From a virus: a stretch of 44,651 nt of DNA. This document shows positions 1 through 44,651 of the stretch, one piece after another. Both the position numbers and the translations under genes were made by a program. Location: the IMG/VR virus record IMGVR_UViG_3300025310_000077, positions 1 to 44,651 of that record. The stretch is one strand, 5' to 3'. Below the pieces are notes generated by a model. The model did not search any database. It saw only the letters and a list, made by a program, of their open reading frames with translations, and was not told where the DNA came from. Position 1 is the first letter of the stretch, and each line of letters opens with the position of its first letter.

Positions 1-221
1 AAAGTAACTTTGCAGTTACTTAAAGAGTCCATTCCGACTCTTAAAATATTTAGTGAAGCGTTTAAATCACGGTTACACACTAATCCACAATGCGGACAGT
101 TATGTTCTCGTTCTTCAAGTTCTTTCTTGACTATTGCTCCACATTTACTACATACTTGTGATGTATATGCTGGATTAACTTCAACAACTCTCTTACCAGC
201 CCATAAAGTATTATAACACAT
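1..221 (-). pseudogene. tnpB: TnpB (IS200/IS605/IS607 accessory nuclease) C-terminal fragment
   Basis: The minus-strand reading from the ATG at 221 runs off the window edge without a stop (73 codons seen). It matches only the C-terminal end of TnpB: the NPAYTSQVCSKCG and NCPHCG cysteine pairs form the zinc ribbon, and CNRDLNASLNIL is the third RuvC motif with its catalytic Asp. TnpB is an RNA-guided nuclease of about 350-400 residues. Here the N-terminal wedge and first RuvC motifs are absent, because an in-frame TGA lies five codons upstream of the ATG. The piece is therefore a 5'-truncated remnant, not a working nuclease. The ATG may be incidental, although AAGG precedes it closely. It lies just downstream of gp46 on the same strand. 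Confidence 0.8.
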
Positions 222-251
222 CCTTAAATTATATCAAGTTTTTTTAAGTAG

Positions 252-295
252 CCACCATTCATCCCATCGGCTAAAGCCAATGGGTTTTCTGGTGG
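252..295 (-). repeat. Hairpin typical of IS200/IS605-type element ends
   Basis: An imperfect stem-loop is visible: CCACCA pairs with TGGTGG, an inner CCCAT pairs with ATGGG, and a GGCT/AGCC tip follows. Such hairpins occur at the ends of TnpB elements, where they are the single-strand transposase substrate or part of the omega RNA. Here it sits between the stop of gp46 and the TnpB fragment, as expected if an element lost most of its interior. It could also serve as the terminator for gp46, because a T-rich run follows on the minus strand only weakly. Confidence 0.5.
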
Positions 296-363
296 AACGA
301 AGATAAATTACCAGCAAGCAATTCTGCCGCTGGTAACTCTGTTTGTATAAAGTTAGTTTTATA

Positions 364-2157
364 TCAAGGCTGCATTTCAACTATCTTATCTATGATAGTG
401 AAATTCTTAGTCTTTTTCAAAGCTACTATTCTATCGAACGTGTCCGCTGATATGTCGTTTCGATGCGTGATTATATAGATGCACTTATCACCATATAGCT
501 GCTTGAATCCATTCTTCAAGAAGAAGAGGAAGCTTTCGACACCTTCATTGTCCATAGATGTATCAAGAACCTCGTCCAGAACCAATATATTCGTATCTAC
601 CGAGTTTTGAACCTTAGCTATATCCATGAGAGCTAGAAGAATAGACAAGTCTATACGCTTCTTTTCACCGGATGAGAAGTTATTATAGTCTCTGACTTCT
701 CTTGTTCTGGTAATAACCTTTTCAACAAGATTATTATCAAACACCAATGAATAGTCACTACCCATTATTTTGAGGTAGTGGTTTATCTTAGTATTGAAGA
801 AAGGCATTATCTTAGACAAGACAAACTTTCTAACACCATCTTCACCAAGCATATTACGAATCAGCTTGGAGTATTCGAAAGTTTTTATGGAATCCGACAT
901 CTTTGTTTCAGCTTTCTTAACAGCATTCTTGTATTCTTGATACTTATCTTCGGATATTACCGATCCCAAGTCAAGTGTCCTCGACTGCTCTTTAGATAGC
1001 TCCAGCTTCTTAGAATCTATTTGACTTTGGATAATATCTTTTCTATTCTTCAATGAAGTTATACTCTTTATCTTCTCTTCAAGTGAAGATATATCATCTA
1101 TTTTGGATTGACGAGCTTTCTGCCCAGCTTCTTTCTTGGAAGCTATATCATTTAGATTATTCCTACATGTTTCAACTGTATCACGACACTCCTGCATAAA
1201 TTTCTGAGCCAGAGGACTGTCAGCTAATACGGTTCTGCATGTGGGGCATGTAGTTTCGTGCTCCAGATTCTTGAGCATATCTGAAGCATTCTTCATGTCT
1301 TTCTTATACTCGGCTTCCTTTTTTACAAGAAGTAATATCTTAGAATCAATGTTAGTCAAAGCAGTTTTAGCTGCCTGAAGATGTGACGCATAATCGGTTT
1401 CGTCAATTACTATGGAATCGAATTTAGTTTGTAAAGTTTTTATATCATTTTCTATATCTTGACAATTATTACGCTTCTCTTCGTCAAACTTATCCTGCTT
1501 CTCTTTGAGAGACTTCAAGCTCTCGTCAGCTACTTGAAGCTGCTTTAGATATGACTTCAATTCAGTTTCGGCTATACTCTTATCACCCTTTGATGATAGA
1601 TGTATATTCTTAGCAGACTCAGCCATTCTACCATATATATTCAGAGAAAGGACATCTTCAATAACTTCACGCTTCAAAGCAGCATCCATAGCAAGGAACG
1701 GCTGAGAAGAATTGACATTCAATACAAGGATATTGGAGAAGCAAGTGTGACTAATACCAATCTTGTTTATCAACCACTCCTGAGTATTCTTCATGGAGTC
1801 AAACTTGACATCCTGCCCATTGTGCTTTATAGTCAAGCCATTCGGTTTTATGGTTCTCGTTACAGTGTATTCGTCCTTGTCAATTCTAAAGTCAACAGAT
1901 ACGGAACACTCTCTACCATTGACATCATTTATCAAATTCTCTTTATTGATGTGTGCATCGCCACGCAGGGGACGCCCATAGAGAGCAAACGAGAGTGAGT
2001 CTACGAGTAAGGTTGACTTACCAACCCCATTCCTCTTGGTAGAGCCTTCGATAATACCCGTAACAACATTTATACCTTTTTGGTAGTCAAAAATAGTCTC
2101 GTTGTTTCCGAACGAAAGAAAATTCTTTATACGGACTCTTTCGAATATTATCTTCAT
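364..2157 (-). CDS. 46: Recombination endonuclease subunit gp46 (SbcC/Rad50-like ATPase)
   Basis: This is the ATPase subunit of the gp46/gp47 complex, which resects double-strand ends for recombination-dependent replication. The 597-residue protein has the Rad50 architecture. The Walker A GVGKST lies at residues 44-49, two long charged coiled-coil arms flank a CPTC zinc hook (Cys304 and Cys307), the ABC signature FSSGEKKR is near residue 492, and Walker B ILVLDEV is near 525. T4 gp46 is about 560 residues, so the length fits. It lies downstream of gp47 on the same strand, 67 nt away, with its own promoter-like sequence at 2183-2210. The start has GGGAGA upstream. Confidence 0.97.
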   Translation of the reverse strand: MKIIFERVRIKNFLSFGNNETIFDYQKGINVVTGIIEGSTKRNGVGKSTLLVDSLSFALYGRPLRGDAHINKENLINDVNGRECSVSVDFRIDKDEYTVTRTIKPNGLTIKHNGQDVKFDSMKNTQEWLINKIGISHTCFSNILVLNVNSSQPFLAMDAALKREVIEDVLSLNIYGRMAESAKNIHLSSKGDKSIAETELKSYLKQLQVADESLKSLKEKQDKFDEEKRNNCQDIENDIKTLQTKFDSIVIDETDYASHLQAAKTALTNIDSKILLLVKKEAEYKKDMKNASDMLKNLEHETTCPTCRTVLADSPLAQKFMQECRDTVETCRNNLNDIASKKEAGQKARQSKIDDISSLEEKIKSITSLKNRKDIIQSQIDSKKLELSKEQSRTLDLGSVISEDKYQEYKNAVKKAETKMSDSIKTFEYSKLIRNMLGEDGVRKFVLSKIMPFFNTKINHYLKIMGSDYSLVFDNNLVEKVITRTREVRDYNNFSSGEKKRIDLSILLALMDIAKVQNSVDTNILVLDEVLDTSMDNEGVESFLFFLKNGFKQLYGDKCIYIITHRNDISADTFDRIVALKKTKNFTIIDKIVEMQP

Positions 2158-2182
2158 TGAAATATCTCCCGATCTTTTCTAC

Positions 2183-2210
2183 ATTTTAGCAGAAAAGTCC
2201 TAAAAATCAA
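2183..2210 (-). promoter_or_regulatory. Sigma70-like promoter for gp46
   Basis: On the minus strand TTGATT (2210-2205) and TAAAAT (2188-2183) are 16 bp apart, upstream of the gp46 start. The same TTGATn-16-TAAAAT arrangement precedes several other genes in the window, which supports the call. Confidence 0.55.
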
Positions 2211-2224
2211 GAGTTATAACAATT

Positions 2225-3322
2225 TTAGTCTTTTTCTTTGAGTATCTTTTGATATAACTCTGACACTCTTCTCGTCAACTCTTTCTTATCGAAAGATATC
2301 TCAGAGTCAGACGGAAGCTCAATGACTTTTATATACTCAAGAAGGAATGACAACGGATCGCTCAGTCGAGAGATATCAACCTCTTTCATGGAATCAGCGT
2401 CAACCGTTTCTTCAATGTATTGATTGTCGATGTCCAGCTTGAATGGTTGTAGTGCTTCAAGAGCGGACACAACTTTGAGAATGACGGAATCCTTATACTT
2501 CTTATCAATGACAAGTCGTATAACATTATTCTTTACCTTCTTCAAGCAGTCTCTTTCACCATCAGCAAGCGATGACATTATTATTTTCAAATGCTCAGGA
2601 CTATCGTTATTTTTTATAAAGGTTGTTTCACCAGTGTCCACATCATAGATATGGATACCTTTATCGTTACCATAGTCACCCCATGTCAACTGGTAAGGGC
2701 AACCTAGATAAGACATATTACCACGGGTGTCTCTAATGTGATAATGTCCAGAGAACACCTTTACGAAGTTATGGAATATATTTGATTCAAGTCCAGATGT
2801 ATCAACCACCCCAGGCGTAACCTCAAATCCACGGGCTTCAAAGTGTCCTAAAAGCAAATCAAACTTCTCTTCACTAGAAGCAAGGTGCATAAACTTCTGA
2901 TATGTTTCAGACTCATGGATAAGCCACGGAACCATAACAATCTTCTTACCATTTATGGTTTCTATCTCAAGCTTATCAATAATCTCTACATTACCCATAT
3001 GTCTAAGACATTCAATAGAATTTATGTCGGTTCTATTGTGGTAGTAAATGTCGTGGTTGCCTAAAAGCACCTTGAATTTTACATCTTGTTTATTTGTAGC
3101 ATACCACCTGAAGACTTCCATGACGGTATTCATGGTTCTTACATTTAGAGTGTTTCTGTTATCAAACAAGTCACCGAGTATGCGAACATCGGTTATCTTA
3201 TTATCATCAATAGCCTTCACAAGTGTAGCAGTGAAGAAGTCCTTGATGATAGTTAGATACTTTTCGCTATTACCACGGCATCCAAAATGGATGTCGGATA
3301 TCATGAGTATTTTATGGCTCAT
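2225..3322 (-). CDS. 47: Recombination endonuclease subunit gp47 (Mre11/SbcD-like)
   Basis: This is the nuclease partner of gp46. All metallophosphoesterase motifs are visible: DIHFG (residues 10-14), GDLFDNR (50-56), GNHD (88-91), GHFE (159-162) and SGHYH (191-195). These supply the two-metal active site of Mre11-family nucleases. The length (365 residues) is near that of T4 gp47 (339). The gene follows gp55 by 35 nt, starts behind GGAGACAGG, and is followed by gp46, the usual 47-46 pairing. A promoter-like sequence overlaps the end of gp55. Confidence 0.97.
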   Translation of the reverse strand: MSHKILMISDIHFGCRGNSEKYLTIIKDFFTATLVKAIDDNKITDVRILGDLFDNRNTLNVRTMNTVMEVFRWYATNKQDVKFKVLLGNHDIYYHNRTDINSIECLRHMGNVEIIDKLEIETINGKKIVMVPWLIHESETYQKFMHLASSEEKFDLLLGHFEARGFEVTPGVVDTSGLESNIFHNFVKVFSGHYHIRDTRGNMSYLGCPYQLTWGDYGNDKGIHIYDVDTGETTFIKNNDSPEHLKIIMSSLADGERDCLKKVKNNVIRLVIDKKYKDSVILKVVSALEALQPFKLDIDNQYIEETVDADSMKEVDISRLSDPLSFLLEYIKVIELPSDSEISFDKKELTRRVSELYQKILKEKD

Positions 3323-3340
3323 CCTGTCTCCGTATAACTT

Positions 3341-3368
3341 ATTTTACGATATTCGCTTCAATCATCAA
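3341..3368 (-). promoter_or_regulatory. Sigma70-like promoter for gp47
   Basis: TTGATG (3368-3363) and TAAAAT (3346-3341) are separated by 16 bp on the minus strand, inside the last codons of gp55 and just before gp47. It has the same form as the promoter for gp46. Confidence 0.5.
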
Positions 3369-3816
3369 TAGTTATCTGATTCAAGATGTTGAATTTCTCA
3401 AGTTCATGGTTTATCTTATCAGCATTCTTGATGAGCTTATCCTTCAATGCCGAATGCTTCTTTTCTCTCTGTATAACTTGTAAGAATGCGTTGTATATGA
3501 TACTTGTGCAGTATGCGAATGCATTCATTTTCTTACCATTCTTAGCCGCATAATTCGGATCAAAAGAGGTAGAATACTTCAAAAGGAATAACTTCGCTTG
3601 AGACTTCATCTCGTCAAGATAAGTGTATTTCTTGAAAGATAACGAGGTAGCATATCTATCAACATGGATGGTAAATAATTCTCCAAGTCGCTCAGAGGCT
3701 TTACCAGACTTCTTATACTTGATAAGCTCCGAAGTATACTCGTCCTTGTCGATATAGTACCTAGACTGATCGGCAACAGGGTTACGCTTACGGATGGTTC
3801 TCTTTTTCTTTTCCAT
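3358..3816 (-). CDS. 55: Late-transcription sigma factor gp55
   Basis: This is a divergent sigma70-family subunit that directs host RNA polymerase to late promoters (TATAAATA) together with the sliding clamp. The 152-residue protein has the conserved helical core of gp55: a basic N-terminus, FTIHVDRYATSLSF, and then NAFAYCTSIIYNAFLQVIQRE (start near residue 97), which corresponds to the AYITQACFNAFVQRIKKE segment of T4 gp55 (sigma region 2). T4 gp55 is 185 residues, so this version is shorter at the C-terminus, where the clamp-binding peptide would lie. The tail here is FNILNQITIDD. The start has AAAGGAG upstream. A near-perfect late promoter at 36180 agrees with its presence. Confidence 0.85.
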   Translation of the reverse strand: MEKKKRTIRKRNPVADQSRYYIDKDEYTSELIKYKKSGKASERLGELFTIHVDRYATSLSFKKYTYLDEMKSQAKLFLLKYSTSFDPNYAAKNGKKMNAFAYCTSIIYNAFLQVIQREKKHSALKDKLIKNADKINHELEKFNILNQITIDD

Positions 3817-3895
3817 ATTGCTCCTTTAGAAAATATTATATTCAACTATAATGATTGTACCACTAAATTATATAACCATATGGGGGGGAATGAAG
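3817..3895. promoter_or_regulatory. Divergent promoter region between gp55 and the glycosyltransferase
   Basis: TATAAT-like boxes occur on both strands: TATAAT at 3847-3852 on plus, and TATAAT within TTGAATATAAT on minus. They lie between divergently transcribed genes. No convincing -35 box was found for either, so assignment of individual start points is uncertain. Confidence 0.35.
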
Positions 3896-4942
3896 ATGTC
3901 CAAGCCAGAACCTAAGTCGATTATAGTGTATCCATCCGATAAGAACGGTTGTGGATTCTATAGGACTTTCATACCTCTTAGATATATGTGCGTAAAATAC
4001 CCTGAATATCACCTTTCGGAGTTTTATGCATATCACTTCGACTTGAATTATGTTCGTAGAGCCTCGTATATACGATTCCAGCGTCAAGTCACTCAAAAGC
4101 AAAAAGAACTGATGATGCAGTATCGTTACCAAATAAACAAATGCGGCTCAAAAGCTAAAATGGTGTATGAGTTGGACGACTTGGTTCACGGAATTGCGGC
4201 TAACAACATTCTCGCATATCAATTTTATACCCCTTCAAGAAAGAATAACCTCGTAGATATATTCAGAATGATGGATAAGGTTACTTTCTCGACTGGATAT
4301 CTGAAAGAATATTACCAGAATAACTATCAGATAAACAACTCAGTAGTTATTCCTAATTTCCTTCCAAAGTATCTATGGGGTTCATGTGGTAAGAGGGATA
4401 AGGCTCGTAAAGATAAGAGAGGACGCCCCCGTGTCCTGTGGGCTGGCAGTGCTTCTCACTTAGGCAAGGGTGGCGACTTAGAATTCCTTATGCCGCTTAT
4501 AAAGAGGACACTCAACGATATTCAGTGGGTATTCTTCGGCGTACAGCCTCCAGAGCTTCAGGGAATGGTAGAATTCCATGAATGGGCTAATGTTTATGAT
4601 TACGCCCAAGCCCTTGATTCAGTTGACGCTGACATGGCTCTAGCTCCTATAGTTGACAACGAATTCAATTTGGCTAAATCTGACTTGAAGATACTTGAAT
4701 ACTCGGCTTTGGGACTTCCTACCATCGCCTCATCAATAGGAAACAAGCGCGGTCCTTACGACTTGATACCTGGGTTGAAGACACTTGACAACAACGCTGA
4801 TGCTTGGTATTCCGCTATCATGGACTGGTATAAGAACCCGGAAGAAGCCAAGAAACACCTTGAGGCTGGGCAGCTTGAGCTAAGTAAGCGTTGGCTTGAA
4901 AACGAAAGCAACATCGGTTTATATAGAAAGGTTTACGCATGA
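3896..4942 (+). CDS. Glycosyltransferase, group 1 (GT4-like)
   Basis: This is a GT-B fold glycosyltransferase of the type common in T4-like phages. The N-terminus PSDKNGCGFYRTFIPLRYM is a conserved segment of phage group-1 transferases. The C-terminal half has RPRVLWAGSASHLGKGGDL, the start of the nucleotide-binding Rossmann domain, and the KSDLKILEYSALGLPTIASS motif typical of GT4 donor sites. The acceptor cannot be told; phage DNA or a surface glycan are both possible. I place the start at the ATG at 3896 because a G-run lies 6-13 nt upstream; ATGs at 3890 and 3851 are alternatives. The gene overlaps the next one by 4 nt (ATGA). Confidence 0.8.
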   Translation: MSKPEPKSIIVYPSDKNGCGFYRTFIPLRYMCVKYPEYHLSEFYAYHFDLNYVRRASYIRFQRQVTQKQKELMMQYRYQINKCGSKAKMVYELDDLVHGIAANNILAYQFYTPSRKNNLVDIFRMMDKVTFSTGYLKEYYQNNYQINNSVVIPNFLPKYLWGSCGKRDKARKDKRGRPRVLWAGSASHLGKGGDLEFLMPLIKRTLNDIQWVFFGVQPPELQGMVEFHEWANVYDYAQALDSVDADMALAPIVDNEFNLAKSDLKILEYSALGLPTIASSIGNKRGPYDLIPGLKTLDNNADAWYSAIMDWYKNPEEAKKHLEAGQLELSKRWLENESNIGLYRKVYA

Positions 4943-5133
4943 GCAAATTACAAAAGAATCTCATAGAGGCGTATGAAAAGTTCGACTACCTTAGAGAGCT
5001 TCTTGAATTTGAGAATGAAAGGGGCAGCAAGGATAAGCACTTAAAACTTCTTGACGAAGGTAGAGATGCGCTAAACAGATACCTTACTGCCGTAGAAAAA
5101 TTTGACAGAACTGGTAAGAAAAAGTCAGATTGA
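4939..5133 (+). CDS. Small hypothetical protein
   Basis: This 64-residue, highly charged and probably helical protein is translationally coupled (ATGA overlap) to the preceding glycosyltransferase. No family is recognised. Regular spacing of Leu, Glu and Lys (LIEAYEKFDYLRELLEFEN) suggests a short coiled coil. It lies directly upstream of the polymerase promoter. Confidence 0.6.
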   Translation: MSKLQKNLIEAYEKFDYLRELLEFENERGSKDKHLKLLDEGRDALNRYLTAVEKFDRTGKKKSD

Positions 5134-5161
5134 TTTTGTATTTTACAGAATATTGTCTATA

Positions 5162-5189
5162 TTGAATTACGGTAGGACTCTGGTATACT
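5162..5189 (+). promoter_or_regulatory. Promoter for DNA polymerase
   Basis: TTGAAT (5162-5167) and TATACT (5184-5189) are separated by 16 bp. A start near 5196 would give a leader of about 10 nt, with AGAGG ahead of the ATG at 5206. Confidence 0.55.
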
Positions 5190-5205
5190 TAAGCCAGAGG
5201 TATAA

Positions 5206-7947
5206 ATGTATTCATCCATCTATTTTTCGCCGCTTGATTCCGAAGTATACTGCTGGGAATATGAGAATGGTAGGAAGATTCTATCGAAGAATCCAGCCCC
5301 TCTGTTCTTCTATGTCAAAGACACGAATAATAAAGATTCGGAATACAAGACTATCTTTGGCGATCCGGCAAAGCGTGTTGAATTTACTTCTTGGCGCAAG
5401 TACAAAGACGCTATAGAGAGATACCGTGAATGGGGCATACAGACATTCGAATCCGATGTATCGATTGAAACAAAATTCGTCATATCAAACTATCTTGGAA
5501 TGGAACTCAAGGTTCCTAAGTTTGATGTCCATTTCCTTGATATTGAGGTTCACTCGGAAGTCGGATTCCCTCGTCCAGAGGACGCCAACTCTCCCATCAC
5601 CATCATCACAACATGGTCAACCAAGCATGAGAAGTTCTTCATCTTCGCTGAGAAGGACTTTGATGAGTCTTTCATAACCACTGTCGGTGAGAAGTGTGAG
5701 AAATTCATCTTCGATAAAGAAGAGGATATGCTCAAGGAGTATATGGCGTGGGTTCGTAACGAACATCCAGATATCATGTCTGGTTGGAACTCTAACGGAT
5801 ATGACATTCCGTACATCATCAATAGAGCCAGAAAGCTATTCGGTTATACGGAAAACGAAAAAGGCTACACGATGGAAGACGGAGCCGCTGACTTGTCACC
5901 AATCGGCGTTATCCGTAATCGTCGTACACCTATTGATGAATATAACTTTGAAATCAAGTATGAGATAGCTGGAATCAACCTTCTTGACTACATGGAGGTA
6001 TTTCAGAACTACACTTTCTCTGAGCAGGAATCGTGGAAGCTCGGGCACATAGCTCAATTGGAGCTTGGTGAGTCAAAGGTTGAATTCGACGGTTCATTAG
6101 CAGACTTGTATAAAGACTGGCAGAAGTATGTCGAATATAATGTGCAGGACGTTCGTCTTTTGAGAAAGCTTGATGCTAAAAAGAAATTCCTAAATCTTCT
6201 CGTAACTTTTTGTTACGGGTGCAGAGTTCCGTTCGAGCATTATGTCAAGACAACCAAGGTTCTCGACGGGGCGTTCCTTTCGAAGCTCGCAGAAGAAAAG
6301 ATTGTTCTTCCCGATGTCAACCGCAAGATTGTTGAAGAGATGAAGTTGAAGAAGGAGAAGTATCCTGGCGGATTCGTCAAACATCCAGAAGCCGCTCTTC
6401 ATGAGTGGGTATTGTCATTCGACGCCACATCGCTATACCCGTCTATCATGATGGGTTGGAACATAAGCCCTGAAACAAAGATATGCGTTATTGACAGCAA
6501 GCATGTCAAGCCACTCATGAAGTATATGTCAAGAGGCGTTGAGTGTGATGATGAAGTCACCATTCTCAAGCAGCGCATGACTATCAATGAGTTGGGCGAT
6601 CTTATCAAGGATAAGAATTGGTGTCTCGCAGCCAACGGAGCCATCTACAGGACTGATGTTCAGGGTATTATTGGAAGATTCGTAAAGGAATGGTTCAATA
6701 AGCGCAAGGACTACAAGAAGAAGATGTTGAAGGCTAAGGACGCTCACGATGAAGCCAAGGCTTCAGAATATGACGGATTGCAGCATAACTTCAAGATTCT
6801 TATCAACTCCGTTTATGGATATCTTGGAACGCCTCACTCCAGATTCTTCGATTGGGACAACGCTGTAGCCGTTACCATGACGGGTAGAGCCATAACCACA
6901 ACTTGTATTTCGGCAATCGACGGATTCTTCAAGTCTGATGCTTGGATAAACAACAAGAAGTATCGTCTTGGTGAAACTAACAAGCCAATTGACAACACCA
7001 TCATCTACGGAGACACCGACTCGCTTTACATATCATTCGGACGCATACTCAAGTCGTTTGGATATGAATATGAGGGTAAGAATGATGAAGCTGTAAAGAA
7101 TTACATCATATTCGGTGAGGATAAAACAAACGCTGAATTCTACGACAAGCTCTCAAAAGACGAAAGAGAGAAGCTTGAAGAGAATGCTGACTCCATTCAA
7201 AACTTCGTTTCAGACATCATCAACAAGGCTATGAAGTCATTGACGCTTGGGCATTTGAATACTCCTGAGAATCTTATTCACTTCAAGAGAGAATCTGTAG
7301 CGTCCAGAGCTATATTCCTTGAGGCTAAGAAGCATTATGTTATGTGGGTTCTCAATTCGGAAGGCGTCGAGTTGGAAGAGAAGAAGAGACTCAAGGTTGT
7401 CGGTATTGATGTGGTTCGCTCGTCAACGCCGCCGCTCGTCAGAACCGAACTTAAGAGCATCATCAAGAATATTCTCGTCAAGCTTGACAGAGACTATACG
7501 GTTGGTGAGTTGAATAAGATGTATGACAATTTCCTCACGGCAAAGCCGGAAGAAATAGCATTTCCTTCGTCAGTAAAGGATATCAAGAAGTATGTCCAGA
7601 AGTTGAAGGAAGACGGAAAATTCAAGTCAACGCCTATGCATGTCAGAGCGGCTATTCTTTACAACCAGATGTTGGCTGAGAATCCAAATCTGAAGCGTAA
7701 GTATGACATGATATACAATGGTGACAAGATGAAGTATGTCTACACCAAGACTTCAAATGATTGGAAGTATGACATATTCGGATGGAAGGATAAGTGGGTA
7801 TCTGAGCTTGGCGTTGAAGACAACATCAATCGTCGTGAGCAGTTCCACAGAGCGGCTATCAGCCCCATTGAAGACTTCTTCCGCATTCTCAACTGGAGTC
7901 TTCCAGACTTGGACTGCCATGATATGAAGGGCATCTTCAACTGGTAA
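5206..7947 (+). CDS. 43: DNA polymerase gp43 (family B, with 3'-5' exonuclease)
   Basis: This is the replicative polymerase. At 913 residues it is close to T4 gp43 (898). Exonuclease motif I DIEVHSE starts at residue 111 (T4: D112/E114). Exo II is WNSNGYDIPYI near 195, and exo III is NVQDVRLL near 315. The polymerase sites are SFDATSLYPSI (catalytic Asp near 406), the KILINSVYGYLGTP motif B helix, and YGDTDS (Asp603 and Asp605). No intein or frameshift is visible, and the gene is intact. T4 gp43 is regulated by RegA and by self-repression through a leader hairpin; here the leader is too short to judge. Upstream is a clear promoter and downstream an unusual inverted repeat. Confidence 0.98.
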   Translation: MYSSIYFSPLDSEVYCWEYENGRKILSKNPAPLFFYVKDTNNKDSEYKTIFGDPAKRVEFTSWRKYKDAIERYREWGIQTFESDVSIETKFVISNYLGMELKVPKFDVHFLDIEVHSEVGFPRPEDANSPITIITTWSTKHEKFFIFAEKDFDESFITTVGEKCEKFIFDKEEDMLKEYMAWVRNEHPDIMSGWNSNGYDIPYIINRARKLFGYTENEKGYTMEDGAADLSPIGVIRNRRTPIDEYNFEIKYEIAGINLLDYMEVFQNYTFSEQESWKLGHIAQLELGESKVEFDGSLADLYKDWQKYVEYNVQDVRLLRKLDAKKKFLNLLVTFCYGCRVPFEHYVKTTKVLDGAFLSKLAEEKIVLPDVNRKIVEEMKLKKEKYPGGFVKHPEAALHEWVLSFDATSLYPSIMMGWNISPETKICVIDSKHVKPLMKYMSRGVECDDEVTILKQRMTINELGDLIKDKNWCLAANGAIYRTDVQGIIGRFVKEWFNKRKDYKKKMLKAKDAHDEAKASEYDGLQHNFKILINSVYGYLGTPHSRFFDWDNAVAVTMTGRAITTTCISAIDGFFKSDAWINNKKYRLGETNKPIDNTIIYGDTDSLYISFGRILKSFGYEYEGKNDEAVKNYIIFGEDKTNAEFYDKLSKDEREKLEENADSIQNFVSDIINKAMKSLTLGHLNTPENLIHFKRESVASRAIFLEAKKHYVMWVLNSEGVELEEKKRLKVVGIDVVRSSTPPLVRTELKSIIKNILVKLDRDYTVGELNKMYDNFLTAKPEEIAFPSSVKDIKKYVQKLKEDGKFKSTPMHVRAAILYNQMLAENPNLKRKYDMIYNGDKMKYVYTKTSNDWKYDIFGWKDKWVSELGVEDNINRREQFHRAAISPIEDFFRILNWSLPDLDCHDMKGIFNW

Positions 7948-7951
7948 AAAA

Positions 7952-8084
7952 TTGAGGGCGTACCAACGAGAATATAGCGTATGAGCCAGGGCGTGCTGTC
8001 TATCTTCGTCCTAACAAAAAACACTTTCTCAAGCCCCTTCGCAAAAAAACATGCTAAAAGCCTCACGGGTTGGTACGCCCTCAA
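7952..8084 (+). repeat. 16-bp perfect inverted repeat enclosing a 101-nt loop (structured RNA or small element)
   Basis: TTGAGGGCGTACCAAC at 7952-7967 is exactly complementary to 8069-8084. Inside, AGGGCG can pair with CGTCCT, giving a smaller hairpin. The region between gp43 and uvsX (7948-8154) has no supported gene. The long closing helix suggests a structured noncoding RNA or transcript end. A tiny nonautonomous element with terminal inverted repeats is also possible, although no target-site duplication is visible. Confidence 0.6.
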
Positions 8085-8102
8085 CTCCTATTTATATATG
8101 TA

Positions 8103-8129
8103 TTGATATATTTTCGAAATGCATACAAT
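8103..8129 (+). promoter_or_regulatory. Promoter for uvsX
   Basis: TTGATA (8103-8108) and TACAAT (8124-8129) are 15 bp apart, ahead of an AAGGAG ribosome site and the uvsX ATG. Confidence 0.45.
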
Positions 8130-8154
8130 AGCTATATACCAGTAAGGAGAAAAC

Positions 8155-9294
8155 ATGGCTAAGGCTAAAAAAGAAACTAAAGTAGATGTCCGCTCTCTCT
8201 TCAAGACATATGCATCCAATACGAAGAATTCCAGATTGGAGATGTTTGATGAGGCGCAGCTACCTAATGTAGATTCGTTTATATCAACTGGATGCTACGC
8301 CCTCAATAGAATACTTTCAGGTTCGTATTACAAGGGTATAGCTCACGGAAGACTTACTGGACTCGTCGGACTTCCCGGCGTCGGTAAGACATATGTTTGT
8401 AAGAATGTCATTCGTGAAGCGCAAAAGGAAGGCTATGGTGTCATTATATATGATACCGAAAACGCTTACTCCAAGGATGACTTGGAACGCTCTGGAATCG
8501 ACGCCTCACAGGTAGCATATCCAGCAGTTACAACCATCAATGAATGGAAGACTGATATAGCGAATATGCTTCCAGCCCTCCACGCTGAGAATCCAGATCA
8601 AAAGTGGCTTGTCGTTACTGACTCGCTCGCCAACCTTCTCACCGAAAAGGAAATCGCAGACACCGCCGAAGGTGATATCGCACAGGACATGGGATTGAGA
8701 GCCAAGCAGTATTCAGCCGCTTCCAGAATACTCCAAAAAGTCATTGCAAACAACAATGCCGCAATGCTTATAACCAACCATAGCTACGAGAAGCCAGGAG
8801 CTAACCCAAAGATTCCGCCAATCGAAATTCCAAAGGGCGGAAACGGATTCATCTATATGGTATCCTATATGGTTGGTATCAAGAAGTATGCTATCAAGGA
8901 CGAGCAGAAGAATGAGCTTGACAACATTACCGAGAAGGTAAAGGTTGGAAACCGCATGGTATTCACAACCATGAAGAACCGCTTCGTTCCAGAAGGCATG
9001 TCGGCAGAAGCCTTCATCAACTTCAAGGAAGGTTTACTTCCTTACCACGGACTTCTTGAAGACGCTGTTCGCCACGGATTCATCGAAAAGGCTGGTAATC
9101 GTTGGAACATCAAGCATTCGGGCAAGTCGGTGTGGACAAAAGATCTTTACACCGCTGAAGTTTGGGATGCTATCATTCCAGAGCTTGACAAGAGCGTAAG
9201 TGACGAACTCCAGTATTCTTCCTATGGTGAAGAAGCTATCAAAGATATGGGAGACGAGAGTAAAGCCGATAAGGAGGAAGCCAAGATTGACTAA
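8155..9294 (+). CDS. uvsX: UvsX RecA-like recombinase
   Basis: This is an ATP-dependent strand-exchange protein that drives recombination-dependent replication. The 379-residue protein (T4: 391) has Walker A GLPGVGKT at 72-79, the YDTENAY segment carrying the RecA catalytic Glu (near residue 102), Walker B WLVVTDS at 151-157, and a conserved AMLITNHSYEKPG strand typical of the UvsX group. The C-terminus is acidic. The start follows AAGGAGAAAAC. It is followed by gp41 after a short inverted repeat, so recombinase and helicase are probably co-transcribed. Confidence 0.96.
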   Translation: MAKAKKETKVDVRSLFKTYASNTKNSRLEMFDEAQLPNVDSFISTGCYALNRILSGSYYKGIAHGRLTGLVGLPGVGKTYVCKNVIREAQKEGYGVIIYDTENAYSKDDLERSGIDASQVAYPAVTTINEWKTDIANMLPALHAENPDQKWLVVTDSLANLLTEKEIADTAEGDIAQDMGLRAKQYSAASRILQKVIANNNAAMLITNHSYEKPGANPKIPPIEIPKGGNGFIYMVSYMVGIKKYAIKDEQKNELDNITEKVKVGNRMVFTTMKNRFVPEGMSAEAFINFKEGLLPYHGLLEDAVRHGFIEKAGNRWNIKHSGKSVWTKDLYTAEVWDAIIPELDKSVSDELQYSSYGEEAIKDMGDESKADKEEAKID

Positions 9295-9327
9295 TCTTTT
9301 ATAACTCATACGATAAACAAAAGATTA
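9292..9327 (+). terminator. 9-bp inverted repeat between uvsX and gp41
   Basis: TAATCTTTT (9292-9300, containing the uvsX stop) is complementary to AAAAGATTA (9319-9327), just ahead of the gp41 ribosome site. The AT-rich hairpin with an 18-nt loop is weak. It may limit read-through or mask the downstream site rather than act as a strong terminator. Confidence 0.35.
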
Positions 9328-9335
9328 GGAGACAC

Positions 9336-10730
9336 ATGTCAGATAAAACACAGCTATATATTCTAAATGCGCTACTAAGTGACGCAAACTTCGCTATCAA
9401 ATACCTTGATAAGTTTGAACCCAAGTTCTTTGCAGCGCCAGTTGGAAGAATGATTCTATGTATAAAAAGATTCTTTACTGTCTATCATAGAGTACCAACC
9501 ACGGAGCAGCTAATGAAAACGCTGCTTCCGAAGCTGGTGAAGGAAGATCAAGAAAAGCTGGAAGAGTCAATTGATTGTCTGAATGAATGCCGCCAGCTTG
9601 AGATGAAGGAAGACTTTTCTCAGTGGATTGAGGATGAATCAAAAACATTCATCCGAATCCAGCGTATCACGCATGCTCTAACTCAGTGCCTTGAGCATCT
9701 TGACAAGGGTGATCCCGAAACAGCAGCTAATATGGTTCTCAAGGCAAGTGAAATTCACTTCGATGAGGACTTGGGACTTGACTACTTCGAGGATCTTGAA
9801 AAGCGTATGGAAGAGTTGCGTAATCCCGCACTTGTCATACCTTCGGGGCACGAAAAGTTGGACTTGGCTATTGGTGGAGGCTGGCGTCCAAAGTCTTTGA
9901 TTATGTTTGGAGCCGCTACCAATGTCGGTAAGACTCTTATTCTTGGACATATAGCTTATAAGCTTATAGAACAGGGTATGGATGGGTTGTATATAACCCT
10001 TGAAATCAACCAAAACGTTCTTGCTAATCGTATCGACGCAAACCTTTCAGACATAGCGATGAGTGACTTGTCAAGTAATGTTGATGAGCTTATGGAAAGA
10101 GTCATACGCAAGCGCAAGGAGCGTGAGCAGCTAAGTAAAGAAGATGCAAGCGTCAAGCCATTTGGAAGATTCATCATCAAGGAATGTCCTCCGGGCTTCC
10201 TCAACGCCAATGGTATCTCTGCTCTTCTTAGAGAGCTACAACTCAAGCGCGGATTCCGCCCGAAGTTTATCTGCGTTGACTACATCGGACTCATGGTTCC
10301 GAATGGTAGGGCTTTCTCGGATAATACTTATGGAAAGATGAAGACGATTACCGAAGAGCTTAGAGCAGTCGGTGTGATGAATAACATTCCAGTATTTTCA
10401 GCCGTTCAAGTCAATAGAGAAGGCTACAATACAACTCATGTCGGACTCGAAAAGACTTCCGACTCCATGGGTATCGCTCACGGTGCAGACTTGATGATTA
10501 TGGTTAGCCGTGACGAAAACGCCGATACGGAAAACAAGATGTATTGGAATGTAGCCAAGTCACGCTGGAGCCGTAACGGACAAAGCTTTATCATGTCAGT
10601 AGATTATGATCACATGAGGATAGTCGATGAAGAACAATCAACCAACGAAGCACAAACGCAGGCTGTTGTAGAAGCCATAAATGAGTATAAAAACAGGACT
10701 GCGGCTAAACCGAATGGAGGAAAGCCATGA
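9336..10730 (+). CDS. 41: Replicative DNA helicase gp41 (DnaB-like)
   Basis: This is a hexameric 5'-3' helicase that works with the primase. The N-terminal part (1-150) is the helical DnaB-type N domain. The RecA-like motor domain has Walker A GAATNVGKT (192-200), YITLEIN (the DnaB H1a region), FICVDYIGL as Walker B, and SAVQVNR as H3. At 464 residues it is close to T4 gp41 (475). AGGAGACAC precedes the start. The gene overlaps the next by 4 nt. Confidence 0.95.
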   Translation: MSDKTQLYILNALLSDANFAIKYLDKFEPKFFAAPVGRMILCIKRFFTVYHRVPTTEQLMKTLLPKLVKEDQEKLEESIDCLNECRQLEMKEDFSQWIEDESKTFIRIQRITHALTQCLEHLDKGDPETAANMVLKASEIHFDEDLGLDYFEDLEKRMEELRNPALVIPSGHEKLDLAIGGGWRPKSLIMFGAATNVGKTLILGHIAYKLIEQGMDGLYITLEINQNVLANRIDANLSDIAMSDLSSNVDELMERVIRKRKEREQLSKEDASVKPFGRFIIKECPPGFLNANGISALLRELQLKRGFRPKFICVDYIGLMVPNGRAFSDNTYGKMKTITEELRAVGVMNNIPVFSAVQVNREGYNTTHVGLEKTSDSMGIAHGADLMIMVSRDENADTENKMYWNVAKSRWSRNGQSFIMSVDYDHMRIVDEEQSTNEAQTQAVVEAINEYKNRTAAKPNGGKP

Positions 10731-11002
10731 GAGTCGCAAAACCTGATCAACTCACTTATGAAGAAATAGCAAGCTTATATAAGATATCACCAAACAAAGT
10801 CCATGCTATCGTAAAGTCTGGATACAACAAAATGGTAAATTATTATGTTGACAAGTTTGGAATGAATATATTTGACGCCGTTATGGAACTTAGACAGGCT
10901 ATGAACATGTCCGAAAAAGAGGCGTTTGATAAACTAGACGCTGCTAATAAAATAAAGATCAAAGAAGAAGCATTCCACCGCATGAGAGAGAAAGAGGGCT
11001 AA
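10727..11002 (+). CDS. Small helix-turn-helix-like protein
   Basis: This 91-residue protein is coupled to gp41 (ATGA overlap, with GGAGG upstream). The segment LTYEEIASLYKISPNKVH (start near residue 9) has the pattern of a sigma region 4 or LuxR-type helix-turn-helix, followed by a helical charged tail. No T4 equivalent is recognised. Its position between helicase and dUTPase is compatible with either a regulator or a helicase accessory protein; neither is shown by the sequence. Confidence 0.6.
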   Translation: MRVAKPDQLTYEEIASLYKISPNKVHAIVKSGYNKMVNYYVDKFGMNIFDAVMELRQAMNMSEKEAFDKLDAANKIKIKEEAFHRMREKEG

Positions 11003-11003
11003 T

Positions 11004-11438
11004 ATGCCTACATTCAAAGTTTTTCTAAATCATAAAGACGCCAAGCTACCAACAAAAAATAATCCGTCTGACGCTGGGTTTGATTTGTATAGTGTAGAAG
11101 AAGTCATAATAGCCGCTGGCGAACGTGAAGTTATTGATACTGGAATAGTATTACATCTTGACAATGGATGGGAAGCGCAAATCCGCCCAAGAAGCGGATT
11201 GGCTGCAAAAAATGGATTAACTATTGTAAATTCTCCTGGAACAATTGATCCTGATTTCCGAGGAAATATAAAGATTATATTATTGAATACCTCTTCAGAG
11301 CTATTTAAAGTAAAGGTTGGAGATAAAATAGCTCAAATGGTTATAAAAGAGCTTCCAGATGTTCGGCTTGAGCTAACGGGCACTTTGAATACAAATACAA
11401 TTCGTGGAACAAACGGATTCGGGTCGTCTGGCGTATAA
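11004..11438 (+). CDS. dut: dUTP diphosphatase (trimeric dUTPase)
   Basis: It hydrolyses dUTP to dUMP and diphosphate, keeping uracil out of DNA and feeding dTMP synthesis. All five family motifs are present in 144 residues: DAGFDLYS (23-30), RPRSGLAAK (61-69), NSPGTIDPDFRGNIKI (76-91), GDKIAQMVI (106-114) and RGTNGFGSSG (134-143). The catalytic Asp is in IDPDF. Length and motif spacing are those of a normal homotrimeric enzyme. The codon usage is more AT-rich than its neighbours, which may mean more recent acquisition. It starts 1 nt after the preceding gene. Confidence 0.97.
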   Translation: MPTFKVFLNHKDAKLPTKNNPSDAGFDLYSVEEVIIAAGEREVIDTGIVLHLDNGWEAQIRPRSGLAAKNGLTIVNSPGTIDPDFRGNIKIILLNTSSELFKVKVGDKIAQMVIKELPDVRLELTGTLNTNTIRGTNGFGSSGV

Positions 11439-11449
11439 ATTCATTCGTT

Positions 11450-11466
11450 GAGCGGGTGTTCCGCTC
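11450..11466 (+). terminator. Hairpin after dut
   Basis: GAGCGG-GTGTT-CCGCTC forms a compact stem of 6 bp just after the dut stop. A second small hairpin, CGGC-GATTCT-GCCG, lies at 11498-11511. No T-run follows, so these could be leader structures for gp32, whose mRNA is translationally autoregulated in T4. Confidence 0.45.
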
Positions 11467-11512
11467 TTCATAAGCTATCTTAGAAGAAACCTATAAGCGG
11501 CGATTCTGCCGA

Positions 11513-11540
11513 TTGAAAAACTAGAATATCCTAAGATAAT
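11513..11540 (+). promoter_or_regulatory. Promoter for gp32
   Basis: TTGAAA (11513-11518) and GATAAT (11535-11540) are 16 bp apart, 25 nt before the gp32 start. The leader has AAGGAG. Confidence 0.45.
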
Positions 11541-11564
11541 AACAAGAGAAGCAAGGAGAAAAAC

Positions 11565-12620
11565 ATGGCTAAATTCGCATCATTCAGCAAAGATCAGTTC
11601 GAGGAACTTCGCAAGAAGTTGGAAGTTTCCAAGAACGCTGGAGCTAAGAAGGAAGATAAGAAGTCCTTCGATTGGCGCTTCAATCCTACACTGATAAAGG
11701 GTGAAGCAAGAACCATTTACAAGATTCGTATTCTACCACATGTCCATGTTGACGGTGGAGCATCGGAACCTTGGATACAAAACTCAGTCCATATTTTCAA
11801 GCCAAAGGGTTCTGACAAGAACACTTATCAAATCTGCCCTCACACCTACGAGGGAGACAGGGCTAAGTGTCCTATCTGTGAACACGCAAAGTTCTGGTTC
11901 GCAAAGAAGGACAAGGCATCGGAAGATGTCGGTAGAGCATACTGGCGCAAGAAGCGTTGGCACATGAATATTCTCGTCAAGGAAGATCCTCGCAAGGGTG
12001 ATGAAAACCAGACGGGTAAGGTTCTTGTATGGGAAGTCGGAACCAAGATATTCGACAAGCTCAGTGAAGCCCTCACGATGCACAAGATGTTCTTCTGGGA
12101 TCCTAATAACGGATTCGACTTCAGCATAGTTGTCAAGCAAGTCGGTGGATACGCTAACTATGACTCGTCAGACTTCGCCCGTAGCCCATCGCCTATCGTA
12201 GAAGATGAAGAGCAGCTTGACGCTATCCACGATCAAATCAAGGACTTGAATAAGATTATTCTCGGACAGAAGCGTAAGGGCTATGACGAGTTGAAGGCTA
12301 TCCTTGAGGGACGCAAGATGGCTGGTGGTGCCGATCCTGACGGCGAAGCTTCACCAGAAACCGTAACCCGTGACACTGAGGGTGAAACCGAAGTATCCCG
12401 TGCGAACGATGCTGAATCCGTCGCCTTGAATGAGGAAGCTGAACAGGATGTGGCTCCAACTCCGAAGCCTGCTCCAAAGGTTGAGGCTAAGGTAGAAGCG
12501 AAGCCTGCCGCAAAGGCAGCAGCCAAAGCTACCGCAAAGCCAGCCGCTAAGGCAGCAGCCGCAGCCGAAGGTGAAATCGACATCGACAAGATAAACTTCG
12601 ATGAAGAGGATCCGTTCTGA
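11565..12620 (+). CDS. 32: Single-stranded DNA-binding protein gp32
   Basis: It coats ssDNA and organises replication and recombination proteins. The N-terminus is basic (cooperativity domain). The core carries the zinc cluster region CPHTYEGDRAKCPICEH (residues 91-107, with Cys91, His93, Cys102, Cys105 and His107 as candidate ligands). An OB-fold follows, then a long Ala/Lys/Pro-rich linker (about 295-335) and an acidic C-terminus ending FDEEDPF, which in this family recruits partner proteins. The protein is 351 residues against 301 in T4; the extra length is mostly the low-complexity linker. Confidence 0.93.
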   Translation: MAKFASFSKDQFEELRKKLEVSKNAGAKKEDKKSFDWRFNPTLIKGEARTIYKIRILPHVHVDGGASEPWIQNSVHIFKPKGSDKNTYQICPHTYEGDRAKCPICEHAKFWFAKKDKASEDVGRAYWRKKRWHMNILVKEDPRKGDENQTGKVLVWEVGTKIFDKLSEALTMHKMFFWDPNNGFDFSIVVKQVGGYANYDSSDFARSPSPIVEDEEQLDAIHDQIKDLNKIILGQKRKGYDELKAILEGRKMAGGADPDGEASPETVTRDTEGETEVSRANDAESVALNEEAEQDVAPTPKPAPKVEAKVEAKPAAKAAAKATAKPAAKAAAAAEGEIDIDKINFDEEDPF

Positions 12621-12622
12621 TA

Positions 12623-12650
12623 TTGATGTAAGTCAGAATGCTGATATAAT
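12623..12650 (+). promoter_or_regulatory. Promoter for 12698
   Basis: TTGATG (12623-12628) and TATAAT (12645-12650) are 16 bp apart, directly after the gp32 stop. The -10 box overlaps the base of the strong hairpin at 12646-12680. Confidence 0.5.
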
Positions 12651-12680
12651 AGCCAGTGGGAAGCCCCCGCTGGCTATTAT
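12646..12680 (+). terminator. Strong 15-bp hairpin after gp32
   Basis: The arms at 12646-12660 and 12666-12680 pair over 15 bp with one G-U, closing a 5-nt loop (core GCCAGTGGG / CCCGCTGGC). Only a short T-poor tail follows. It is the best terminator candidate in the window, and it would also form in transcripts entering from gp32. Confidence 0.65.
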
Positions 12681-12697
12681 CATTTACAGGAGACATT

Positions 12698-12880
12698 ATG
12701 GAAGAAGTAGATATGAATTCGGGAGATTTTAGAACAACTCTACAAGTAAGCTTATCAGTTGATCAATTCGCTGAAATTCTAAGCTACTTGGATAGAAACA
12801 AGATAAAGCCAAAGACGCTCCAATCTAAATGGGTTCCAAAGGGAACTCCTGAAAACGAAGGATACAAGGAGGTTATATGA
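12698..12880 (+). CDS. Small hypothetical protein
   Basis: This 60-residue protein starts at the ATG at 12698 behind AGGAGA; a longer reading from 12656 would begin inside the terminator stem. It contains TTLQVSLSVDQFAEILSYLD, which could be a helix with a hydrophobic face. No family is recognised. It overlaps the following SDR gene by 4 nt and so is probably co-translated with it. Confidence 0.6.
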   Translation: MEEVDMNSGDFRTTLQVSLSVDQFAEILSYLDRNKIKPKTLQSKWVPKGTPENEGYKEVI

Positions 12881-13899
12881 AACACTTAGTATTGACAGGC
12901 TGCGCCGGATTCATAGGAATAAACTTACTCGAACATCTTATAGCTGACAGAAAGGACATTCTTTCAAGATATAAGAGTGTTATAAGTGTTGATAAGAAGG
13001 GATATGCTGCTGAGTATAATACATCACACTATTACGACTTAGCAAAGCTATTCGACACCGCTAAGATAAAGTTTGTAGATATAGAATCAGACATAAACTC
13101 AAAGGACTTTCAAACACGAAAAATTCCCCATGAAATTGGTGATACATTTGATATTGTTGATTTGGCTTCATCGTCACATGTTGATAATAGCATAAAGGAT
13201 CCATACAGCCTCTATGAGCAGAATGCTTCGCTTCCAGCGAATATCTGTAAGAAGTTTGGGCTGACTAACATTGACAATTATATTCACATATCAACTGATG
13301 AAGTATATGGTGATATAGACTATGAAGCAGCCAATAACGAAAAGGCATGGTTCCGTTCAACCACACCATTCGCTCCAGGCAACCCCTATTCAGCTTCCAA
13401 GGTGGCTCAAGACGCTCTTCTCATGAGTCTCCAGCATACCTTCGGACTCAACCTGAGAATCATTCGTATGGCTAATCAGTTTGGACCATGGCAACACCCC
13501 GAGAAGATGCTTCCAGCGTCGATTCTACGCAGTTTGGCTGGCGATCCTATCCGAGTGTATGGTGAGGGTAAAAACATGCGCCAATGGACTCCGGTGAAGG
13601 ATACGGTGAAGATAATAGCCAGTATCTTAGATACTCCGAGCGAGTATGGTGCAGTAAGTCATATAGCCGCTCCACAGAAGCTTGATTCGAATATTACTTG
13701 GGTAGAGAAGTGGCGCAGCATCCTATTCAAGAATGGTATAGATTCCTCGTTGAAGTATGTTGAGGACAGAAAAGGACACGATAAAGTTTACGCTCTTGCG
13801 GATTGTGTGAAATGGGGAGCAGATTATCCTTCAATAGAAGCAAGATTTGAAGAAACAATCAAGTGGTATATAGACAATAAAGAGAGGTTCGGAGTATGA
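12877..13899 (+). CDS. NAD-dependent nucleotide-sugar epimerase/dehydratase (RmlB-like SDR)
   Basis: This is an extended short-chain dehydrogenase. The Rossmann motif is TGCAGFIG (7-14). STDEVYG (139-145) contains the T-D-E triad of dTDP-glucose 4,6-dehydratases, and NPYSASK (169-175) gives the YxxxK pair (Tyr171, Lys175). The 340-residue length is normal. It probably makes a 4-keto-6-deoxy sugar nucleotide. The RmlC-RmlD-like fusion at 14666 is the likely next enzyme. The exact substrate cannot be fixed from sequence. Confidence 0.85.
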   Translation: MKHLVLTGCAGFIGINLLEHLIADRKDILSRYKSVISVDKKGYAAEYNTSHYYDLAKLFDTAKIKFVDIESDINSKDFQTRKIPHEIGDTFDIVDLASSSHVDNSIKDPYSLYEQNASLPANICKKFGLTNIDNYIHISTDEVYGDIDYEAANNEKAWFRSTTPFAPGNPYSASKVAQDALLMSLQHTFGLNLRIIRMANQFGPWQHPEKMLPASILRSLAGDPIRVYGEGKNMRQWTPVKDTVKIIASILDTPSEYGAVSHIAAPQKLDSNITWVEKWRSILFKNGIDSSLKYVEDRKGHDKVYALADCVKWGADYPSIEARFEETIKWYIDNKERFGV

Positions 13900-14189
13900 C
13901 GAATAACTACGACGATTGGTTCAAATGTGTAAAGCCTGAGATTATATTCTCCGAATGTAAAAATGTCGGTAGATATATGGTTGTTCCCGTTGATGCCGAT
14001 GATGGCGGAAATATATACCAAGCAAAAACTAAAAAGTGTTACTCATCAAAAGAAGCATTAGAAGCTATAAAGAAAATCAAGGTTCTCTATACTATCACCG
14101 TGTTTCAAAGTGTTCTATCTATGTTTCAAAAAGGCAAACCAAAGTTCAAAGAAAGGAATCGTGGATATTTGGTTAGAGGGGTGTGGTAA
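13896..14189 (+). CDS. Hypothetical protein
   Basis: This 97-residue protein overlaps the SDR gene by 4 nt. A central segment (YQAKTKKCYSSKEALEAIKK) looks like a small alpha/beta fold, and the C-terminus is strongly basic. No family is recognised. It is the last gene before the first IS607-type element copy. Confidence 0.55.
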   Translation: MTNNYDDWFKCVKPEIIFSECKNVGRYMVVPVDADDGGNIYQAKTKKCYSSKEALEAIKKIKVLYTITVFQSVLSMFQKGKPKFKERNRGYLVRGVW

Positions 14190-14290
14190 TCAAGCCTCTC
14201 TTATTTTCATTCCTCTGTAATGATTCCTTTTACCATAAAAAACTCTCCTTAGACATCTATTAGATAAGTTGTTATCTCTACAATATTTTA

Positions 14291-14618
14291 GTATTGAATA
14301 CTAATTCATTTTTAGTAGTAGGTTATAGTATAACATAGTAATAAAAGTAAAAGTATGGTATAATGTAGTAAAGGTATAACTTTATGAAATTATCCGAATA
14401 TGTTAATTAAGTTGGTGTAACTTATAGAACGGCATGGAATTGGTATAAATCTGGTAAATTACCAAATGCCTATCAGCATTGCCTATCGGCAAGCAACAGC
14501 GATTGAGTAAAGTCAATAGAACTGGTTTTTATTGGTTATGCTCATGTCAGGAGTCTATAGTCCCTGATACCCATAAAACTGGTTAAGTGGAATGATTTTC
14601 CATAAAATTAGTAACTAT
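14291..14618 (+). mobile_element. IS607-type nonautonomous element, copy 1
   Basis: This 328-bp unit begins GTATTGAATACTAATTC and ends AAAATTAGTAACTAT, nearly identical to copies at 35862 and 44553. It contains the start of an IS607 TnpA serine recombinase: from the ATG at 14384 it reads MKLSEYVN, stop, VGVTYRTAWNWYKSGKLPNA, the MerR-like helix-turn-helix. Near the right end is a reading that looks like the last codons of TnpB (QESIVPDTHKTG, stop). Both genes are otherwise deleted, so the element must move, if at all, using a transposase supplied in trans. It is inserted between 13896 and 14666, inside the sugar-nucleotide genes. Confidence 0.8.
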
Positions 14619-14637
14619 CGCATAATAAAATTTCCGC

Positions 14638-14643
14638 TATAAT
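14638..14643 (+). promoter_or_regulatory. -10-like box before the RmlC-RmlD gene
   Basis: TATAAT lies 22 nt before the ATG at 14666. No good -35 was found at 15-18 bp upstream, where the end of the element sits, so the element may have removed or replaced it. Confidence 0.3.
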
Positions 14644-14665
14644 GCATTCACATTGAAAGGACCGC

Positions 14666-16021
14666 ATGTTCACAAAAACCATATCTTATAAAGAAGTAAT
14701 ATCATTTTTCAATGGAAAAGTAAAGATAAGAGAGTTGAAGACTTATTCTGATAACAGGGGGTATGTCTGTGAAACATTCAGAACAGACTCCGATATAACA
14801 CATGACTCTCAAATGTGTTATATAAGCGAAACAAATCCGTATGTTATTAGGGGACCACATGAACATATCTATCAACGGGACGAATTCATATCGTGGAAAA
14901 ACCTTATGTGTTATATGTTCTGTGATCCAAAAACGGGAGAAGTAGCCCACTACACTACAGATCCTACAAAAATAATAAATGTAAGTGTTGAGCCTGGAAT
15001 AACACACGCTTATAGGAACCTTGATAATAAGCCAGCGTATACTCTAAACTTCCCAACCTCCTTGTTCATGGGTAAAGATAAGAAGGAAAAGACAGACGAA
15101 ATCCGCCACGAACCAAAGCTGAAAGATACGAAAGTATATGTTGTTCTCGGAGCGGGTGGACGCCTTGGTAAAGCTATTGTAGATACTCTATTCGACAATA
15201 TGGGCATAGCAAACCATCAAGTCATTCCCGTATACGAGAAATTCCCAAGCTACGATACAACTTATGTTCAGACATTTGTTGATAGAGTCAAGGAAGCCGC
15301 CGCTCTCACTGAATGTAAAGATATTGTCATCATCAACTGCGCTGCTAAAACCAATGTAGCAAAAGCAAGCAAGGTTGACAAGGGACTTGTATGGGCTAAT
15401 ACGGACTTCCCTCTCATTCTCGGCGAGCGCTGCTCACGGGCAGACATCAAGCTCGTTCACTTCAGCACCGACTATGTGTATCAGAAGGTGAAGGAAGGCA
15501 ATGTAAAAGGAAAAATAAGCGATTACGCCAACAGCAAGCAGCTATATGAAAACTCTGTGGAAGAGACGATAAAAGCCCGTGGTAAGGGACAGCGCAACAC
15601 CACCATCATCCGTGTCGCAAATCTTTTCTCTGTCGATAAGAATGACACCATCAACATACTTTATAAGCTCAATGAAAAGGTGAAGACAAACGCTGTTATC
15701 GAACAGGATCCGCTCGTCAAACTCGGTCCTACCGATGTCAAGACGATAGCTGCTTGGCTCTATGAGAATATGAAGAATGGCGAAGTATTCAAGAAGGATA
15801 ATTTCAATCCGAAATTCTATAACCTTGTATCGGGAAGTGTCTACAACATTCCTGAATTGATTGAGAAGCATTACGGTGCTTATAAGAATGTCATAAAGAT
15901 TGAGAGTGACTTGGAGTATTGGTTCGATGAGTTTATGAAGGATGACTCGGTAAATCAAGTCACTTTACCAGATGCCGAAGCTTCAATAAAAGCATATCTT
16001 GACTTGATACGCGGCAAGTAA
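14666..16021 (+). CDS. Bifunctional RmlC-like cupin / RmlD-like reductase
   Basis: Two domains are joined. Residues 1-135 resemble dTDP-4-keto-6-deoxyglucose 3,5-epimerase: NRGYVCETF, then IRGPHEHIYQRDEF with the catalytic-region His, then PGITHAYRNL. Residues 155-451 are an SDR with GAGGRLG (162-168), FSTDYVY and YANSK (287-291), as in dTDP-4-dehydrorhamnose reductases. The two activities are consecutive steps of dTDP-rhamnose-type synthesis and are usually separate proteins. With the RmlB-like enzyme at 12877, three of the four steps are present. The thymidylyltransferase (RmlA) is not obvious. Confidence 0.8.
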   Translation: MFTKTISYKEVISFFNGKVKIRELKTYSDNRGYVCETFRTDSDITHDSQMCYISETNPYVIRGPHEHIYQRDEFISWKNLMCYMFCDPKTGEVAHYTTDPTKIINVSVEPGITHAYRNLDNKPAYTLNFPTSLFMGKDKKEKTDEIRHEPKLKDTKVYVVLGAGGRLGKAIVDTLFDNMGIANHQVIPVYEKFPSYDTTYVQTFVDRVKEAAALTECKDIVIINCAAKTNVAKASKVDKGLVWANTDFPLILGERCSRADIKLVHFSTDYVYQKVKEGNVKGKISDYANSKQLYENSVEETIKARGKGQRNTTIIRVANLFSVDKNDTINILYKLNEKVKTNAVIEQDPLVKLGPTDVKTIAAWLYENMKNGEVFKKDNFNPKFYNLVSGSVYNIPELIEKHYGAYKNVIKIESDLEYWFDEFMKDDSVNQVTLPDAEASIKAYLDLIRGK

Positions 16022-16036
16022 AATCAACATTCTATA

Positions 16037-16063
16037 TTGATAAATCCTGTATCTCTGTAAAAT
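16037..16063 (+). promoter_or_regulatory. Promoter for sliding clamp
   Basis: TTGATA (16037-16042) and TAAAAT (16058-16063, preceded by TG) are 15 bp apart. AGGAG and the gp45 ATG follow. Confidence 0.5.
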
Positions 16064-16083
16064 GAGATGCAGGAGACGAAATA

Positions 16084-16830
16084 ATGCTTCAAGGAAACTT
16101 CAATAAAGAGCAGGCGCAGGCTTTCTTGGCTCCGCTTATGGATATTCAGCGTGTTGGTATTGATAAGATACTGCTGGAGATAAACTCTGACAAGACGCTC
16201 AACATCGGAACGCAGACGGGCAACGGCTCAAACTTCGTCATCGTCAACTATAAAGCCAAGATGTTTGACGGGTTTGAGACACTATCCGAAAAGTTCCAGT
16301 TTGGTGTCCATAACCTATCAGAATTCTCAGGTATAGTCAAGATATTTGAAGAAGGCTTCAGCTTGAAGCTTACCGAAGAGTTGGCTGCAATTGACAATGG
16401 AAGTAATAAGTTCCTCTTCTATGGTTGTGCCGCTAAGGACACACTAAGAGCGCCAGGATCAAAGATAAACGGGCTTGCCTTCAAGCCTGACGCCACCTTT
16501 ACATGGAATGCCGACTTGAAGCAGTTTATGAATGCTATGGCTCTCTTGAAGCAGGAGCATATCATCTTTACTGGTGATGTCGCTACGAAGACGGTGACTG
16601 TGGCGGTTACAAACAAGGAATTCAAGAGGTATAACACCTTCAAGGTTACGGTTCCTGCAAAGTCAATCGAAAAGGAATTCCGTATCGTTGTAGACAAGGA
16701 TAAACTACAGCCCGTCGTTATGTCTAAGAATGGAACATTCGATGTATCGCTTCTGGAAAAGGGTGTTGTTCTTCTAAGCAAGACAGATTATTATGATATA
16801 CTCCACTCAGTCACTCCTTTGATAAGGTGA
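16084..16830 (+). CDS. 45: DNA polymerase sliding clamp gp45
   Basis: This is the processivity clamp and, in T4, the coactivator of late transcription. The 248-residue protein (T4: 228) shows the repeated beta-rich clamp domain pattern, the segment LTEELAAIDNGSNKFLFYGCA in the first half, and SKTDYYDILHSVTPL at the C-terminus. It lacks single catalytic motifs, so the assignment rests on fold pattern and on position upstream of the clamp loader (44, 62) and RegA. Its start follows AGGAG. Confidence 0.85.
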   Translation: MLQGNFNKEQAQAFLAPLMDIQRVGIDKILLEINSDKTLNIGTQTGNGSNFVIVNYKAKMFDGFETLSEKFQFGVHNLSEFSGIVKIFEEGFSLKLTEELAAIDNGSNKFLFYGCAAKDTLRAPGSKINGLAFKPDATFTWNADLKQFMNAMALLKQEHIIFTGDVATKTVTVAVTNKEFKRYNTFKVTVPAKSIEKEFRIVVDKDKLQPVVMSKNGTFDVSLLEKGVVLLSKTDYYDILHSVTPLIR

Positions 16831-16834
16831 TTGA

Positions 16835-17332
16835 ATGGCTAAGAAAAAGAAGACAAATATTACAACGGTTGGATATTCCGCTCCGGGCGTATACACCACA
16901 CCTATAACCGGCGTCCCTATAACATTGAATGGGACTTCATATTCTTCGTGGACAATTGGAGCGTCGGCTGGTACATTATACTCTTTAGCTTCTGGTATAT
17001 TAGACTTACGCAGCCATTTATTCAAAGTGGATATTGGTGACTACGATGCTTCCCTGGTTACTGCCCTCTTGAGAGGGGTTGAGTTTGAAAATGAGAAACT
17101 TATAGTATCATTCCTTCTTGATGACAAAGACACTATACGAGAAGCTTTCAATGAGTATCATTACTTCCGTCTATCTTACCTTGACACAAAAGGAAAAGAA
17201 GTTGAAACCTATGAGATAAAAACCGATCCAATAGCCGAAACAAAATACATATTACCAAATGTAAGACATGACTTATCAGATATTCTTAATTGGAAACTTG
17301 TCTGGAGTCCGTATAATATAACCAAGATATGA
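16835..17332 (+). CDS. Hypothetical protein next to the clamp
   Basis: The 165-residue product begins 4 nt after gp45. It has a basic start (MAKKKKTN), a Gly/Ser/Thr-rich stretch (GYSAPGVYTTPITGVPI), then an alpha/beta part with LLDDKDTIREAFNEYHYFRL. No family is recognised. The APGVY segment resembles the start of tail-sheath-like proteins only superficially. The conserved location in the clamp operon suggests a replication- or transcription-related role, which is inference. Confidence 0.6.
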   Translation: MAKKKKTNITTVGYSAPGVYTTPITGVPITLNGTSYSSWTIGASAGTLYSLASGILDLRSHLFKVDIGDYDASLVTALLRGVEFENEKLIVSFLLDDKDTIREAFNEYHYFRLSYLDTKGKEVETYEIKTDPIAETKYILPNVRHDLSDILNWKLVWSPYNITKI

Positions 17333-17341
17333 GGAAACCGC

Positions 17342-18016
17342 ATGATACTTCGCCCTAATTATTGCTATTCGTTTTTGAGAACCGACACCGTTAGATATAA
17401 GAAAGAACGAGAAGAGTCTATAAAGTACCCATACATAGGTGAAATCCTCTCCGACTCTTGGGGTGATGGTGCAGAACCAAAAGATAGATTACTATGGGAT
17501 GAAGATATAAACTCCGCCGATTATTGGGTATATGAAGACATATATCCAGAATTGATAGCATTCATCAATAAATCTGTTGAAGAAGGTTTTGAAATTCACA
17601 TTTGCGAAACTTATGAAGATCCATACAACCCCAAAGTAAAACCAAACGACTACAAAATAAAAGAACCTATTAGTAAACTTGATGATGCACAGTGGACACA
17701 TCTCGTAGAGGAAGATAAGAAACTTATAATGTCCTCACCATATGGACAATTCTTTGCCCATCTTCCACATAGAGCCATGATAACGGAAGAGAAACTTTGT
17801 ATATTGAAAGGGCTTCCGTTTATAGGAGACAAGGAATGGAGAGTTGGTGATGTTTACCTTTATTGTCTGGTAGAAGAAGTAAAAAACGATGAAAGGAATC
17901 TCATAATGAAAGCGCTGAGTCATCGTCATATAACAGATGTTGAGCGTGAGTATGAATATGTAAGAATGTGTTCACAGATTCCAGTCTTTCAGAAAAGGGA
18001 AGCCAAAAATGCCTAA
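17342..18016 (+). CDS. Hypothetical protein between clamp and clamp loader
   Basis: This 224-residue acidic protein has no recognised family. It is rich in Tyr, Trp and Glu (for example DSADYWVYEDIYPEL-like stretches), with a positively charged C-terminus (FQKREAKNA). It overlaps gp44 by 8 nt. The gene is AT-rich relative to gp44. T4 has no gene in this place. Confidence 0.55.
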   Translation: MILRPNYCYSFLRTDTVRYKKEREESIKYPYIGEILSDSWGDGAEPKDRLLWDEDINSADYWVYEDIYPELIAFINKSVEEGFEIHICETYEDPYNPKVKPNDYKIKEPISKLDDAQWTHLVEEDKKLIMSSPYGQFFAHLPHRAMITEEKLCILKGLPFIGDKEWRVGDVYLYCLVEEVKNDERNLIMKALSHRHITDVEREYEYVRMCSQIPVFQKREAKNA

Positions 18017-18911
18017 AATACCATGGATTGAGAAGTACCGCCCGAAAGTTCTGGAAGATGTCATCGGTGACGAAGACATGCTCGCCAAGTTTCGTGAATA
18101 CATAGAGAAGAAGGATCCTCCACACCTTCTCTTCGTCGGCTCGCCAGGAGTCGGTAAGACAACTTGCGCTAAGATTATAGCCAGAGCCATAACTCAGGAA
18201 GTTATGATTATCAACTCGTCTGAGAAGCGTGGTATTGACACTCTCCGTAACGATATCGTCAACTTCTGCTCCACTATGACATGGGACGAGAGCGGCATCA
18301 AGATTATCATTCTTGACGAGGTTGACAACATGACTTACGACACCATGCAGGCTCTTCGTGGCGTCATGGAAGAGCATATGGAGTCCGCAAGATTCTTCCT
18401 TACAGGAAACCATGCTGGTAAGATTCCAGATGCTATTGAGTCAAGGTGTCAAAAGTTTGACTTCAAAAACATCTCAAAGAACGATGTAGCCAAGCGTTGT
18501 AAGCAGATACTTGACGCTGAAGGTGTAACCGCAGTAAACTTCGTTCGTGATGTCAAGTATATTATAAACCAGTATTACCCCGACATTCGTAGTGTGGTTG
18601 GAGGATTGGCTAAGTTTACTGTTGGAGGCGTATTCAAGGTAGATCCAAACAAGCTTTCGTCAACCAATCATGACTTGCTCATCCAGCTTCTCAAGGAAAA
18701 GGATTGGAAGAAGATTCGCTCGCAGATATGTGGAACGGATACTTACGACTCTCTATTCAAGATCATATTCGACAGAGCCGAAGAACTCTCGGAGGAAAAG
18801 GCTGCGTTCATTATGATACTTGCTGCGGAGGGTATGAAGTCACAGGCAGACATGGCTGACTTGGAAGTAAACTTTATGGCTACGGTGTTGAAGATAATAC
18901 AGGAATTGTAA
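18009..18911 (+). CDS. 44: Clamp loader large subunit gp44
   Basis: This AAA+ ATPase loads the clamp. The WIEKYRPKVLEDVIG start is typical of RFC small subunits and gp44. Walker A GSPGVGKT is at 44-51, Walker B IILDEVDN is near 100-107, sensor 1 is TGN (132-134), and the SRC motif (145-147) carries the arginine finger Arg146. The length (300 residues) is close to T4 gp44 (319). It ends TAATG with the next gene. Confidence 0.95.
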   Translation: MPKIPWIEKYRPKVLEDVIGDEDMLAKFREYIEKKDPPHLLFVGSPGVGKTTCAKIIARAITQEVMIINSSEKRGIDTLRNDIVNFCSTMTWDESGIKIIILDEVDNMTYDTMQALRGVMEEHMESARFFLTGNHAGKIPDAIESRCQKFDFKNISKNDVAKRCKQILDAEGVTAVNFVRDVKYIINQYYPDIRSVVGGLAKFTVGGVFKVDPNKLSSTNHDLLIQLLKEKDWKKIRSQICGTDTYDSLFKIIFDRAEELSEEKAAFIMILAAEGMKSQADMADLEVNFMATVLKIIQEL

Positions 18912-19987
18912 TGGGATTCTTTGGAAGGTTGGGTAAATTCTTCTCTTCTAAAAAAGAAGAGGTTGTAAAGCCGCAGCCTTCCGTAGAGCATCTTGTCGGT
19001 ATACGATTCGGCAAGCCATCGCCCCCACCAATTGTAACATTACAAAGCATAACGAAGAGTCCAGAAAAATCAAAAGAAGATAAACCAAAAGAAGTATATA
19101 ATAAAGAGCAAGGAGTATCACATATGGGTGAGAAGTTTTTAGTAGTTCTGGACACCACCAATCGCCCAGAAGTGAAGGATAGAGGACTTCAAGGTGGATT
19201 GAAGAACTTTTATATAGTTTGCGCTCAGAATGCTGACGATGCGAAAACTATAGTGGCATCGTCGTTTAGACATCGCCCCGATATTCTACATCAGATTCAG
19301 TGGTGTTTCACAGCTACGCCAATATCACGCATATTGAATGTTATAGATGATAAACATAACTTCTGGAGTTATGTTCCTCTTAGAAAAGGCGAAAGGGCAC
19401 CGGGGCAGCAGGGCGCTCCACCGTTCCAGAAGACAAATCCAAATAATCCTGAAGAGATAATTCCGATGGATCCAAGGGATATACCAGCCCCAGCTACTCC
19501 TGTATTACAGAATGATACTCCTAAGATTAGCGAGATTCCAGATGAAGCCAAGGCTCCAACCGCAAATCCAATGGCTGCAATGATGTCTCCAACGCTTCCA
19601 AATGGACAGCCTAACCCAATGTTTGCAATGATGCAGATGATGATGGCTGCTATGAATAACGGGCAGATGCCTGCCGCCGCTCCAGCCGCTCCACAGGTAA
19701 TTGTAAGAGCGGGAGATCCTAATACCGATCCGGAGCTTGCACGAAACATGGCGGAAGTGAGAGCAACCGCTGTTCCACATCATAAGCATCACGATACATC
19801 AGCCATAGATGACGCCATGGGGGAAGCTGATAGAAACGCCCGACTTCAAGTAGAACAATTCAAGAGACTCCCAGCAGAACAAAGGGCGGCATCAACCCTC
19901 AAGAATGTTGATATGAATGATGTGGGGGTTGACATGAGAAAAATGAAAGAGATAATGGAAGCATCTTCACTAAACAAAGGACAATAA
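18911..19987 (+). CDS. Hypothetical protein, Pro/Met/Ala-rich, probable second start
   Basis: The 358-residue product starts at an ATG overlapping the gp44 stop. An N-terminal stretch with aromatic residues (MGFFGRLGKFF) leads to a charged, Pro-rich linker. A folded part follows from residue 72 (MGEKFLVVLDTTNRPEV), then a long low-complexity section rich in Met, Ala, Pro and Asn (NPMFAMMQMMMAAMNNG). The ATG at 19124 is in frame and has AAGGAG at 19110-19115, so a 287-residue form is likely made too. No family is recognised. It sits between the two clamp loader subunits. Confidence 0.6.
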   Translation: MGFFGRLGKFFSSKKEEVVKPQPSVEHLVGIRFGKPSPPPIVTLQSITKSPEKSKEDKPKEVYNKEQGVSHMGEKFLVVLDTTNRPEVKDRGLQGGLKNFYIVCAQNADDAKTIVASSFRHRPDILHQIQWCFTATPISRILNVIDDKHNFWSYVPLRKGERAPGQQGAPPFQKTNPNNPEEIIPMDPRDIPAPATPVLQNDTPKISEIPDEAKAPTANPMAAMMSPTLPNGQPNPMFAMMQMMMAAMNNGQMPAAAPAAPQVIVRAGDPNTDPELARNMAEVRATAVPHHKHHDTSAIDDAMGEADRNARLQVEQFKRLPAEQRAASTLKNVDMNDVGVDMRKMKEIMEASSLNKGQ

Positions 19988-19990
19988 ATC

Positions 19991-20431
19991 GTGGCGAAGC
20001 GCGAAGGACTAAAGAAGAAACAAAAGTCCACCAAGGTTTGGGAAATAGTTGATGATATTCTTGTTGACAAGACTGGAACACTTTTAGACGATCCGTCTTA
20101 TGAGAAAGACTTCAATGCTTTCTTGATAATCCGATATCTGTCCATGAATCCGTCTCTTCTTCCGTATTGTAATTACTTGAATAAGCTACATGATATCAGA
20201 GGACAGAAATCCATAAGCAAGAAGCAGTTTTATAAACTTATGGTAAAGCTTGTTCCAAGAGTTGATGGAAGATTCCAGTATATAAAGTCTGCTATTATGG
20301 AAAATCCAGAAATAGACAAGATAATGGAATACTATGAATGTAACCGTCGCGAAGCTGCCATGTATCTCAGTTTTCATGGTGAAAAGTGGGCGGCAGAAAT
20401 AACAAAAGAGTTCGGTGGGACTCGTAAATAA
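19991..20431 (+). CDS. 62: Clamp loader small subunit gp62
   Basis: The 146-residue product starts at GTG (19991). It resembles T4 gp62 (187 residues) in a central segment: FLIIRYLSMNPSLLPYCNYL aligns with the [21 protein letters not shown] region, and FYKLMVKLVPR with YLMAAVPRG. gp62 joins gp44 in the gp44/62 loader. Its position immediately before regA supports the call. The similarity is low, so the evidence is mostly positional. Confidence 0.7.
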   Translation: MAKREGLKKKQKSTKVWEIVDDILVDKTGTLLDDPSYEKDFNAFLIIRYLSMNPSLLPYCNYLNKLHDIRGQKSISKKQFYKLMVKLVPRVDGRFQYIKSAIMENPEIDKIMEYYECNRREAAMYLSFHGEKWAAEITKEFGGTRK

Positions 20432-20442
20432 TAAGGAGCTTT

Positions 20443-20862
20443 ATGAATAATGAAGAAACATTCCTTGATCCAAACACAATAGGAATCAAGGTAAAGCTTG
20501 TCAAGGACTATGCCCTTGTGTGCGAAACTCTGGAAAGAATGGGAGTTGTAAATCACAAAGAGAAGATTATATATCCTTCATGCTACTGCCGAAAGGTTGA
20601 GAATGCTGGTGGGTTCGACTATACTGTTTGTCATTTCAAAGAAATGTTTGCGCTACAGGGAAAGCCATCAACATTCAGTAATGTTGACTCTCTCCGTCGC
20701 TGCACTATAACATACCTTCTCCAGAAGTGGGGGCTTATCGAAGTTCTCGACACAAATGATGTGTCAAAGATTCTTGATGAGAAGATTGATGTTGTGGCTC
20801 ACAAGGATAAGAGACAATATAGAATCATACACAAGTTCAAGCAGCATAGAAGCGCTATTTGA
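20443..20862 (+). CDS. regA: RegA translational repressor
   Basis: RegA binds the ribosome site of many early phage mRNAs. The 139-residue protein (T4: 122) aligns over its whole length. Conserved blocks are VCETLERMGVVNHKEKIIYPSC, broken here as VCETLERMGVVN and KEKIIYPSC, then VCHFKEMFALQG (T4 IVHFKEMLRMDG), RRCTITYLLQKWGLIEV (T4 RRDSIAWLLEDWGLIEI) and a basic C-terminus. Order after gp62 is as in T4. AAGGAG precedes the start. Confidence 0.93.
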   Translation: MNNEETFLDPNTIGIKVKLVKDYALVCETLERMGVVNHKEKIIYPSCYCRKVENAGGFDYTVCHFKEMFALQGKPSTFSNVDSLRRCTITYLLQKWGLIEVLDTNDVSKILDEKIDVVAHKDKRQYRIIHKFKQHRSAI

Positions 20863-20865
20863 CAC

Positions 20866-20890
20866 TTCAGCCCCCGAATAGGGGGTTGAA
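20866..20890 (+). terminator. Hairpin after regA
   Basis: TTCAGCCCCC-GAATA-GGGGGTTGAA gives a 10-bp stem with one G-U pair, straight after the regA stop. There is no long T-run. The -35 element of the next promoter overlaps its right arm. Confidence 0.6.
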
Positions 20891-20913
20891 AAGTCTATAT
20901 ACATAGATAAAAT
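20886..20913 (+). promoter_or_regulatory. Promoter for primase
   Basis: TTGAAA (20886-20891) and TAAAAT (20908-20913) are 16 bp apart. The -10 box ends only 8 nt before the primase ATG at 20922, although a GGAG lies between them. Confidence 0.45.
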
Positions 20914-20921
20914 GGAGTGAT

Positions 20922-21968
20922 ATGACAAAGCCGCCAACATATGCCGTTCAGGCTATATTCTATAGAATAATACCGGATTGTGAGGAAGTCAAGACTTCGA
21001 ATTCATTCCTCCATCGTGGACGCTGCCCTTTATGCAATGATCATAAGAAGCGCATGTATCTCCGTGAATACGGCGATCACTATCATGTATATTGTCACAA
21101 CTGCGGCTACTCAAATGGTTTCACTTTATTCTTGAAGGATGAGTATCCAGAGTATGTTGAAGAGTTGAAGGAATATGTTATTCAGTCCATACGGGACGGC
21201 TCCTTTATGCAGAAACCGAAGCGGGAGGCTGTTGTAGACGATTTGCGGGACGAAATCGACATGAAGCTCCGCTGCTACCTCCAAGATAACTCTTTCTCTC
21301 TAACGAAGAAACAGAAGCATTCGGCTAAGGAGATGTGCCGCATAAAGTCTATTGAGTATCTTGAGTCCAGGCGTATACGGGAGAGTGATTGGAAGGACTT
21401 TTTCTTTTTCTTTGATGGGCAGTTGAAGGGATATATCGGTATTCCAATGTGGGACGAGAAGGGGCAAATACTTCTTCATATTCAGGGAAGATTACTCATA
21501 CCTTCTAAAGCCGCTGAAGTCAAACAGGAAAAGTATCTATTCTTGAAAGACACAAACGCTAATATTGATAATATACCAAAGCCCATATTTGGACTATGGC
21601 GTGCTGATGCCAATAGACGTGTATTCATGTCGGAAGGAACCTTGAGTGCGTTGGCTTTCGGTAAGCAGGGGTTGTCAACCTGTGGCGCTAACATGAGTAA
21701 GATGTTTGTATCCAAAGTCAAGAAGAAGTATAAGAATGTGGTGTGGTCTTTGGATAACTACTGGACAGATGACACTGGACGAAAGAAGACAGATTCACTT
21801 CTTCAAATGGGTGAAACTTGCTTCATCATTCCTAAAGATATACCATGCAAGGACACTAATGACTTGCTGGATTATCTAAATGTTGATGTGTTGTCAGAGG
21901 AATTTATAAATCAGAACCTATACACGGGTAGTAACGGGTATGTCAGGCTACAATTGATGAAGAGATAA
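20922..21968 (+). CDS. 61: DNA primase gp61
   Basis: It makes RNA primers for lagging-strand synthesis with gp41. The N-terminal zinc ribbon uses Cys35, Cys38, Cys58 and Cys61 (CPLC...CHNC). The catalytic Toprim-like core has MSEGTLSALAFG with Glu238 and VVWSLDN with Asp278. The 348-residue length matches T4 gp61 (342). The cluster therefore carries clamp, loader, RegA and primase together. Confidence 0.92.
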   Translation: MTKPPTYAVQAIFYRIIPDCEEVKTSNSFLHRGRCPLCNDHKKRMYLREYGDHYHVYCHNCGYSNGFTLFLKDEYPEYVEELKEYVIQSIRDGSFMQKPKREAVVDDLRDEIDMKLRCYLQDNSFSLTKKQKHSAKEMCRIKSIEYLESRRIRESDWKDFFFFFDGQLKGYIGIPMWDEKGQILLHIQGRLLIPSKAAEVKQEKYLFLKDTNANIDNIPKPIFGLWRADANRRVFMSEGTLSALAFGKQGLSTCGANMSKMFVSKVKKKYKNVVWSLDNYWTDDTGRKKTDSLLQMGETCFIIPKDIPCKDTNDLLDYLNVDVLSEEFINQNLYTGSNGYVRLQLMKR

Positions 21969-21979
21969 CACTATTATGA

Positions 21980-21985
21980 TATAAT
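21980..21985 (+). promoter_or_regulatory. Extended -10 box directly before 21993
   Basis: TGATATAAT ends 7 nt before the ATG at 21993, with no ribosome site between. A transcript starting at the usual distance would begin at or beside the ATG. Confidence 0.5.
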
Positions 21986-21992
21986 ACTTTCT

Positions 21993-23084
21993 ATGAAGAA
22001 AGTATTTGTATCCGGTTGCTTTGATATACTACACGGTGGGCATATAGAGTTCTTTACGCAGGCTAAGAGCCTGGGTGATTACCTCATAGTGTCGTTCGCA
22101 AATCAAGAAGTCTTATTGAAGCATAAGAATAGAAAATCATCCATACCAGACGAGCACAAGAAGCGTCTCATGGAAGCCATATCCGTTATTGATGAGGTTG
22201 TCATCGGTGACTCTCTGGATAGAGAAGGCTTGGACTTTATAGAACACTTCAATCGGCTAAAGCCAGATATATTGGCTGCTACTGAGGACGATAAGTATAA
22301 GGAAGATAAGACTAAGTTATGTGAGGCTTCACCGTGGAATCCGAAGTATGTTGTATTGGAAAAGACACTCAATTTCAACAAGATATCAACCAGCGAGATA
22401 ATAAATTGGATAAAAGCCCCTAAAGAGGTTCCTCTAAGAGTGGACTTCGCTGGAGGGTGGTTGGATGTTCCTAAGTTTAGTATTGCAGGAGCTTCCATAG
22501 TAAACTGCTCCATATCACCGACTGTAAGCATCGGTAAATGGGGATACAACATTGGTGGTGGACTTGGTGGTTCCGCAGCATATGCTATACTCAACGGAAA
22601 GAATGGCGTGACATCCGAGCTTGATCTTGGTGTCGGCTGGCAGGATCCGGCGGTTATAAAAGAGACTGGATTATGCGTTTGGAGAAGCGGTATGAAGCCC
22701 GTCCTGGAAGCGAAATATAATCCAGACTGGCTGAATGGTTTGATGGCTATAAAGTGGAATGGTAATCCTCATAAGACATATGAGTTTGTTGATAATAAGA
22801 GAGACTTCGAAAAGATACGCCAAGCTGCAAACATAGCGAAGGCAGCTTGCTCGCTAAAGAATATAGAAATGCTTATGCATGCTGTTAGAATGTCATACGA
22901 CGTTCAACTTGAAGAGGGTATGGATGAAATTTATTACGATGATAATATATGTGCTGTAAAGTATTGTGGCGGCGGCTTTGGAGGATATGTTCTTTACTTG
23001 TTCAATAGCCAGGAAGCCAGAGAATTGTTTGTTGAAACAAATGGGGCTATAAGAATAGAGCCATACTTGGGAGAAATAAATTGA
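21993..23084 (+). CDS. Bifunctional nucleotidylyltransferase / GHMP-type sugar kinase
   Basis: Residues 1-135 are a HIGH-superfamily nucleotidylyltransferase, with GCFDILHGGH containing His14 and His17, as in the HldE C-terminal domain and glycerol-phosphate cytidylyltransferases. Residues 145-363 are a compact GHMP kinase. Motif 1 is PLRVDFAGGWLDVP (from 147), the ATP loop is GGGLGGSAA (188-196), and motif 3 is CGGGFGGYV (325-333). The pairing recalls heptose or fucose activation (HddA, FKP). The kinase part is about 220 residues, shorter than typical. It overlaps the next gene by 4 nt. Confidence 0.8.
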   Translation: MKKVFVSGCFDILHGGHIEFFTQAKSLGDYLIVSFANQEVLLKHKNRKSSIPDEHKKRLMEAISVIDEVVIGDSLDREGLDFIEHFNRLKPDILAATEDDKYKEDKTKLCEASPWNPKYVVLEKTLNFNKISTSEIINWIKAPKEVPLRVDFAGGWLDVPKFSIAGASIVNCSISPTVSIGKWGYNIGGGLGGSAAYAILNGKNGVTSELDLGVGWQDPAVIKETGLCVWRSGMKPVLEAKYNPDWLNGLMAIKWNGNPHKTYEFVDNKRDFEKIRQAANIAKAACSLKNIEMLMHAVRMSYDVQLEEGMDEIYYDDNICAVKYCGGGFGGYVLYLFNSQEARELFVETNGAIRIEPYLGEIN

Positions 23085-24457
23085 TTCGCCTAGTTATATT
23101 CGATTTAGATGGTGTCCTCGTAGACTCGAAAGAGACTCATTATGAAGCTCTCAATATGGCTCTGTCGGACATCAACCGAAAGTATGTTATAAGCCATGAT
23201 GAGCATATATCCAAGTATGATGGGCTGCCGACGAACAAGAAGCTGGAGATGTTACATAAGGAAAAGGGACTTTCCAAAGATGTCTTTGAGACAGTTTGGA
23301 CTACGAAACAATCGTATACATTCGATGTCATAAACACCAAGGTAAAACAAGACGAAGAGCTAGTAAAGTTATTCAAGGAATTGAAAGCCAGAGATATACA
23401 GATATGGGTGGCTTCTAACTCTATAAGGAAGACTGTCAGACTTTACCTCTTGAGATTGGGCTTGATGGAATTTGTAGATGACTTCATATCAAATGAGGAT
23501 GTCTCAAAACCTAAACCAAACCCTGAGATGTATCTGAAGTGTATGGTTGAGAATTCCGTGGAGCCTAGAGAAACCGTCATAGTTGAGGATTCACAGGTGG
23601 GAATAACCGCCGCTATAAAGTCGGGCGCTCATGTCTTACCAGTCAGAAACGCATCTGACACAAATCGTCAGAGGGTGTTGTCGTATATAGATAAGATAAA
23701 CTCTGTCAAAACATTCAACAAGTGGGAGAGTGCCAATATGAACATTCTTATACCTATGGCTGGTGCTGGAAGTAGATTCGCTTCGGCTGGGTACACCTTC
23801 CCAAAGCCTCTCATAGAAGTTCGTGGTAAGCCTATGATTCAGGTTGTGGTAGAAAATATCAACATAAACGCCACATACACCTACATAGTCAGAACCGAGC
23901 ATCTTGAGAAGTATAACCTCAAGTATCTCCTGAATATGATGACTCCTGGCTGTAACATTGTGGATGTAAACCATCTTACGGAGGGGGCGGCTTGCACTAC
24001 TCTACTGGCTGAGAATTTCATAAACAATGACAATCCACTACTCATAGCCAACTCTGATCAGTTTGTGGAGTGGAACTCGGGAAACTTCATGTATAGCATG
24101 ACATCTGGAAATACCGATGGTGGAATACTGACATTCGAGAATACTCATCCAAAATGGTCGTATGTGAAGACGGATGAGAGTGGGTATGTTACCGAACTCG
24201 CTGAGAAGAAGGTTATATCCAATAAAGCCACTGTTGGAGTCTATTATTGGAACCGTGGTAGTGAATATGTCAAGTATGCAAAGCAAATGATTCAAAAGAA
24301 TATCAGAGTCAACAACGAGTTCTATGTAGCCCCTGTTTATAATGAGGCTATAACAGATGGAAAGAAGATAAAGATATTCGACATTGATAAGATGTGGGGC
24401 ATCGGGACTCCTGAAGACTTGAATTACTTCTTAGAAAACTACAAGGGAAACATATGA
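23081..24457 (+). CDS. Bifunctional HAD phosphatase / sugar-1-phosphate nucleotidyltransferase
   Basis: It starts at TTG (23081), within the TTGA overlap with the previous stop, behind GGGAG. Residues 1-215 are a HAD hydrolase: VIFDLDGVLVDS has the nucleophile Asp8 and Asp10, VASNS is motif II, KPKPNPEMYL carries the motif III Lys, and IVEDSQVGI is motif IV. From Met220, ILIPMAGAGSRFASAGYTFP begins a GT-A type NTP transferase with the signature FPKPLIEVRGKPMI. The ATG at 23738 has GGGAG upstream, so the C-terminal enzyme may also be made alone. With 21993 it covers kinase, phosphatase and nucleotidylyl steps. Confidence 0.82.
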   Translation: MIRLVIFDLDGVLVDSKETHYEALNMALSDINRKYVISHDEHISKYDGLPTNKKLEMLHKEKGLSKDVFETVWTTKQSYTFDVINTKVKQDEELVKLFKELKARDIQIWVASNSIRKTVRLYLLRLGLMEFVDDFISNEDVSKPKPNPEMYLKCMVENSVEPRETVIVEDSQVGITAAIKSGAHVLPVRNASDTNRQRVLSYIDKINSVKTFNKWESANMNILIPMAGAGSRFASAGYTFPKPLIEVRGKPMIQVVVENININATYTYIVRTEHLEKYNLKYLLNMMTPGCNIVDVNHLTEGAACTTLLAENFINNDNPLLIANSDQFVEWNSGNFMYSMTSGNTDGGILTFENTHPKWSYVKTDESGYVTELAEKKVISNKATVGVYYWNRGSEYVKYAKQMIQKNIRVNNEFYVAPVYNEAITDGKKIKIFDIDKMWGIGTPEDLNYFLENYKGNI

Positions 24458-25170
24458 GCAAAATATCCTTCATAAAAGAAAACTTCGCAAAGAATTATAA
24501 GCATGAAGAGGGGATAGCGCCAGATAACAGGCTTGTCCATAATGTATTCAATGGATGTGGTATCCATACAAGAAGTGGCGTCAAGACACTTATAAGAATG
24601 CTGAAGCCTAAGTTTATATTGGAGATAGGCTCATATCACTTCGAGACTGCTAATCAAATGGCTTATACATTTGACGAATTATACGGAAGCGATCATAGCA
24701 TAGGACATATACACTCGTTCGATATCAAGAAGGGTGGCTATGATGGTGTCCTATTCAACCCGGGATCCAGTCGCATAACCTCACACACATGGATACCTCA
24801 GAAGACCGCGTTTGATGATTGGAAGTATACAGATCCCGAAATAACTTCAAAGTGCGACTATGCTAATATAACGAATGAAGAGATATTTGAGAGAAACCTC
24901 AAATACCTAAAAAGCATAACACCTGCGAGTGGCTTTGATATGGTTTATATTGATGGTGATCACTCTTACAAGGGAGCGGCATACGATCTTGAATATTCAC
25001 TCAAGGTTATAAATTCAGAAGCAGTCATTATCATAGACGACATCTGGGATCACCGTTTGCATCAAGTCCGTGACTTCTTCAATGACTTGAAGAATGAAAA
25101 ATGGGACTTCGTTGAATGGAATATGGCGAACCGTGACAAGGTTCAGAATATGGGCGTATTCCTTCCATGA
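24454..25170 (+). CDS. SAM-dependent methyltransferase (Methyltransf_24-like)
   Basis: The 238-residue product is a class I methyltransferase. ILEIGSYHFETA is motif I (SAM-binding loop), and FDMVYIDGDHSYKGAAYDLE is the family's metal/SAM region, followed by IIDDIWDH. Such enzymes in glycan loci O-methylate sugars. It is joined by ATGA overlaps at both ends, so it belongs to the same polycistron. Confidence 0.75.
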   Translation: MSKISFIKENFAKNYKHEEGIAPDNRLVHNVFNGCGIHTRSGVKTLIRMLKPKFILEIGSYHFETANQMAYTFDELYGSDHSIGHIHSFDIKKGGYDGVLFNPGSSRITSHTWIPQKTAFDDWKYTDPEITSKCDYANITNEEIFERNLKYLKSITPASGFDMVYIDGDHSYKGAAYDLEYSLKVINSEAVIIIDDIWDHRLHQVRDFFNDLKNEKWDFVEWNMANRDKVQNMGVFLP

Positions 25171-25799
25171 TTCATTGTATTGGAAATAGCCATGCTAATA
25201 TGTTCACTGGCAGTCATCCAGCCAAGATGAACTCAACAACCTACGGAAAATATTTCTCTTCAACGAGTATAGGTCCGGTTATAGCATACAACTTTACAGA
25301 GCATCACGAATCGAAGTGCCTTGATGTATTATCGAATATATACATGGATGGCGATATAGTGATGTTGATAGTTGGAGAAGTTGATTGTCGGTGGCATCTT
25401 CCAAAGCGTATAGCAACCAATAATGAAAGCATGTCAAATGTCGTAAACGAGTGTTGTAACAGATTCTTTAGATCGGTATTGAATCTAAGGGATCGGGGCT
25501 ATAAGATGGCTGTATGGTGCGGACATCCATCCACAACTGAAGGGCATAGGGATAACTACGACTCTCCGGTTTGGGGTGATTGTTTGAATAGAAATAAGAT
25601 AAGCCTAGAATGGAAAGCTTCTCTTGAGAAACTATCAGACGATAATAGAATACCCTGTATAAGCATCATAGATGATATCATAATGCCGGATGGCTTGACA
25701 GATATGAGTTACTTTATAGATTATTGTCATCTAAACACTGATAAGACTCTTCCAATGGTAATAAACAAGTTTGTTGAAAAAGGGCTATTAGCGTTATAA
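25167..25799 (+). CDS. SGNH-hydrolase-like protein
   Basis: The N-terminus CIGNSHANMF matches the GxSH block I of SGNH/GDSL-type hydrolases, DIVMLIVGEVDCR fits the block III region, and FIDYCHLN near the end supplies the block V His. Such enzymes add or remove acyl groups on glycans. The 210-residue length is normal. The substrate is unknown. Confidence 0.6.
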   Translation: MIHCIGNSHANMFTGSHPAKMNSTTYGKYFSSTSIGPVIAYNFTEHHESKCLDVLSNIYMDGDIVMLIVGEVDCRWHLPKRIATNNESMSNVVNECCNRFFRSVLNLRDRGYKMAVWCGHPSTTEGHRDNYDSPVWGDCLNRNKISLEWKASLEKLSDDNRIPCISIIDDIIMPDGLTDMSYFIDYCHLNTDKTLPMVINKFVEKGLLAL

Positions 25800-25800
25800 T
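25774..25800 (+). promoter_or_regulatory. Promoter for 25807, leaderless
   Basis: TTGAAA (25774-25779) and TATAAT (25795-25800) are 15 bp apart. The ATG at 25807 is only 6 nt past the -10 box and has no ribosome site. Confidence 0.5.
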
Positions 25801-25806
25801 GGGAAT

Positions 25807-26127
25807 ATGAAAACATTCAATATAAATGATATGGTGAAGGGGTGGTTTGTCGGTGATATAACCCCTGTGGCTTTTAGTACGGGTGCGGTAGAAGTAGCCT
25901 ATAAAGAGTATAAAAAAGGTGATTATGATAAAGCTCATCACCACAAGATAGCCACTGAAATTACACTTATAGCAACTGGCTCGGTTCGTATGAACGGTGT
26001 TGTCTATAAGAAGGGTGAAATTATAGTCATCAATCCACTTGATGTTACTGACTTCGAGGCTTTGGAAGACTCTTCAACCGTGGTTGTCAAGGTTCCCGGC
26101 GCTAAAAACGATAAATACGAATCATGA
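25807..26127 (+). CDS. Cupin-fold protein
   Basis: This 106-residue single cupin has KAHHHKIATEITLIATGSV (cupin motif 1, with a cluster of three His and a downstream Glu) and KKGEIIVINPLDVTDF (motif 2 region). It could be a sugar isomerase or epimerase, or a small-molecule binder. The context is the glycan island. Its own leaderless promoter separates it from the genes before it. Confidence 0.65.
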   Translation: MKTFNINDMVKGWFVGDITPVAFSTGAVEVAYKEYKKGDYDKAHHHKIATEITLIATGSVRMNGVVYKKGEIIVINPLDVTDFEALEDSSTVVVKVPGAKNDKYES

Positions 26128-26558
26128 TTCTTATAGCTCATCGTGGTAATATAAACGGTATAAACAAGCCCCTGGAGAATTATCCTGGGTACATATACAC
26201 CGCTTTGGAAGCTGGATTCCATGTTGAGATTGATGTTAGACTTATTGATGGGAAGCTATTCCTTGGACATGATACTCCGCAGTTTCCAGTTGATATAAAC
26301 TTCCTGAAGAATGAAAAGTTGTTATGTCATGCTAAGAATAGAGAAGCTTTCGAGTTGATGTTGATGCATGAAAACATTCACTCATTCTGGCACCAAGAAG
26401 ACGAATATACATTGACATCTAAAAGAATACCAGTTGTCTACCCTGGAAAGCCTATTATCAAAAATAGCATAGTCATGGTTAGAGATTACTATAATGAATT
26501 AGATGTTAGCAACTGCTACGGAGTATGCTCCGATTATGTGGGGATATACAAAAGATGA
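26124..26558 (+). CDS. GDPD-like phosphodiesterase, short
   Basis: The 144-residue product keeps the glycerophosphodiester phosphodiesterase signature: IAHRGNI at the N-terminus (catalytic His), LENYPGY, HVEIDVR (metal-binding Glu and Asp) and LFLGHDTPQ (second His). Normal GDPDs are about 250 residues, so the second half of the TIM barrel is missing. It may act on a phosphodiester in the glycan or be a degenerate form. It overlaps neighbours at both ends by 4 nt. Confidence 0.65.
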   Translation: MILIAHRGNINGINKPLENYPGYIYTALEAGFHVEIDVRLIDGKLFLGHDTPQFPVDINFLKNEKLLCHAKNREAFELMLMHENIHSFWHQEDEYTLTSKRIPVVYPGKPIIKNSIVMVRDYYNELDVSNCYGVCSDYVGIYKR

Positions 26559-27223
26559 ATTTTACATTTGGAATAATAACTGACGGCAATAACGACGGAT
26601 ACATAAACACCGTTCTGTCAACCATATATCGTCAAAACATACCTGAAGACAAGTATGAGATAATAATAGTCGGTAATAGCAAAGCATCTGGAAAGAATGT
26701 CAGAGTAATACCCTTCGATGAAGGTGTAAAGCATGCTTGGATAACTCGAAAGAAGAATATAGTCACTGAGCAGGCAAAGTTTGACAATGTAGTTTACACT
26801 CACGATTACATATCGCTCAATGATGGCTGGTATGATGGATTCGTAAAATTTGGTAATGACTTTCTCGCATGTATGACGCCTATGATAAACACCGATGGGA
26901 CGAGATTTAGGGATTGGACAACCTATCCACCATGGGTTAGACCGCACGGCGTCAACACTTACATGCTTCCATATAATGTAACCAATCTGTCGAAGTATCA
27001 GTATTTCTCAGGCGCTTACTTCATATGCAAGCGTAACATCATGCAAGAGATACCTTTGAATGAGAAACTTAGCTGGGGCGAGAGTGAAGATGTTGAGTGG
27101 AGTAAAGCTTATAACTCCAAGTATGAATTCAAAATAAATACACATTCATCTGTAAAGCTGATAAAATATAAGCCAGCTTACTTCGAACCCATAACCCCTG
27201 AAGATCTAAAAAAGCTAATATAA
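26555..27223 (+). CDS. Glycosyltransferase, GT2/GT-A-like
   Basis: I use the ATG at 26555, which gives an ATGA overlap with the previous stop; an earlier start at 26525 is in frame but would overlap by 34 nt. The 222-residue product has FTFGIITDGNNDGYINTVLS, the opening strand of GT-A enzymes, then VIPFDEGVKHAWITRKKN and NVVYTHDYISL, where THD may replace DxD. SWGESEDVEWSKA resembles the ED catalytic region of family 2. Acceptor and donor are unknown. Confidence 0.6.
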   Translation: MNFTFGIITDGNNDGYINTVLSTIYRQNIPEDKYEIIIVGNSKASGKNVRVIPFDEGVKHAWITRKKNIVTEQAKFDNVVYTHDYISLNDGWYDGFVKFGNDFLACMTPMINTDGTRFRDWTTYPPWVRPHGVNTYMLPYNVTNLSKYQYFSGAYFICKRNIMQEIPLNEKLSWGESEDVEWSKAYNSKYEFKINTHSSVKLIKYKPAYFEPITPEDLKKLI

Positions 27224-27232
27224 GGAGACTGT

Positions 27233-27883
27233 ATGTTATTTGACTTTCTAAAAGAAGGTGACTTGGTATTTGATGTTGGATGTAATGTTGGTAAGAAAGC
27301 CGATATATTCCTATCGAAGAAATGTAAAGTTATTGGATTCGAACCGCAGAAGACTTGCTTCGATATACTTTCCAAGAAGTACGAAAATAATCCAGACATA
27401 GTGTTGGAGTCTTTAGGACTTGGCTCTGAAGATAAAGAAGTCGAATTCTACATAGCCTCCGCCGACACCATAAGCTCCATGTCTCCCGAGTTTATAGTTG
27501 AGACTAAGAAGAATCGCTTCAGCACATACTCCTGGCACCGCAAGGAAATAGTAAAGGTTACTACTCTGGACGCCATGATAGAGAAGCATGGACAGCCTGC
27601 GTTCTGCAAGATAGATGTTGAGGGGTATGAGAGTGAGGTTCTGAAGGGACTCAATAAATACACCATACCTATGCTCAGTATGGAATTTACTCCTGAGATA
27701 AAGAAAAACTCCTTCGAATGCGTCGATAAGCTTCTGAGTCTCAACCGTAGCTATAGATTCAATATCGTAAACGGTGAGAATGAACACTTTAGATTCAATG
27801 AGTGGCTTGATGAAGGCTACATAAAGAAAGCCATATCGGAGATAAACTTCCCCGAATGGGGAGATATATATGCAAAGCTCTAA
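27233..27883 (+). CDS. FkbM-family methyltransferase
   Basis: The product shows the FkbM pattern: VFDVGCNVGKKADIF (SAM motif I), VIGFEPQK (post-motif acidic position), FCKIDVEGYESEVLKG (the hallmark K-IDVEG-E block) and LSMEFTPE. FkbM enzymes O-methylate sugars and lipids. It starts behind AAGGAGAC, 9 nt after the previous gene, and overlaps the next gene by 14 nt. Confidence 0.85.
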   Translation: MLFDFLKEGDLVFDVGCNVGKKADIFLSKKCKVIGFEPQKTCFDILSKKYENNPDIVLESLGLGSEDKEVEFYIASADTISSMSPEFIVETKKNRFSTYSWHRKEIVKVTTLDAMIEKHGQPAFCKIDVEGYESEVLKGLNKYTIPMLSMEFTPEIKKNSFECVDKLLSLNRSYRFNIVNGENEHFRFNEWLDEGYIKKAISEINFPEWGDIYAKL

Positions 27884-28703
27884 GGTAGGAATATTCTTCA
27901 ACGGTAATCCAGACGAGCTACGAGGACCATCCAAGGTTTACAAGAATCTTGTGAAGGGGCTTGAGCAGCTTGGTATAGAGTATTCATGGAATCGTGCCGA
28001 GACTCTAAATGGCTCTCTCAATAACATGGATCACAACCTTCCGAAGAACACGGCGGTTGGACCTAATACGGTTATACTTCCAACTGACAATCCAGCCCTG
28101 TATCAAAAATACAATAGCTTCGTAGTCAATTCACAATGGACATATGATAAGCATGCGTCCACCGGACTATTACATGGAAAGAATCTTCACATATGGGCAG
28201 TCGGTATAGACACTGACTTGTTCAATGATAATGATAGGAATCCAGACACCGACTGTTTCATTTATTTCAAGGGAAGAGAGTCGGGAGAGTTGGATAGAGT
28301 GAAGCAGAAATTGAGTGATATGAGAATGTCATTCAAAGTCATAACATATGGAAGCTATAGAGAAGAAGAGCTTATAGACGCCACTAAGAAGTGCAAATTC
28401 TGTATCCTGCTAACTGGAACAGAGAGTCAGGGAATCGGCTACATGGAGATATTGTCTTCAAATGTTCCGTGCTATGTTCTCAATATGGGTGCTTGGAGGA
28501 ATCCTCACTATCCTAAAGTATATCCAGCGTCTTCAGTTCCATACTTCGATAATTCCTGTGGAGTTATTGACGATATGAACATGGGCAAACTGGTTGACTT
28601 CCTGAATACTATGGATTCATTCAATCCTAGAAAGTATATAGTGGACAACCATACTCTAGCTATATCCGCTAAAAAGTATTACGATATACTTTCTTACCAG
28701 TAA
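27870..28703 (+). CDS. Glycosyltransferase, GT4-like
   Basis: The 277-residue product has KVGIFFNGNPDELRGPSKVY (glycine-rich N-terminal loop of GT-B enzymes) and TGTESQGIGYMEILSSNVPC, the E-x7-E donor-binding motif of GT4. It is shorter than typical GT4 proteins (350-400). It overlaps the opposite-strand gene at 28694 by 10 nt (convergent). Confidence 0.75.
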   Translation: MQSSKVGIFFNGNPDELRGPSKVYKNLVKGLEQLGIEYSWNRAETLNGSLNNMDHNLPKNTAVGPNTVILPTDNPALYQKYNSFVVNSQWTYDKHASTGLLHGKNLHIWAVGIDTDLFNDNDRNPDTDCFIYFKGRESGELDRVKQKLSDMRMSFKVITYGSYREEELIDATKKCKFCILLTGTESQGIGYMEILSSNVPCYVLNMGAWRNPHYPKVYPASSVPYFDNSCGVIDDMNMGKLVDFLNTMDSFNPRKYIVDNHTLAISAKKYYDILSYQ

Positions 28704-29272
28704 GTTAGATTGCAGTTGCCCGAGCCAAATATATTGGCTTTCACATTCAACTTATCAAACTTATAAACACTCAGATTGTTACCCGATATATATCTGGCTA
28801 CAAGCATCTCAAAGTTTATCATATCTCTTTCCATAGCATCGTAATCTATGGTTTCGAGGAAGTGAGTAAGGTGTTCCACCTTCATCGCAAACATTCCAGT
28901 GAATACCTGTCCATGATTATCATACCTAGCGTATGCGTCATAGTCAGTCGTGTTGATAATGTCAAAAACATTATTACTTTCTACCAAGTATCTACCCGTT
29001 AGCTTTACCACTTTCTCTCCCCGTACAGCCCCTATCTGTTTGAGGGCTGCTAGGACAGCCTTGGCTTCGTTTACTCCCTTATTTCGCAAGCTAGGGTTGT
29101 TTACGCCTGGGTAAATGATATCATAGCCCTGAATGGGGAAGCCATTGGAAGCACACTCAACGATAGTAGGCTTTATACCATACTCTTTTAGCCTCCGAAG
29201 GCTATCGGAATACTCTTTTATTCGCATATCATATTTCTGTGGTATAATCGCTGAAGTAAATAATAGAATCAT
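28694..29272 (-). CDS. Probable glycosyltransferase-like protein, minus strand
   Basis: I use the ATG at 29272 because the ORF extends upstream into the divergent gene, and because TATAAT (29284-29279) lies 6 nt before it. The 193-residue product begins MILLFTSAIIPQKYDMRIKEY, like small GT-A-fold proteins, and has DYDAYARYDNHGQVFTGMF. No family is securely recognised. It is the only minus-strand gene inside the plus-strand block, and it is transcribed divergently from 29301. Confidence 0.55.
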   Translation of the reverse strand: MILLFTSAIIPQKYDMRIKEYSDSLRRLKEYGIKPTIVECASNGFPIQGYDIIYPGVNNPSLRNKGVNEAKAVLAALKQIGAVRGEKVVKLTGRYLVESNNVFDIINTTDYDAYARYDNHGQVFTGMFAMKVEHLTHFLETIDYDAMERDMINFEMLVARYISGNNLSVYKFDKLNVKANIFGSGNCNLTYW

Positions 29273-29278
29273 TAGTTT

Positions 29279-29284
29279 ATTATA
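29279..29284 (-). promoter_or_regulatory. -10 box directly before minus-strand gene start
   Basis: TATAAT on the minus strand is separated from the ATG at 29272 by exactly 6 nt. No good -35 is seen. Confidence 0.4.
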
Positions 29285-29300
29285 CATAAAAAGGATATAA

Positions 29301-30065
29301 ATGAGGTATATTAGTTCCAGGGAAACGCTTATACGAATTATAGAAAGAATAGAGAACCGCCAGCCCGGAATATATCTAAGATTCGGGGATGGGGATGTCA
29401 ACCTTGCAAACAACACAAGAGAGTTGATGCAGCAAGCTAATGATAAGCTGGCTGCTGAGATGCGGGAAGCGTTTGCTTTGAACGGTGACGGAGTAATGAA
29501 GTGTCTTCCCGTGTATTGTCATAAGTATGGTGCAGTTGAGCCTGGAATGTGCCCAGGAAACCATGAAGCTCCTAATGAGTGGGTTGATGACATTATAAGA
29601 AGAGCCAAGCCGCATTGGGGTGGAGAGATTGACGAGGTATATCCACATGTAGCTTTGTGTTATACGGCTACCGTCGAAGCTCCAGTCGCTAAGAATTTCT
29701 TGAATCGCATGAGAGACACCAACTGCAAGAAGATATTCGTCGGTAATAGAACATGCCCTGAGAGTGTCATTGAAAGAATGTTTGGAAAGTGTCACATCAT
29801 AAAGACTCCTGAAGCTAATTCATATGATGGCGCAGACGCAGCCTGGGAAGAGTTTCAACGAGTCAAACCCGATGAATATACTTTAGCGATATTCGCCATG
29901 GGATGCTCTGGAAGAGCCGTCCAAAAGAGAATATGGAAGAAGTATTCCGACTGCTTTGTATTTGATGTCGGAAGTATAATGGATACTGTTTATGGTAATA
30001 GCCCGACAAGAGCGTGGGTGGAGATAACCAAATTCAACGGAAAGAAGTTTCTGGAGACATTATGA
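29301..30065 (+). CDS. GT-D-type glycosyltransferase (DUF1792-like)
   Basis: The 254-residue product has the marks of the GT-D fold: IYLRFGDGDVNLA with the DGD metal motif near the N-terminus, and FAMGCSGRAVQKRIWKKYSD followed by FDVGSIMD, matching the end of the family (a G-S-x-G-like loop and an Asp-rich strand). These enzymes transfer glucose-type residues onto glycoproteins or O-antigens. It starts 28 nt from the divergent minus-strand gene. Confidence 0.65.
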   Translation: MRYISSRETLIRIIERIENRQPGIYLRFGDGDVNLANNTRELMQQANDKLAAEMREAFALNGDGVMKCLPVYCHKYGAVEPGMCPGNHEAPNEWVDDIIRRAKPHWGGEIDEVYPHVALCYTATVEAPVAKNFLNRMRDTNCKKIFVGNRTCPESVIERMFGKCHIIKTPEANSYDGADAAWEEFQRVKPDEYTLAIFAMGCSGRAVQKRIWKKYSDCFVFDVGSIMDTVYGNSPTRAWVEITKFNGKKFLETL

Positions 30066-30826
30066 TAAGTATAGAGCTTATGGGTGGAGTTGGAAACCTG
30101 TTATTCCAAGTAGCTACTGCTTATGCACATTCCAAGCGGGTAGGTGATGAATGTTACCTTGACTTGAGCAGAGATATAATATCTTGCACTCCACATTACA
30201 ATAACCTATCAGTCTATAAAGACAACATCTTCAGAAACTTCAAGAATCATTCACGGATGCACCATCAGCATAGGCATGAAGAGCCTTCTCACAGATACTC
30301 ACCGATACCAAGAATTCCCAATCTATTCTTGTTCGGATACTTTCAATCGGATAAGTATTTCTCAGATTATGCTGATGAAATAAAGTCTCTAGTTTCTCCT
30401 AAACAGGAAGAGCTAGATTATATAATCGGTAAGTATAAAGATATACTTGATATGGATACGGTGAGTGTCCATGTGCGAAGGGGTGACTATCTCAAATTCA
30501 ACGCTTCGGCTGTTCTCCCTATAGATTACTACAAGAGGGCTTTATCGCTATTCCCGAATAAGAAAGTTGTAGTCTTCAGCGATGATATTCAGTATTGTAA
30601 GAATGAGTTTGGTAGTGATGCTACATACATCACAGGGGAGCGAGACTACATTGACATCTACATAATGTCAAGGTGTAAGAATAACATAATATCAAACTCG
30701 TCTTTCAGTTGGTGGGGTTCGTACCTGAATAACCATCATGACAAGAAGGTAGTGGCTCCTAAGCTATGGAATGGACACTATACTGATAATCCAGACATCT
30801 ATTGCAGTAATTGGATAACAATATGA
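30062..30826 (+). CDS. Alpha-1,2-fucosyltransferase family GT11
   Basis: The start is the ATG at 30062, an ATGA overlap with the previous stop. MGGVGNLLFQVATAYAHSKR is the GT11 N-terminal block, VSVHVRRGDYL is the HxRRGDY motif that binds GDP-sugar, and NSSFSWWGSYLN is motif III. The 254-residue length is slightly short. It implies GDP-fucose or a similar donor. Confidence 0.9.
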   Translation: MISIELMGGVGNLLFQVATAYAHSKRVGDECYLDLSRDIISCTPHYNNLSVYKDNIFRNFKNHSRMHHQHRHEEPSHRYSPIPRIPNLFLFGYFQSDKYFSDYADEIKSLVSPKQEELDYIIGKYKDILDMDTVSVHVRRGDYLKFNASAVLPIDYYKRALSLFPNKKVVVFSDDIQYCKNEFGSDATYITGERDYIDIYIMSRCKNNIISNSSFSWWGSYLNNHHDKKVVAPKLWNGHYTDNPDIYCSNWITI

Positions 30827-31473
30827 AGATATCAATTCTGATGCCTATCTATAACGGAATAGAATTCTTGAATGAGAGTTTGGAGTCCGTGAAGAGTCAG
30901 ACATATAAGGATTGGGAACTTCTCATAGGAGTGAATGGACATAAGAAGAATTCGGATGTCTTCAATATCGCCAATAAACATTCCTCTAATAATATAAAGG
31001 TTCTTGACTATTACAATATAAAAGGAAAGTCAAACACCTTGAATGAGATGCTAAACTGTTGTGCTGATGTCTGCTGCCTGCTAGATGTTGATGATAAGTG
31101 GCATCCAGAAAAATTGAGCCGACAGGTAGAGTATATATCATCATATGATGTTGTCGGAACGAGATGTCAATACTTTGGAGACAGGAATGATCACCCCGAT
31201 ATCCCAACAGGGCATATAGACAGAGGCATATTCATGTCTTTCAACCCGATTATAAACTCTTCGTCAATGTTCTATAAAAAGGACGCCTATTGGGATCCGG
31301 GGCTATCAGTTGAAGACTATGACATGTGGCTGAGATTGAATAAAGAGGGAAAGCGTTTCTTCAACCATCCCGACATATTGACTTATCACAGAATTCATAA
31401 TAATAGTTATTTCAATACTCGTAATCATGATCAAGAAATAAACCAAACCTTAAACCGCTGGAGAATAACATGA
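30823..31473 (+). CDS. Glycosyltransferase family 2
   Basis: The start is the ATG at 30823, an ATGA overlap. KISILMPIYNGIEFLNESLE is the classical GT2 first strand, CCLLDVDDKWHPEKL contains the DxD motif, and SVEDYDMWLRL holds the catalytic ED. The 216-residue product lacks any membrane segment, so it acts in the cytoplasm. Confidence 0.9.
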   Translation: MKISILMPIYNGIEFLNESLESVKSQTYKDWELLIGVNGHKKNSDVFNIANKHSSNNIKVLDYYNIKGKSNTLNEMLNCCADVCCLLDVDDKWHPEKLSRQVEYISSYDVVGTRCQYFGDRNDHPDIPTGHIDRGIFMSFNPIINSSSMFYKKDAYWDPGLSVEDYDMWLRLNKEGKRFFNHPDILTYHRIHNNSYFNTRNHDQEINQTLNRWRIT

Positions 31474-32168
31474 GAATAGGATTCCTTATAGTAGCTACGA
31501 ATAAGTATATACGATTCGTACAACCGCTTTTAGATTCGATGCGAAAGCATTTGAGAATACCTGGGGCAGATGTTACGGTGTTTGTGTTTACGGATCAGCC
31601 AACCGTTCCAGAGGGCTGCATACGAATACAGCAGGAGCATAAGCCGTTCCCTTATCCAACTCTCATGCGCTACCACATGTTCTATAAGAACCGTAGTCAC
31701 TACGAGCATTATGACTACTTGTATTACCTTGATGCAGACATGCTCTTCCTTGACTCGGTTGGAAGTGAAATACTCGCAGATAGACTCGGAGTTCTTCACC
31801 CAGGCTTCTTCAAGAAGACAAGAGCAGACTTCACATATGAGCATCGTCAGGAATCACTGGCTTATGTGGCTCCACATGAAGGAAAGAATTACTTCTGCGG
31901 TGGATTCAATGGTGGAAAGGCACCAATATACCTTGAGATGAGTCGGGTTATATCGGAGAGAGTCGATAAGGATCATGAGAAGGGAATTGAAGCTCTGTGG
32001 CACGACGAAAGCCATCTCAATAGATATTATATCGACAATCAACCAACAGTTATTTTGAGTCCGTCATACTGCTATCCTGGTGACGGGCTGGCTCACGTTC
32101 TTGGATTGTCTGGACTTCCTAAGAAGATTCATGCCATAGACAAGAACCATGACGAAGTTAGAAACTAG
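31470..32168 (+). CDS. Glycosyltransferase family 6 (ABO-type alpha-1,3-Gal/GalNAc transferase)
   Basis: The product carries GT6 hallmarks: FPYPTLMRYHMFY (60-72), YYLDADMLF (86-93, the metal site), GVLHPGFF (107-114), FCGGFNGG (142-149) and HDESHLNRY (178-186, with Glu180 as the family's conserved acid). Vertebrate members use DxD; many bacterial members have NxN. This phage protein has DAD, so it is probably metal-dependent. It converges on the GT11 gene at 32165, and the two stop codons overlap. Confidence 0.9.
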   Translation: MRIGFLIVATNKYIRFVQPLLDSMRKHLRIPGADVTVFVFTDQPTVPEGCIRIQQEHKPFPYPTLMRYHMFYKNRSHYEHYDYLYYLDADMLFLDSVGSEILADRLGVLHPGFFKKTRADFTYEHRQESLAYVAPHEGKNYFCGGFNGGKAPIYLEMSRVISERVDKDHEKGIEALWHDESHLNRYYIDNQPTVILSPSYCYPGDGLAHVLGLSGLPKKIHAIDKNHDEVRN

Positions 32169-32911
32169 ATAATAATCCAATTAGGCGGATATATATCGTT
32201 GTTTTTGACGCCGAAGCTAGGCGCAAACCAAAGCTTCGGCGCAATTACTTTATTACCTGGGCGCTGATTGAGGTATGCTGCCCACCATGAGAATGTTGAG
32301 TTACAAATAATGTTATGGTTAGACAGCATCATGCATGCAAAGTCATCAATCATTCTTCCTTGGTGGAAATGAACGTTAGGGAGCCAACTTAAATACCTTC
32401 TAGCGGCGTTTGCGTCATCTGAGAATACTATAAACTTATTGTTTCCTGACAACGATAACGCCTTCTTGTAGAAAGTATCGTCTGGACGTGGATACTGGTG
32501 TCGTATTCCTTCATAATCCCCGTAGCGAGCGTGTATAGCTGTATACTCGTGTATGTTTTGAATTATGTTGACGGGAACTTTTATTCGGAACCAATTCAAA
32601 ACATCCTGTCTGTCAAAATACTTATAAGTTTGGAAATACCCCCAGCCAGCTATATCGGTGTTGTCTTGTATATTCTCAGTCTCTGGGTTATACCCTATAT
32701 TATGGTACGGCTCTTGATATGAATGAGCCATCTGCCCTTCAGGGACAAAGCGTCGATTGGGATCGCTCAAATCAAATATATCGTCACCTTCCCACTTCCT
32801 TAGACAATATGTGGTATTGAGCTTATTAGCTTTAGATCTTATAAATGCGTATTGGAACATCTTGTTTCCAAACCGCGCGTCCCACAATCCGAATTGACTG
32901 AATGTAAGCAT
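32165..32911 (-). CDS. Second GT11-like fucosyltransferase
   Basis: The 248-residue product has RFGNKMFQYAFIRSKANKL (GT11 N-terminal block), AIHARYGDYEGI (HxRxGDY with Tyr in place of the second Arg), IVFSDDANAARRYL and CNSTFSWWAAYLNQ (motif III). It is only distantly similar to the protein at 30062, so the two are probably not a recent duplication. It is the last gene of the minus-strand transferase block. Confidence 0.88.
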   Translation of the reverse strand: MLTFSQFGLWDARFGNKMFQYAFIRSKANKLNTTYCLRKWEGDDIFDLSDPNRRFVPEGQMAHSYQEPYHNIGYNPETENIQDNTDIAGWGYFQTYKYFDRQDVLNWFRIKVPVNIIQNIHEYTAIHARYGDYEGIRHQYPRPDDTFYKKALSLSGNNKFIVFSDDANAARRYLSWLPNVHFHQGRMIDDFACMMLSNHNIICNSTFSWWAAYLNQRPGNKVIAPKLWFAPSFGVKNNDIYPPNWIII

Positions 32912-32912
32912 A

Positions 32913-33593
32913 TTACTTTATATCCGTTGGAAATTCATTTCTTTTCTGTGAGGCTAATTCAAATCCAGTAACGGTGTAAACCTTATTGAATTTGACACAA
33001 AACATGAGAAGGTTATCTATAGCGAATTCGAAAGCCTTATGGCGCTCTTTAACTATCTCAGGCAGCCTCATATTGAAGTGCTTATACATGTTTATAGCAT
33101 TACAATTTATTATATAAGCATGTGTTTCAAATGGTGTCCCATCTCTGCGAGCCAATCCACTTGGAAACTTTTGAACCAATCTGCGTCTTTCAATGTCAGA
33201 GTCTGTAAAGTTTCTCAACCAGAACAATTCAAAGTTTGAGGAATTCAAATCATTCTCAATCCTAGAAAAATGCCCATAGAAGTCTTTATCAAACTCCACA
33301 TCATCCTCAAGCACCAATACTTTTCCAGAAGTCTTATCCTTTATTGATTCCCATATATTCATATGCGATTGAATGCATCCCCACTGTCCTTTATTACCAT
33401 CAAATCGCACACCATGCACTTCTTTAGGAACTTCATTGTCTTTAGGATAAACGGCTTCCTGCCTAATAACTCTGATATCTTTTATATCAACACCAATTCT
33501 CGTCAACTCATTCTTCAAAGATACTTCACGCTCTGGACGAGTTGACGAGTTTATATAATAGATGTTATCAACAAATTCAAAAAGGTTATTCAT
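32913..33593 (-). CDS. Glycosyltransferase family 25 (LPS-type)
   Basis: The 226-residue product has IYYINSSTRPERE (the GT25 start), WGCIQSHMNIWESI (the GC-x-SH-x-W block) and VLVLEDDVEFDKDF (acidic metal motif). GT25 enzymes transfer galactose onto lipooligosaccharide. It overlaps the upstream gene by 4 nt and the downstream one is 1 nt away. Confidence 0.88.
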   Translation of the reverse strand: MNNLFEFVDNIYYINSSTRPEREVSLKNELTRIGVDIKDIRVIRQEAVYPKDNEVPKEVHGVRFDGNKGQWGCIQSHMNIWESIKDKTSGKVLVLEDDVEFDKDFYGHFSRIENDLNSSNFELFWLRNFTDSDIERRRLVQKFPSGLARRDGTPFETHAYIINCNAINMYKHFNMRLPEIVKERHKAFEFAIDNLLMFCVKFNKVYTVTGFELASQKRNEFPTDIK

Positions 33594-34330
33594 ACGTACT
33601 TTCGTATTTCATCAAAAGGTATGTGTAATCTTCTAACTCCCCTTCCGTATACCTGTCCGTTATGTTCAATCTGTGGCTTTCTATCAGCATCACTGGTTGT
33701 ATTAGGAACATCAAGCATAGCTGTGTAATCCCAAGTTTCTTTTATGAAAGGAAATCCCTGACGAGGAAACTTACCACCCATTATGCAGCGACGTGTATAG
33801 TCACAATGCTCATATCCATATCCGATGTAATCTGGATCCAATGCTCCAACAGTATTCATCGTATCTTTTGTTATGGACATTATCTGTGCAACATGCGTGT
33901 ATTCGTATATAACCGTTCCCGAAGGAAACTTGACAACCTTCTTAGGCTTCTTCTCATTATCAGAAACCCATTGTGGACAATAGTTGAAAAGTCCAATTCC
34001 AGATTCTTTATGTACATTGATATACATGGAGTCCCAGCCCTTCTTCGTCGGCTTGAAGTCATCTTCAAACAGGAAGACGTGATCACATTCCTGTAGATTC
34101 ATGAGGGCAATACTCTTGTTTATTGATATACCGACATTCTTGTGGGCTATGAGATTCATCAACTGCCCAACTCTCTCATAGCCGTCAGTATTCGGCTGAT
34201 CCAGCGAGCATACGAGCTTGTAGTCATACTTGTCTTTATCAAGTGTAGCGACGATGGCTTCCGCTACTTCCGTAGCCGCTTTGGCTCTGTTGTATGTAAT
34301 AAGCCCGATTCCTATAAGTGGCTTACCCAT
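33590..34330 (-). CDS. Glycosyltransferase, GT2-like (A)
   Basis: The 246-residue GT-A protein has LIGIGLITYNRAKAATEVAE, HVFLFEDDFKPTKKGWDSMY (EDD in the DxD position), and GALDPDYIGYGYEHCDYTRR, with the EHxDYTRR catalytic segment. The same last segment is found in the protein at 34505, so the two are paralogues. Confidence 0.82.
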   Translation of the reverse strand: MGKPLIGIGLITYNRAKAATEVAEAIVATLDKDKYDYKLVCSLDQPNTDGYERVGQLMNLIAHKNVGISINKSIALMNLQECDHVFLFEDDFKPTKKGWDSMYINVHKESGIGLFNYCPQWVSDNEKKPKKVVKFPSGTVIYEYTHVAQIMSITKDTMNTVGALDPDYIGYGYEHCDYTRRCIMGGKFPRQGFPFIKETWDYTAMLDVPNTTSDADRKPQIEHNGQVYGRGVRRLHIPFDEIRKYV

Positions 34331-34505
34331 TCTTCGGTTCCTCCAAATCGGACTCTTCTGGTTGTAATGTTACCTCAACATCCTGTGATAGAGCTAAGCT
34401 GGCATCCACAACTTTCTTTCCAGTCTTCTTCTCTATAAAGCGGACGAGAAGCTTCTTCAAGTCATCTTCACTGACAACTACTTTAGGGCTGTTGATAATC
34501 TTCAT
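34323..34505 (-). CDS. Small acidic protein between two GT genes
   Basis: The 60-residue product overlaps both neighbours (TAATG at 34505 and 8 nt at 34330). It has a charged helix (SEDDLKKLLVRFIEKKTGKK) and an acidic tail. No family is recognised. Tight overlap on both sides supports translation. Confidence 0.55.
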   Translation of the reverse strand: MKIINSPKVVVSEDDLKKLLVRFIEKKTGKKVVDASLALSQDVEVTLQPEESDLEEPKNG

Positions 34506-35233
34506 TAGTAATCTCCTTTTGGAAATGGTACGAATATTCTCTTGGGATCGAAGTCCATGTAAATCTTGTTACCCTCCTCAGAGAATTTTGTTCTGTCTGT
34601 AAGATTATAACATGGTTCTACATTCATCTCTTCGATAAAGATATCCAAGTCGAATATGTGTGGGTGGATATCGTGATGTGATGGAACGCAGAATCCCGCT
34701 CCCTTGCAACGACGGGTATAGTCCGAATGTTCGAAGCCATATTTACCAAACCTCGGATCAAACGCTCCAACCTTTTCTATGACTTCTTTTGTGAATACCA
34801 TAAGTTGTGCCGTATTCTTTTTATAGAAGCCTATAGTCAACGATGGAGTCCTTGCAATCTTATATAAGTCAGTCCTATGATCTAGGCGAATGTAATTGTA
34901 ATGCTTCATTCCAGTTTCTTTTATAGCAGTCAAAATCACATCTACCCACCCTTTAGTACGGGTTAGTATATCGTCCTCAAATATAAATACTAAATCATTG
35001 TCTTTCAACCTACTTAGGAGTCTATTTTTATTAGCCGCTACCCCACCGTTCTCGTGAAATAAGACATTGAATCCGTTAGGAATCTTCCCGCTATAACTCC
35101 CGTCATCCTCATGATCCACTGAGCAAATCATAGTGTATTCGTGTTCACCAGAAAGAGTCCGACATATGCTATCCAAAACTTGTTTACACTCGTTTGGACG
35201 CTTATAAGTCGTAACTCCAATCCCAATCTTCAT
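34505..35233 (-). CDS. Glycosyltransferase, GT2-like (B)
   Basis: The 242-residue product starts MKIGIGVTTYKRPNECK and has LVFIFEDDILTRTKGWVD and FGKYGFEHSDYTRRC, the same blocks as the protein at 33590. The two probably act on related acceptors. The first gene of the minus-strand block, it starts behind AAGGGG. Confidence 0.82.
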   Translation of the reverse strand: MKIGIGVTTYKRPNECKQVLDSICRTLSGEHEYTMICSVDHEDDGSYSGKIPNGFNVLFHENGGVAANKNRLLSRLKDNDLVFIFEDDILTRTKGWVDVILTAIKETGMKHYNYIRLDHRTDLYKIARTPSLTIGFYKKNTAQLMVFTKEVIEKVGAFDPRFGKYGFEHSDYTRRCKGAGFCVPSHHDIHPHIFDLDIFIEEMNVEPCYNLTDRTKFSEEGNKIYMDFDPKRIFVPFPKGDY

Positions 35234-35244
35234 AAAAATACCCC

Positions 35245-35271
35245 TTGACTTTGTAAAAATGTGGCTAAACT
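35245..35271 (+). promoter_or_regulatory. Promoter for the 3D-domain gene
   Basis: TTGACT (35245-35250) and TAAACT (35266-35271) are 15 bp apart, followed by GGAGG and the ATG at 35291. It faces away from the minus-strand transferase block. Confidence 0.4.
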
Positions 35272-35290
35272 GTTCTCCAACGGAGGATGA

Positions 35291-35842
35291 ATGCGATATC
35301 TATACACGACTGCTCTTATTATATCAACTTCGATATTTAATCCCCTAGCAGCCCCCGAAACCAAGATTGGATATGGATATTCTGCTCCTATAAAGGTAAT
35401 GTATGATGTAAAGCAGATAGAGTCGCCAGTTACCACCCCTGTAGCCCAGCCAGTTGTAGAAGAGCCGAAGGGAAAGTGGGTGACAGCAACCGTCACAGCA
35501 TATAGTCCGCATATCCGCTCTTGTGGGAAGTGGAGCCATCTTGGAAAGACTTCAACGGGCGTTAAGGTTCGCACTCCCAATCCAGACGATGCTTATGGAA
35601 TTGCTGCCGATCCAAAGGTTATTCCGTATGGAACCAAGGTTTATGTGCCTGGATACTATGAAATGCTCCAGAATAACAAGACTTGTATTCCCACTGAAAT
35701 GACTGAGGTTGATGATACTGGTGGCGCCATGCGTCAATCTGCTCGTAGGGGCATTATACATATTGATGTTCGCTTCCGCACCGAGAAAGCCGCTAAGGAG
35801 TGGGGCAAGAAGAAAATGGACATATTCATTTACGATGAGTAA
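35291..35842 (+). CDS. Secreted 3D-domain protein, probable cell-wall enzyme
   Basis: Residues 1-20 (MRYLYTTALIISTSIFNPLA) look like a signal peptide. The linker to about residue 55 is Pro/Val-rich. The C-terminal domain has the 3D (double-psi beta-barrel) motifs: VTAYSPH, CGKWSHLGKTSTG, GIAADPKVIPYGTKV, VDDTGGAMR and IHIDVRF with the catalytic-type Asp residues. Such domains occur in MltA-like lytic transglycosylases and Rpf-like proteins, so it may act on peptidoglycan during lysis or superinfection exclusion. Confidence 0.8.
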   Translation: MRYLYTTALIISTSIFNPLAAPETKIGYGYSAPIKVMYDVKQIESPVTTPVAQPVVEEPKGKWVTATVTAYSPHIRSCGKWSHLGKTSTGVKVRTPNPDDAYGIAADPKVIPYGTKVYVPGYYEMLQNNKTCIPTEMTEVDDTGGAMRQSARRGIIHIDVRFRTEKAAKEWGKKKMDIFIYDE

Positions 35843-35850
35843 TGCTGCAA

Positions 35851-35862
35851 CCCGCTAAAATG
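35851..35862. repeat. Left arm of an inverted repeat split by the element
   Basis: CCCGCTAAAATG here is complementary (one bulged A) to CATTTAGCGGG at 36197-36207, on the far side of the element. Together they look like a terminator for the 3D gene that the insertion has pulled apart. Confidence 0.45.
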
Positions 35863-36182
35863 TATTGAATACTAATTCATTTTTAGTAGTAAGTTATAGT
35901 ATAACATAGTAATAATAAAAGTATGGTATAATGTAGTAAAGGTATAACTTTATGAAATTATCCGAATATGCTAATTAAGTTGGTGTAACTTATAGAACGG
36001 CGTGAAATTGGTATAAATCTGGTAAATTACCAAATGCCGATAGGTCCTATCGGCAAGCAACAGCGATTGAGTAAAGTCAATAGAACTGGTTTTTATTGGT
36101 TATGCTCAGGTCAGGAGTCTATAGTCCCTGATACCCATAAAACTGGTTAAGTGGAATGATTTTCCATAAAATTAGTAACTAT
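35862..36182 (+). mobile_element. IS607-type nonautonomous element, copy 2
   Basis: This 321-bp copy is about 95 percent identical to copy 1 by eye. From its internal ATG it reads MKLSEYAN, stop, VGVTYRTA, so it shares the same nonsense codon in TnpA. It differs in a small palindrome in the middle (GCCGATAGG-T-CCTATCGGC) and small indels near the left end. The right end supplies the first bases of the TATAAATA late promoter. Confidence 0.82.
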
Positions 36183-36187
36183 AAATA
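36180..36187 (+). promoter_or_regulatory. T4-type late promoter
   Basis: TATAAATA matches the T4 late-promoter consensus recognised by gp55. It lies 31 nt before the ATG at 36218 and leads the operon 36218-44152, which fits late expression of head-related proteins. The first three bases belong to the end of the IS607-type element. Confidence 0.75.
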
Positions 36188-36217
36188 AAGGTAATGCATT
36201 TAGCGGGGAGTAAAAAG

Positions 36218-37699
36218 ATGAACTCAAGAAAGCTTATAACAGAAGCGTTTAGAACCTATTATGATGGCGGCTTGCTCATGGAGTTGGCTCGTAAGATAAA
36301 GTCATGGGCTAACTCGACTTCAATGCTGTATGAGCGTTGGAGGCGTCCTAATCGTGGAAGCATGAAGGAGCTAAAGATTCGCTCCCGTAAATATCACTAC
36401 GAGAAGGCTTCCGAAAACTCCAAGTTTGGTCCCGAATGGATTCTTCACGGAACAAGGGGGGCTAGATATGGGTTGTTCCGTGGAATCAATGATGAATATA
36501 TTCCTCTCAACCTCAAGACACGCAAGGTTGTAACCAAGGCTGGAACCTTCAAGGCAACTGAGTCTGGACTTGTATGGACAAGAGACTTGTCGATGCTTGA
36601 CAAGATAATAACCGGCGTAAATGAGTCTGTGGTTATAGCAGAAGGCGGAAACGCCGCTGAACAGCTTCTCCCAAAGCTTCAAGCCGCATCGGGGAACGCT
36701 AAACTCAAGTATTCGAAGATACCTCAAGCCGCCCTTGGCGTTGTATTCAAGGAGATAGTTGAGCCAATACTTATTGAGCTTACAGAGGCAGGACTTATTG
36801 ATAAGAATTACAAGACAGAGTTTGGACTTGGTTCAACTCGTCTTGCAGCTAAGATAGCTGGATATGATGTCAAGATATTCAAGTCGGAAACTCCAGAGGT
36901 TGTCGCTAAGGCAACCGCTGCTAAGAATACCTTCGGAGACTTGGATATTGATGTTGTTCTCACCAATGGAACCAAGATAGCCGACGTTGGAAAGTATCTC
37001 GAAGGCAAGCATCCCGAAAAGTACGCATTCAAGCTTGGTAACAAGGAAATAAACCTGGCTGTTGTTCTTGATGATAAGTCTGTCATACAGGTTGATATTG
37101 TCGATGTCACAACCGAAAAAGAAGATATGATGTTCATGCAGAGCAGTAGCATGGTTGACATATCGGCTGGTGTCAAGGGCGCAATTCAAAAGTGGCTTAT
37201 CAGAGCAGTATTGTCCGTCAAGGAGATTACACCTGCTCACAAGAAGCTTATAGCCCAAGCCCTCAAGAAGAATCCAGAATACTTGAAGTGGACACAACAG
37301 GGATACACCACACAGAAAGAAGGCGAGCCAGAGAAGCAAGTCGGACGCTACTCTCTTTCGACTGCTGGCGGTATATACCTCGTATTTGATATCTACAAGC
37401 CGGGAGTCAAGAGTAAGAAGCTCATCAAGGTATCCGAAGAGCCAGTCGCTCGCTTCTCAAACATGCCTGAGTTGATAGAATTCATCTTGCCTGGAGCAGA
37501 TGAAGATGTAGCCAACTCCTCTGTCAAGATGGCTGAGTATGTAAAAGAACATTTTGATACTGAGGATGTTGATAGAATATGGAATGCGTTTGTTGAGTCC
37601 ATGAATAACCAAGTCGGAAGGATGGATCCCGCAGACTTCAACGCTGGTATGTCCGTTATGGCTAAGATGTTTGGAAAACCCTGGAAAGCTGGAGAATAA
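36218..37699 (+). CDS. Pol-beta-type nucleotidyltransferase, probable internal head protein
   Basis: The start is the ATG at 36218, behind GGGGAG. The 493-residue product begins MNSRKLITEAFRTYYDGG, which resembles the T4 capsid-targeting leader ending in an (L/I)xE processing site. The core has the nucleotidyltransferase signature GLGSTR (Gly205-Ser206), GDLDIDVV (Asp241, Asp243, Asp245) and VIQVDIVDV (Asp293 or Asp296), giving the metal-binding triad. The C-terminal 200 residues are helical and unrecognised. The substrate, DNA end, tRNA or protein, is unknown. Confidence 0.65.
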   Translation: MNSRKLITEAFRTYYDGGLLMELARKIKSWANSTSMLYERWRRPNRGSMKELKIRSRKYHYEKASENSKFGPEWILHGTRGARYGLFRGINDEYIPLNLKTRKVVTKAGTFKATESGLVWTRDLSMLDKIITGVNESVVIAEGGNAAEQLLPKLQAASGNAKLKYSKIPQAALGVVFKEIVEPILIELTEAGLIDKNYKTEFGLGSTRLAAKIAGYDVKIFKSETPEVVAKATAAKNTFGDLDIDVVLTNGTKIADVGKYLEGKHPEKYAFKLGNKEINLAVVLDDKSVIQVDIVDVTTEKEDMMFMQSSSMVDISAGVKGAIQKWLIRAVLSVKEITPAHKKLIAQALKKNPEYLKWTQQGYTTQKEGEPEKQVGRYSLSTAGGIYLVFDIYKPGVKSKKLIKVSEEPVARFSNMPELIEFILPGADEDVANSSVKMAEYVKEHFDTEDVDRIWNAFVESMNNQVGRMDPADFNAGMSVMAKMFGKPWKAGE

Positions 37700-37702
37700 A
37701 AT

Positions 37703-40700
37703 ATGCCAAGAGAAGGAATAGGCAGATTTGCCGGAAAAAATGAATTCAGTGATGTCGAGTTCTTGGAGATATTCAAGGAGATTCTTCCTCATGTCCAGAG
37801 TGGTGAAATTGACTTGGACAGTATAAAGAACATTGATATGGTTGAGAAGATGGACTCATCATTCGTCCACTTCGGTATTAATCCAGCCGGTAAGTTTTTC
37901 ATGGAGTCTTCAAACTCTGGCGAAGTAACTGCTGATGATTATAAGCAGCGTTTTAGTCACACCTTCATGTCTGACTACAAGGCAGCTTTCGCCTCTCTTC
38001 TTGAGAATAAGCTATTCCAGTCAACCCTCATGAAGATATTCAAGAAGGTTGGAGCCGTTCGCTACGATGCTGAGTTGTTCCCCGTTCTCACCCATACTGG
38101 TGACGAGTCCGGCTACATAACTTTCGTAGCTACTAAGTATGACAAAGCTAAGTTTGGAACCAAGGGGGCATTCGTTGTATTCAAGTCATGGATAAAGGAT
38201 GAAAACGCTCTGTGGACTCGTCCGAATCCTAAGAAGAATATAGCCCTCATCGAAGCTATAGAAAACGCAGATTCCGTCGAGTGGCGTATCTACACCAATG
38301 AAAAACATGCGAAGCTTTCAGGCGTTGTTCAGCTAAAGGCTATCAATGTCGATAAGATGCTCGCATCGCCAGAAGCCATTGACGATGCTATAGAAGTTCT
38401 CAAGTCCCGTGGAAACACCACCATCAAGGCTCACTTGAAGAATGTTATCGCTGACTTGAAGGAGAAGCTACAGGGCGTTCTCGACAAGTATGCTGAAGAG
38501 ACTTCCTCCATATTCAGTAAGCCAGATTCACCTTCGCCCATCGAAGGTGTTGTTCTCCGCATCAAGAAGGCTAATGGAGACATATTCGAAATCAAGGGAA
38601 CCTCAAACGCATTCGACACTCTCAAGAAGCAGACATGGGCTACCCGTAGCAGTCTTGCAGAGTTAGAAGCCGTAACCGAGGGTTCATTCCTCAAGGACGC
38701 TCTTGGCTTGAAGACAGCCCAGGCTGCCGCTCTCAACAGAGCCATCAAGGAGTTTGGCGCTAAGTTCACCAGCAAGGAAAAGAATCCAGAGAAGCGTGAG
38801 CATGAATTCATTTTGAAGCTGTTTGACGAGATGCGTAACAAGGACGCCATGGTTCCACCAGAAGAAACCAAGAAGCGTGTCAATCAGATATTCGAAGTCG
38901 CTAAGAATCAGCTATCAGTCATCGTTGATGAATTCAAGTCGCAAAAGATTGATCCTGACAGCAAGCGCAAGTCGCTCGAATCCCTCAAGGCTATCATTGA
39001 GAAGTTCGATACCATTGAGAAGACTATCAATACTGATATGCCTGATGAAGCTTTCCAGTTGTATATCTTCAAGTTCATGTTGGATCGTCGTCTCAAGCAG
39101 TATGCTGGACAACACATGAATGCTGCCGAGCAGGACTACAGCAAGTTCTATGAAGGCGTAACTCCAGTCATTATCTGGAACGGAAGAGCGCAGCCTTGGC
39201 ACCGTGGACACGACGCCATGATTCAGTTGGCTAAGAAGAAGCTCGAAGAGTTGGGTGCAGAGAAGATATTGATTCTCATCGTCAAGGGTGGAAAGACTTC
39301 AATGAACAAGGAAGAGAATCCTTTGACTGAGAAGGATCAGAAGGCTCTCGTAGAAGCGATATATGCGGGGGACGATAGCGTTGTTGTATCTGACACCCCG
39401 CTCACAAACGGAAGCTTGTTCGCCATCATACAGAAGCTTGGTGAGATGAAGGCTTATATGGTTGGTTGGCTCGCTGGAAACGACAGAATAGAAGATTACA
39501 AGAAGCTATTGGGCAGCTTCAACGCTTCGGTATGGCTGAAGGATCACGCCAGCCTCCCAATCAAGGTAAACGCTAAAGGTGTAGCCGATGTTCAGATGAT
39601 AGAGACTCCAAGAGTCATGAGTGGAACCGCAGCTCGTGAATCTGCTAAGACTTCCGACTTCAAGACATGGCTGGCTAATGTAGCTCCACCACACTCACAG
39701 AATAACAAGGAAGCTGTTGGAATCTATAAGCAGATATACCAGTTACTCAACAGCATGAAGGCTGAGTCACTTCTTCGTGACATGATTCGTAAGAAGTTTA
39801 CGGAGAGTGTTGTATTGAATGAGCTTCACCCCGATGCTCCTCACATGGCTAATAAAATGCTGGATCGTATAGAGAAGCATATAGAAGAATATAATAATTC
39901 CCCCGAAGATAAAAAGAAAGATGCTTTGGAAAGGGTAAAGAAGTCTATCGGTCCTATAGAGACTGGTGTTAATTCTCCAGAATTCGAAAAACTTCCGGAC
40001 GATATAAAAAATAGAGCTAAGGAAATTCTTCAAAAAGTAAAGGAAATAAAATCATCAGCATCTTCAAATGCCGGGGATAAGATATCCGGTCCCGAAGCTG
40101 CTAAGAATATTGGAACCGATCGGAAGCCTTCGAACCTCCCATCAACGGTTCCCACAACGAAGCCGGAAGCGGTAGATAAGAAGAAGGAATTTGAAGCGTA
40201 TGTAAAGAAGATACCAAAGTATGCAGCAGCTTCGGATCCTGAGAGACTGAAAAAATTCTTATACGGATCATTAGGAGCATTGTCTGGAGCATTGGTGTGG
40301 GCAATGAAGACTGAGAATGAAAAGGGTGGCTCCGCTGCTGATGTATTCTCCGGCAAGGTTTCCGAAAAATGGACAGCTATACGGGATAAAATAAAGAAGG
40401 GTAAAGTAGCTGCCGATGAGATAAATCAGATGATAAAGTCCGCTGCTGATGATATGGGTGAGAACATGCAATCATATCTTGAGCTTAAAGAGTCTGCGAT
40501 GGATATTATGAATAAGTATAATCTTGGAGACAAGTTTGAGCAGTATGCCAATCAGAGAAGAATATCTGCTGCTAGACATGACAGCGGCAGTAAGATGCAG
40601 AGGGGGTTGGATGAAACAAAATATATATTCTTGTTGAATCACATTAGAATATTTGCTTCTGTAGAAGGTTTGGATGAGAATATAAAAGGTGGATTGAAGA

Positions 40701-40921
40701 ACATTATGGCTAAATATAAAGGAAAACCATCAGATGCTAAAAAAGCTATTACTGAGATAATTGACTCTCTTGGAAAAATGAATTTACCATATGATGTTAT
40801 TAGACGAGCCTTGGATAATAACCCAGGTATGGCTCCAAATGAACTAAAGAGCATAATAGAAAAGGCGATTTCCGATAGTAAGAATACTAAGACACCACCA
40901 AACACCAAACCAACCCCATAA
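37703..40921 (+). CDS. Large multidomain nucleotidyltransferase: ligase-type plus HIGH-type (NMNAT-like)
   Basis: In 1072 residues I see three parts. Residues 1-310 resemble the covalent nucleotidyltransferase (ligase/capping) fold: KMDSSF with Lys49 (motif I), FFMES (III), EGVVLRIK with Glu281 (IV) and FEIKG with Lys298 (V). Around 485-680 is a HIGH-type nucleotidylyltransferase, with WNGRAQPWHRGH giving His500 and His503 and resembling the GRFQPxHxGH of NMN adenylyltransferases. From 685 (MKAESLLRDMIRKKF...VVLNELHP) a leader-like segment starts a long helical tail, as though a second internal head protein were fused on. The ATG at 39755 is in frame. The gene starts 3 nt after 36218's stop. 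Confidence 0.65.
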   Translation: MPREGIGRFAGKNEFSDVEFLEIFKEILPHVQSGEIDLDSIKNIDMVEKMDSSFVHFGINPAGKFFMESSNSGEVTADDYKQRFSHTFMSDYKAAFASLLENKLFQSTLMKIFKKVGAVRYDAELFPVLTHTGDESGYITFVATKYDKAKFGTKGAFVVFKSWIKDENALWTRPNPKKNIALIEAIENADSVEWRIYTNEKHAKLSGVVQLKAINVDKMLASPEAIDDAIEVLKSRGNTTIKAHLKNVIADLKEKLQGVLDKYAEETSSIFSKPDSPSPIEGVVLRIKKANGDIFEIKGTSNAFDTLKKQTWATRSSLAELEAVTEGSFLKDALGLKTAQAAALNRAIKEFGAKFTSKEKNPEKREHEFILKLFDEMRNKDAMVPPEETKKRVNQIFEVAKNQLSVIVDEFKSQKIDPDSKRKSLESLKAIIEKFDTIEKTINTDMPDEAFQLYIFKFMLDRRLKQYAGQHMNAAEQDYSKFYEGVTPVIIWNGRAQPWHRGHDAMIQLAKKKLEELGAEKILILIVKGGKTSMNKEENPLTEKDQKALVEAIYAGDDSVVVSDTPLTNGSLFAIIQKLGEMKAYMVGWLAGNDRIEDYKKLLGSFNASVWLKDHASLPIKVNAKGVADVQMIETPRVMSGTAARESAKTSDFKTWLANVAPPHSQNNKEAVGIYKQIYQLLNSMKAESLLRDMIRKKFTESVVLNELHPDAPHMANKMLDRIEKHIEEYNNSPEDKKKDALERVKKSIGPIETGVNSPEFEKLPDDIKNRAKEILQKVKEIKSSASSNAGDKISGPEAAKNIGTDRKPSNLPSTVPTTKPEAVDKKKEFEAYVKKIPKYAAASDPERLKKFLYGSLGALSGALVWAMKTENEKGGSAADVFSGKVSEKWTAIRDKIKKGKVAADEINQMIKSAADDMGENMQSYLELKESAMDIMNKYNLGDKFEQYANQRRISAARHDSGSKMQRGLDETKYIFLLNHIRIFASVEGLDENIKGGLKNIMAKYKGKPSDAKKAITEIIDSLGKMNLPYDVIRRALDNNPGMAPNELKSIIEKAISDSKNTKTPPNTKPTP

Positions 40922-40936
40922 GATACTGGAGAATAT

Positions 40937-41305
40937 ATGGCTGATAGATTAGAGAAACTTCCGGAGGATGCTGATGATTCTTTGAACGCTTTTATAGCGC
41001 AAGAAGCTCAATTTTTTAGTGAGTTGGCAAAGTGTGTAGAAAAAGCCAATGATATTTTGAAACGGGTTGCTGGTGATGCCGCTCGCGATAAAAATGTAAC
41101 ATATGTTTCGCGTCAGGATTACAAGAATTTCTTCAATCTAAATGATGAAATTATAGATTCATGGATAAAGTATGCAACTGATGTTCTTGGTAGAGAAGAA
41201 TTGGTGAGGGGAATTGAGAATATAAAAGGATCCTGGCTAAAGAAGGGTAAGAGCGGAAACGCTACAACTAATGATGCTGTGTCAAACGCAAACAAAACAA
41301 ACTAA
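40937..41305 (+). CDS. Hypothetical protein
   Basis: This 122-residue, helical and charged protein has no recognised family. MADRLEKLPEDADDSLNAFI shows no targeting leader. A Lys/Gly/Asn-rich tail closes it. It lies in the late operon and is probably co-expressed with 37703 and 41490. Confidence 0.55.
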   Translation: MADRLEKLPEDADDSLNAFIAQEAQFFSELAKCVEKANDILKRVAGDAARDKNVTYVSRQDYKNFFNLNDEIIDSWIKYATDVLGREELVRGIENIKGSWLKKGKSGNATTNDAVSNANKTN

Positions 41306-41317
41306 GAGTTTATCTAA

Positions 41318-41488
41318 ATGATAATCAAACGCTTTATAAACGGAAAACCTGTAGAAGAGATGGGGGATACTCCCCGTCCACCTTCCGTTTCTCCACAACC
41401 TAAGAAAGATTCTCCAAAGCCGCCACCGCCGCCAAAGAGACTGCCGATACCCGCTCCCACCAAGCGCGGGTGCGGGTGTGGGAAATAA
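41318..41488 (+). CDS. Small Pro-rich protein with Cys-rich C-terminus
   Basis: The 56-residue product starts at the ATG at 41318. A short folded start (MIIKRFINGKPVEEM) leads to a Pro/Lys-rich section (KDSPKPPPPPKRLPIPAP) and ends RGCGCGK. The paired Cys residues close to the end could bind metal or attach lipid. It fits tightly between 40937 and 41490 (1-nt gap), which supports it as a gene. Confidence 0.5.
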   Translation: MIIKRFINGKPVEEMGDTPRPPSVSPQPKKDSPKPPPPPKRLPIPAPTKRGCGCGK

Positions 41489-41489
41489 C

Positions 41490-42761
41490 ATGCGCTTTAG
41501 TCAATTCGTAAACGCTGTCCTAACCGAAGAGAAGAACCTTGGTGAAACCATGGAAGGAATCTTCGCCATAGCCATAGCCCTTCATATGGCTTATGGAAGA
41601 GTGGACAAAGGTATGCTGAATACTATCCGCCGCTCCCTCGACTTATCCAGTGGAAGAGCAAAGCATACTATTGATCCAAACATAGCCAGCGACAACATCT
41701 ACAACATAGAAGCGGACTCGGACGATAAAGTATCTGTCAAAGTAGAGATACGCCTTCGTCCAAGTAAGGTAGAAGGAATGTTTGGTAGCAATACAAGCGC
41801 CAACCCAAGAGCAGACGCTTACATAGATGCTCTCGTCAACAGAGTTCCGAACCTCAAGATAATAAAGAAGATACACGAATTCATGATTGAGGTTCTTACC
41901 AATCATAAGAAGGATGAAATTGACTTTACCGTAGTTGCTGACGGTGTATCAACATCAACATCGAAGAATACGCTGAAAGGCGATGTCCAGTTGAAGATAT
42001 CTGCTACAAGCAAAACAGATATACCGAAAGACTTGCGTGAGCCAATCGTATTCTCCCTGAAGTCGGAAGAGAATGCTACTAAGAGTACCGTATCTAACAT
42101 GGGTATATTCGTCGGATTGTTCCGTCTCTGCAAGCTATTCAATCTCCGCTTTATAGAAGGCTTGGAAAAGGTTGAAGACTTCCCTGACAGATACTCCAAG
42201 ATGCAGGAAATAGTCTATCAGCATCCAGATAAGATACCTGACGAGGATCATTTCATACACTATGTCAAGCAGTATATGTCTATTCAGGACAGATACTATT
42301 CAGGTGGCGGTGAGGGCGAAAGTGAAGTCGATAAGAAGGTATATCAAGCAAGAGATGAGCTTGAGCTTCTAAAGAGGACACTCAAGCGTTTCATTCAGGC
42401 TATGTCCGAAGAGATTCAGATGAAGGATAGCGATGTTTTTACTGCCGATCCGAGAGCCAGAGTATTCACCATGAAGTGCCTTGAATTCCTTCGCAAGCAG
42501 ATATTCGGTGAAGATGTTTCGAGAGTCATTAGCATAAAGAGCGGTGATGTCAAGGAAATAGATGCCGCCGACTTTGACGCTATGAAGGATAAGTATGTCA
42601 TAAACCTTCAAACCGATGAAACAGGAACCATGAGATTTTATGGTATTGACATAAATAATGAAAAGACATTATTATTCCAGATTCGTCCAAGACTTGAATA
42701 TAATCTGAAGAACGGGAAGAAGACGCAAACCCTTATGGTGGAGGTAGGAGATTTATTATGA
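41490..42761 (+). CDS. Probable restriction-endonuclease-fold internal head protein (A)
   Basis: The start is the ATG at 41490; the GTG at 41478 is in frame but overlaps the preceding gene. The 423-residue product begins MRFSQFVNAVLTEE, close to T4 internal-protein leaders, with a predicted cut after LTE. Downstream, MEGIFAIAIA (Glu22), GDVQLKI (Asp165) and PIVFSLKS (Lys191) follow the order E...D...SxK seen in PD-(D/E)xK enzymes. The protein at 42758 has the same order and similar flanking sequence. Function is inference. Confidence 0.6.
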   Translation: MRFSQFVNAVLTEEKNLGETMEGIFAIAIALHMAYGRVDKGMLNTIRRSLDLSSGRAKHTIDPNIASDNIYNIEADSDDKVSVKVEIRLRPSKVEGMFGSNTSANPRADAYIDALVNRVPNLKIIKKIHEFMIEVLTNHKKDEIDFTVVADGVSTSTSKNTLKGDVQLKISATSKTDIPKDLREPIVFSLKSEENATKSTVSNMGIFVGLFRLCKLFNLRFIEGLEKVEDFPDRYSKMQEIVYQHPDKIPDEDHFIHYVKQYMSIQDRYYSGGGEGESEVDKKVYQARDELELLKRTLKRFIQAMSEEIQMKDSDVFTADPRARVFTMKCLEFLRKQIFGEDVSRVISIKSGDVKEIDAADFDAMKDKYVINLQTDETGTMRFYGIDINNEKTLLFQIRPRLEYNLKNGKKTQTLMVEVGDLL

Positions 42762-44152
42762 ATGAGATAAGAGACGTAACGAATGCTGTATTGTTTGAGA
42801 GTGAAAATGTAAGTATTGATGAGTTTATTTCATTGAACCTCCCAACTATAAAAAAATTCGTTAGAGACTTTGACGTTTCTAAGAATGTCATTTACGATAG
42901 CAAAAAGAAACTATATAAAATAATAGTACCTAGAAGCCTTCGAGATAAATTCTCAGAGATGTTGAAAGTATATTTCGAATCTAAGGGTATCAAAAGTAAG
43001 CAACAAATGAGTTCTGACGGACAAACTATTATCGGCTACTTCTCAAAGAGTCTTAGAATTTTGTTCAAGCCCTCCGCTAACAAGGGAGATGTTTCGGAAG
43101 GACTTCTAGGAGCCGCTATCGTGGCTCGCTTCATAAACCCAAACATAGAAGCCATATCACCAAGTCATATAGATAAAGTCCTTGATGATATGAGGGGATT
43201 GTATGATGGTAAGATAAAAGTGGTTGAGAATACTTGGGCTATTCCAAACCCAAAACCAGACGAAGTTCAATTCAAGCTATCAATGCCTAAAACTTCTCTC
43301 AACGCCCTTCTCGTCAATAGAAATGAAGTTCGTCCTCTTTACGGCACTGTTATATCATACATAAACAGCAAGGATAAGGTTAGCCTTATAAAACATATAT
43401 GTTACTCTGAAAATGGAATATATAACAATGAAGAAGTAGATCGTGTTATGATATCTTCCACTGGAACTGAAAATCAGAGAGGAACAAAAATAGATGTTAG
43501 TGTTAAGATAAAGCGTGGAGATGGTAAGCCTGTTGAGTTGAAGAATCTTGGAAACATATCTTTGAAGTCTTTGGGAACCAAGCAGCTTTATCAATACGGT
43601 GGTGACAAAGCAGAAAATATAAGCGAATTCTTTGGTAATGTTTTTGGTATATCTCTACCAGACGATATACAAAGCAAGTATAACTCTACTAAAATATCTG
43701 GAGACAAAATAGAAAGTATTAAGACTATATTCCAATATGTTTACGAGAGAATAGTTTCAAAGATTTCCGGGGAAGTAAGTGCCGAAGAGTTTATAAATCA
43801 TCTAGCCAACGGTATAAAAAATGGTGCGTTAAAGGCAAAGGGATCCGAAAGCGAAGATCGCATAATACTTGTTCACTTGAGTAAAAATGACTTCCACGAA
43901 CTAGACTTCAATTTGGTTCATGAAAAGTTGAAGGGACATACTATATCAGCTTCCTTGACAACTGAAGGTGCAAACCCTAAGATAAAGATATTTGCTAAAA
44001 AGGGCAATAGTGAACCTAAGTTACTTATATATATCAGAGCTAGAAGAGATGGTAAGGGAATAAGAATTCTTCTCGAAAGAGAAAAGTATCTTGATGATTT
44101 GATAACATTATCAAAAGATGATATATACACCATCTCCAATTCGACAGCCTGA
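42758..44152 (+). CDS. Probable restriction-endonuclease-fold internal head protein (B)
   Basis: The 464-residue product overlaps 41490 by 4 nt. Its leader MNEIRDVTNAVLFESEN shares NAVLxE with the upstream protein. SEGLLGAAIVARF (Glu114), KIDVSVKI (Asp246) and NISLKSLGTKQL (Lys270) parallel the first protein; the ISLKS block also resembles HaeIII-type nucleases. The gene is more AT-rich than its neighbour. It ends the operon. The enzymatic role is not proven from sequence. Confidence 0.6.
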   Translation: MNEIRDVTNAVLFESENVSIDEFISLNLPTIKKFVRDFDVSKNVIYDSKKKLYKIIVPRSLRDKFSEMLKVYFESKGIKSKQQMSSDGQTIIGYFSKSLRILFKPSANKGDVSEGLLGAAIVARFINPNIEAISPSHIDKVLDDMRGLYDGKIKVVENTWAIPNPKPDEVQFKLSMPKTSLNALLVNRNEVRPLYGTVISYINSKDKVSLIKHICYSENGIYNNEEVDRVMISSTGTENQRGTKIDVSVKIKRGDGKPVELKNLGNISLKSLGTKQLYQYGGDKAENISEFFGNVFGISLPDDIQSKYNSTKISGDKIESIKTIFQYVYERIVSKISGEVSAEEFINHLANGIKNGALKAKGSESEDRIILVHLSKNDFHELDFNLVHEKLKGHTISASLTTEGANPKIKIFAKKGNSEPKLLIYIRARRDGKGIRILLEREKYLDDLITLSKDDIYTISNSTA

Positions 44153-44202
44153 AAATCAAATAGAGAGTTGCATAAAGAAAAGTCTATACGAGTTATAAGA
44201 TA

Positions 44203-44230
44203 TTGCATTTTTTATCATATCCTGTAAAAT
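44203..44230 (+). promoter_or_regulatory. Promoter for the methyltransferase gene, leaderless
   Basis: TTGCAT (44203-44208) and TAAAAT (44225-44230, preceded by TG) are 16 bp apart. The ATG at 44237 is 6 nt beyond, with no ribosome site. Confidence 0.5.
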
Positions 44231-44236
44231 ACGGAT

Positions 44237-44563
44237 ATGAAGCATCCCGCTAAGTACAGCGAAGAGCTTATTCCGCTCTTCAAGAAAACTCTCGTTGATT
44301 GTGGATTGACACCTGAATCAAAGGTGTTAGATCCTTTCGCCGGCACTGGTAAGATTCATGAGCTACCATTTGACACATACGGCATTGAAATAGAGCCTGA
44401 GTGGGCAAGTATGCATCCACGAACATTATGCGGGGATTCGACTAGAATGGGCTTTGCTGACGCCTTCTTCGACGCTATCTGCACATCACCTACTTACGGC
44501 AATCGCATGGCTGATAGCCACGACGCTAAAGACAAATCAAAACGGAATACATATAGTTACTAA
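44237..44563 (+). pseudogene. DNA methyltransferase, interrupted by IS607-type element
   Basis: The reading starts MKHPAKYSEELIPLFKKTL, then VLDPFAGTGKI (SAM motif I) and DAICTSPTYGNRMADSH (TSPxYG catalytic motif of amino-methyltransferases). It keeps the family sequence as far as SKRNTY, where THxLGR-like sequence would normally follow, but enters the element at 44553 and stops at 44563. The target-recognition part and C-terminal motifs would lie beyond the element. The gene is therefore probably disrupted, although the rest is outside the window. Confidence 0.75.
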
Positions 44564-44651
44564 TTTTATGGAAAATCATTCCACTTAACCAGTTTTATGG
44601 GTATCAGGGACTATAGACTCCTGACCTGAGCATAACCAATAAAAACCAGTT
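44553..44651 (-). mobile_element. IS607-type nonautonomous element, copy 3 (partial)
   Basis: From 44553 the sequence is the reverse complement of the right end of copies 1 and 2 (ATAGTTACTAATTTTATGG and onward). Only about 99 bp is visible before the window edge. It sits in the methyltransferase gene. Confidence 0.85.

Follow-up and report, generated by a model that had tools for sequence, protein, structure and literature searches.

ORF1, the first of two overlapping fused genes in the virus record analysed here, is the phage-borne representative of a bacterial enzyme family recognised only recently, and sequence comparison suggests that, on balance, it activates L-fucose or a close relative of this sugar. 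The IMG/VR record comprises 44,651 bases (this whole stretch is called the window below) and carries genes for a DNA polymerase, a sliding clamp, a clamp loader and a primase in its left part; it therefore derives from a large phage. The relevant features are as follows.

21993..23084, + strand: ORF1, a cytidylyltransferase-like domain (residues 1–140) joined to a miniature GHMP-kinase-fold domain (142–363), assigned by Pfam, an AlphaFold2 model, fold comparison and the relative Amuc_1591
21993..22412, + strand: nucleotidylyltransferase domain of ORF1 (CTP_transf_like PF01467 at residues 6–137, 1.7e-12) with an HxGH-type motif (H14 and H17, present in 66/66 sequences)
22416..23081, + strand: miniature GHMP-kinase domain of ORF1, with fucokinase-type R149, W156, D158, E209, G215, Q217 and D218 and a P-loop-like GxGGS at 190–194 (model and alignment)
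23081..24457, + strand: ORF2, a HAD domain of beta-phosphoglucomutase type (residues 1–199) joined to a GT-A-like nucleotidyltransferase (220–458), assigned by Pfam, NCBIfam, PHROG and solved relatives
24454..25170, + strand: methyltransferase after ORF2 (PF13578, 6.5e-10); a similar-sized gene follows ORF2 in cyanophages
30056..30826, + strand: GT11 gene (alpha-1,2-fucosyltransferase family; PF01531, 5.6e-29), a possible user of activated fucose
32165..32911, − strand: second GT11 gene (PF01531, 3.3e-20)

Both frames, encoding 363 and 458 amino acids, were confirmed as a sequence-only reading of this DNA had described them, with the four bases TTGA shared by the ORF1 stop and the ORF2 start. 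The TTG start of ORF2 is backed by the related record L006, because the ORF2 counterpart there has an ATG at the matching point, just past the stop of the first gene. The four domains named in that reading were all recovered, three by Pfam matches and the GHMP domain by fold alignment of a model; its interpretation stood as far as the four domains and two separate products are concerned and failed in the proposed heptose route.

Architecture and distribution of the ORF1 family

The phage relatives of ORF1 are 47–67% identical to it, and a scan of bacterial genomes confirmed at least 252 places with family members. In nearly all of the 80 bacterial places kept, the gene product is again this fusion, about 360 residues long. 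The hosts include Verrucomicrobiota, Patescibacteria, Planctomycetota, Myxococcota and Bacteroidota as well as other groups, and 16/16 genomes sampled from the genus to which A. glycaniphila belongs have a member. Because it is conserved over its full length in phages, at 60–67% identity, and at more than 250 bacterial loci, ORF1 is not a chance frame. The patterns WIKAPKEV and RVDFAGGW served to select the bacterial rows of the alignment, and other patterns the phage rows. In a tree, ORF1 of the window groups with the copies of records L011 and L006 (support 99/95 and 100/99), bacterial rows interrupt the phage rows, and the well-supported branches require a minimum of two changes between phages and the Patescibacteria group. 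No report of an ORF1-type fusion in phages was found in the open-licence literature. Partial forms were also seen. A free-standing miniature GHMP protein of 227 amino acids without the cytidylyltransferase half is encoded at 3752–4435 of L022, where it overlaps an upstream ABC-transporter-like gene; in the Nomurabacteria contig L020 the fusion is immediately followed by a separate small cytidylyltransferase-like gene (6755–7219); and in many of the genomes G010–G022, from the A. glycaniphila genus, a second cytidylyltransferase-like stretch occurs about 100 bases past the fusion gene, in some cases with an in-frame stop.

The Pfam GHMP profile matched neither ORF1 nor any of the 66 family members, NCBIfam returned only a weak fucokinase match for this part of ORF1, and a BFVD search with ORF1 gave matches mainly on the cytidylyltransferase half. 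The AlphaFold2 model built from 66 sequences is confident (pLDDT 94.5) and supersedes a poor one built from three sequences (pLDDT 61). Its residues 142–360 align to GHMP kinases at Z 20–21.6 over 205–218 residues; therefore, the GHMP assignment made from the letters alone was right despite the absent Pfam match. The Z values for mevalonate kinase (21.6), the heptokinase WcbL (21.3), galactokinase (20.8) and the fucokinase FKP (20.2) are too similar to tell fucokinase apart from the mevalonate, heptose and galactose kinases and thus do not discriminate the substrate.

The GHMP motifs are kept in ORF1, namely the P-loop-like GxGGS at 190–194, E209, D218 and the third motif GGGxGG at 326–331. 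The distance from the end of the first motif to the P-loop is 15 or 16 residues in 66/66 rows, whereas the matching points of FKP, positions 619 and 712, are about 93 residues apart. This stretch of FKP contains Asp644, Met645, Pro666 and Ile669, which surround the adenine in a published model (PMC11982464). Judged by this sequence spacing, each of the 66 members compared appears to lack the approximately 78 residues holding the modelled adenine pocket of FKP. The reduced size is the likely reason why Pfam GHMP models miss the family. Because this segment is missing, the kinase activity of the GHMP domain is not assured. A tentative possibility is that the domain is a reduced GHMP kinase that works without the usual adenine pocket, through another phosphoryl donor or by borrowing the nucleotide site of the transferase, and that the phage version serves viral fucose scavenging that feeds viral fucosyltransferases. 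It is rather unlikely that the domain is no longer a kinase and only binds fucose or fucose-1-phosphate to present it to the nucleotidylyltransferase domain: the loss of the segment in 66/66 members would suit such a role, as would the name nucleotidyltransferase given to Amuc_1591 by the Akkermansia authors (PMC13313206), but GxGGS, the catalytic carboxylates E209 and D218 and the third-motif glycines are invariant, and a mere binder would not need them.

The N-terminal profile scored best against ethanolamine-phosphate (3.7e-23) and glycerol-3-phosphate (1.8e-16) cytidylyltransferases, with 3elb and 1coz as the best-scoring solved structures, and the domain fits the RfaE domain II (8.3e-15) and TagD (9.4e-15) models equally. 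A cytidylyltransferase-like fold is a poor predictor of substrate. Profiles pointing to unrelated substrates such as glycerol phosphate or choline had been named in the sequence-only reading as evidence against its sugar-nucleotide assignment, and on this point the outcome is ambiguous, with the best scores going to the ethanolamine-phosphate and glycerol-3-phosphate enzymes. Taken at face value, these scores would have ORF1 make a CDP-polyol or a compound resembling CDP-ethanolamine and would give its GHMP domain a small alcohol as substrate. This is improbable in view of the FKP-type sugar-binding set largely kept in the kinase domain, the D-arabinose and L-fucose genetics of Amuc_1591 (PMC13313206), and the fucI, gmd and fcl neighbours, all of which are described below.

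Evidence on the substrate of ORF1

FKP, the L-fucokinase/GDP-fucose pyrophosphorylase of Bacteroides fragilis (9iip, 9iit), resembles ORF1 in carrying a kinase and a nucleotidylyltransferase in one chain; it differs in that its nucleotidylyltransferase is an unrelated pyrophosphorylase, whereas that of ORF1 is cytidylyltransferase-like, and in having, ahead of its P-loop, the approximately 78 residues that the ORF1 kinase lacks. It contacts fucose-1-phosphate via R592, W599, D601, T602, G759, Q761 and D762, and its E751A and D762A variants are inactive (PMC11982464). This sugar-binding and catalytic set is matched in ORF1 by R149, W156, D158, G215, Q217, D218 and E209, all invariant in 66/66 sequences, with E209 matched to E751 by spacing. 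The one exception is T602, which is replaced by V159, itself invariant in the 66 rows. The invariance of R149 to W156 in bacterial rows is partly built in by the RVDFAGGW selection; D158 to D218 lie outside both patterns. The first motif, R-x-D-x-AGGW-x-D (VDFAGGW in ORF1), and the GWQD motif are of the fucokinase type.

A bacterial counterpart with genetic data is Amuc_1591 of Akkermansia muciniphila, which has the same two domains in the same order and was termed a putative fucose-nucleotidyltransferase in 2026. In that study (PMC13313206), all 12 spontaneous D-arabinose-resistant mutants were changed in Amuc_1591, the substituted positions being V176 and G326, and L-fucose relieved the toxicity and restored growth; the link to L-fucose and D-arabinose thus comes from suppressor genetics and modelling. 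The A. glycaniphila copy, a likely orthologue, carries the same residues, V176 and G326, and it was through this copy that the two positions were mapped onto V178 and G328 of ORF1, which are invariant in 66/66 members. It adjoins murJ, as does Amuc_1591 (PMC13313206), and its C-terminal domain is 54% identical to that of ORF1. ORF1 differs from Amuc_1591 in being phage-borne, translationally linked to a HAD–nucleotidyltransferase fusion and located near GT11 genes.

The neighbours of most bacterial family members are unrelated. The L-fucose isomerase gene fucI lies beside or near the copies in L069 and L084 (about 1020 bits), the GDP-mannose dehydratase gene gmd beside or near those in L023, L051, L055 and L063, and a GDP-L-fucose synthase gene beside or near that in L023.

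A route to NDP-heptose of the HddA-GmhB-HddC or HldE kind, in which the kinase and nucleotidylyltransferase of ORF1 would cooperate with the phosphatase and nucleotidylyltransferase of ORF2, had been proposed from the sequence alone and is now very improbable. It draws on the equal scores for RfaE domain II and TagD and on the closeness of the ORF1 fold to WcbL. However, the heptokinases 3k85, 4usk and 4n3o have RLGLAGGG at the first motif, with GGG versus the GGW of fucokinases, and the heptokinase-type LGLAGGG is absent from ORF1, which has VDFAGGW instead. The HAD domain of ORF2 is not of the GmhB type: the GmhB model TIGR00213 gave no match in the record at E values up to 10 and matched 13/14 control genomes. 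As had been noted earlier, a GmhA isomerase is not seen; no SIS_2 domain was found in the 44,651-base record, which may be a fragment. The two fusions, moreover, also occur separately. HldE, a heptose kinase/adenylyltransferase, likewise joins a cytidylyltransferase-like nucleotidylyltransferase to a sugar kinase, but ORF1 scores only 43 bits with the full HldE model (cut-off 521), and the HldE kinase is of the PfkB type and precedes the transferase in the chain. Fucose-type substrates, which had also been listed for assay, were a better lead than heptose.

From the observed domains, ORF1 fold, residue conservation, neighbours and separate occurrence of the fusions, a possible mechanism can be proposed in which ORF1 is the phage version of a two-function bacterial enzyme and activates L-fucose or a sugar of closely related stereochemistry. 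C1 of the sugar would be phosphorylated by the miniature GHMP domain, after which nucleotide transfer by the HxGH-type domain could yield a putative NDP-fucose. The phage GT11 fucosyltransferases might use this product on a phage-made or phage-modified glycan. Known fucosyltransferases use GDP-fucose, whereas the N-terminal domain of ORF1 resembles CTP enzymes.

ORF2 and its relation to ORF1

ORF2 matches HAD_2 (PF13419, 1.8e-30) and NTP_transferase (PF00483, 1.6e-13) in Pfam, and its HAD part matches TIGR02009 in NCBIfam (1.1e-28). The closest solved relatives of this part are beta-phosphoglucomutases, although its 85 bits against TIGR01990 (cut-off 189) fall below the curated beta-phosphoglucomutase score and indicate a related subfamily only. 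Six phage copies all have D8, D10, H20, K145, E169 and D170, a pattern that would fit an active enzyme, either a phosphatase or a mutase. The transferase half is closest to the uncharacterised pyrophosphorylase 4evw and also matches PHROG 3980, of unknown function. ORF2 may be a separate two-step activator of another sugar or a polyol, acting as a phosphosugar phosphatase or mutase and then in nucleotidylyl transfer.

Full-length relatives of ORF2 (57–60% identity) occur in the Synechococcus phages DSL-LC03, S-PRM1 and S-CAM9, with a similar-sized gene after them at the loci read and GT11 in the records tested. These phages differ from the window in having no full-length match to ORF1. The gene just 5' of ORF2 in cyanophages was initially taken for a free miniature kinase and encodes an unrelated protein. 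ORF2 could belong to a glycosylation cassette that also occurs in cyanophages.

Overlapping translation in the window, adjacency in L006 and joint presence in L011, where the two genes lie two genes apart, would be expected if ORF1 and ORF2 formed a single pathway to one product. Such a pathway is nevertheless unlikely. Full-length ORF2 occurs without full-length ORF1 in Synechococcus phages, and ORF1 is present and ORF2 absent in record G001; because each is found without the other, they do not form one obligate pathway. ORF1 adjoins structural genes in L013, L016 and L018. The identity between the window and L006 is 87% for ORF2 and 64% for ORF1, which suggests different histories. Two products are therefore probable, and the earlier guess to that effect gains support from the occurrence of the fusions apart.

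Glycosyltransferases and fucose supply

Together, the two fusions are likely to provide precursors for glycan synthesis by other genes of the phage. Two GT11 genes are present in the window and two in the L006 record. A GT6 gene (31470–32168; PF03414, 1.3e-46), of the blood group A/B transferase family, lies between the two GT11 genes of the window, and a fucosylated, blood-group-like structure might be the product of this GT11-GT6-GT11 arrangement. The fragmentary ORF1-bearing records G001, G025, G028 and G031 showed no GT11, cyanophages have GT11 without ORF1, and no coupling of the two was found across the phages tested; given this uneven distribution, the link between them is only suggestive. 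The gmd model gave only weak matches in the window (13150–13449, below the cut-off), and the lack of a convincing GDP-mannose dehydratase in this record, which may be a fragment, agrees with fucose salvage. A search for O-FucT matched in no control and is hence uninformative.

The cyanophage S-SCSM1 is reported to carry fucosyltransferases and genes for making GDP-fucose de novo (PMC9602691), and fucose salvage would be a further route that phages may bring. The analysis thus offers a testable function for a gene that is half-invisible to Pfam and recurrent in several phage lineages, and it raises the enzymological question of how a GHMP kinase works without the adenine-pocket segment, together with that of the NTP accepted by the fused transferase.

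Two other genes of the window carry related domains. A 1072-residue protein (37703–40921) has a cytidyltransferase match to PHROG 395 at residues 489–688, a further nucleotidylyltransferase-like domain, and the gene at 14666–16021 encodes a cupin-like Polysacc_synt_C domain fused to an RmlD-type reductase.

Follow-up and report, generated by a model that had tools for sequence, protein, structure and literature searches.

A late operon of a T4-like phage whose proteins may reuse the T4 capsid-targeting leader to deliver an enzyme payload

What is known of the capsid-targeting sequence of phage T4 comes mostly from small proteins of E. coli phages. The T4 internal proteins IPI-IPIII and Alt (PMC9026906) carry short N-terminal (L/I)-x-E leaders, alike on otherwise unrelated bodies, are expressed late and are cut by a gp21-type protease, and the operon described here appears to resemble them in each respect, the predicted leader of gene 41490 being similar to that of IPI and the leader of 36218 to those of Alt and gp21. 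Its putative cargo differs in comprising large proteins from several genes of one operon, among which a known family was detected only for a cytidylyltransferase domain, and in including a fusion that appears to be cleaved at an internal site. The virions of the T4-like cyanophages S-CREM2 and S-SCSM1 (PMC10665884, PMC9602691) also contain Cytidylyltransferase/NMNAT-like proteins and a nucleotidyltransferase of the Pol-beta type, with the late promoter CTATAAATA ahead of several virion enzymes, whereas the lineage studied here lies far from other known T4-like phages, its polymerase being 25-31% identical to those of the more distant T4-like contigs found. In the giant phages phiKZ and SPN3US (PMC5694885, PMC10052503), which belong to another phage group and are likened here by description, many head proteins are cut after Glu by a gp21-like prohead protease and ejected. 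Packaging and injection are likewise predicted for polyvalent proteins and head-packaged ADP-ribosyltransferases, which are enzymes too (PMC9503650); their packaging was deduced from gene context or fusion to a head protein, whereas that proposed here follows from a targeting leader.

The window, that is, the whole stretch of DNA analysed, is a 44.65 kb fragment in which five ORFs (36218, 37703, 40937, 41490 and 42758) were confirmed in the plus-strand operon 36218-44152. Megablast of the operon against phages returned zero matches, and orthologs of its genes are known from two close relatives only (L003 and L004 for 36218). The features are as follows.

3358..3816, minus strand: gp55-like late sigma factor (PHROG 234, E = 4e-18)
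36180..36187, plus strand: T4-type late promoter TATAAATA, 38 nt 5' of the 36218 start
36218..37699, plus strand: leader protein 1, 493 aa; possible Pol-beta-type nucleotidyltransferase, on a motif basis only
36218..36244, plus strand: leader MNSRKLITE, predicted cut after Glu9
37703..40921, plus strand: fusion protein, 1072 aa, with an unassigned N-terminal domain, a cytidylyltransferase-like domain, a divergent linker with L-x-E and a conserved C-terminal domain
39167..39766, plus strand: cytidylyltransferase/NMNAT-like domain, about aa 489-688; motifs GRAQPWHRGH and PRVMSGTAAR
39815..39823, plus strand: predicted internal prohead-protease site VLNE↓L, Leu705-Glu707
40937..41305, plus strand: small conserved operon protein, 122 aa, without a leader
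41318..41488, plus strand: small ORF absent from the program's list, 56 aa, proline-rich, C-terminal GCGCGK
41490..42761, plus strand: leader protein 2, 423 aa, without a recognised family
41490..41528, plus strand: leader MRFSQFVNAVLTE, predicted cut after Glu13
42758..44152, plus strand: protein of 464 aa whose family is widespread among marine T4-like phages; leader NAVLFE unsupported
44237: methyltransferase-like ORF directly downstream of the operon, short and possibly broken

The T4-type late promoter that the initial annotation had placed ahead of the operon was borne out, since TATAAATA is retained upstream of the 36218 orthologs in both close relatives although the flanking DNA has diverged, and the box thus points to late expression in three genomes. 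In sister contigs, the same box lies 24-38 nt 5' of gp21, gp22 and other leader genes. Its count in the window (three, versus 3.6 expected) is at chance level and hence uninformative, so that the argument for the promoter is wholly one of position and conservation. The gp55-like protein is the expected reader of TATAAATA.

A gp21-type protease in the genome had been set as a test of the proposal; none lies on the window's contig, which is a fragment, but gp21 (Peptidase S77; PF03420 E = 1e-27 to 2e-35) was found in each of the six sister contigs that carry gp20, where it adjoins gp20, gp22 and gp23. One sister contig, L201, comes from sample 3300006865, in which a polymerase 100% identical to that of the window occurs too; by synteny, lineage and this shared sample, the protease probably belongs to the window's phage as well. 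Read by analogy with T4 FLTE↓AEIGG (↓, cut), the gp23 processing site is VLSE↓AASS in the sister contigs, with QLNE↓AASS and ALKE↓TASS in two relatives; the pattern (V/Q/A)L(S/N/K)E↓(A/T)ASS indicates an L-x-E specificity for the lineage protease, in agreement with the predicted leaders of 36218 and 41490. The lineage gp21 proteins themselves begin MFKLITES or MYKLITEA, like the KLITE of 36218.

By itself, the L-x-E tripeptide is weak evidence, as 10 of the window's 50 genes contain [LI]xE with its Glu no later than residue 16. Four of the five operon genes have it there, compared with 6 of the remaining 45 (post hoc Fisher test, p = 0.004); the LPE of 40937, included in the four, is not a leader, and counting three gives p = 0.035. 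A simple ortholog test for a conserved N-terminal [LI]xE was non-discriminating and was set aside, 9 of 69 groups having passed, including clamp and glycosyltransferase; 36218 itself did not pass, owing to a Met at P3 in one ortholog. A two-block leader profile was trained on the leaders of other phages and scored on all lineage genes, with 1,406 internal-Met segments as decoys. The 36218 leader ranked first, above all 1,406 decoys, followed by gp21 and the 36218 orthologs and then by the ortholog of 41490 in G001 (p = 0.007), while 41490 itself and the internal 37703 segment each scored p = 0.038 and 42758 gained no support (p = 0.32). Conservation and partner proteins support the leaders, though unevenly among the operon proteins. 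The single leader that the initial annotation had described as common to these proteins gave way to two styles, a short (K)LITE form in 36218, gp21 and T4 Alt, and an MKxFxxF...LTE form in 41490 and T4 IPI-III.

For 36218, the start at 36218 is favoured over 36194 by its better Shine-Dalgarno sequence (GGGGAG), and the resulting N-terminus, MNSRKLITE↓AF, corresponds to MQTKKYLTE in L003 and MKNVMTE in L004, the latter with Met for Leu/Ile; the leader proposed for this gene is thereby upheld through its orthologs, its profile rank and the similar gp21 start. The 41490 protein begins MRFSQFVNAVLTE↓E and its single known ortholog MKFSNFISRPLTE↓E, both conserving a leader shaped like that of T4 IPI, MKTFKEFTSTTTPVSTITE. 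T4-style leaders cut by a gp21-type protease are thus well supported, at the level of sequence, for 36218 and 41490 as putative late enzymes.

In 37703, a leader had been proposed to start at Met685; the conserved Met is instead residue 694 and has no ribosome-binding site, and LNE at 705-707 is therefore retained as a candidate internal cleavage site in a fusion protein rather than as a translational leader. This site lies within the divergent linker behind the cytidylyltransferase-like domain and is kept in all three orthologs as L-x-E↓L (LNEL/LTEL/LNEL); residues 704-708 are 60% invariant, compared with 26% and 12% for the flanks and 71-78% for the domains, which makes T4-style cleavage plausible here. 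The nucleotidyltransferase assignment stands for 37703, whose domain matches PHROG 395 (E = 2e-8) and PF01467 (22.9 bits, over the Pfam cut-off of 21), carries the HxGH motif as HRGH together with SGTAAR, and weakly matches the virion NMNAT of S-SCSM1 (E = 1e-3). For 36218 it comes down to a motif read by eye, GSTRLA...FGDLDIDVVL...VIQVDIVDV (GS...DxD type), so that this protein is perhaps a Pol-beta-type nucleotidyltransferase; it had zero matches in Pfam, PHROG or PDB, Pol-beta-type profiles (PF01909 and kin) included, tblastn against phages found nothing, and L087 gave no match. An AF2 model of 36218 built from three sequences was unusable (pLDDT 48). A KxD motif had raised the possibility that 37703 is related to the leader-bearing DUF6267 family; hhalign detected no such homology, and a ligase-type N-terminal domain was accordingly abandoned.

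The nuclease-like fold claimed for 41490 and 42758 holds as a motif inference. An SLKS motif suggests a restriction-endonuclease-like fold for 41490, for which tblastn against phages and a single-sequence scan of viral contigs found nothing and a sequence search of PDB gave no convincing match. The 42758 protein belongs to PHROG 3560 (E = 9e-14), and the invariants of its family in a 17-sequence alignment (N.GD..E with E114, D246, SLK270 and Q276) form a PD-(D/E)XK-like pattern. Both proteins perhaps have a restriction-endonuclease fold; Foldseek of the 42758 AF2 model (pLDDT 76) had no match in PDB and, in a viral library, one clear match, to a cyanophage homolog, plus one weak match. The leader proposed for 42758 gained no support, most homologs from other marine T4-like phages having none. 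The close relatives yielded no 42758 ortholog, and L003 has in its place a protein without detectable homology.

A search for the leader across phages had been suggested. With MKTYQEFIAE, MKTFKEFTSTTTPVSTITE and MELITE as T4 control leaders, 85 starts with MK(S/T)FxxF(L/I)TE were found in viral contigs, 83 of them at real gene starts, on very diverse cargo whose recognisable members are mostly enzyme families. In S-CREM2, a leader score of at least 10 was reached by 4 of 18 virion-detected proteins and by none of the 123 remaining genes (p = 2e-4), and the fifth-best score, ORF136, is also virion-detected, so that the top five are all virion proteins; the virion set is that of the published MS data (PMC10665884), a paper in which a targeting leader is not mentioned. 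The virion NMNAT of S-SCSM1 starts MKSFLQFLKE. Some virion proteins of both phages have no recognisable leader, and possible contaminants among virion MS hits were noted by the S-SCSM1 authors (PMC9602691).

We consider it probable that the operon is a late payload locus of a T4-like phage, and the best reading is that T4's capsid-targeting mechanism has been reused on a new enzyme payload. In this model, 36218 and 41490 would be drawn into the prohead core through their short T4-type targeting sequences, and the C-terminal part of 37703 through its internal site; gp21 would cleave after L-x-E as the head matures, and the freed proteins would remain in the head with the DNA, to be ejected into the next host and to act before any phage gene expression. 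The contribution of 37703 would be a nucleotidyltransferase from the CTP_transf/NMNAT-like superfamily, a class known to occur in cyanophage virions, and the payload would most likely serve early takeover of the host or defeat of its defences by way of NAD/nucleotide or nucleic-acid chemistry. It is unlikely that the proteins are instead internal head or core components, targeted and cut by gp21 for head assembly or DNA condensation and inactive in the new host: T4 gp21, gp22, gp67 and gp68 do share N-terminal L-x-E or I-x-E sites, and other leader proteins beside gp20 in the lineage resemble acidic core proteins, but 37703 retains its nucleotidyltransferase motifs, recognisable leader cargo elsewhere is mostly enzymatic, and the exchange of 42758 for an unrelated protein in L003 fits variable cargo better than core structure. 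A restriction-modification weapon injected to attack the DNA of the host or of a rival, with packaged nucleases 41490 and 42758 and the DNA methyltransferase 44237 protecting the phage genome, seems quite unlikely, because the E...D...SLK pattern of the 42758 family and the Dam genes that adjoin its homolog in ACG-2014f, like the methyltransferase-like ORF downstream here, are offset by a PDB search in which the 42758 model matched no nuclease, by the unsupported 42758 leader and by the shortness and possible breakage of that ORF. This weapon would be a function-specific version of the payload reading. That the L-x-E sites are coincidental and the genes ordinary late cytoplasmic enzymes, as the tripeptide's frequency in the window and the background score of 42758 might allow, is very unlikely given how high 36218 ranks in the scoring of the lineage's genes, leaders conserved in orthologs beside divergent flanks, the identical KLITE start of gp21 and the S-CREM2 virion link.

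Beyond this payload locus, we lean towards regarding the capsid-targeting leader as a general, swappable delivery tag across T4-like phages, such that a late gene gaining MKxFxxF(L/I)xE or KLI(S/T)E would become injected cargo. If so, the T4-like head would be an adaptable effector-delivery system whose cargo includes nucleotidyltransferases, SAM-degrading enzymes, kinases, ADP-ribosyltransferases and perhaps a Cas9-type nuclease, the window holding one such payload with a fusion cut apart within the prohead. If enzymes throughout T4-like ocean phages bear this tag, as is suggested by the S-CREM2 proteome and by the NMNAT of S-SCSM1, it would offer an explanation for cyanophage virion enzymes that have no known packaging route, and the injected set of an uncultured phage could be predicted by searching its sequence and then tested by proteomics. 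Both leader styles occur on homologous bodies: the virion protein ORF156 begins MKKLISE and its counterpart in L095 MKSFSSFITE, and their 47% identity begins just after the leader.

The initial annotation had placed short capsid-targeting leaders ending in L/I-x-E on several proteins of the five-gene operon 36218-44152 (genes named by start coordinate), and this was supported for 36218 and 41490 and not for 42758. Protein 36218 begins MNSRKLITE|AFRTYYDG (bar, predicted cut site), with MQTKKYLTE|VFRTYYDG and MKNVMTE|AFRSFYEG in its orthologs, and 41490 begins MRFSQFVNAVLTE|EKN, with MKFSNFISRPLTE|EKN in its ortholog. Because [LI]xE is frequent near the N-terminus (10 of 50 window genes), we applied a two-block profile, derived from the leaders of T4 and other phages, to every gene of the lineage, using 1,406 internal Met-starting segments as background. 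The top rank fell to 36218, followed by three orthologs of the prohead protease gp21, the two 36218 orthologs and then the 41490 ortholog. For 41490 and an internal segment of 37703, P was near 0.04. This is not strong by itself, but genuine leaders that have diverged can score so, since T4 Alt and T4 gp21 obtained P = 0.007 and P = 0.038 in the same scoring. The 42758 N-terminus, MNEIRDVTNAVLFE, was supported as a leader neither by the profile nor by homologs; in the relative L003 a protein starting MNQIKILMENVLGLNE, without detectable homology to 42758, stands there instead, and judging from these sequences the same position holds different cargo. Gene 37703 has no N-terminal leader, and the one proposed inside it is better read as a putative internal cut site. 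The linker behind its nucleotidyltransferase domain keeps Met694 and L-x-E-L in all three orthologs (MIRKKFTESVVLNEL, MVKRMFLTEL, MVRNKFTEGFVLNEL), with 60% invariant columns at the site, 26% and 12% on either side and 71-78% in the flanking domains. Since Met694 has no ribosome-binding site, we infer an old gene fusion in which a former leader became internal.

The proposed T4-type late promoter was supported by comparison. The operon lies downstream of TATAAATA at 36180, a box retained in both operon-bearing relatives amid diverged DNA; on sister contigs it recurs 24-38 nt upstream of gp21, gp22, a large acidic core-like protein and several more leader proteins, and the genes of the window include one for a gp55-like late sigma factor, which together make late expression jointly with the head genes likely.

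The window, a T4-like IMG/VR fragment of 44,651 bases, contains recognisable gp46/47, gp55, gp43, UvsX, gp41, gp32, gp45, gp44, gp62 and RegA genes and no structural genes. Close relatives are few (G001, 63.7 kb; G002; G003; G004), with polymerases 82-88% identical to the window's, against 25-31% for the other T4-like contigs that a search with the polymerase recovered. Sister contigs L196-L201 carry gp20 and gp21, and most also gp22 and gp23. Their gp21 matched Peptidase_S77 (E = 1e-27 to 2e-35) and begins MFKLITES or MYKLITEA, sharing KLITE with 36218. Where T4 gp23 has FLTE|AEIGG, gp23 of the lineage reads VLSE|AASSAGG, QLNE|AASSAGG or ALKE|TASSAGG; with L-x-E at this processing position, as in the leaders, cleavage after L-x-E is very probable for the protease of the lineage. 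L201 and the window likely, though not certainly, represent one phage population, because L201's sample (3300006865) also yielded a polymerase with 100% identity to that of the window.

The leader pattern recurs in other viral contigs. A scan of viral contigs, with T4 hallmark genes checked in part of them, returned at least 85 matches to MK(S/T)FxxF(L/I)TE at at least 80 loci. Among the matches listed, 83 of 85 were preceded by an in-frame stop no more than 50 codons away and are likely gene starts, and the cargo was very diverse, comprising cytidylyltransferases (15 of 52 sampled), DUF6267, P-loop kinase/zeta-like, poly(A)/tRNA nucleotidyltransferase, SAM lyase, nucleotidase, HNH and ART-like proteins. 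T4's own leaders fit the pattern: MKTYQEFIAE (IPII, IPIII), MKTFKEFTSTTTPVSTITE (IPI) and MELITE (Alt). A short module, GDGHGGWxDxxGxFVAKT, lies at about residues 15-50 behind the leader in many cargo proteins (L092, L149, L151, L056, L065, L215:4920-6149 and others). A second cluster of leader proteins adjoins gp20 in relatives (L045:11558-14424, L013:293-2706), and there the body GIWAWNKGKEV has the leader MSTLRENFFKNRGLAVNPLNE in G001 and follows MNLKDIKKEVKKITE in G003.

The virion proteome of Synechococcus phage S-CREM2 has been published (PMC10665884, Table 3) with no mention of leaders. Of the 219 S-CREM2 genes we scored 141 and then 52 more. The best four leaders of the 141, those of a cytidylyltransferase (MKNFSSFLTE), an APH-like kinase (MKRFDAFLTE), hypothetical 13 (MKDLHSFLTE) and a SAM hydrolase (MKDFDSFLEE), all belong to virion-detected proteins (PMC10665884); a score of at least 10 was reached by 4 of the 18 virion-detected genes, compared with 0 of the 123 others (P = 2e-4). 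Among the further 52, virion-detected ORF136 (MQTFSMFFSE) ranked first and a baseplate protein second. The virion NMNAT of S-SCSM1 starts MKSFLQFLKE, and neighbouring virion proteins had low leader scores. ORF156, a Pol-beta-type nucleotidyltransferase of the S-CREM2 virion (L213:10013-10726), has the leader MKKLISE, and its homolog at L095:9771-11384, 47% identical from just past the leader, has MKSFSSFITE; from this pair, both leader styles occur on one body, with leaders apparently swapping on a constant body. A virion-detected Cas9-type protein of S-CREM2 (L212:7704-10313, OR473000) shows RFASFMAEA 17 residues past the annotated start; packaging of a Cas9-type nuclease would be remarkable. 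After this leader-like stretch comes an SDGHGS module like that behind the leader in many cytidylyltransferases. Leader-bearing proteins at L123, L089 and L212:3837-5081 resemble the S-CREM2 SAM hydrolase by eye; if an enzyme that degrades SAM entered the host along with the DNA, it could block methyltransferases of the host and SAM-dependent restriction together.

Leader, promoter and protease are sequence evidence, and from T4 (PMC9026906) and the S-CREM2 association we infer the rest: gp55 would direct late transcription of the operon, the leader would bind the prohead core, gp21 would cut after L-x-E, and the freed proteins would stay with the DNA in the head and be ejected at the next infection. 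Of the enzyme activities initially suggested, the cytidylyltransferase/NMNAT-like domain of 37703 is the sole function established by profile, and those of the remaining operon proteins are motif readings. Our best guess is that they serve early takeover or counter-defence through NAD/nucleotide or nucleic-acid chemistry, any specific version of which is less likely than not. The system is not categorically new, since capsid targeting is known from T4, and the packaging of various proteins by T4-like phages through it has been suggested in a review (PMC9026906). Among the open-access papers searched, three things appear new: the operon of enzymes, the internal site, and the link by sequence between the leader and the enzymes of cyanophage virions.

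Around the operon, nucleotide-sugar epimerases and many glycosyltransferases lie amid and after the replication genes as far as the operon (12877-35233), and a 3D-domain protein (PF06725, peptidoglycan-enzyme-like; 35291-35842) immediately precedes it. Just upstream, a decayed reading frame (35950-36150; MKLSEYAN*VGVTYRTA*NWYKSGKLPNA) had HTH_17 as its sole Pfam match, below threshold, and resembles the start of an IS607-type recombinase. The methyltransferase-like ORF 44237-44563 looks truncated or frameshifted, with 108 aa against 211 aa in a relative (L003:16532-17167). A small proline-rich ORF (41318-41488) ends in GCGCGK, and in ACG-2014f the corresponding region encodes a cyanophage protein with the ending GGGGCGC.
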